Shown here: in pieces, positions 1 through 33,091 of the stretch | Layout: each line of letters starts with the position of its first letter | Numbering within the stretch: the stretch's first letter is position 1 | Assembly: GCA_017307915.1 (NCBI GenBank) | Contig: JAFKGG010000390.1 | Coordinates: 1-33,091, forward strand | Direction: 5' to 3' | Length of the DNA stretch: 33,091 nucleotides | Source of the DNA: Burkholderiales bacterium | GTDB lineage: Bacteria > Pseudomonadota > Gammaproteobacteria > Burkholderiales > Burkholderiaceae_E | Notes under the pieces: model-generated | What the model was told of the DNA's origin: nothing | Seen by the model: the letters and a program-made list of their open reading frames with translations, nothing else | The model's database searches: none | Program-made: the position numbers and the translations under genes

Positions 1-621
1 CTGGTCGGCCGCAAGATCGGCCTGACGTCGCTGGCCGTGCAGCGCCAGCTCGGCGTGGATTCGCCCGACTTCGGCGCGCTGTTCGCCGACATGGCGGTGG
101 GCGACGGCGAAGAGATCGCCTGGTCGCGGCTGATGCAGCCCAAGGCCGAGGCCGAGATCGCGCTGGTGCTCGAGCGCGACCTGGCGCACGCCAAGCACAC
201 GGTGGCCGACCTGATATCGGCTACCGCTTATGCGCTGCCCGCCATCGAAGTGGTCGGCAGCCGCATCGCCAACTGGGACATCAAGCTGGTCGACACGGTG
301 GCCGACAATGCCTCGTCGGGCCTGTTCGTGCTCGGCACGCGGCCGGTGAAGCTGTCCAAGCTCGACCTGGCCGGCTGCGGCATGACGCTGGAACGGCGTG
401 GCGAACAGGTGTCGGTGGGCGCCGGCTCGGCCTGCCTGGGCAACCCCTTGAACGCCGCCATCTGGCTGGCGGATACGCTGGCGCGGCTGGGCACGCCGCT
501 GCGTGCCGGCGATGTGTTGATGACCGGGGCACTCGGCCCGATGGCGGTCATCAATCCCGGCGAAGTGTTTACTGCCCGTATTGAAGGGCTGGGCTCGGTC
601 AGCGCCGTATTCGGCAAGTGA
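1..621 (+). CDS. nbaH: 2-oxopent-4-enoate (2-keto-4-pentenoate) hydratase, MhpD/DmpE family, 5'-truncated by window edge
   Basis: The frame is open from base 1 and ends at TGA 619-621, giving 206 residues of a family that is usually about 260, so roughly 55 N-terminal residues lie upstream. It begins with the family signature GRKIGLTS and continues [10 protein letters not shown], which marks the pentenoate hydratase branch rather than the decarboxylase branch. The acidic metal-binding stretch [10 protein letters not shown] and the later [13 protein letters not shown] block are present. In the family the enzyme adds water to 2-hydroxypenta-2,4-dienoate to give 4-hydroxy-2-oxovalerate, the substrate of the aldolase two genes downstream. 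A 22-bp gap separates it from the acetaldehyde dehydrogenase, consistent with one operon. The symbol follows remembered nba nomenclature; mhpD or dmpE would be equally fair. Confidence 0.93.
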
Positions 622-643
622 CCCCCGCAAGCGAGATCAAATC

Positions 644-1603
644 ATGCTCATGAATACCGATTCCCGTATCCCGGTGGCCATCGTCGGCTCCGGCAACATC
701 GGCACCGACCTGATGATCAAGGTGCTGCGCAACTCGCGCCATCTGGCGATGAAGGCGATGGTCGGCATCGACCCGCAATCGGACGGACTGGCCCGTGCCC
801 AGCGCATGGGGGTGGCCACCACCGCCGAAGGCGTCGACGGGCTGCTGAAGATGCCGCAGTTCAAGGAGATCGGCATCGTCTTCGACGCCACCAGCGCCGG
901 TGCGCATGCGCGCCACAACGAGCTGCTCAAGCCGCACGGCGTGCAGGTGGTCGACCTGACGCCGGCCGCGATCGGCCCTTACGTGGTGCCGGTGGTCAAC
1001 CTCGACCAGCATCTGGCTGCACAGAACGTCAACATGGTGACCTGCGGTGGCCAGGCGACCATTCCGATGGTGCGCGCGGTGTCGCGCGTGGCGCCGGTGC
1101 GTTATGCCGAGATCGTGGCATCGATCGCCAGCAAGTCGGCCGGCCCCGGCACGCGCGCCAACATCGATGAATTCACCGAGACCACGTCGAAGGCGATCGT
1201 CGAGGTCGGCGGCGCCAAGGAAGGCAAGGCGATCATCGTTCTGAACCCGGCCGAACCGCCGCTGATCATGCGTGACACCGTCTACTGCCTGACCGAGCTC
1301 GACGCCGACCAGGCGGCGATCGCCGCGTCGGTGAAGAAGATGGTGGCCGACGTGGCCGCTTACGTGCCCGGCTACCGGCTGAAGCAGGACGTCCAATTCG
1401 AGCGCATCGACGGTGACCGCCGCATCAACGTGCCGGGCATAGGCCTCACGCAAGGTTTGAAGGTATCGGTGTTCCTCGAAGTGGAGGGCGCCGCGCACTA
1501 CCTGCCGGCCTATGCAGGCAACCTCGACATCATGACCAGCGCCGCGCTGGCCGCTGCCGAACAGATGGCGGTGCGCCGGCTGGCCAGCCGCGCCGCCGCG
1601 TGA
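644..1603 (+). CDS. nbaJ: Acetaldehyde dehydrogenase (acylating), MhpF/DmpF/BphJ family
   Basis: 319 residues, the normal family length. The Rossmann loop GSGNIG lies at about residues 15-20 and the catalytic Cys at about 134 in [12 protein letters not shown], matching Cys132 of DmpF. Established role: oxidises acetaldehyde, channelled from the aldolase, to acetyl-CoA with NAD and CoA. The frame is open further upstream into the hydratase gene, but homology begins at [13 protein letters not shown], so the start is ATG 644 or ATG 650. The gene is followed directly by the aldolase, its obligate partner in the bifunctional DmpFG-type complex; the aldolase SD (AAGGAG) overlaps this gene's stop codon. 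Confidence 0.96.
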
Positions 1604-1614
1604 AGGAGAGCATC

Positions 1615-2688
1615 ATGACCAGCAATTTGGATACCAAGAAAAAGATCTACGTCTCCGACGTCACGCTGCGCGACGGCATGCATGCCATCCGCCACCAGTA
1701 TTCGTTGCAGGATGCGGTCCGCATCGCGCGCGCGCTCGACGAGGCGCGCGTCGACAGCATCGAGGTGGCGCACGGCGACGGCCTGCGCGGCTCCAGTTTC
1801 AACTACGGCTTCGGCGCGCATACCGACCTGGAATGGATCGAGGCGGTGGCCGGCAACGTCAAGCATGCCAAGGTGGCGACGCTGCTGCTGCCCGGCATCG
1901 GCACCGTGCACGACCTGCGCAATGCCTATGACGCCGGCGCGCGCGTGGTGCGCGTGGCCACGCACTGCACCGAGGCCGACATTTCCAAGCAGCACATCGA
2001 ATACGCGCGTGAACTGGGCATGAACGCGGTCGGCTTCCTGATGATGAGCCACATGAATTCGCCCGAGGGCTTGGCGCATCAGGCCAAGCTGATGGAAAGC
2101 TACGGCGCGCAATGCGTGTACGTGGTCGACTCGGGCGGCGCGATGAACATGTACGACATCGCGGCGCGCTTCAAGGCGCTGAAGGGAGTGCTCAAGCCCG
2201 AGACCGAAACCGGCATGCACGCGCATCACAATCTGAGTCTGGGCGTGGCCAACAGCATCGTGGCGCTGGAACACGGCTGCGATCGCATCGACGCCAGCCT
2301 GACCGGCATGGGCGCCGGTGCCGGCAACGCGCCGCTGGAAGTCTTCATCGCGGCAGTCGACCGCATGGGCCTGAACCACGGCTGCGACGTGCGCGGGCTG
2401 ATCGATGCGGCCGAAGACATCGTGCGCCCGCTGCAGCAGCGCCCGGTGCGCGTCGATCGCGAGACGCTGGCGCTGGGCTATGCCGGCGTGTATTCGAGCT
2501 TCCTGTTGCACAGCGAGGCGGCGGCCAAGCGCTATGGTCTGTCGGCCTTCGACATCATGGTCGAACTGGGCAAGCGCCGCATGGTGGGCGGCCAGGAAGA
2601 CATGATCGTCGACGTGGCGCTCGACATGCTCAACAAGGCCGAAGGCAAGGCCGGCGCTGACGCAACCCCTGCGAGCAAAGCAGCATGA
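1615..2688 (+). CDS. nbaI: 4-hydroxy-2-oxovalerate aldolase, MhpE/DmpG/BphI family
   Basis: 357 residues with an HMGL-like TIM barrel. The catalytic TLRDGMH motif sits at residues 17-23 (Arg19, Asp20, His23). The metal-binding pair His202 and His204 lies in [11 protein letters not shown], the equivalent of DmpG His200/His202. The enzyme splits 4-hydroxy-2-oxovalerate into pyruvate and acetaldehyde. An earlier in-frame GTG exists at 1600, but ATG 1615 is preferred because AAGGAG at 1603-1608 sits at normal spacing. The stop overlaps the next start as ATGA (2685-2688), indicating translational coupling with the decarboxylase. The C-terminal tail is Ala/Lys-rich. Confidence 0.96.
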
Positions 2689-3464
2689 TCCAGATCGCCG
2701 AAGCAGCACGTCAGCTCGACGACGCCGCGCGCGAGCGGCGCGCCGTCGAGCAGTTCGCGCCTGGCCAGCTTACGCTGGCGCAGGCCTACGAGATCCAGCG
2801 CGCATCGATCCACCGCCGCGTCGAGCGCGGCGAGCACATGAAGGGCATCAAGCTGGGCTTCACCAGCCGGCAGAAGATGATCCAGATGGGCGTCGATGCG
2901 CTGATCTGGGGCCTGCTCACCGATGCCATGATCGAGGAAGAGGGGGGCGTCGTCGACCTGGGGCGCTACGTCCATCCGCGCGCAGAACCCGAGGTGTGCT
3001 TCGTCACGCGCCGGCCGATCGATGCGCCGATGACCGCGCTCGAAGCGATCGACTACCTGGAGGCGGTGGCGCCGGCGGTCGAGATCATCGATTCGCGCTT
3101 TCGCAATTTCAAGTTCGACCTGGAAAACGTCGTTGCCGACAACTGCTCGTCGGCCGGGTTGGTGGTCGGGCCGTGGACGCGCAACTTCGATGCGTTGGCC
3201 AATGCCGGCGTGCGCTTGCAGTTCGACGGGCGCGACGTGCAGGTGGGCAGCACCGCGGCGATCCTTGGTCATCCGCTGCGCTGCATCGTGCAGGCGTCGC
3301 GGCTGTTGCATGAGGCCCAGATGACGCTGCCGGCCGGCTCGCTGGTCATGGCCGGCGCGGCCACTGCGGCTGAAGCGCTGCGCCCCGGCATCCACGTGCA
3401 GTGCCAGGTGGGCAGCGGCGCGTCGGCGCTGGGGCGGGCCGAGTTCCAGACGGCCTTGGCCTAG
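2685..3464 (+). CDS. nbaG: 4-oxalocrotonate (2-oxo-3-hexenedioate) decarboxylase, DmpH-type
   Basis: 259 residues, full length for the MhpD/DmpH fold. The stretch [20 protein letters not shown] followed by GLLTDAM is typical of oxalocrotonate decarboxylase and differs from the hydratase version ([14 protein letters not shown]) at the start of the window, so the two paralogues can be told apart. RAEPEVCF holds the metal-binding acidic residues and [14 protein letters not shown] is the family core. It decarboxylates 4-oxalocrotonate, made from 2-aminomuconate by the deaminase, to 2-hydroxypenta-2,4-dienoate. Its ATG overlaps the aldolase stop by four bases. A 182-bp gap with a strong hairpin follows before the deaminase gene. 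Confidence 0.93.
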
Positions 3465-3484
3465 GCGAGTCGGCACGCTCCGAT

Positions 3485-3515
3485 CCGCTTCGGCCACGAT
3501 GCCTGGCCGAAGCGG
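3485..3515. terminator. 12-bp perfect hairpin inside the nbaG-nbaF gap
   Basis: CCGCTTCGGCCA at 3485-3496 and TGGCCGAAGCGG at 3504-3515 are exact inverted repeats around a 7-base loop. No T-run follows, so it is not a classical intrinsic terminator. It could be a processing or stability element, or a partial attenuator dividing HJIG from FCD expression. It lies in the only large gap (3465-3646) in the operon; I see no gene in that gap. Confidence 0.5.
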
Positions 3516-3646
3516 GGCGGCGCCGGTCACGTTGCAGAGATTTGCACGCCATCGACATCGGTGGCGTGTCGGCGGCGCGCGCCGGTGCCGTGGCCGGCTG
3601 ATGGATGCGGCACCGTTTTCGAAACCGTTCATACCGAGGATCCACG

Positions 3647-5714
<2,068 letters not shown>

Positions 5715-5770
5715 GTGCGGCTTGCGCAGAGCCGGGCATGCTAAGGGCCGGCATGCGTGGGTAGGGTGCG

Positions 5771-6006
5771 GCGCGGCGGGCGGTGAGGGGTGGGCCGCGC
5801 TGACCGCGGCGGCCCACCCTGCGGGTGGGCTGCCCTGCGCTGCTCGCCTTGGGGCTGCGCGGCATGACTCGCTGCGCTCGCTTCGCGAGCTCCGCTCAAA
5901 CAGATGCCGCGAGTCAGAGGTACGAAGCGCGCTGCGCGCGCCAGCCCCAAGGCTGCGCTGCTCGGCGCCGCAGACAGCGCGGCCCACCCCTCACCGCCCG
6001 CCGCGC
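5771..6006. repeat. Nested palindromic element, copy 1 (core in + orientation)
   Basis: A 236-bp element bounded by a perfect 32-bp inverted repeat (5771-5802 with 5975-6006). Inside it are a perfect 12-bp stem (GCCTTGGGGCTG 5846-5857 with 5942-5953) and an apical 6-bp stem (GCTCGC 5876-5881, loop TTC, GCGAGC 5885-5890). A local hairpin GCCCACCC-TGC-GGGTGGGC lies at 5812-5830. The core 5859-5940 carries CTCAAACAGATGCCGCGAG and TACGAAGCGCGCTGCG and recurs on the other strand at 6308-6390. It sits between convergent operons. Possible roles are bidirectional terminator, REP/BIME-like element or structured RNA. Short open frames here are GC artefacts. Confidence 0.85.
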
Positions 6007-6239
6007 AACATGCTTGGGCTGCTATCGACGAAACACACGTTGATGGATCTCTCGTTGTTCATGTCAGCACCAATTGAACCGAGATATGCACGACACGAGC
6101 CGGTGGCACGAGTCCATGCGTTCACAGCACGAACCTAATTGATTGACTCGGTCAAGTATTCACCCAAGATTGCAATCAAACAAACCCATCACTTCAGCAC
6201 TCAGGCGATGGTGTATTCGTTGCAGTCTGCCACCGTATC
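6007..6239. other. Gene-free, AT-richer spacer between the two palindromic elements
   Basis: About 230 bp with visibly lower GC than the rest of the window, for example around 6136-6200. I find no convincing coding frame, ribosome binding site, tRNA or strong hairpin. It may carry a small RNA or promoter, or simply be neutral spacer. Confidence 0.5.
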
Positions 6240-6479
6240 GGCGAAGGCGTGGGCCCAAGGGGGGCGGCGGGGTATCTGCGCAGCCGAGGAGCACAGGTCT
6301 GATGGCCCGCGCGCAGCGCGCTTCGTATATTCTGACTCGCGGCATCTGTTTGAGCGCAGCGCCCGCAGGGCGCGGAGCGAGTCATGCCGCGGGGCCATCA
6401 GGCCGAGCACCGCAGGGCACCCCCGCGCAGCGGGGGCAAGCAGTTACCCCCCCGCCCCCCTTGGGCCCGCGCCTTCGCC
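6240..6479. repeat. Nested palindromic element, copy 2 (core in - orientation)
   Basis: A 240-bp element of the same architecture as copy 1 but inverted. Outer arms 6240-6278 and 6441-6479 pair over 39 positions with three non-Watson-Crick positions, one of them T-G. The middle stem is 6296-6308 with 6392-6404 (GGTCTGATGGCCC, one G-U). The apical stem is GCGCCC 6359-6364, loop GCA, GGGCGC 6368-6373. Core 6308-6390 is nearly identical to the reverse complement of copy 1, yet all three stems have different sequence in the two copies and still pair. The Rieske gene stop lies only 44 bp beyond. Confidence 0.85.
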
Positions 6480-6523
6480 CGCCCCACTGACCGCAAGAAC
6501 AACACCCGCCACACACCAAACTA

Positions 6524-7753
6524 TCAGCGCGAATCTTCCAAATAATTCCCAGCATCAAACACCACCGGCCCCTCATCCGGATTGAAACTCACCCCGGCCG
6601 GGTCCTCCCCGCGCTGCACCCGCTCGATCTGCCGCTGCATGTATCGGCGCAACATCACGATGCCGCGATCGGAGGTGGCCAAGTGCTCTTCCGAGTGCCA
6701 CGCGATCGCCCCCTGGCTGACCTGTGCTTCGTAATCACCCGGCAGCCGCTGATGTTCCTCTTCGGCCAGTTCTTCCCACAGCCGCCCGTTCAGGCGCGAG
6801 CGCATGCGCACCAGTTCGCCGGCTTCGCGCACGCGGCCGGCCACATAGATGCGAAAGCTGTGATCGTCGATCGGCAGGATCCAGCCTATGGATTCGACGC
6901 GGCCGAACTTGCCGATGCGCGGGCTCGGAATCACGCGCAAGGTGGGGGTCGCCGCCAGGCTGATGCGCCGGAACAGCTTGCCGTCGGGCAGCGTGCGGAT
7001 CGACGTGGTGCGTACGCCCAGCTCGAATGTGTCCCATTGCACGTCGGGCATCAAGGCCATCTGCTCGACGAACTGCGTGCCGCTGAAGGTCGCATGCAAG
7101 ACCACGACGTGGAACGGATCGACCAGGTTCTCGTAATGCTGGAACCAATTGCAGTCGATGATCTGCGGGCCACCGCCGCCGATGCTGGCATCGTTGGTTT
7201 CGATGAACTCGCCGTCGTCGAGTCGTTCCAGGGCATCGTAACGCGGCAGGATCGGTTTCTTATCGGGTGGGCCCATGTAGGCCCACAGCAAGCCGTAGCG
7301 TTCCTGTACCGGATACCAGGGCTGCCTGACCCGATGCTTCGAGCGTCCGCCGTCGGGTTCGCAGGGCTGCTCCACGCATTGGCCCTGCACGTCGAACAGC
7401 CAGCCGTGATAGCAGCAGCGGATGCCGCGTTCTTCCACCTTGCCGTAGTACAGCGAGGTGCCGCGGTGCGCACAGTGCGGATAGACCAGCCCCGGCCGGC
7501 CGGCCTTGTCGCGGAACAGGATCAGGTCTTCGCCCAGCACGCGCAGCTTGCGCGGCGTATCGCTGGCATCCGCGGTCAGACCGACCGGGTGCCAGTAGCG
7601 GCGTAGTAGTTCGCCCATCGGCGTGCCGGCGCCGACCTCGGTGAGCGCGGCATTGTAGCTGGGCCGTTTGCGCCCATAGGCGGTGCCGATGTCGATGGCG
7701 GCCGATCGGGTTTCGCCGGCTTGCAGCGTCGGATTCATCGCGGGCTCCGTCAT
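6524..7753 (-). CDS. Rieske [2Fe-2S] aromatic ring-hydroxylating oxygenase, alpha subunit
   Basis: 409 residues. The N-terminal Rieske domain has Cys94-X-His96 and Cys113-X2-His116 (PHCAHRGTS ... CCYHGW). The catalytic domain carries the mononuclear iron region NWFQHYENLVDPFHVVVLH at about residues 203-221. Length and motif spacing fit the phthalate 4,5-dioxygenase/VanA class, which uses a separate FMN reductase-ferredoxin; no such partner is visible here. The substrate is unknown, probably an aromatic acid hydroxylated or O/N-demethylated. Its ATG overlaps the stop of the Bug gene as ATGA (7750-7753), so the two are translationally coupled. Transcription would start upstream of the Bug gene, facing the LysR gene. 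Confidence 0.9.
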   Translation of the reverse strand: MTEPAMNPTLQAGETRSAAIDIGTAYGRKRPSYNAALTEVGAGTPMGELLRRYWHPVGLTADASDTPRKLRVLGEDLILFRDKAGRPGLVYPHCAHRGTSLYYGKVEERGIRCCYHGWLFDVQGQCVEQPCEPDGGRSKHRVRQPWYPVQERYGLLWAYMGPPDKKPILPRYDALERLDDGEFIETNDASIGGGGPQIIDCNWFQHYENLVDPFHVVVLHATFSGTQFVEQMALMPDVQWDTFELGVRTTSIRTLPDGKLFRRISLAATPTLRVIPSPRIGKFGRVESIGWILPIDDHSFRIYVAGRVREAGELVRMRSRLNGRLWEELAEEEHQRLPGDYEAQVSQGAIAWHSEEHLATSDRGIVMLRRYMQRQIERVQRGEDPAGVSFNPDEGPVVFDAGNYLEDSR

Positions 7754-8754
7754 TGCGCCGTGACGCCGGCGGCCTTGATCAGTTCTTCGACGCGCGGGAA
7801 GTCGGCCTTGTAGCTGGCCAGGAATTCCGGCGGCGTGTTGCCCAGCGGTTCGAAGCCGAAGCCGACCAGCCGCGTCGCCACGTCGGGCAGCCGCGTGACT
7901 TCGCGCAGCGCCTGCGACCAGGCATCGATGATCGCTTGCGGCGTTCTCGCCGGGGCGTAGGCACCGATCCAGCTATCCAGGGCGAAGCCGGTAAAGCCTG
8001 CTTCGCCGAAGGTCGGCACGTCGGGCATCGTCGATACGCGCCGCGAACCGCCGATCGCCAAACCGCGCAGTTTGCCCGCCTGCGCGTGGGCGCGCGCGGC
8101 AGCCGGGTTGGCCCAGGCAAAGTCGAGCACCTTGCCAAACATGTCCTGGTGCGCCGCCACCTCCGATTTGTACGGCACGTGCGTGATCTGCAGTTCGGCC
8201 TGCCGCTTGAGCAGCTCACCCAGCAGATGCGCCTGCGAGCCATTGCCCCAGGTACCGTAGGTCATGCCCGGGTGCTGCCTGGCGTAGGCGACGAATTCCT
8301 TCAGCGTGGCGTAGGGCGCATCGGCGCGCACCACCAGCATCGGCCCACCGGTGGCAAGCTGCGACAGCGGTTCGAAATCCTTGAGCGGGTCATAGGGCAG
8401 TTTCGGCAGCAGGATGGCATTGTTGATGTGCGTCAGCGGCAGCGTGATCAGAATCGTGTGGCCATCGGGGGCTGCCTTGGCCACCGCGTCGGCGGCCAGA
8501 ATGCCGCTGGCGCCCGGCTTGGCCTCGACCACCACGGTCTGGCCCCAGCGCTGCTGCAGCTTTTCGGCATAGACGCGGGCGATGGTGTCGATCGGGCCGC
8601 CGGCTGCGCCGAATGGCACGATCCTGATCAGCCTCGATGGAAAGGCTGCCTGCTGGGCCGACACCGGCCCAGCCAGGCTGCCGGCAGCGGCGGCAAGCAA
8701 GGCGCTGCCGCTGCTGCCCAGGATGCGGCGCCGCATATTGGAGATGGATCGCAT
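7750..8754 (-). CDS. Bug/TctC-family periplasmic solute-binding protein (Rieske operon)
   Basis: 334 residues. N-terminal signal peptide with twin basic residues (MRRRILGS) and an Ala-rich core ending near PVSAQQ, about residue 34. Family blocks follow: RIVPFGAAGGPIDTIAR, AKPGASGILAADAVAKAAPD, HVPYKSEV and MPDVPTFGEAGFTGF. Bug proteins bind carboxylates or aromatic acids in the periplasm for TTT-type uptake or sensing. No TctA/TctB membrane genes accompany it. A strong SD (AGGAGA, six bases from the ATG) supports the start at 8754. It is coupled to the Rieske gene, so it probably captures that enzyme's substrate. Confidence 0.93.
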   Translation of the reverse strand: MRSISNMRRRILGSSGSALLAAAAGSLAGPVSAQQAAFPSRLIRIVPFGAAGGPIDTIARVYAEKLQQRWGQTVVVEAKPGASGILAADAVAKAAPDGHTILITLPLTHINNAILLPKLPYDPLKDFEPLSQLATGGPMLVVRADAPYATLKEFVAYARQHPGMTYGTWGNGSQAHLLGELLKRQAELQITHVPYKSEVAAHQDMFGKVLDFAWANPAAARAHAQAGKLRGLAIGGSRRVSTMPDVPTFGEAGFTGFALDSWIGAYAPARTPQAIIDAWSQALREVTRLPDVATRLVGFGFEPLGNTPPEFLASYKADFPRVEELIKAAGVTAQ

Positions 8755-8837
8755 GGCTTGTCTCCTCGTTATTGGGTGAACGTGACAAGATACGAAGCCT
8801 CTTGATCCCGATCAATTTCAACGTTTGGATATGAGTT
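8755..8837. promoter_or_regulatory. Divergent Bug/LysR promoter region with LysR-type palindrome
   Basis: 83 bp between divergently transcribed genes. TTGATC-CC-GATCAA at 8802-8815 is a perfect 14-bp palindrome, a plausible LysR recognition or activation site, about 23 bp before the LysR start and 48 bp from the Bug start. Autoregulation plus activation of the Rieske operon is inferred from layout. Confidence 0.55.
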
Positions 8838-9764
8838 ATGGCGATTCGTGATATCCGCAGCCTAGATGTCGCGATGCTGCGGACCTTCGATGCGCTGATG
8901 CGCGAGCGTAGCGTGTCGCGCGCGGCGGCCAGGCTGTTTCTGAGCCAACCGGCAGTCAGCGCATCGCTGAAGCGGCTGCGCGAGACCTTCGACGATCCCT
9001 TATTCACGCGCACCGCGCACGGCGTGCTGCCGACGCCGCGCGCGCTGGCGCTGGCGCCGCACGTCGAACAGGCCCTGATCCACGTGCAGCGCCTGCTCAA
9101 CGTCGAGCGCGAGTTCGATCCGGCTGCTTCCGATCGCATCCTGCGCGTGGCCGGCAGCGATCATTCGAGCCGCATGCTGTTGCCGCCGCTGTGCCACATG
9201 CTGGCCGAGTGCGGCTCGCGTATCCGCCTGTTCTGGGAGGCGGCCGACTACCGTGCGCTGGCCGAGCGCCTGCACAAGGGCGATGTCGATCTCGGCATGC
9301 TGCCGTCGCGCACGATCCCGGTAGACGTCGAGTTCGAGGCACTGTACGAAGACGTGTACGTTGTGGTGGCGCGCCATGGCAATCCCTTGCTCGCCAGCGG
9401 CATGAGTCTCGATGCCTTCTGTCTGGCGCCCCATGCCGTGCTGGCGCAAAGCCGCTCAGGGCTCGATGACGCGATCGACCAGGCGCTGGCGCGTCATGGT
9501 CGAAGCCGCTATGCGCAGGTGGCGCTGACCAGTTTCGGCGAGATGGCCGAGCTGCTGGCGGCTAGCGACCATACGGCCGTGTTTCCGCGACGCGTGGCGC
9601 GCCGTTATGCCGCCACGCTGGTCGAGCATCCATTGCCGTTCGAATTGCCGAGCTATCGGCTGTATGCCTGTTGGCACTTGCGTTCGAACGAGGATCCGGC
9701 GGTGCAGTGGCTCAGGCGCGAGATCGTTAGGCTGGGGCGCGCGGTGATGCTGCCGGGGGAATGA
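8838..9764 (+). CDS. LysR-family transcriptional regulator
   Basis: 308 residues. The N-terminal winged helix-turn-helix (SVSRAAARLFLSQPAVSASLKRLR, about residues 24-47) is followed by DPLFTRTAHGVLPTPRA, as in the NodD/NahR-like subgroup. The C-terminal effector-binding domain spans about residues 90-300. The gene is divergent from the Bug-Rieske operon across 83 bp that contain a perfect palindrome, so it most likely controls that operon in response to its substrate. It converges on another LysR gene across only 58 bp. ATG 8838 starts just before the conserved DVAMLRTFDALM. Confidence 0.92.
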   Translation: MAIRDIRSLDVAMLRTFDALMRERSVSRAAARLFLSQPAVSASLKRLRETFDDPLFTRTAHGVLPTPRALALAPHVEQALIHVQRLLNVEREFDPAASDRILRVAGSDHSSRMLLPPLCHMLAECGSRIRLFWEAADYRALAERLHKGDVDLGMLPSRTIPVDVEFEALYEDVYVVVARHGNPLLASGMSLDAFCLAPHAVLAQSRSGLDDAIDQALARHGRSRYAQVALTSFGEMAELLAASDHTAVFPRRVARRYAATLVEHPLPFELPSYRLYACWHLRSNEDPAVQWLRREIVRLGRAVMLPGE

Positions 9765-9800
9765 GCGATTTCGACGAGGTGGCTTAGACGAGGAGGTCTC

Positions 9801-9842
9801 CTCAGGCCGCTGCCTCGGTCACTCAGGCCGCTGTCTCGGCCA
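9801..9842. repeat. 21-bp tandem duplication spanning a LysR stop codon
   Basis: Units 9801-9821 and 9822-9842 are identical at 19 of 21 positions and begin CTCAGGCCGCTG. On the minus strand each encodes an Ala-rich end followed by TGA. Translation stops at the first (9823-9825), leaving the second copy as an in-frame vestige after the stop. Confidence 0.8.
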
Positions 9843-10797
9843 CCGTCTCGCCGCTGATGCGCCGCGCATTGGGCCAGGCCCCGCTGGCCAGCAACTGTTC
9901 GAGTTCCTGCGCGACGATCTCGTGTACGCGATCGATCGCCAGCGCGCCCTCGTCGCGCCGCGTGCGCACCAGATACATCTTCCAGTTCACCAGCGGCGAG
10001 GTGAACGGCAGCGCCACCAGCAGGCCGGATTCGACCGCATAACTCCACGACGTGTTCAGGCTGAACAGCGTGGTGCCCATGCCGCGCTCGACCAGGCCGC
10101 GGATCGTCGTCGCGCCGTCGGTCTCGTAGACGATGTTCGGCCGGATGCCGTGGCCCGCGCTCAGGCGGTCGACCAGCACGCGCACGTTGTGCGGCTTGCG
10201 CGGCAGGATCAGCGGCAGCACCGCCAGGTCGGCTACCGAGCAGGCGTCGGGCACCGGGCGGCCGAACTGCGCCGCCGCTGCACGTGCCGCGGCAAACAGG
10301 AACAACGGCTCGACCAGGAACGGTTTGACCGAGAAGCCTGAGCCCAGGTCGGCGTTGTAAGTCATCGCGATGTCGGCTTCGCCGCGGATCAGCCAGCCGT
10401 GCACGTTCGACGGCGTGCCTTCCAGCACCTGCAGGTTTACCAGCGGCAGCTCGCGCAGGCAGCGCTCGACCACCGGCGGCGCCAGTAAGCCGCAGGTGCG
10501 CTGCGGCAGCGCGATGCGCACTTCGCCCGACGGCGTCTGGGCGAACGACGACAGATTGCGTTCCATGTCGGCCACTTCGTCGACCAGCCGCCGCGCACGC
10601 ACCAGGAATGCATGCCCGGCCTGCGTCAGCGCCACGCCGCGCGCATGGCGCTCGAGCAGCAGGGCACCCATGCGGTGCTCGAGCCGCTGCACGCGCTTGC
10701 TCAGCGCTGATTGCGCGATGCACAGGTCGGCCGCCGCTTGCGCGAAGCTGCCGTGCTGCGCCACGACGACGAAGGCTCTCAGATCCTCGAAAATCAC
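9823..10797 (-). CDS. LysR-family transcriptional regulator at the 3' end of the extradiol operon
   Basis: 324 residues. The HTH is in HGSFAQAAADLCIAQSALSKRVQRLE, early in the protein, followed by LLLERHARGVALTQAG; the effector domain has PSGEVRIALPQ and GLVERGMGTTLF. The frame stays open upstream to 10929, but there the residues are Arg/Pro-rich and unlike the family. GTG 10797 is preceded by AGGAG with eight-base spacing and starts VIFEDLRAFV, where LysR similarity begins. It lies 40 bp downstream of the flavin reductase on the same strand, so it may be the last cistron of the region C operon and feed back on it. Its last codons lie in a tandem duplication. Confidence 0.88.
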   Translation of the reverse strand: MIFEDLRAFVVVAQHGSFAQAAADLCIAQSALSKRVQRLEHRMGALLLERHARGVALTQAGHAFLVRARRLVDEVADMERNLSSFAQTPSGEVRIALPQRTCGLLAPPVVERCLRELPLVNLQVLEGTPSNVHGWLIRGEADIAMTYNADLGSGFSVKPFLVEPLFLFAAARAAAAQFGRPVPDACSVADLAVLPLILPRKPHNVRVLVDRLSAGHGIRPNIVYETDGATTIRGLVERGMGTTLFSLNTSWSYAVESGLLVALPFTSPLVNWKMYLVRTRRDEGALAIDRVHEIVAQELEQLLASGAWPNARRISGETVAETAA

Positions 10798-10837
10798 GCT
10801 GACCACTCCTGCCTCGGCGAACCGCCAGGAAGGCAGT

Positions 10838-11401
10838 CTACGCGGCCGGCACGGACAGCGCGGGATGTTCCTGAGCGACGGCATAGTGCCCCTGCGTAAA
10901 CAGCAGCGGTTCGCCGTGAAAGCGCGCATAACGCTCGACGCGACCGACGATCAGCAGATGATCGCCGCCGTCGAGCGCTTGTTCGAGCCGGCATTCCAGA
11001 TGCGCCAGGCAACCGGCCAGCAGCGGTGCGCCGTGCCGCCCGGGTGACCAGTCAGCGTCGTTGAACTTGTCGGCGCGGCTGGCGGCGAAGCGGTTCGACA
11101 CGGCAAGCTGCTCGGCCGACAGCACGTTGACGGCGAACCGACCGGCACGGCGAAACAGCGGCAAGCTGGCAGATTCGCGGCGGATCGACCACAGGATGAG
11201 CGGCGGATCGAGCGACAGCGACGCGAACGAATTGACCACGATGCCGGCAAGCTGACCCTCATGCTGCGCCGTCATCACCGCCACGCCGGTGGCGAACTGG
11301 CCCAGGCAGCGACGGAACGCGCGCGCGTCGGCGTGCGGCTCGCCCTGTTCGATCGGGGGCGGCAGGGCGCTCATGCTGATCGAGGGCGGCAGGGCGTTCA
11401 T
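10838..11401 (-). CDS. Flavin reductase (FMN/FAD-binding split-barrel, HpaC-like)
   Basis: 187 residues. The motif RCLGQFATGVAVMTA, then GIVVNSFASLSLDPPLILWSI and GRFAVNVLSAEQ, is the flavin-reductase-like split barrel that supplies reduced flavin to two-component monooxygenases. The likely partner is the hydroxylase gene at 15944-17170 in the same operon. ATG 11401 overlaps the RidA stop as ATGA; a second candidate ATG lies 27 bases downstream at 11374 because the start region is tandemly duplicated. The family core begins after both, so the true start is not decided by homology; coupling favours 11401. A related reductase lies at 22643-23179. Confidence 0.88.
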   Translation of the reverse strand: MNALPPSISMSALPPPIEQGEPHADARAFRRCLGQFATGVAVMTAQHEGQLAGIVVNSFASLSLDPPLILWSIRRESASLPLFRRAGRFAVNVLSAEQLAVSNRFAASRADKFNDADWSPGRHGAPLLAGCLAHLECRLEQALDGGDHLLIVGRVERYARFHGEPLLFTQGHYAVAQEHPALSVPAA

Positions 11402-11404
11402 GCA
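11351..11404. repeat. 27-bp tandem duplication covering the reductase start codon
   Basis: Units 11351-11377 and 11378-11404 match at 24 of 27 positions (GATCGGGGGCGGCAGGGCGC versus GATCGAGGGCGGCAGGGCGT at their starts). Each contains an ATG on the minus strand, giving tandem starts MNALPPSIS and MSALPPPIE nine codons apart. Confidence 0.85.
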
Positions 11405-11847
11405 GCGCTCGTCATGGGCATGCCGGTCGCCGCCTGTGCACGCCCCGTGGCGGGCGCGTCTGCCGCATCGAGCAGCGCCACCAGGTCGCACTGCATCCGC
11501 ATGCTGGCTGGTAGCCGGTCGGAGACGATGACGTGGCGCGCGGGTCGTGACGTCGGGTCAGGAAAGTGTGTTGTCCAGTGCTGGTTGATGAGTTCGCGCG
11601 GTACCTCGGGGTGCAGAAAGAACGTCATCTTCAACACGTGCTCGAAGCCGCCGCCAGCAGCGGCCAGAATACGGCCGACGTTGTCGAACATCAGGCGGCA
11701 TTGCTCGGGCAGCGGCTCGGGCACCTTGCCGGTGAAGCGATCGGTGCCGAACACGGCGCCGGTCATCAGCCAGCGGTCGATCACGCTGGCTGCCGGCACC
11801 GGGTTGTTGCCGTGCGAAAAGCCTTCGATGTAGACGCTGCGGCGCAT
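11398..11847 (-). CDS. RidA-family protein in the extradiol dioxygenase operon
   Basis: 149 residues. RidA-like blocks are AASVIDRWLMTGAVFGTD, QCRLMFDNVGRILAAAGGGFEHVLKMTFFL and SRPARHVIVSDRLP; the Arg near residue 104 is where RidA proteins bind the carboxylate. Family members hydrolyse imines or enamines, and a specialised branch deaminates 2-aminomuconate in ring-cleavage pathways. Placement between a LigB-type dioxygenase and a flavin reductase suggests it removes ammonia from an amino-substituted ring-cleavage product, but this is inference. It is clearly a different branch from the deaminase at 3647-4081. Its stop overlaps the reductase start. Confidence 0.82.
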   Translation of the reverse strand: MRRSVYIEGFSHGNNPVPAASVIDRWLMTGAVFGTDRFTGKVPEPLPEQCRLMFDNVGRILAAAGGGFEHVLKMTFFLHPEVPRELINQHWTTHFPDPTSRPARHVIVSDRLPASMRMQCDLVALLDAADAPATGRAQAATGMPMTSAA

Positions 11848-11889
11848 GTCGGGCTCCGTAGTGGGTGCGTTGAGCTCAGGCGTTGACCA

Positions 11890-12726
11890 TCAGACGGCCA
11901 GCGCCAGCAGCCCATAGCCCGTCAGCATCGGCGCCCAGTAGTGGCGCTGGATGCGCGTGAAGTTCTCGCCGTGCTCATCGAGTGCGCCGCGCATCGCCAG
12001 CCAGATCATCATCTCGACCGATTCGACGCCGCCGCGGAACATGTAGTCCTCGTGGCTGGCTTGGCACAGCGCCTGCGGCGTCTGTTCGAGCAGGTCCATG
12101 AAGCGCTGGTCCCACTGCGGATTGGTCAGGCCGAAATCGGGCCCATGCAACTGGTGCGACAACCCGCCGGTGGCCAGCACCGCCACGCGCGTATCTTGCG
12201 GCCAGGTGCGTATCGCGCGGCCGACCGAGCGGCCGAGCCGGTAGCAGCGTGCCGGCGTGGGCAGCGGCTCGCGCAGCACGTTGACGAAGATCGGCACCAC
12301 GCGCACGCGCCAGGGCGGTTCGGTAAGCAACGGCAGCACCGACATCACGCCATGGTCGAGCTGCATCGCCTGGCAGATCGTCGGGTCGAACTCGTCGCGC
12401 AGCAGATGCTCGGCCAGATGCCAGCCAAGCTCGACGTCGCCGGGCACCGGCGGCAATGGCCGCGGTCCGCTGCCTTCGTCGGCTACCGGCATGCTGTCGT
12501 CGATGCCCAGCGCGAAGGTCGGGTAGGCGCCGAACTGGAAGTGGTTCAGGTGGTCGTTGTAGAACACGACCAGCGTCTGAACCTGCTGCTCGGCCAGCCA
12601 CGCGCGCACCGGTGCGTAGGCGTCGAAGAACGGCTTCCATTCAGGCCGCTGCTGATGCTCGGCGTCGGCCGCGTGCGCGATCGACGGGGCGTGCGACGAA
12701 CCGATGCCGCCGATCAGAATTCCCAT
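11890..12726 (-). CDS. Class III extradiol ring-cleavage dioxygenase, beta (catalytic) subunit, LigB-like
   Basis: 278 residues. Iron ligands are recognisable at His12 (IGSSHAPS), His59 (YNDHLNHF) and Glu238 (GVESVEMMIW), and the catalytic base at His191 (GGLSHQLHG). These track Sphingobium LigB His12, His61, Glu242 and His195 with small offsets. LigB-type enzymes cleave protocatechuate, gallate or related o-diphenols and aminophenols next to the hydroxyls. The actual substrate is not set by these residues. Its ATG lies inside the end of the LigA-like gene (13-bp overlap), as expected for two subunits made together. RidA, aldolase and hydroxylase genes surround it. Confidence 0.92.
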   Translation of the reverse strand: MGILIGGIGSSHAPSIAHAADAEHQQRPEWKPFFDAYAPVRAWLAEQQVQTLVVFYNDHLNHFQFGAYPTFALGIDDSMPVADEGSGPRPLPPVPGDVELGWHLAEHLLRDEFDPTICQAMQLDHGVMSVLPLLTEPPWRVRVVPIFVNVLREPLPTPARCYRLGRSVGRAIRTWPQDTRVAVLATGGLSHQLHGPDFGLTNPQWDQRFMDLLEQTPQALCQASHEDYMFRGGVESVEMMIWLAMRGALDEHGENFTRIQRHYWAPMLTGYGLLALAV

Positions 12727-13145
12727 GCTTGTCCCCGGTTGGCGGCGCGCCGTTCGGCGATGAACTCGGCGGCGCTCTGGCCGCGTCCTTTGGCACCGCG
12801 TTCGATGATCGTGGTGCCCAGCGCGAAGCTGGCCTTGCCCAGCGCGACATTTGACGCGCCGTAGTCGAGCAAGGCGTCGTAGTCGCGCCGGCGCAGCAGG
12901 TCGCGCTCGTGCTCGCTCAGGCCGTATTCGGCCATGCAGCGCTCCGGATCGGCCGCGAACGCCGCCCGCTGCCGGGGCTCGCGCATGCTGGTCAGGAAGC
13001 CGTTCAATCTGAAGCCGCGTTGCGCGCGCGCCGGCGTGAAGCGGCAGGTGCCGCGGATCGCGACGCGCGGGCCGAGGATCGAATCCAGGTCGCCGGCCGA
13101 TGCCGGATCGCAGCCGGCCTTGCCGGCGGGGTCGTCGCTCACCAT
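12714..13145 (-). CDS. Extradiol dioxygenase alpha (small) subunit, LigA-like
   Basis: 143 residues. The block RGFRLNGFLTSMREPRQRAAF followed by an acidic helix and RRRDYDALLDYGASN matches the LigA subunit of protocatechuate 4,5-dioxygenase, which caps the active site of the catalytic subunit. ATG 13145 has GGAG five bases upstream; the frame is open further but without family similarity. It overlaps the LigB-like gene by 13 bp, so the pair is coupled. The C-terminal GQAWEF end differs from the glycine-rich tail I recall for LigA, suggesting a distinct substrate pocket. Confidence 0.86.
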   Translation of the reverse strand: MVSDDPAGKAGCDPASAGDLDSILGPRVAIRGTCRFTPARAQRGFRLNGFLTSMREPRQRAAFAADPERCMAEYGLSEHERDLLRRRDYDALLDYGASNVALGKASFALGTTIIERGAKGRGQSAAEFIAERRAANRGQAWEF

Positions 13146-13168
13146 TGCTACTCCATGCTCCGGACGAA

Positions 13169-13924
13169 TCAGTCGTTCAGGCTGCGGATCAGCCCGGCAG
13201 CCGCTTTGGCGAACAGCGAGGCGTCGTTGCTCACCATCACGAAGGCAAAGCCGCGATCGCGGCATTGGCGCGCAGCTGCGGCGTCGCCGACTGCCGTGCC
13301 GCAGGGCACACCCAATCGCCGGCAGGTGGCCAGCAGTGCATCGATCAGCGCAGCGTTGTCGGGGTGGCTGGCCGGCTTGCCGGTAGCTAATGCCAGATCG
13401 CCGGGGCCGACGAAGGCAGCATTCACGCCGGGCACCGACAGGATCTGCTCGGCCTGGCGCAGCGCCTCGGCGTCTTCGAGCTGCGCGCCGCGGAACACCG
13501 ACGAATTGCCGTGCGCGACGTAATCAGCGGTGCTCTTCAGGCCCCAATGGCCGGCGCGCGAGGTGATGCCCAGCCCACGCCAACCCAGCGGAGTGAACAG
13601 CATGCCGTCGACGGCGCGGCGCGCTTCATCGGCCGAGCGCACGCGCGGGATCAGCACGCCGTCGGCGCCGCTGTCGAGAATGCGCTGCACGTCGGCGCCG
13701 TTGGCATCGGGCAGGCGCACCAGTGCGCTCATGCCGAAGCCTTGCGCGCCGACGATGCAGCGATAGGCGCTGTCGAAGGTGTGCGGCGCATGCTCCATAT
13801 CGATGACGATGAAGTCGAAGCCGGCCAGCGCCAGCATCTCCAGTGTCTCGAGGGTACCGAGCTTGACCCAGGTACCGAAGCGGCAGGTGCCCGGCTGCGC
13901 GAGTTTGTGCAGGAAATTGGCCAT
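13169..13924 (-). CDS. HpcH/HpaI-family aldolase
   Basis: 251 residues, normal for the family. Hallmarks are FGTWVKLGT, the catalytic and metal region FDFIVIDMEHAPHTFD (residues about 37-52), QRILDSGADGVLIPRVRSADEA, and INAAFVGPGDLAL-like VNAAFVGPGDLAL. These enzymes cleave 4-hydroxy-2-oxo acids to pyruvate plus an aldehyde or oxo acid, with a divalent metal. In this operon it would be the terminal step after ring cleavage and hydration. A dedicated hydratase or isomerase is not seen, so the route between LigAB and this aldolase is incomplete here or uses genes elsewhere. Confidence 0.9.
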   Translation of the reverse strand: MANFLHKLAQPGTCRFGTWVKLGTLETLEMLALAGFDFIVIDMEHAPHTFDSAYRCIVGAQGFGMSALVRLPDANGADVQRILDSGADGVLIPRVRSADEARRAVDGMLFTPLGWRGLGITSRAGHWGLKSTADYVAHGNSSVFRGAQLEDAEALRQAEQILSVPGVNAAFVGPGDLALATGKPASHPDNAALIDALLATCRRLGVPCGTAVGDAAAARQCRDRGFAFVMVSNDASLFAKAAAGLIRSLND

Positions 13925-13939
13925 CGGCGTGCCTGTGCT

Positions 13940-14827
13940 CTATGCCAGCGCGGCCGGAGCGGCAGCGTCGCGCAGCCGTTCGGGCAATGGATACTCATCG
14001 GCGTTGCACACCAGGCCCGGTTTGAGCGAGAAGTCGTCGCGCGGCGGCGCAAAGATGTCGACCAGCCGCATGCCCGAGGTGCCGATCGATTGCGAGGTGT
14101 GCACGATCTTCGGCGGGATCACGATCAGCGACGGCGAGTCGACCTCTTCATGAGTGTCGTCGCGCCAGCGCGTCATGTCGGGTGTCCACGGATAACGCAG
14201 GTGATGCACGTAGCGGCCGCGCACCGCCAGCGAACCCTGTTCGAAATCGATGTGCGAATGCGGCGTCATCTTGCGGACGTCGCGCGGTGCCTTGTTCGGC
14301 AGGAACACGTTGAGCATCAGATTGCTGCTGCGAAACAGCCGCATCGTCGTGTCGCTGCGCACGTAGTCGGCCAGCCGGTAGTGGCGCAGCCGGTAGCCGT
14401 CGGCCGGCGCCGGCCATGATTCAAGCGGTGCCACGTCGGTGATGTCCGCGTCATAGTCGGCGGCGTTCTCGGCCTGCGCCAGCAGGTCGGCGCAGCGTCG
14501 GCTGAACACGCGGTACAGCCAGCCGCCGTCGAGCACGGTGATGCGGCTGTCGCCGGGCGGCACGATGCTCAGGCTGTCGCCGGCCGATTCGACGCGCTCG
14601 CCGCCGGCTTCGATGCGCGCAGGCAGCGCTTCGGGCAGCAGCAGCATGTATTCGTCGCTTTGTTGCGCGGCAGGGCGGTTCAGCACGGCACCGGCGCTGG
14701 CCTGCGTGGCGACGACGACGAAGTTCGTGCCGCGGGTGATCCAGTGTCGCGTGCCGTCGGCGTCGCTGCGCAGCGGCGGCTGTTCGTAATAGCGGGCCGT
14801 ATAGGCCGGCCGGGCGGGCTCGCTCAT
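13940..14827 (-). CDS. Cupin-domain protein, probably bicupin, function unknown
   Basis: 295 residues. The C-terminal half has a full cupin metal motif: MTPHSHIDFEQGSLAVRG (His-X-His and Glu) followed by SLIVIPPKIVHTSQSIG (second-motif His). The N-terminal half (DEYMLLLPEALPARI ... AGDSLSIVPPGDSRI) looks like a cupin barrel that lacks the histidines, so a degenerate first domain is likely. It lies 15 bp upstream of the aldolase start in the same operon. It could be a ring-cleavage dioxygenase, an isomerase/tautomerase for the cleavage product, or a sensor; I do not recognise a named family. The long middle segment (residues about 125-170) is acidic and aromatic-rich. Confidence 0.7.
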   Translation of the reverse strand: MSEPARPAYTARYYEQPPLRSDADGTRHWITRGTNFVVVATQASAGAVLNRPAAQQSDEYMLLLPEALPARIEAGGERVESAGDSLSIVPPGDSRITVLDGGWLYRVFSRRCADLLAQAENAADYDADITDVAPLESWPAPADGYRLRHYRLADYVRSDTTMRLFRSSNLMLNVFLPNKAPRDVRKMTPHSHIDFEQGSLAVRGRYVHHLRYPWTPDMTRWRDDTHEEVDSPSLIVIPPKIVHTSQSIGTSGMRLVDIFAPPRDDFSLKPGLVCNADEYPLPERLRDAAAPAALA

Positions 14828-14873
14828 CGGGCGTCCTTTGATCGTTTGGTCGGATCGGCGGTGTGGCCGCGGC

Positions 14874-15887
14874 TCAATCCATCGACAGGCCGATGAGCTT
14901 GACGATCTCGCCGGTGCTCTTGATCTCGCGTTCCATGTGCGACTGCATCTCGGCCGGCGTGCTGCCGGTCCATTCGGCGCCGGAACCGGCGTTGTTGATC
15001 CAGGCTACCGCTTCGTTCGATTTCAGCGCCGCGAGGAACGCAGCATTGAGCCTGGCTACGACCGCGGGCGGCGTCTTGGCCGGCGCCACCACGCCTTGCC
15101 AGTATTCCGACGCAAAGCCGGTCAGGCCGGCCTGCGCGACGGTCGGCAGGTTCGGCATCATCGGATTGCGTTTGGTGCCGGATACCGCCAGCGCAGTGAT
15201 CTTGCCGCTGTCGGCCTGCGGTTTGACGACGCGTGCGCCGGCGAACATCAGGTTCAGCGAGCCGCCGATCAGATCCGACAGCGCCGGCGCTTCGCCCTTG
15301 TACGGCACGTGCTGGATCGACAGGCCGCCGGCGCGCAGCTTGAACGCCTCCATCGCCAAGTGGTGCGGCGTGCCGTTGCCGGGCGTGCCATACGACAGCT
15401 TGTTCGGATTGCTGCGCGCATAGGCGATGAGCTGGCCGACGTCCTTGACGCCGAGTTCATTGGAAGCGATCAGCACCAGCGCGCCCTTGACCGTCAGCGT
15501 GACCGGCGCGAAGCTGGTCAACGGGTCGTAGGGCAGCTTCTTGTAGACGTGCGGATTCAACGCGAAAGTCGCGTTGTCGCCCCACAGCAGCGTGTAGCCG
15601 TCGGCAGCCGCCTTGGCCACTTCGGCGGCGCCGACCACGGTGCCGGCGCCGGGCCGGTTGTCGACCACGATCGGCTGGCCCAGCGATTCGCCGGCCAGCT
15701 TGGCCAGTTGCCGCGCCAGGATGTCGGTGCCGCCGCCGGCGGCGTAGGGCACGACGAGGCGGATCGGGCGGTTCGGGTAAGCGGCTTCCTGCGCCTGGGC
15801 CTGCGATTGCAGCGGCAGCAGCGCCATCGCGGTGGCCATCAGCGCTGCGGTGCGCAGCGCGGTGCGGCGTTTGCTCATCTGGGTCAT
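14874..15887 (-). CDS. Bug/TctC-family periplasmic solute-binding protein (extradiol operon)
   Basis: 337 residues from ATG 15887. The frame is open further, to 15947, but AGGAGA followed by CAAGCAAC places the ribosome at 15887. The signal peptide SKRRTALRTAALMATAMALL ends near SQAQAQEA. Core motifs are RLVVPYAAGGGTDILARQ, NRPGAGTVVGAAEVAKAAADGYTLL, IQHVPYKGEAPALSDLIGGSL and MPNLPTVAQAGLTGF. It probably captures the aromatic acid handled by this operon; no TctA/B genes are nearby. It sits between the hydroxylase and the cupin gene. Confidence 0.93.
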   Translation of the reverse strand: MTQMSKRRTALRTAALMATAMALLPLQSQAQAQEAAYPNRPIRLVVPYAAGGGTDILARQLAKLAGESLGQPIVVDNRPGAGTVVGAAEVAKAAADGYTLLWGDNATFALNPHVYKKLPYDPLTSFAPVTLTVKGALVLIASNELGVKDVGQLIAYARSNPNKLSYGTPGNGTPHHLAMEAFKLRAGGLSIQHVPYKGEAPALSDLIGGSLNLMFAGARVVKPQADSGKITALAVSGTKRNPMMPNLPTVAQAGLTGFASEYWQGVVAPAKTPPAVVARLNAAFLAALKSNEAVAWINNAGSGAEWTGSTPAEMQSHMEREIKSTGEIVKLIGLSMD

Positions 15888-15943
15888 GTTGCTTGTCTCC
15901 TGTTTGGGATTGTGATGTTCGAATCGGTCCGGCAAGCGATCGT

Positions 15944-17170
15944 TCATGCGTAGTAGTTGCGCGCCGCGTTCTCGTCGCCCAGCAGCGTGCCGGCCCAGGC
16001 GTTGGCGTGCAGTTGATAGTTGTTCAGTTGATGGGTCTGGATCGCCATCAGGTCATTCAGATAGCGGCCGAATTCCTGGCTTTCATAGATCGCGTTGCCA
16101 CCCGAGATCCGGTACAGCTCGGCGGCGTGGCGCGCGCAGCGCGGCGGAATCTGCGCGCCCTGAAAACGGAACTGGCGGCGCGCATCGATCGGCACCGGCA
16201 GGCCGCCTTCGGCCTCGGCGATGACGCGCGCGTAGTTCTTGTAGACCTGGCTCTTCATCTCTTCGATGTGCGAGAAGCATTCGGCCACCGCCAGCGTGGC
16301 GGCCGGATTCTGCCCGATGTGCTGGCCGTGCCGCGACACCTTGTTGGCGTTGAAGTCGATGAAGGCCTGCACCATCCCCTTCAGTGCACCCAGTGCACTG
16401 GGCGCCTGCGTGGCGCGCGAGAAGATCTGGAAGAACGGCAGGCGGTACAGAAGGCCGTCGTTGCGGCGCAGGCCCGGCGCCGTGTTGGTCAGCACCTGTT
16501 CCCATTTCAGCGTGCGATGTTCGGGAACGAAGGCGTCTTTCACGATCACGTCGTTGCTGCCGGTGGCACGCAGCCCGTGCACGTCCCAGTTCGGCACGAT
16601 CTGATAATCGGCGCGCGGCAGCAGGAAAGTGTAGGTGGGCAGGCCCGACATGCGTGCGGTGGCGGTGTTCTCTTCGCCTTCGACGTTGGCGCCGAGGAAG
16701 GTCCACGCGCAATGGTCGCCGCCGCTGGAAAACGACCAGCGGCCATTCAGGATGAAACCGCCGTCGACGCGCACCGCCTTGCCCGGCGCATACGGCGAGC
16801 TGATCAGTGTCTTCGGATTGCTGCCCCAGACTTCTTCCTGGGCGCGTTCGTCGAAGAACGCCAGATGATAGGAATGGATGCCCACCACGCCGACCACCCA
16901 GCCCACCGAGGCATCGGCTTCGGACAGGATGGTTGCCACTTCGAACGATTCGATCGGTGTGGTCTCGCCGCCGCTCCAGCGGCGTGGCTGCAGCATCTGG
17001 AAGAAGCCGGCGTCCTGCAGATCGGCCACCGTCTCGTCGAAGATCTTCGGGTGCTGCCATTGCTTGCGCGCGCGCGCCTTGAGCACCGGCACCAGTTCGC
17101 GGGCGCGCCGCACGTAGGTCGACTTGCTGAAGTCGCCGCGCAGGAAATCATTGACCAGGTTGCTGACCAT
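15944..17170 (-). CDS. Flavin-dependent monooxygenase, acyl-CoA-dehydrogenase fold (group D, HsaA/HpaH C2-like)
   Basis: 408 residues. The three-part acyl-CoA dehydrogenase layout is visible: helical N-terminal domain with ETVADLQDAGFFQMLQPRRW and DASVGWVVGVVGIHSYHLAFF, a beta domain with VDGGFILNGRWSFSSGGDHC and GLRATGSNDVIVKDAFVPEHR, and a helical C-terminal domain ending in QLHANAWAG. The SGGDHCAW segment and the absence of the usual acyl-CoA dehydrogenase catalytic Glu context favour an oxygenase of the HsaA / p-hydroxyphenylacetate hydroxylase type, which uses reduced flavin from a separate reductase (gene at 10838-11401). Likely role: ortho-hydroxylation of a phenol to supply the LigAB-type ring cleaver. 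It is the first structural gene of the operon. Confidence 0.87.
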   Translation of the reverse strand: MVSNLVNDFLRGDFSKSTYVRRARELVPVLKARARKQWQHPKIFDETVADLQDAGFFQMLQPRRWSGGETTPIESFEVATILSEADASVGWVVGVVGIHSYHLAFFDERAQEEVWGSNPKTLISSPYAPGKAVRVDGGFILNGRWSFSSGGDHCAWTFLGANVEGEENTATARMSGLPTYTFLLPRADYQIVPNWDVHGLRATGSNDVIVKDAFVPEHRTLKWEQVLTNTAPGLRRNDGLLYRLPFFQIFSRATQAPSALGALKGMVQAFIDFNANKVSRHGQHIGQNPAATLAVAECFSHIEEMKSQVYKNYARVIAEAEGGLPVPIDARRQFRFQGAQIPPRCARHAAELYRISGGNAIYESQEFGRYLNDLMAIQTHQLNNYQLHANAWAGTLLGDENAARNYYA

Positions 17171-17333
17171 CGCTTTTCATCCGTTGTACTGCATGAACGA
17201 TGGCGGATTAGACCAATCGACGCGAGGCGCGGAAAGAAGGAATGGGAGATTCCAGCCATCTCGAAATTAGAAGGCTGCTGGGATTCTGCGAGCCTGGAGT
17301 CGGCGTGGCGTGAGCGTAGACCTGGGCGGCGCC
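17171..17333 (-). promoter_or_regulatory. Upstream region of the extradiol operon
   Basis: 163 bp between the hydroxylase start and the stop of the upstream LysR gene. GGAAT-N5-ATTCC at 17239-17253 is a 15-bp palindrome about 70 bp before the hydroxylase ATG and is the best operator candidate. No clear -35/-10 pair could be assigned. Confidence 0.35.
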
Positions 17334-18266
17334 TCAGCGTGATCGCTGCAGCTTGCTTCGCAGTTGCGTCAGCATTTTCTTGACGCTGCGGCGCAGCGCG
17401 GCGAGCAGCGCCTCGGCCGCCGGCGGCAGCGGCCGGCGGGCCGGCTCGATCAGAATCAGATCGAGCGAAAGCGCCGGGTCGAGCAGGGTATTGATGCGCA
17501 GCCCGTTGCCGGGCAGGTCGGGCACCATCATGATGCCCGGCAGGATCGCCACCCAGTCGGAGCGTGCGACGAAATCCAGCGTACCGAACATGGTGTCGAT
17601 TTCGAGCCGGGCTTGCACCGCGATGTCATTGCAGGTCAGGTAGGTTTCGATGCGCTGCCGCCGAGCGTTGCGCGCCGTCGGCACGACGATCTTCAGCGGG
17701 CCGAGTTCGGCCAGCCGCATCGGCGCCAGATGCGGCAGCCTGGATGCATTGGCCGATACCAGCAGCTCCGGCGACGTCGCGAAATGGCTGCCGCGAATGC
17801 CGCGGCTGTCGGCGACGGCCGGCACGATCGCGAACGCCAGCTCGCCGGTACGCACGCGCTCGGTGAGTTCGCCGCTGTAGCCTTCGATGACCTGCAAGGC
17901 CACGTTCGGGTGCGCGCGGATGAACTCATCCAGCGCCGGCGCCAGTGTGGCGCGGGTCATGGTCGGCATCAGCCCGACGACCAGCTCGTCGGGCACGCTG
18001 CCGGCGAAACGGCGCATCGCCAGTTCGGCACCGGCGTGAGTCTTCAGCACGTCCAGGCAATGGCGATAGTAGGCGTGGCCGGCCGGCGTAGGCTTGACCA
18101 CGCCGGGCTCGCGCACGAACAGATCGACGCCGAGCCTGGTTTCGATCTTGCGTATGCGTTGCGACACTCCCGACTGCGTCAGGTTTTCGCGGCGCGCGGC
18201 GCCGGTGAAGGATTGCGCTTCATAGGCCGCGACGAACAGTTCGATTTCACGCAGCACGGCAGCCAT
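17334..18266 (-). CDS. LysR-family transcriptional regulator
   Basis: 310 residues from ATG 18266, which begins MAAVLREIELFVAAYEAQS. The HTH is SFTGAARRENLTQSGVSQRIRKIE and the wing is GVDLFVREPGVVKPTPAGH. The effector domain includes LVVGLMPTMTRATLAPAL and SDWVAILPGIMMVPDLPG. The frame is open upstream to 18503 but those residues overlap the divergent promoter and lack similarity. It is divergent from the Bug-enolase operon across 158 bp holding a LysR box, so it most likely regulates that operon; it also lies upstream of the extradiol operon on the same strand. The tail is Arg/Lys-rich. Confidence 0.92.
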   Translation of the reverse strand: MAAVLREIELFVAAYEAQSFTGAARRENLTQSGVSQRIRKIETRLGVDLFVREPGVVKPTPAGHAYYRHCLDVLKTHAGAELAMRRFAGSVPDELVVGLMPTMTRATLAPALDEFIRAHPNVALQVIEGYSGELTERVRTGELAFAIVPAVADSRGIRGSHFATSPELLVSANASRLPHLAPMRLAELGPLKIVVPTARNARRQRIETYLTCNDIAVQARLEIDTMFGTLDFVARSDWVAILPGIMMVPDLPGNGLRINTLLDPALSLDLILIEPARRPLPPAAEALLAALRRSVKKMLTQLRSKLQRSR

Positions 18267-18424
18267 GGCGGTTCCAGTGGCATTAGAGAAAGTAATGAAG
18301 GATAGCAAAACAAATAATTTCCAATTCTGACCCCCCTTCGCTACGCTGCACCTTCGAATCGACAACAGAAGCTGGGATGCACCTGACGGACCGGCGCAGA
18401 CCCGAATCGCGCGAGGAGGAGACG
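18267..18424. promoter_or_regulatory. Divergent LysR/Bug promoter with T-N11-A LysR box
   Basis: CATTA-N7-TAATG at 18281-18297 is a perfect inverted repeat containing the classical LysR T-N11-A spacing. It lies 15 bp from the LysR start, with an AT-rich tract (18298-18330) next to it suited to promoter melting. The Bug gene has GAGGAGG close to its ATG at 18425. Confidence 0.6.
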
Positions 18425-19438
18425 ATGGGGCGACACGACAGGCGTGCAGGGTCACGCCGTGCTTGGATGAGGCAGGCGACGATGACCGGGCTCGGTATGG
18501 CATTGGCGATGCAAGGTGGCGTCGGCTCGGCGCAGCCTGCCTACCCGGCCCGACAGGTGCGGGTGATCGTGCCGTTTCCGCCGGGCGGCGGGGCGGACTT
18601 CATGGGGCGCGAGATCGCCCGGCGCTTGAGCGAGGCCCTGGGACAGCCGTTCGTGGTCGAGAACCGGGCGGGCGCGGCCGGCATCATCGGCTCGGAGCTG
18701 GTTGCCAAGGCGCCGGCCGACGGCTACACGCTGCTGCTGGCCACCACCGGCACGCATTCCAGCAACCCGGTGGCCTACAAGGATCTGCCGTACCACCCGC
18801 TGAAGGATTTCTCGGTGGTATCGATCTTCGCCGACGCACCGTTCATGCTGTGCGTGAACGCCGGCCTGAACATCAACAGCTTTGCCGACCTGATCGCCTA
18901 TTCGAAGCTCAATCCGAAGGCGCTCACCTATGGATCGGCGGGTCTGGGCAGCTCCACGCACCTGGGCTTCGAGGCGCTCAAGCAGCTCACCGGTATCCAG
19001 GTCGAGCACGTGCCGTACAAGGGCCTGCCGCCGGCGATGGCCGATACCTTGTCGGGCCACGTGTCGATGACCTTCGATTCGATCCCCAGTGCTCTGCCGC
19101 ATCTGAACAATGGTCGCATCCGCGTGCTCGGCGTGGGCAGTGCCAAGCGCTTGCAGAACCTGCCGAACGTGCCGACCATCGCCGAGGCGGCGCCGGGTTA
19201 CACGCTGGGTTCCTGGTATGGGCTGCTCGCGCCGGCCGGCACGCCGGCCGACGTGGTGCGCCGGCTCAACGGCGAAGTCAACCGCATCCTGCAGACTAAG
19301 GAATTCCAGGAGCGGCTGGCCGGTGTCGGCGCCACGCCGCTGCTCGGCGACCCTGCGCAGCATGCCGCCTTCCTGGCCAAGGATCTGGAGCGCTGGCTGC
19401 AGGTGGCCAGTTCGTTGAATCTGCGGGCGTCGCAATGA
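18425..19438 (+). CDS. Bug/TctC-family periplasmic solute-binding protein (enolase operon, first copy)
   Basis: 337 residues from ATG 18425, chosen for the GAGGAGG just upstream; an in-frame ATG at 18377 lacks one. The signal peptide has RRAGSRRAWMRQA before a hydrophobic stretch ending at GSAQPA. Family motifs are VRVIVPFPPGGGADFMGRE, NRAGAAGIIGSELVAKAPAD, VEHVPYKGLPPAMADTLSG and LPNVPTIAEAAPGY. It is coupled by ATGA to the enolase gene, suggesting its ligand is that enzyme's substrate or precursor, for example a lactone- or muconate-like acid. Confidence 0.93.
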   Translation: MGRHDRRAGSRRAWMRQATMTGLGMALAMQGGVGSAQPAYPARQVRVIVPFPPGGGADFMGREIARRLSEALGQPFVVENRAGAAGIIGSELVAKAPADGYTLLLATTGTHSSNPVAYKDLPYHPLKDFSVVSIFADAPFMLCVNAGLNINSFADLIAYSKLNPKALTYGSAGLGSSTHLGFEALKQLTGIQVEHVPYKGLPPAMADTLSGHVSMTFDSIPSALPHLNNGRIRVLGVGSAKRLQNLPNVPTIAEAAPGYTLGSWYGLLAPAGTPADVVRRLNGEVNRILQTKEFQERLAGVGATPLLGDPAQHAAFLAKDLERWLQVASSLNLRASQ

Positions 19439-20562
19439 CGGCCACCGTCGATCTGCCGCCGCTGATCATCACCGGCATCGATGCGATGCTGGTGCGGCTG
19501 CCGCTGAAGAAACCGATGCTGATGGCCGGCGTGCGCATCGAGGCGGCCGAGAATCTGCTGGTGCGGATCGAAGCGGCCGATGGCACGATCGGCTGGGGCG
19601 AAGCCGCCTCCGCGCCGACCATGACCGGCGATCTGCCGGCCGGCATGCTCGCTGCCGTGGCGCTGCTGCGGCCGTTGCTGATGGGCCGCGATGCGTTCGC
19701 ACATCCGCAGTTGTCGCGCGCTTGCCAGCAGGCCTTGCACGGCAGCGGGGCGGCCAAGTCGGCGCTCGACATGGCGGTGCTCGATCTATGCGGGCGGCGC
19801 CTGGGCGTGCCGCTGTGGGCGCTGCTTGGCGGCAAGTTGCGCAATGAGCTGCGGCCGATGTTCCTGCTCGGCAATCCGTCGGTGCAAGCCGACATCGAAG
19901 AAGCCCGCGATCGGCTGCAGCGAGGCATCGGCTTCTTCAAGATCAAGGTCGGCGTCAAACCGCTGGCCGAGGAAATCGACACCACGCATCGGTTGCGCGA
20001 AGCGCTGGGCTCCGACGTGACGCTGTGCGCCGACGCCAACATGGGGTTCGCGCCGGAGCAGGCACGGCGCTATGCGCAGGCAGTGGCGCAGGCCGATCTG
20101 CTGTTCCTCGAACAACCGCTGCGCAGCGAGGATCTGCGAGGCATGGCGATGCTGGCGCGCAACTCGCCGGTGCCGCTGTGCGCCGACGAACCGATCGGCA
20201 GCGTCGCCGACATTCTCGACTATCACGCGGCGGCCGCGGCGCAGGGCATCAACCTGAAGACGATCAAGCTCGGCGGCGTCAGTGCAACCGCTCAGGCCGC
20301 AGTGGTGTGCCAGGCCCTTGGGCTGTCGATCAACTTGGCGTGCAAGGTTGCCGAGTCGAGCATCGGCGCCGCCGCGCTGGTGCAGCTCGGGGCCACGGTC
20401 GGCAATCTCGATTGGGGCCTGAGCATCACCAATCACTATCTGGCCGAAGAGCTGACCCTCGAGCCGATCCAGGCGCGCGATGGCGTGATCCGCGTACCCG
20501 ATCGGCCCGGTCTGGGAATCGACGTGGATGTCGAGCGCGTGCAGCGCTTCCGCGTCTGCTGA
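19435..20562 (+). CDS. Muconate-cycloisomerase-like enolase-superfamily enzyme
   Basis: 375 residues. All catalytic residues of the muconate lactonizing subgroup fall at a constant +2 offset from Pseudomonas putida MLE: Lys169-X-Lys171 (FFKIKVG), metal ligands Asp200 (CADAN), Glu226 (LEQP) and Asp251 (ADEP), and Lys275 (NLKTIKLGG). The capping domain is residues 1-130. The subgroup includes muconate cycloisomerases, dipeptide epimerases and N-succinylamino acid racemases, so the reaction (proton abstraction alpha to a carboxylate) is secure but the substrate is not. The start overlaps the upstream Bug stop, and a second Bug gene follows after 22 bp. Confidence 0.88.
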   Translation: MTATVDLPPLIITGIDAMLVRLPLKKPMLMAGVRIEAAENLLVRIEAADGTIGWGEAASAPTMTGDLPAGMLAAVALLRPLLMGRDAFAHPQLSRACQQALHGSGAAKSALDMAVLDLCGRRLGVPLWALLGGKLRNELRPMFLLGNPSVQADIEEARDRLQRGIGFFKIKVGVKPLAEEIDTTHRLREALGSDVTLCADANMGFAPEQARRYAQAVAQADLLFLEQPLRSEDLRGMAMLARNSPVPLCADEPIGSVADILDYHAAAAAQGINLKTIKLGGVSATAQAAVVCQALGLSINLACKVAESSIGAAALVQLGATVGNLDWGLSITNHYLAEELTLEPIQARDGVIRVPDRPGLGIDVDVERVQRFRVC

Positions 20563-20584
20563 AAACGATTGGAGGAAAGCGACG

Positions 20585-21580
20585 ATGACGACGCGTAGTG
20601 TTCGCAGACGAGTGTTGAACACAGCCCTGTTGCTGGGTGTTCCGCCGGTTCTACCCATTGCCGTTCGAGCGCAGGAAGCCTATCCGGCGCGGCCGCTGCG
20701 CATGATCGTGCCGTATCCGTCGGGGGGCGCGATCGACACGATCGCACGCACGGTCGCTGAGCAGTTGAGCCGCCAGATGGGCCAACCGGTGCTGGTGGAC
20801 AACCGGCCCGGAGCGGGCGGCCGCGTGGCCACCGAGATCCTGGCGCGTGCGCAGGCCGATGGCCACACGATGCTGATCACTACGGCGGCGCCGATCAGCG
20901 TCGCGCCGGCGCTCACCAACAAGCTGCCTTATGCCGTGGAGAAGGATCTTCTGCCGGTGGCACGCGTGGCCGAGATCATCAACGTGATGCTGGTCAATCC
21001 TGCCAGCGGCGTCGGCTCGGTGGCCGAGTTCGTCGAATGGGCGCGTCGCAAAGGCGGGCCGATCCGCTACGGCAGCGCCGGCGTGGGCTCGGCCGATCAT
21101 CTGGCCGGCGAGCTGTTCCAGAGTCTCACCGGCCTGCCGATGCTGCACGTGCCGTACAAGGGCGGCGGCGCGGCGCTGGTCGATCTGTCGTCGGGCGTGA
21201 TCGACGTGGGCTTTTCGACCTACGTCGTGGCGTCGCCGCTGATTACCTCGAAAAAGATCAACGTCATCGCCGTGACCACCGGCGAACGGCAAGCGCTGCT
21301 GTCGAACCTGCAGACGGTAGCCGAAACGGTGCCGGGTTTTTCGATCAGCAACTGGGCCGGCGTATTCGTACCGAAGGAAACGCCGATCGCGGCGGCGCGG
21401 CGGCTGTACACCGAACTGGGCAAGGCGGTGAGTGTCGCGGGCGTCAGAGAAAAACTCAATGCGGCGGCGATCGAGACGGTGTTCAGCAAGTCGATGGACG
21501 AATTCTCGGGTTTCGTTCGCGACGACACGCGGCAATGGGCGCGCATCGTCAAGCAGGCGGGCGTCCCGATGGAGCAATGA
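20585..21580 (+). CDS. Bug/TctC-family periplasmic solute-binding protein (enolase operon, second copy)
   Basis: 331 residues from ATG 20585, preceded by GGAGGAAAGCGACG. The signal peptide RSVRRRVLNTALLLGVPPVL ends near AVRAQEA. Family motifs are MIVPYPSGGAIDTIART, NRPGAGGRVATEILARAQADGH, MLHVPYKGGGAALVDLSSGVI and a shortened NLQTVAETVPGF in place of the usual LPxVPTxxEAG block. It is clearly diverged from the copy at 18425, so the two may recognise different ligands of one pathway rather than be a recent duplication. Confidence 0.92.
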   Translation: MTTRSVRRRVLNTALLLGVPPVLPIAVRAQEAYPARPLRMIVPYPSGGAIDTIARTVAEQLSRQMGQPVLVDNRPGAGGRVATEILARAQADGHTMLITTAAPISVAPALTNKLPYAVEKDLLPVARVAEIINVMLVNPASGVGSVAEFVEWARRKGGPIRYGSAGVGSADHLAGELFQSLTGLPMLHVPYKGGGAALVDLSSGVIDVGFSTYVVASPLITSKKINVIAVTTGERQALLSNLQTVAETVPGFSISNWAGVFVPKETPIAAARRLYTELGKAVSVAGVREKLNAAAIETVFSKSMDEFSGFVRDDTRQWARIVKQAGVPMEQ

Positions 21581-21610
21581 ACCGCAAGGCGGGGATAAGG
21601 GAAAACAGCG

Positions 21611-22621
21611 ATGAGTACAGTAGAAATTCTTGAACAGCCGACCGATCAGGCGGCTTTCACGGTGCGGCGCAAGCCGTTCGAAGGCGCGATCGTCTGGGAT
21701 CGCGACAGCCTGGCGCCCGACTCAGGCGTGATCCGGGTCGACGAGCGCTGCCAGCGCGAGATCGATGCCATGGTCGACGTACTGCGCCACAACCGGCTGC
21801 CGCTGGAGCTGCTGTCGCCCGACGAATTCGAGCTGCCGGCCTGCCGCGCGCTGATGCGGCGCGCGAAGGCGGAACTGGAAGAGGGAGTGGGTTTCGTCAT
21901 CATCGACCGCATTGCCAGCGAGCGCTACAGCGTCGACGAGAACCGGCAGCTGTACTGGGTGCTGGCGCAACTGATCGAGCGGCCCGTGGCCCAGGATTCG
22001 CAGGGCCGCATGGTGTACAGCGTGCAGGACGAAGGCAAGCCGGTGGGCAACGGCGTGCGGCCGGTGCTGACCGCGGTGGGGCAACCCTTTCACACCGACA
22101 ACAACTTCAATCTGTGTCCGCCCGACTATGTGGCCCTGTATTGCCTGCGCACCGCGATGCAAGGCGGCATCAACAGCATCGTGAGCTTCTATCGCGTCTA
22201 TAACGAATTGCTTGAACGCGAGCCCGGACTGCTCGAACGCTTGCATCAACCGTTCCTGTTCGATCGCCAGCGCGAGCATACCGAGGGCGACCCGATGGTG
22301 CTCAGTCATCCGGCCTTCGAGAGCGATGGCGAGCGGCTGCTGTGCCGCTTCTCGATCAAGCAGGTCAGCAACGGCTACCTGCTGGCCGGGCGCAAGCCCG
22401 ACGCGTTGGGCGAACGCGCATTGGCCACACTCGAATCGATCATGCGCGAACCCGAGTTCCAGCGCGAGTTCTTTTTCGAGCCGGGGCAGATCCAGATCGT
22501 GGACAACCGCCGCTGCGGCCATCGGCGCACGGCCTTTACCGACTTCCCTGAACCCGAACGCCGGCGCCTGCTGCTGCGCTTGTGGCTGCGCGGGCAAGGG
22601 CGTCGCTTCTACAACGGTTGA
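21611..22621 (+). CDS. TauD/TfdA-like Fe(II)/2-oxoglutarate-dependent dioxygenase
   Basis: 336 residues. The iron facial triad is His161-X-Asp163 (PFHTDNNFN) and distal His304 (RCGHRRTAF), with arginines downstream (RRRLLLRLWL) that can bind 2-oxoglutarate. TauD-type enzymes hydroxylate or oxidatively cleave carboxylate or sulfonate substrates, releasing CO2 and succinate. The N-terminal 90 residues are less conserved. It lies 30 bp after the second Bug gene and 21 bp before a flavin reductase, so it belongs to the same operon. The substrate is unknown. Confidence 0.83.
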   Translation: MSTVEILEQPTDQAAFTVRRKPFEGAIVWDRDSLAPDSGVIRVDERCQREIDAMVDVLRHNRLPLELLSPDEFELPACRALMRRAKAELEEGVGFVIIDRIASERYSVDENRQLYWVLAQLIERPVAQDSQGRMVYSVQDEGKPVGNGVRPVLTAVGQPFHTDNNFNLCPPDYVALYCLRTAMQGGINSIVSFYRVYNELLEREPGLLERLHQPFLFDRQREHTEGDPMVLSHPAFESDGERLLCRFSIKQVSNGYLLAGRKPDALGERALATLESIMREPEFQREFFFEPGQIQIVDNRRCGHRRTAFTDFPEPERRRLLLRLWLRGQGRRFYNG

Positions 22622-22642
22622 AGCGATCGACCAGGAAATCCG

Positions 22643-23179
22643 ATGATGATCGACGAACGAGCCTTTCCCGTCGAAGCGTCGCCGCGCCGGATCGAGCCGA
22701 TCCTGCACGCCAGCGGCGATGCGCGTGCGTTGCGCAACGCGCTGGGCCGTTTCGCCACCGGCGTGACGGTGGTGACGACGATCGGCGACGACGGCGTGGC
22801 GTGCGGCGTGACCGCCAGCTCGTTCAACTCGGTGTCGCTCGATCCGCCGATGGTGCTGTGGTCGCAATCGAACAGCGCGCCCAGCAACCGCGTTTTCCAG
22901 CGTGCGGCGTTCTACTGCGTGAATGTGCTGGGGGCGCACCAGCGCGATCTCTCGGATCGTTTCGCGCGGCCGGCGGCTAACAAGTTCGAGGGCGTCGACT
23001 ATGCGCTGTCGGAAGAGAACCTGCCAATGATCGGCGGCGCCATCGCGCGCTTCATCTGCCGCAACGACTACAAGTGCTATGGCGGCGATCACACGATCTT
23101 CGTCGGCACGGTGGTGCGCTTCGGGCATCTGCCCGATAGCGAACCGCTGATCTTCTTCGGTGGACGGTATCGCGGCTGA
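22643..23179 (+). CDS. Flavin reductase (split-barrel) partner of the luciferase-like monooxygenase
   Basis: 178 residues. NALGRFATGVTVVTTIGDDG, GVTASSFNSVSLDPPMVLWS, AAFYCVNVLGAHQRDLSDRF and HTIFVGTVVRFG are all standard for the flavin-reductase-like domain. It shares this pattern with the reductase at 10838-11401, but each lies beside a different oxygenase. Established role: reduces FMN or FAD with NAD(P)H and hands it to an oxygenase, here most simply the protein encoded 35 bp downstream. Tandem ATGs (22643, 22646) leave the start ambiguous by one codon. Confidence 0.92.
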   Translation: MMIDERAFPVEASPRRIEPILHASGDARALRNALGRFATGVTVVTTIGDDGVACGVTASSFNSVSLDPPMVLWSQSNSAPSNRVFQRAAFYCVNVLGAHQRDLSDRFARPAANKFEGVDYALSEENLPMIGGAIARFICRNDYKCYGGDHTIFVGTVVRFGHLPDSEPLIFFGGRYRG

Positions 23180-23214
23180 GCCTGTCGGTCCACCGCTTTT
23201 CAACGGAGATTCGA

Positions 23215-24345
23215 ATGAAATTGGGCATGTTCATGATGCCGCTGCACCCGCCGCATCGCAATTACGTGCAGACGCTGCGCGAAGATCGCGAGGCCGTGCT
23301 GCTGGCCGATGCCTTGGGCTTCGACGAGGCTTTCGTCGGCGAGCACGTGACCGACCGTGCCGAGACGATCACGTCGTCGCTGATGTTTCTGTCCAGCCTG
23401 GCGCATGAAACGCGCCGCATCCGGCTCGGCACCGGCACGCTGAACTTGCCGAATGCGCATCCGGCTGCCGTGGCGGCACAGGTGGCGATGCTCGATCACA
23501 TGCTGGAAGGCCGCTTCATCATGGGCATCAGCCCCGGCGGATTGATGTCCGACGCCGAGGTGTTCGGCAATCTGGGCAACAACCGCAACGAGATGTTCGT
23601 CGAGTGCATCGATACGGTGCTGAAGATCTGGAGCGGCGAGCCGCCCTATGACATCCAGGGCAAATACTGGAACGTGTCGGTGGGCAAGACGATGATCCCC
23701 GAGATCGGCCAGGGCTTCATCTTCAAGCCGTATCAGCAGCCGCACCCGCCGATCGTCGGCACCGCGGTGGCGCCGTTCTCGGTCGGTGTCACCGAGATGG
23801 CCAAGCGCGGCTGGCAGCCGATCTCGGCGAATTTCCTGATGCCGAAGTGGGTGGCTTCGCATTGGCCGAAATACGTCGAGGGGCGCCGGGCGGTGGGTGC
23901 CGTCGCCGACCCGTCCGAGTGGCGCATCGCCAAGTGCATCTTCGTGGCCGACGACGAAACCACCGCCGCGCAGTACGGCCTGAGTGAGCAAGGCCCTTAC
24001 CATTTCTATTTCAAGCAGCTCGTGCGCAAGCTGGTCGGCGGCGGCGGGCGCTCGAACCTGTTCAAGACTGATCCCGATACGCCCGACGCGATGATCACCG
24101 CCGACTATGTGACGCAGCGGCTGGTCATCGCGGGCACGCCCGACAGCGTCGTCGAACAATTGCTGGCGTTTCGCGATGAAGTGGGCGATTTCGGCACGCT
24201 GCTGTATGCCTGCATGGATTGGCAGGATGCGGCGTTGGGCAAGCGCTCGATGCAGTTGATGGCCGAGCAGGTGATGCCGAAGCTGAACCGCGCCATCGCC
24301 GCACGGCGCCCGTTGGGTACCGGTTCGATTGCGACGGCTGCGTGA
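23215..24345 (+). CDS. Luciferase-like (LLM class) flavin-dependent monooxygenase
   Basis: 376 residues of a TIM-barrel bacterial-luciferase-type protein. Marks are MKLGMFMMPLHPPHRNY, DALGFDEAFVGEHV, RRIRLGTGTLNLPNAHPAAV, LDHMLEGRFIMGISPGG and the late VIAGTPDSVVEQLLAFRDEVG. The family uses reduced FMN from a separate reductase to insert oxygen, as in limonene monooxygenase, alkanal luciferase or Baeyer-Villiger reactions. The upstream reductase completes the two-component system. SD GGAG is well placed before ATG 23215. It is the last gene of this operon before the GntR promoter. Confidence 0.92.
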   Translation: MKLGMFMMPLHPPHRNYVQTLREDREAVLLADALGFDEAFVGEHVTDRAETITSSLMFLSSLAHETRRIRLGTGTLNLPNAHPAAVAAQVAMLDHMLEGRFIMGISPGGLMSDAEVFGNLGNNRNEMFVECIDTVLKIWSGEPPYDIQGKYWNVSVGKTMIPEIGQGFIFKPYQQPHPPIVGTAVAPFSVGVTEMAKRGWQPISANFLMPKWVASHWPKYVEGRRAVGAVADPSEWRIAKCIFVADDETTAAQYGLSEQGPYHFYFKQLVRKLVGGGGRSNLFKTDPDTPDAMITADYVTQRLVIAGTPDSVVEQLLAFRDEVGDFGTLLYACMDWQDAALGKRSMQLMAEQVMPKLNRAIAARRPLGTGSIATAA

Positions 24346-24388
24346 CATGGGGCGGGCGCATTGCGCTCGATGAGCGATTCTCCGGCGA

Positions 24389-24448
24389 TTGACATCGCCA
24401 AAGGCACGAGCTTAGACTGAGGGCGATTGATACGAACTTGATACAAAC
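24389..24448 (+). promoter_or_regulatory. Promoter plus 11-bp tandem operator of the GntR operon
   Basis: TTGACA at 24389-24394, 18-bp spacer, TAGACT at 24413-24418. Immediately after, TTGATACGAAC (24427-24437) and TTGATACAAAC (24438-24448) form an 11-bp direct repeat, one helical turn apart, ending three bases before the GntR ATG. A repressor bound there would block transcription start, fitting autoregulation. No Shine-Dalgarno is visible, so the leader is short. Confidence 0.6.
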
Positions 24449-24451
24449 CAA

Positions 24452-25240
24452 ATGACTGACTCGGCCCGTTCGGGCGTGCCGCTGCACCTGCAAATCGCGC
24501 GCATTCTGCGCGCCCGTATCGAGTCGGGCTGCTGGCCGGGCGAAGGCGCGCCGGCGACCGAGCACGGTTTGTGCGAAGAATTCGGCGCCAGCCGCACAAC
24601 GGTGCGCCAGGCGCTGCGCCAATTGAAGAGTGCCGGCCTGCTCGAAAGCCGTACCGGCGTGGGCACGCGCAGCCTGCGGCCGCCGGCGCCCAAGCGCCTG
24701 CTGCGCGGCAATGGCGACCCGCTGCACGCCGGGCTGAACACCCGCCCGCGCGTGGTGGCGGCGGGCGAAGTACCGTGTCCGCGCCGTATCGCTGAATTCT
24801 TCGGCATCGAGGCCGGCAGTCCGGTCTGGCATTTCGTGCGTTTGCACATGATCGACGGGCAGCCGCTGTCGGTCGTCGATTCGTATCTGCCGGCGCAACT
24901 GGGGGCCAGCTTTACCCGCGCCGAGCTGAACCGCCCGATGTATGAGCTGCTGTGGGAACGCTTCGGCATCCGCCTGCATCGCAGCGTGCATACGCTGCGC
25001 GTGGGCCGCGCCGAGGTCGACGTCGCGCCGCTGCTGGGCGTGCCGCTGGCCGATCCGGTGCTGCGCATCCAGTCGTCGGTGTATCTGGCCGATGGCAAGC
25101 CGATCCGCTGGACTGAAAACTACTTCCACGAAGACCGCTACGAATACGTCGCCGAAATGAAATGGGCGGCGCCCGACGGACCGCGCAAGCCGAAGACGGT
25201 ACGCGGTACGGCGCGCGCGCACGACGGGGGCAAGCCATGA
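24452..25240 (+). CDS. GntR-family (HutC subfamily) transcriptional regulator
   Basis: 262 residues. The N-terminal winged HTH (LQIARILRARIESGCWPG ... LCEEFGASRTTVRQALRQLKSAGLLESRTGVGT) covers about residues 13-72. The UTRA effector-binding domain covers about residues 85-235 (FVRLHMIDGQPLSVVDSYLP, IRWTENYFHEDRYEY). HutC-type members usually repress their operon and release DNA on binding a pathway metabolite. The first gene of the operon and ATGA overlap with the lyase gene indicate local control. The ATG lacks an SD. Confidence 0.94.
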   Translation: MTDSARSGVPLHLQIARILRARIESGCWPGEGAPATEHGLCEEFGASRTTVRQALRQLKSAGLLESRTGVGTRSLRPPAPKRLLRGNGDPLHAGLNTRPRVVAAGEVPCPRRIAEFFGIEAGSPVWHFVRLHMIDGQPLSVVDSYLPAQLGASFTRAELNRPMYELLWERFGIRLHRSVHTLRVGRAEVDVAPLLGVPLADPVLRIQSSVYLADGKPIRWTENYFHEDRYEYVAEMKWAAPDGPRKPKTVRGTARAHDGGKP

Positions 25241-26238
25241 GCACGCGCGCCGCTGCCGCGCCCGCCGGCGCCGCCGCTCCACAGACGAAGGCGCGCCGCC
25301 TGCGCGAGCTGCTGAGCGATGCGCGGCCGCTGGTCTCGCCCGGCGTCTTCGACGGCTACAGCGCGCTGATGGTCGAGGCGATGGGCTTCAAGACCGCCGC
25401 CACGACCGGGGCTGGTCTGTCGAATTCCTTGCTTGGCCAGCCCGACATCGGTTTGCTGGGCCTGCGCGACAACGTCGACGCCTGCTGCCATCTGGCGCGC
25501 AGCGTGTCGATTCCGCTGATGGCCGATGCCGATACCGGCTACGGCAACGCGGTTACCGTCTATCACGTGGTGCAGTACTTCGAGGAGGCCGGCGTGGTCG
25601 GCATCAACCTCGAAGACCAGCTCATGCCCAAGCGCTGCGGCCACATGCGCGGCAAGGAACTGATTTCCGCGCGCGAGATGGTCTCGAAGATCGAAGCGGC
25701 CATCAAGGCCAAGCGCGATCCCGATTTCATCCTGAACGCCCGCACCGACGCGATCGCCATCGAGGGTATCGATGGGGCGCTGGCGCGAGTGCGCGAATAC
25801 AAGGCGGCGGGCGCCGACATGATCTATGCCGACGCGATCCGCAACGAAGACGACATTCGCCGCTTGGTCGATGCTGCCGGCGACGTGCCGCTGAACGTCA
25901 ACATGGGATTCGGCCTGCGCAGCCGGCCGACGACCCCCTTGATTTCGCTGACGCGCCTGAAGGAGCTGGGCGTGGCGCGCGTGAGCTGTCCGCGCTTGGT
26001 GTCGGCGGCGGCGCTGTCGGGCATGCGCAAGGCGCTGGCCGCGATGCAGCGCTGCATCCAGACCGGCGAGCTGGAAGATCGGCCCGACCTGCTCGACGGC
26101 ATGCAAGAGATCGCCGAACTGGTGGGCTATGCGCGCGTGTCGGCGCTGGAAAACGAATTGCTGGCCGACGAGGCACTCGAACACAAGTATCGCGGCGCTG
26201 AGCGCGATTACGTGATCCGCGGTTCGAAGGAGAACTGA
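25237..26238 (+). CDS. Isocitrate lyase / PEP mutase superfamily lyase (methylisocitrate/dimethylmalate lyase-like)
   Basis: 333 residues. The active-site loop KRCGH (132-136, Cys134) is the lyase version of the motif, as in isocitrate and methylisocitrate lyases. Metal-site acids lie in LMADADTGYGN (about 95-105) and GINLEDQ. Substrate-phosphate-type loops (TTGAG, NARTDA) match the superfamily. The reaction would be carbon-carbon cleavage of a 2-hydroxy- or 2-oxo-dicarboxylate to a pyruvate-like product. The Ala-rich first 15 residues are not conserved. ATG 25237 overlaps the GntR stop. Oxaloacetate decarboxylase activity is an alternative within the family. Confidence 0.86.
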   Translation: MSTRAAAAPAGAAAPQTKARRLRELLSDARPLVSPGVFDGYSALMVEAMGFKTAATTGAGLSNSLLGQPDIGLLGLRDNVDACCHLARSVSIPLMADADTGYGNAVTVYHVVQYFEEAGVVGINLEDQLMPKRCGHMRGKELISAREMVSKIEAAIKAKRDPDFILNARTDAIAIEGIDGALARVREYKAAGADMIYADAIRNEDDIRRLVDAAGDVPLNVNMGFGLRSRPTTPLISLTRLKELGVARVSCPRLVSAAALSGMRKALAAMQRCIQTGELEDRPDLLDGMQEIAELVGYARVSALENELLADEALEHKYRGAERDYVIRGSKEN

Positions 26239-26239
26239 C

Positions 26240-27133
26240 ATGCAGGCGCGCCGCTACGGTCCGTTCCCGTATGTGCCGATCCATCGGCGGCCGCGCCTGC
26301 AATGGCCGGGCGGCGCCCGTGTTGCGCTGTGGGTCAATCCGAACATCGAGTTCTTCGGCCTCGACGACGTGATGCCGGGCAACGTCAACGAGCGCGTCGC
26401 GCGCGAGCACGCCAAGGTGCCCAATGTGCGCAACTGGTCGCTGCGCGACTACGGCAATCGCGTCGGCATCTGGCGGCTGATGCAGGTGTTGACGCGCTAC
26501 GGCATACGCGCCAGCGCTGCCTTGAACAGCGAGTTGTGCGACCACCATCCCGAGATCATCGACGAAGCGATGCGGCTCGGTTGGGAGCTGATGGGGCACG
26601 GCCAGACCAATGCGCTGCGCATCAATGAGATGCCGCCGCAGGCCGAGCGCGAGGCGATCTTCGCCGCGATCGAACGCATCGAACGTGCCTGCGGCGTGCG
26701 GCCCGTAGGCTGGCTGGGGCCGGGCCTGGCCGAAACCTGGCACACGCTCGACTACCTTGCCGAGGCGGGCATCCGTTACGTCTGCGACTGGGTCAATGAT
26801 GATCAGCCATACCGGATGCAGATCGGCTCGCCGCCGCTGGTCGCGATGCCGTACACGCTGCAGGCCAACGACGTGCCGGCCTACTTCGACATGAAGTGCT
26901 CGGTGCCCGAGTTCGAGCGGATTCTGAAAGCTCAGTTCGATACGCTGTATCGCGAGGGCGCCGAGTCGGGGCGCGTGATGGCGATCGCCGTGCATCCGTT
27001 TCTCACCGGGCAGCCGCACCGCATCGGCGCGCTGGATGCGGCGCTCGAGCACATCTGCAGGCATGACGGTGTATGGCGGGCAACCGCCCGCGAGATCACC
27101 GAACATTTTCTCGCATCGACTGATATCGACTGA
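26240..27133 (+). CDS. Polysaccharide-deacetylase-fold hydrolase, PuuE/cyclic-imidase-like
   Basis: 297 residues. The family opening YVPIHRRPRLQWPGGARVALWVNPNIEFF, then RDYGNRVGIWRLMQVLTRYGIRASAALN, ELMGHGQTN and WLGPGLAETWHTLDYLAEAGI, is that of PuuE-type proteins rather than cell-wall chitin or peptidoglycan deacetylases. No signal peptide is visible, so it acts in the cytoplasm. Characterised relatives hydrolyse cyclic amide bonds (allantoin, cyclic imides). Together with the M20 amidase downstream this suggests ring opening of a cyclic ureide or imide. It begins one base after the lyase stop, with GAAGGAG upstream. Confidence 0.87.
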   Translation: MQARRYGPFPYVPIHRRPRLQWPGGARVALWVNPNIEFFGLDDVMPGNVNERVAREHAKVPNVRNWSLRDYGNRVGIWRLMQVLTRYGIRASAALNSELCDHHPEIIDEAMRLGWELMGHGQTNALRINEMPPQAEREAIFAAIERIERACGVRPVGWLGPGLAETWHTLDYLAEAGIRYVCDWVNDDQPYRMQIGSPPLVAMPYTLQANDVPAYFDMKCSVPEFERILKAQFDTLYREGAESGRVMAIAVHPFLTGQPHRIGALDAALEHICRHDGVWRATAREITEHFLASTDID

Positions 27134-27143
27134 GCGGTAGTGA

Positions 27144-27267
27144 TTGCCGCGGGCGCAGCGTGCGCGGCGGCAAGGAGACAAGGCGTCGTTGAACGACGAG
27201 AGCGCTTGACGCTCTTTCGAGTCCTTGTGGTCATTCGGATCGTTCCCTTCCTATAGGAGGAATCTCC
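27144..27267 (+). promoter_or_regulatory. Structured leader with three successive hairpins upstream of a Bug gene
   Basis: TTGCCGC (27144-27150) pairs with GCGGCAA (27167-27173); GTCG pairs with CGAC (27185-27197); AGAGCG (27199-27204) pairs with CGCTCT (27210-27215), followed by TT. A strong SD (TAGGAGGA, 27255-27262) precedes the ATG at 27268. The third hairpin could be a weak terminator, the whole an attenuator or stability leader. No promoter is assigned. Confidence 0.45.
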
Positions 27268-28233
27268 ATGCGTTCGGGTATTCGTTTCATGCTGGTCCTG
27301 GCTTTTGCGTTCTGTATCGTGAATGCGGCGCAGGCGCAGTCTTTTCCCGACAAACCGATTCGCATCGTCGTGCCGTTCGCGCCGGGCGGCGGTGCCGATG
27401 TGGTGGCGCGCGTGCTGCAACCCAGGCTGTCGCAGGTGCTCGGCCAAACGGTGGTGATCGAGAACCGCGCCGGCGCCGGCGGCAACATCGGCACCGAGGT
27501 GGTGGCGCGTTCGCCGGCCGATGGCTATACCTTGCTGGTGGCCACCGTGTCGCAGGCGATCAATCATTCGCTGACCAGTCCGCCATGGGATCTGGTCAAG
27601 GATTTTGACCCGGTCGCGCTGCTGGTGCTCAACCAGAGCGTGCTGGCGGTCAACAACACGGTGCCGGCGTCGAGTGTGAAGGAACTGATCTCGCTGGCCA
27701 GCTCCAAGCCGGGCAAGATCACTTATGCCTCGTTTGGTGCCGGCAGCAGTGCGCACATGAACGCCGAGCTGTTCAAGATGGTGACCGGCGTCGACATGTT
27801 GCACGTGCCCTACAAAGGCGCGGCGCCGGCGGTCAACGACGTGATCGCCGGACAGGTCGACATCATCTTCTGCGACATCGCGGCGATCCTGCCGCAGATC
27901 CGTGCCGGGCGCGCCAAGGCGCTGGCGATCGGATCGAATGCACCGTTCGCTGGCCTGCCCGGCGTGCCGACCTTCAGCGAAGCCGGTCTGCCCAACTACG
28001 AGACCGGCGGCTTCCTGGCATTGGTGGCGCCGGCCGGCACGCCGCGCCCGGCGGTCGAGCGATTGAATGCCGCGGTGGCCGACGCGCTGGCCGTGCCCGA
28101 GATCCGCGAGAAGCTGCAGGGAATGGCCGGCGTGCCGATGGGCGGATCGCCGCAGCGGCTCGGCCAGTTTCTGAAGGACGAGGTCGAGAAGTGGGCGCGC
28201 GTCATCAAGACGGCCAACATCCGCGCCAACTGA
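27268..28233 (+). CDS. Bug/TctC-family periplasmic solute-binding protein (GntR operon)
   Basis: 321 residues. A short, clean signal peptide RSGIRFMLVLAFAFCIVNAA ends AQAQSF. Family motifs are IRIVVPFAPGGGADVVARV, ENRAGAGGNIGTEVVARSPADGYTLL, LHVPYKGAAPAVNDVIAGQVDI and LPGVPTFSEAGLPNYE. It is the most canonical of the five Bug proteins in the window. A 134-bp structured leader separates it from the upstream hydrolase, and it has the best ribosome binding site of the operon, consistent with high-level periplasmic expression. No TctA/B partner genes are seen. Confidence 0.94.
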   Translation: MRSGIRFMLVLAFAFCIVNAAQAQSFPDKPIRIVVPFAPGGGADVVARVLQPRLSQVLGQTVVIENRAGAGGNIGTEVVARSPADGYTLLVATVSQAINHSLTSPPWDLVKDFDPVALLVLNQSVLAVNNTVPASSVKELISLASSKPGKITYASFGAGSSAHMNAELFKMVTGVDMLHVPYKGAAPAVNDVIAGQVDIIFCDIAAILPQIRAGRAKALAIGSNAPFAGLPGVPTFSEAGLPNYETGGFLALVAPAGTPRPAVERLNAAVADALAVPEIREKLQGMAGVPMGGSPQRLGQFLKDEVEKWARVIKTANIRAN

Positions 28234-28248
28234 AGCAGGGTTGACCGC

Positions 28249-29562
28249 ATGCATGAACTGCTCGACCGCTGTGTTTCGCAGCTCCGGCTGGCGCGGCTGA
28301 TCGAAGCGCTGTCGCGCTTCGGCGCGCGCGAAGACGGCGGCGTCGATCGACAGGCCATGGGCGAAGCCGACATCGCGGCGCGCGAGTTTCTGGTCGATCG
28401 CGCGGCAGCGCTGGGTTGCACGGCGATGCTGGATGAATCCGGCAATCTGTTCCTGCGCCGCGCCGGCGTGGCGGCCTCAGCGGCGGCCGCCCCGGCGAGG
28501 CCGGCGCCGTCTTCATCGATCGACGCGGTTGCGCCTCCATTGACCGGGCTGGCGCCGGCCGTGGCCACTGGCAGCCACGTCGATTCGCAGCCGGCCGGCG
28601 GCCGGCTGGATGGCGCTTGGGGAATCTGCGCCGGCCTGGAAGCAATCGCAGCGCTCAACGAGGCCGGCATCGTCACCCGCGACCCGATCGAAGTGATCGT
28701 ATGGGCCAATGAAGAGGGCTGCCGCTTCGCCCCCGGATCGCTGGGGGCGCAGGCCTTCGTCGAGCCGGCGCGCTTGCCGGCGCTGCTCGATGCGCGTGAC
28801 CGCGACGGGGTGCGCTATGGCGACTGCGTAGCGGCCTTGCATCGGCGCATGCCGCTGCCGCCGCGCGCGCCGGGCAGCGGGCTGAAGCTGTTCATCGAGG
28901 CGCACATCGAGCAAGGGCCCGTGCTGGAGCAGCGCGAGGTGCCGATCGGCATCGTGTCGGGCGTGCAGGGCGTGCGCTGGCTGCGCATCGCTGCGCAGGG
29001 CCAGGCCGCCCATGCCGGCACGACGCCGCTGGCGTTTCGCCGCGATGCGATGCGCGCTTGCGTTGAACTGATGCAGCGGCTGTATGGGCATGCCGAGCAG
29101 GTGCCGCAGCTTCGATTGACGGTCGGCAGCATCGACGTCGCTCCGGGGTCGATCAATACGGTGCCGGGCGACGCCGCCTTCACCCTCGATCTGCGCCACG
29201 CCGATGCCGCGCAGCTCGATGCCTGCGAGCGCCTGGTCGGCGAATATTGTTCGTCGTCGCGCCACGGCTGCCGGATGACGGTCGAGCGGCTGATGGCGCT
29301 GCCGACCACCCGTTTCGACGCCGGGCTGCAGCAGAGCCTGCGTGCATCGGCCTCCGAGCTGGGTTTGCCGACGCTCGACATGCTCTCGGGCGCTTTTCAC
29401 GACGCCTTGCACGTGGCACGGCTGTGCCCGACGGCGATGCTGTTCGTGCCGAGCCGCGACGGCCTGAGCCACAACCCGGCCGAGCATACCGATATCGAAT
29501 TGCTGCATGCCGGCACGCGCGTGCTGGCGCAGACGCTGCTTCGGCTGGCCGGCACCGCATGA
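28249..29562 (+). CDS. M20-family Zn amidohydrolase (N-carbamoyl amino acid hydrolase / allantoate amidohydrolase-like)
   Basis: 437 residues. The dinuclear Zn site is visible: GSHVDSQPAGGRLDGAWG gives His110 and bridging Asp121, and ANEEGCRF gives Glu155/Glu156. FIEAHIEQGPVLE and GAFHDALHVARL supply further family histidines. The dimerisation lid domain contains AGTTPLAFRRDAM. Characterised members remove carbamoyl or ureido groups, releasing ammonia and CO2, after ring opening by an amidase. An unusual Ala/Pro/Ser-rich stretch (residues 72-104) sits just before the first Zn ligand. Positioned 15 bp after the Bug gene. Confidence 0.9.
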   Translation: MHELLDRCVSQLRLARLIEALSRFGAREDGGVDRQAMGEADIAAREFLVDRAAALGCTAMLDESGNLFLRRAGVAASAAAAPARPAPSSSIDAVAPPLTGLAPAVATGSHVDSQPAGGRLDGAWGICAGLEAIAALNEAGIVTRDPIEVIVWANEEGCRFAPGSLGAQAFVEPARLPALLDARDRDGVRYGDCVAALHRRMPLPPRAPGSGLKLFIEAHIEQGPVLEQREVPIGIVSGVQGVRWLRIAAQGQAAHAGTTPLAFRRDAMRACVELMQRLYGHAEQVPQLRLTVGSIDVAPGSINTVPGDAAFTLDLRHADAAQLDACERLVGEYCSSSRHGCRMTVERLMALPTTRFDAGLQQSLRASASELGLPTLDMLSGAFHDALHVARLCPTAMLFVPSRDGLSHNPAEHTDIELLHAGTRVLAQTLLRLAGTA

Positions 29563-29607
29563 CGCGCCGGCTGCCATCGAGTCACCCCTTATCGAACGAG
29601 GAATCGC

Positions 29608-30927
29608 ATGCGCTCCAGTGTCAGATACCCGGCGGCCAACGAGATCCTGCTCACCGATTGCCATCTGATCGATGGCGTGTCGGATGAACCCTTCGAACGC
29701 GCCTATGTCGAGATCCGCGACGGCAAGTTCGTGGCCTCGGGGCCGATGAGCAAGGCGCCGCGCGTCAAGGGTCTGTACGAGATCGACTGTCAGGGCCGCA
29801 CCGTGATGCCCGGGCTGATCGACTGCCACGTGCACCTGGTGTATGCGGGCTCGAAGAACATGGAAGAGGCGATCCGCTTTCCGGTGGAAACGGCGGTGAT
29901 CCACGCCGTGATGCATGCGCGTGCCGTGCTCGATTCCGGCTATACGGCGGTGCGCGAAGTGGGCACGATCGGCAATACCAGCGTGGCGATGCGCGACGCG
30001 ATCCGGCAGCGCAAGATCTATGGCCCCAAGATCGTGGCCAGCGGCCGCGGCATCGGCACCACCGGCAGCGGCAACGATCTGTTGCCGGCGCACTGGGAAA
30101 GCACCGGCGGCCGGCTGGTGGTCGATGGCGTGGATGCGATTCGCAAGGCGGTGCGGCGGCAGACGCGCGAAGGCGTCGACAACATCAAGTTCATCGCCAG
30201 CGGCGTGGAAGTGCATCCGACCTGCTTCACGTGGATGACCACGATTTCCGAGGACGAGCTGCGCGCCGGCATCGAAGAGGCGCACCGCTGGGGCCGGTCG
30301 GTAGCCGTGCACGCGCAGTCGTACGAGGCGGTGAAGTTCGCGCTGCGCTGGGGCGCCGATACGATCGAGCACGGCACGCGGCTCGACGAGGAATCGATCG
30401 AGATGTTCAAGCGCTCGAACGCCTTCCTGGTGCCGACGCTGTGCACCTTGTACAGCGTGCTGCTGCTGGGCGAAAAGCTCGGCCTGAGCCAGAAGCAGCG
30501 CGACGAAATGAAGGTCAACGAGCCGCTATGGACCGGCAGCATCAAGGCTGCCTACGATGCCGGCGTGCAGATCGCCTCGGGTGGCGACCTGGGCAATCGC
30601 TATCCGCACGGCGACAACGCGAAAGAGCTGTCTTACCTGGTGCAGCTCGGCATGAAGCCGATGGACGTGCTGCGCTCGGCCACCTCGATCGCGGCGCGCG
30701 CGATCCGGCGCGGCGATCGCTTCGGCTCGATCAAGCCGGGGCTGGAGGCCGACTTCATCGTGGTCGACGGCGATCCGCTGCGCGACATGGACGTGTTGCT
30801 GGATCCGGCGCGCATGAACATGGTGTTCCAGGACGGCGAAATGGTGGCCGGCAGCGAATGGAAGGAGCCGCGCGAAGAGATGCCGATCATCCGCCCGCCG
30901 AGCTGCGAAGGCGGCCATCAACATTGA
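29608..30927 (+). CDS. Metal-dependent amidohydrolase (imidazolonepropionase/prolidase-like)
   Basis: 439 residues. The TIM-barrel amidohydrolase motifs are MPGLIDCHVHL (His74, His76), DNIKFIASG (bridging Lys), VAVHAQS and IEHGT (His ligands) and IASGGDLGN (catalytic Asp). The small beta-sandwich formed by the two ends is present (LLTDCHLIDG and LEADFIVVDGDPL). The family hydrolyses cyclic amides, imidazolones and dipeptides such as Xaa-Pro. It is a cytoplasmic protein with no signal peptide. In this operon it would be a second ring- or amide-opening hydrolase. SD GAGGAAT lies before ATG 29608. Confidence 0.9.
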   Translation: MRSSVRYPAANEILLTDCHLIDGVSDEPFERAYVEIRDGKFVASGPMSKAPRVKGLYEIDCQGRTVMPGLIDCHVHLVYAGSKNMEEAIRFPVETAVIHAVMHARAVLDSGYTAVREVGTIGNTSVAMRDAIRQRKIYGPKIVASGRGIGTTGSGNDLLPAHWESTGGRLVVDGVDAIRKAVRRQTREGVDNIKFIASGVEVHPTCFTWMTTISEDELRAGIEEAHRWGRSVAVHAQSYEAVKFALRWGADTIEHGTRLDEESIEMFKRSNAFLVPTLCTLYSVLLLGEKLGLSQKQRDEMKVNEPLWTGSIKAAYDAGVQIASGGDLGNRYPHGDNAKELSYLVQLGMKPMDVLRSATSIAARAIRRGDRFGSIKPGLEADFIVVDGDPLRDMDVLLDPARMNMVFQDGEMVAGSEWKEPREEMPIIRPPSCEGGHQH

Positions 30928-30952
30928 ACGGCCGCAGGCCATGGGAGAACCG

Positions 30953-32005
30953 ATGATGAACCAAGCGACGAACGATGCGCGTGCAGCCGATCCGCAAGGT
31001 GCCGGTGCCGCGGCGGGAGCCGGCGTGCCGGCCGCCGCCGAGCGGATTCCGGTCATCGACGTCGGCGCGCTGTTTGCCGACGACCCGGCCGCGGCGCGGG
31101 CGGTGGCCGACGAGATCCGGGATGCGGCGGTGCATACCGGGTTCTTCTACGTCAGCGGCCACAACGTGCCGCGCGAGACGATCGATGCCACCTACATGGC
31201 GGCCAAGTATTTCTTCGATCTGCCCGACGAGGCCAAGCAGGCGATCAAGGTGACGCCGACCAGTGCGCACCGCGGCTACATGCCGTTCGCGCAGACGCGC
31301 CAGCCCGGCATTCGGCGCGCCGACCTGAAGGAGAGTTTCAATTTCGCGTTTCCGTTCACGCCCGATCATCCGGCAATGAAGTCGGGCCACCCGCTGATCG
31401 GCGAGAACCAGTGGCCGGCCGGCGAGCCGGTCTGGCAGCGCATCGTCGAGACCTACTACCGGCAGGTGTTCGAACTGGGACAGCGTATCCTGGGCGGCGT
31501 GGCCTTGTCGCTGGGGCTGCCGCGCGGCTTCTTTCGCGAACGCTACCGCTATCCGCTGGTGCGCACGCGGCTGCTGCACTATCCGGCGCAGCAGGCCGAC
31601 ACCGAAGATCAGTACGGCGCTGCCGCGCATACCGACTACGGCACCATCACGGTGCTGTGGCAGGACGAAGTCGGCGGCCTGCAGGTGCGCATGCGCGATG
31701 GCCGCTGGGTCGATGCCCCGCCGATCGAAGACACTTTCGTCATCAACATCGGCGACATGCTGCAGATCTGGTCGAATGATCTGTTCGTGTCGACGCCGCA
31801 CCGGGTGGTCAATCGCTCGGGAAGGGAACGCTTTTCGATCGCGACCTTCTATGATCCGGACTATGACGTGAAGGTCGAATGTCTGCCCAACTGTTCGTCG
31901 GCCGCCAATCCGCCGAAGCATGAGCCGCTGGTCGCCGGCGATTACATCGTGGCGCGCTACGACGGCTCGTATGCGTATCGGCAGCCCACTCAGTCCTGGA
32001 GTTGA
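30953..32005 (+). CDS. Isopenicillin-N-synthase-like 2OG-Fe(II) oxygenase
   Basis: 350 residues from ATG 30953. The N-terminal DIOX_N region RIPVIDVGALF ... TGFFYVSGHNVP is followed by the 2OG-FeII domain with His226-X-Asp228 (AAHTDYG), His283 (STPHRVVN) and the Arg-X-Ser cosubstrate motif (RFS, about 293-295). GGGAG at 30943-30947 favours ATG 30953 or 30956 over ATG 30941. An Ala/Gly-rich linker of about 25 residues precedes the domain. The family hydroxylates or desaturates small acids and amines using 2-oxoglutarate. It is the last gene of the GntR operon, and its 3' end overlaps the convergent protease gene by 16 bp. Confidence 0.9.
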   Translation: MMNQATNDARAADPQGAGAAAGAGVPAAAERIPVIDVGALFADDPAAARAVADEIRDAAVHTGFFYVSGHNVPRETIDATYMAAKYFFDLPDEAKQAIKVTPTSAHRGYMPFAQTRQPGIRRADLKESFNFAFPFTPDHPAMKSGHPLIGENQWPAGEPVWQRIVETYYRQVFELGQRILGGVALSLGLPRGFFRERYRYPLVRTRLLHYPAQQADTEDQYGAAAHTDYGTITVLWQDEVGGLQVRMRDGRWVDAPPIEDTFVINIGDMLQIWSNDLFVSTPHRVVNRSGRERFSIATFYDPDYDVKVECLPNCSSAANPPKHEPLVAGDYIVARYDGSYAYRQPTQSWS

Positions 32006-33091
32006 GGCCTGGTCCCCAGCTTGCGCATCGGCGGCTCCGGCGCCGGCCGTAGGCCGGTCACTTCGTGGATCTGCTGCTCGTCGAGCGTTTCGCGATCCAG
32101 CAGCGCGGCAGCCAGCGCGTCGAGTTCGCGCCGGTGCTTGTTCAGCAAGCGTATTGCCTCGGCATGGCTCTTGGCGATGATGTCGCGCACTTCGGCGTCG
32201 ATCAGGCGCGCCGTTTCCTCGCTGAACGGTTTGCTGCCGCCGAACAGGTCGCCGCCGGCGCCGCGCAGAAAGGGGTTTTCGCGCGGCGCCAGTTGCACCA
32301 TGCCGAGCTTGTCGTTCATGCCCCAGCGCGTCACCATGCTGCGCGCGATCGTCGAGGCCTGCTCGATGTCGTTTTCGGCGCCGGTGGTGCGGGTGCCGTA
32401 GACCACTTCCTCGGCGGCACGACCGCCCAGCATGCCGACGATGCGCGCGCGCAGATAGCTTTCCGAGTAGTTGTAGCGATCGGTGCTGGGGCGCTGATAA
32501 GTGACGCCCAACGCGCGGCCGCGCGGCACGATGGTGACGCGATGGACCGGGTCGGCGCCGGGCAGTATCAAGCCCAGTATGGCGTGGCCGCGTTCATGGT
32601 AGGCGATGCGCTCGCGGTCTTCGTGGCTGAGCAGCAGCGGCCGTTCGGGGCCGAGCACGATCTTCTCCAGCGCATCCATGAAGTCCTTGATGAATACTGC
32701 GTCCTGCCCGCGGCGCGCCGCCAGCAGCGCCGCTTCGTTGACCAGGTTCTTGATGTCGGCGCCCGAGAAGCCCGGCGTGGCGCCGGCGATCTCGTCTAGG
32801 TCGGCATCGGCGGCCAGCGGCACCTTGCGCGTATGCACCTTCAGGATCTCGATGCGGCCCTTGCGGTCGGGCAGATTCAGCACCACCTGCCGGTCGAAGC
32901 GGCCGGGGCGCAGCAGCGCCTTGTCGAGTACGTCGGGCTGGTTGGTGGCGGCCAGCACGATCACGCCTTCCTTGCTGGAGAAGCCGTCCATCTCGGTGAG
33001 AATCTGGTTCAGCGTCTGTTCCTGTTCGGCCACGCCGCCGATCGCGACCTGGTCGCGCGCGCGGCCGATCGCATCCAGTTCATCGATGAAC
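31990..33091 (-). CDS. ftsH: FtsH-type ATP-dependent zinc metalloprotease, 5'-truncated by window edge
   Basis: 367 codons visible, with the start outside the window. The frame at the edge opens with Walker B FIDELDAIGRARD, then the second region of homology TNQPDVLDKALLRPGRFDRQV. The Zn protease motif HERGH (canonical FtsH has HEAGH) and the third ligand region AENDIEQAS follow. The C-terminal helix bundle ends in a Pro-rich tail. The transmembrane and Walker A parts would lie beyond 33091. Acts at the inner membrane on damaged or regulatory proteins. The Arg in the HExxH motif and loosely conserved flanks hint at a paralogue rather than the main ftsH, but that is inference. Confidence 0.93.
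   Translation of the reverse strand, partial: FIDELDAIGRARDQVAIGGVAEQEQTLNQILTEMDGFSSKEGVIVLAATNQPDVLDKALLRPGRFDRQVVLNLPDRKGRIEILKVHTRKVPLAADADLDEIAGATPGFSGADIKNLVNEAALLAARRGQDAVFIKDFMDALEKIVLGPERPLLLSHEDRERIAYHERGHAILGLILPGADPVHRVTIVPRGRALGVTYQRPSTDRYNYSESYLRARIVGMLGGRAAEEVVYGTRTTGAENDIEQASTIARSMVTRWGMNDKLGMVQLAPRENPFLRGAGGDLFGGSKPFSEETARLIDAEVRDIIAKSHAEAIRLLNKHRRELDALAAALLDRETLDEQQIHEVTGLRPAPEPPMRKLGTRPQLQD

Follow-up and report, generated by a model that had tools for sequence, protein, structure and literature searches.

A paired, inverted palindromic repeat of Burkholderiales with one-stranded constraint on folding, possibly a two-way transcription boundary

We describe two large nested palindromes that lie back to back between convergent genes in a 33,091-nucleotide stretch of a Burkholderiales genome (the window), and that belong to a family of repeats. 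The variation in this family indicates that selection acts on one folded strand, which is most likely RNA. Quite possibly, these back-to-back units of structured RNA and C-rich tail act as a terminator or insulator, that is, as a two-way transcription boundary, and would do so by ending transcription. The first-pass annotation of the window had noted the two palindromes and the compensated changes in their stems; what is added here is the family, the strand, the conservation at individual loci, the gene context and the C-rich tails.

Architecture of the element in the window

The complementarity of the stems bore out the positions at which the first-pass annotation had placed the two copies, arm A at 5771-6006 and arm B at 6240-6479. 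The outer stem of arm A pairs 5771-5811 with 5966-6006 (41 nt, 95% complementary) and that of arm B pairs 6240-6279 with 6440-6479 (40 nt, 93%), while the middle stems pair 5846-5857 with 5942-5953 (12 nt, 100%) and 6296-6308 with 6392-6404 (13 nt, 92%), respectively. Both arms form two further hairpins each. In each arm, an outer stem of about 40 bp surrounds a variable side hairpin and the middle stem, inside which lies a core with an apical and a GC hairpin. The side hairpin of arm A (5811-5831, minus strand; GGCCCACCC/GGGTGGGC with the loop TGC) has a variable sequence and was read from the sequence and the folds. The apical 6-bp hairpin of arm A (5876-5890, minus strand, GCTCGC/GCGAGC) was read from the sequence, the plus-strand fold and covariation (helix 6) and is absent from the minimum-energy fold of the minus strand; its counterpart in arm B (6359-6373, plus strand, GCGCCC/GGGCGC) was read from the sequence, the folds and covariation. 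The cores, which had been called nearly identical, share 88% identity over 81 nt in inverted orientation, and the stems indeed keep pairing though their sequences differ between the two arms. Covariance model R1 marked the conserved core at 5840-5966 on the minus strand in arm A (133.7 bits) and at 6283-6410 on the plus strand in arm B (118.1 bits), both arms being among the 49 sequences of the model.

As judged from the family (below), the selected strand of arm A would be the minus strand, reading leftward, and that of arm B, the second, heterotypic and inverted arm, the plus strand, reading rightward, in both cases away from the spacer. Folded as RNA, the minus strand of arm A reached -195.4 kcal/mol (z -13.0) and the plus strand of arm B -177.9 kcal/mol (z -9.8), and in each case 0 of 200 shuffles was as good. 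The minimum-energy fold of arm A on its minus strand contains the outer, side and middle stems as described, with the inner core rearranged. The spacer between the arms (6007-6239, 233 bp) has 49% GC, against 66% for the window, and is only partially conserved among the copies in the same genome. An 18-nt motif, TCAAACAGATGCCGCGAG, occurs twice in the window with up to 3 mismatches, against 0.02 occurrences expected.

The left flanking gene, encoding an amidohydrolase (Amidohydro_2; 4722-5714, plus strand), ends 56 bp before arm A, and the right flanking gene, encoding a Rieske [2Fe-2S] domain (6524-7753, minus strand), is convergent with it. On the outward strands, a C-rich and G-poor tail follows arm B (6480-6525, plus strand; 22 C and 5 G in 46 nt) and a C-rich tail follows arm A (5715-5770, minus strand; 27 C and 13 G in 56 nt).

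Distribution of the family and pairing of the arms

The 81-nt core gave 19 matches in its own genome, mostly as inverted pairs, and a longer query gave 21. Matches were present in 17 of 18 genomes of the genus (own genome counted) and in 25 of 74 genomes and 5 of 16 genera of the family, some of them weak. In the order, R1 matched 19 of 399 genomes and 12 of 158 genera, with filters that lose weak matches. As this patchy distribution shows, most lineages can dispense with the element. A pattern scan of named genomes was positive, with profile or model matches, for Pseudacidovorax, Hydrogenophaga, Rubrivivax, Aquincola, Pelomonas, Tepidimonas, Tepidicella, Xenophilus and a Ramlibacter MAG. One contig from a different family of the order (G273:C1) gave weak R1 matches of about 98 nt and 38-51 bits at 109204, 114900, 135848, 342488 and 2103855, four of the five on the same strand; these are perhaps a shorter related element. 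The pattern also matched eight loci outside Burkholderiales (L060, L061, L074, L079, L084, L110, L122 and L129), where the best model E-value of 0.32 was not significant; six of them gave weak profile matches (23-32 bits) and five come from Methylococcales, so that they may not be chance matches but copies of a different repeat that shares the motif.

The window had no match at or above the gathering threshold in Rfam release 15, in agreement with the earlier remark that no named family fits, and a permissive Rfam search of 5700-6550 returned six matches, all with E-values of at least 1.8. We recognised no description of the element in the open-access literature searched, a scope outside which most subscription papers fall.

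In 84 of 85 distinct neighbouring arm pairs of the first locus set, a core in plus orientation was followed by a core in minus orientation, and the single exception sits between two adjacent pairs. Further loci (L194, L195, L196, L198, L200, L201, L203, L204, L205 and L206) likewise contained back-to-back pairs, and a well-assembled relative (G016) has 39 arms, 30 of which form 15 pairs, all back to back. Same-direction neighbours were found at L196 and L199, and a + + - - cluster of arms at G013:C24; the starts of these same-direction neighbours (L196, L199 and the minus pair of G013:C24) are 0.3-1.5 kb apart. In the window's own genome, A-type and B-type arms are clearly distinct, and one of each was present in 7 of 7 pairs read, which are also the pairs that trained the A/B profiles. 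Among 26 further pairs of the genus, within which alone this typing is meaningful, 18 had one arm of each type, 6 look A-A and 2 were ambiguous.

Covariation and consensus structure

The first-pass annotation had seen selection on folding in the two copies, and this is borne out by 49 divergent arms, aligned on the strand found active (alignment A1). RNAalifold predicted 25 consensus pairs, 19 of which show, across genera, changes on both sides with pairing kept, and 92.3% of 1,215 cells of the consensus structure were paired. The covariation score was 0.459, compared with at most 0.110 in slid controls, and 0 of 500 shuffles did as well, on all five measures; these pairing statistics are favoured by the fact that the structure was derived from the same alignment. 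For instance, columns 91/148 are G-C in 36 arms, C-G in 12 and A-U in 1, and columns 105/138 are G-C in 42 arms and A-U in 7. Further copies thus exist, and they pair and co-vary, the opposite of the outcome that was to speak against a structured element.

When the 130-nt core was folded in isolation on the active strand, only 14 of the 49 arms had the consensus core stem in their minimum-energy fold, 22 had the H3 hairpin and 10 the apical hairpin. The core is highly self-complementary, so that other folds compete and the minimum-energy folds differ from the consensus; the predicted consensus core fold is supported by covariation, not by energy. The conserved core stretches, with the consensus CUGACU and UGUUUGAGC, are only partly paired. 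We also noticed a conserved complementarity, GACUCG/CGAGUU (A1 columns 83-88 and 138-143), which interleaves with the main core stem and could form a pseudoknot or a switch, the residues being too invariant for a covariation test. This pairing may be a reason for the difference between the minimum-energy and the consensus folds of the core.

The strand that folds

A G·T mismatch on one strand is an A·C mismatch on the other, and the ratio of the two therefore tells which strand must fold. Folds that exclude G·T pairs were computed for 205 distinct arms, and the single mismatches inside the stems were counted. The core-plus strand had 226 A·C, 44 G·T and 357 other mismatches, or 127 A·C to 40 G·T in distinct contexts (p = 9e-12, nominal since the arms are related), and folding of the opposite strand gave the mirror image (227 G·T to 58 A·C). 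Counted by contexts, A·C exceeded G·T in left arms (84 to 14) and right arms (67 to 27), in outer stems (84 to 25) and inner stems (40 to 9); in the zone between outer and inner stems the counts were 10 to 6, which was not significant. Since paired arms lie on opposite chromosome strands, a replication or gene-strand bias cannot cause the asymmetry. In both arms, the active strand is the one reading outward from the spacer.

These counts indicate that what is selected is the folding of one strand, most likely as RNA, and they bear on the earlier suggestion of a structured RNA or cruciform. The folding part of that suggestion stands; the cruciform is disfavoured by the 127 to 40 distinct contexts, because both strands fold in a cruciform and no asymmetry between G·T and A·C would arise. 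The G·T bias as such is compatible with RNA and with single-stranded DNA alike.

Conservation at orthologous loci

In Pseudacidovorax, as many as six assemblies have an element at the orthologous position, and some of these positions are common to Xenophilus and another Comamonadaceae strain. In six Pseudacidovorax groups of 2 to 5 sequences each, the arms are 92-99% identical and almost gap-free, the spacers are 54-90% identical with gaps in 4 of the 6 groups, and the 500-bp flanks, which are largely genes, are 84-97% identical. Among 928 Watson-Crick pairs in the six groups, we counted 20 double compensatory changes; read on the outward strand, single changes led to G·T in 32 cases, to A·C in 6 and to other mismatches in 21 (p = 2e-5), while the opposite strand in the same orthologues gave 3 G·T and 33 A·C. 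From these orthologues we infer that each copy is probably under selection where it stands.

An orthologous dppC/dppD-like gap in two Rubrivivax species (L088 2132-2380 and L144 3354-3602) keeps the opposite arm in each species, and the arm of one is accompanied by a remnant of the other's stem. This is an old pair that decayed in two ways.

Gene context

Genes were called with a home-made caller that uses GC at the third codon position. Of 77 elements, 59 were scored, 10 being dropped at a locus edge and 8 for a distant neighbour. The scored elements lie in 22 convergent, 33 tandem and 4 divergent contexts, compared with 8, 56 and 33, respectively, for 97 element-free gaps in the same loci (Fisher p = 1.5e-5 for the convergent excess and 7e-5 for the divergent deficit). 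The elements are thus enriched where two genes end towards each other and depleted at divergent promoters. A random-orientation result of an earlier gene caller, which we had first used against the terminator idea, was discarded, as that caller drew long spurious ORFs through the arms.

In tandem contexts, the 27 arms antisense to the genes had 36 G·T to 1 A·C and the 20 sense arms had 21 G·T to 3 A·C. As antisense arms are equally constrained, the arms do not serve the flanking mRNA alone, and the element must either affect antisense transcription as well or have a transcript of its own. Where a single arm lies between tandem genes, it was mostly antisense (L158, L174, L175, L088, L090, L094, L109 and L125, against L138 and L144; at 8 to 2, too few to claim a preference).

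Spacers can hold cargo genes. Between the two arms of L040 (603-1258, G049) there are two overlapping small ORFs, one RelE-like (below the Pfam cut-off) and one for an HTH protein, putatively resembling a type II toxin-antitoxin pair, and the 1.5-kb spacer of L139 (2010-3397, Hydrogenophaga intermedia S1) contains small ORFs including one for a DUF6678 protein.

C-rich tails outside the arms

On the outward strand, the mean (C-G)/(C+G) skew in the first 60 nt beyond the outer stem was 0.218, and it was positive in 91% of 111 arms; upstream of the arm it was 0.002 in 100 nt and 0.067 in the preceding 100 nt. On antisense sides of neighbouring genes the tail skew was 0.206 (n = 65) against -0.025 in the control (n = 37; p = 5.5e-11), and on sense sides 0.238 (n = 33) against 0.112 (n = 57; p = 0.0013), the latter control reflecting a moderate C-richness that the 5ʹ regions of ordinary genes have as well. 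For single arms (n = 14), the skew was 0.167 on the active flank against 0.038 on the opposite flank (Mann-Whitney p = 0.027). The p-values in these comparisons are nominal, as the arms are related. Between orthologues, the outer flanks are 77% identical in the first 30 nt and 46-52% identical at 30-120 nt, gaps counted. Rho loading sites are C-rich, G-poor and poorly conserved tracts, and by its composition alone the outward tail looks like such a site.

Possible function

A two-way boundary could work as follows. A polymerase coming from either side would first copy the near arm as its inactive strand, go on through the spacer and produce the active strand only at the far arm. There the RNA would fold into a large structure that pauses the polymerase or holds the new 3ʹ region; Rho would then load on the C-rich tail, and transcription would stop before the next gene is entered from behind, possibly leaving the arm as a trimmed and protected 3ʹ end. 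Such a stop would account for the inverted arrangement of the arms, for a spacer that is free to change, for the excess of convergent contexts and for the tails. An intrinsic terminator was considered and rejected for this locus, since a scan of 5700-6540 of the window returned 0 sites at which a U tract follows a GC-rich hairpin.

A terminator needs neither an elaborate core nor conserved stretches, so that this role alone leaves the core unexplained; the conserved core suggests that something binds there, for example RNA polymerase, Rho or a different protein. Among RNAs that act on RNA polymerase are HK022 put and inhibitory aptamers that favour Rho. The arms would resemble these as a conserved structured nascent RNA that could change elongation, and differ from them in size, pairing and distribution. 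A bolder proposal, which we hold to be rather doubtful, is that the arms would form an unrecognised class of bacterial non-coding RNA acting in cis as a two-way boundary: an RNA of 240 nt whose core touches RNA polymerase or Rho directly, placed in heterotypic pairs, back to back, next to tens of gene ends in each genome, with each copy selected.

Two alternatives also read the outward strand as RNA. The element could be a divergent pair of small RNA genes, with promoters in the spacer and two related structured RNAs acting in trans, as a multi-copy family. This would account for a constrained strand that points outward in each arm irrespective of the genes nearby, also where an arm is antisense to tandem genes, and it is consistent with the 74% identity of the first 30 nt inside the arms of orthologues and with the AT-rich spacer in the window. 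We consider it unlikely: the 30 nt directly outside the arms are no less conserved (77%), the spacer itself diverges with gaps in most groups, a search for one promoter type, sigma-70-like, found none at 5700-6540 of the window, spacer included, and free small RNA genes would not need such a strong preference for gene ends. REP elements, too, prefer the downstream side of genes, and a REP-like stabiliser of mRNA 3ʹ ends, whose fold blocks 3ʹ-5ʹ exonucleases without itself ending transcription, would agree with the downstream position, with the very stable fold and with an active strand that is the far end of any crossing transcript. The equal constraint on arms antisense to tandem genes and the C-rich tail, which it leaves unexplained, make this reading distinctly improbable.

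It is rather improbable, in our view, that the arms are the ends of a mobile element, recognised as hairpins in single-stranded DNA of the REPIN, IS200/IS605 or attC kind, and that the spacer carries its cargo. The copies are many, patchily distributed and have inverted heterotypic ends, some spacers carry genes (the RelE-like and HTH ORFs of L040 and the DUF6678 ORF of L139), and single-stranded DNA would produce the same G·T bias; against this, the copies are stable at orthologous Pseudacidovorax loci and each is constrained, and the plasmid and phage collections gave no match to the element. Nor do the distributions of candidate enzymes follow that of the arms. The Y1 transposase (PF01797) was found in 3 of 18 genomes of the genus (2 over the cut-off) and the TnpB-like domain (PF07282) in 5 of 74 genomes of the family (4 over the cut-off), neither of them in G000, the window's own genome, or in G016; the reverse transcriptase (PF00078) was found in 17 of 74 genomes of the family, including 4 of 18 of the genus (G003, G005, G011 and G016), and was absent from G000. 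RAYT, TnpB and reverse transcriptase partners were rejected for this lack of co-occurrence, which likewise leaves TnpB/omega-RNA systems and retron, DGR or group II intron RNAs without support as classes for the arms. An autonomous transposon was rejected as well: none of five ORFs scanned in the long spacers of L139 and L040 encodes a transposase, and the two arms of G203, 1.7 kb apart, flank an ordinary LysR gene. Finally, in the absence of any selection, template-switch repair at replication could keep palindromes perfect and of itself produce compensatory changes, and double changes are common between orthologues too (20). Such repair is blind to the strand, yet the mismatches are strongly one-sided; at one U·G pair, every one of the 49 arms has either U·G or C-G, and the arms are conserved beside diverging spacers. 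We give this explanation almost no credence. The two-way boundary is the reading that we prefer.

Comparison with known repeats

The closest known kinds are REP/BIME-type repeats and, by host range, BRE. REP/BIME and REPIN repeats are palindromes tagged with GTAG and CGTC (PMC3733652), and the arms are like them in being dispersed, intergenic, palindromic and often paired. The arms are far larger, with 236 and 240 nt and several hairpins instead of 20-40 bp; moreover, the Y1 transposase is absent in most genomes of the genus, and the constraint here is one-stranded and acts locus by locus. BRE is an intergenic repeat of about 90 bp, in direct tandem and variable number, of Betaproteobacteria including Comamonadaceae and Bordetella, with one copy in the region of the small transcripts bprJ1/bprJ2 in Bordetella pertussis (PMC3110155). 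Our element is likewise a repeated intergenic element with an overlapping host range; BRE units follow each other directly with few or no bases between them, whereas 84 of 85 neighbouring pairs here are inverted and the arms have 240 nt. In comparison with Rho-dependent terminators, a C-rich, G-poor tail on the active strand is present, as far as composition goes; the differences are the large conserved RNA fold that precedes the tail and the back-to-back arrangement of two units.

Several Burkholderiales genomes thus carry up to tens of these large elements, unnamed in Rfam or in the literature searched. If they are transcription boundaries, they would show how some GC-rich genomes separate convergent and antisense transcription by means of RNA, and they could provide compact two-way insulators for synthetic biology. 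The count of G·T against A·C is a simple test of the working strand for any repeated palindrome, and it separates single-strand function from cruciforms and repair.

Assembly and variation among copies

Repeats of this kind are expected to break short-read assembly, and the copy numbers are therefore lower bounds. In G000, contigs C59, C45, C292, C348 and C358 break off a few hundred bases or less from an arm. One arm of this genome (L010 1482-1609, G000:C348) is A-type in its left half and B-type in its right, and this hybrid may be due either to an inversion between the two cores or to misassembly at the contig end. In the Pseudacidovorax loci L081, L119 and L080, the spacers contain other repeats, namely palindromes of the TTCGACAAGCTCAG type and microsatellite-like runs.
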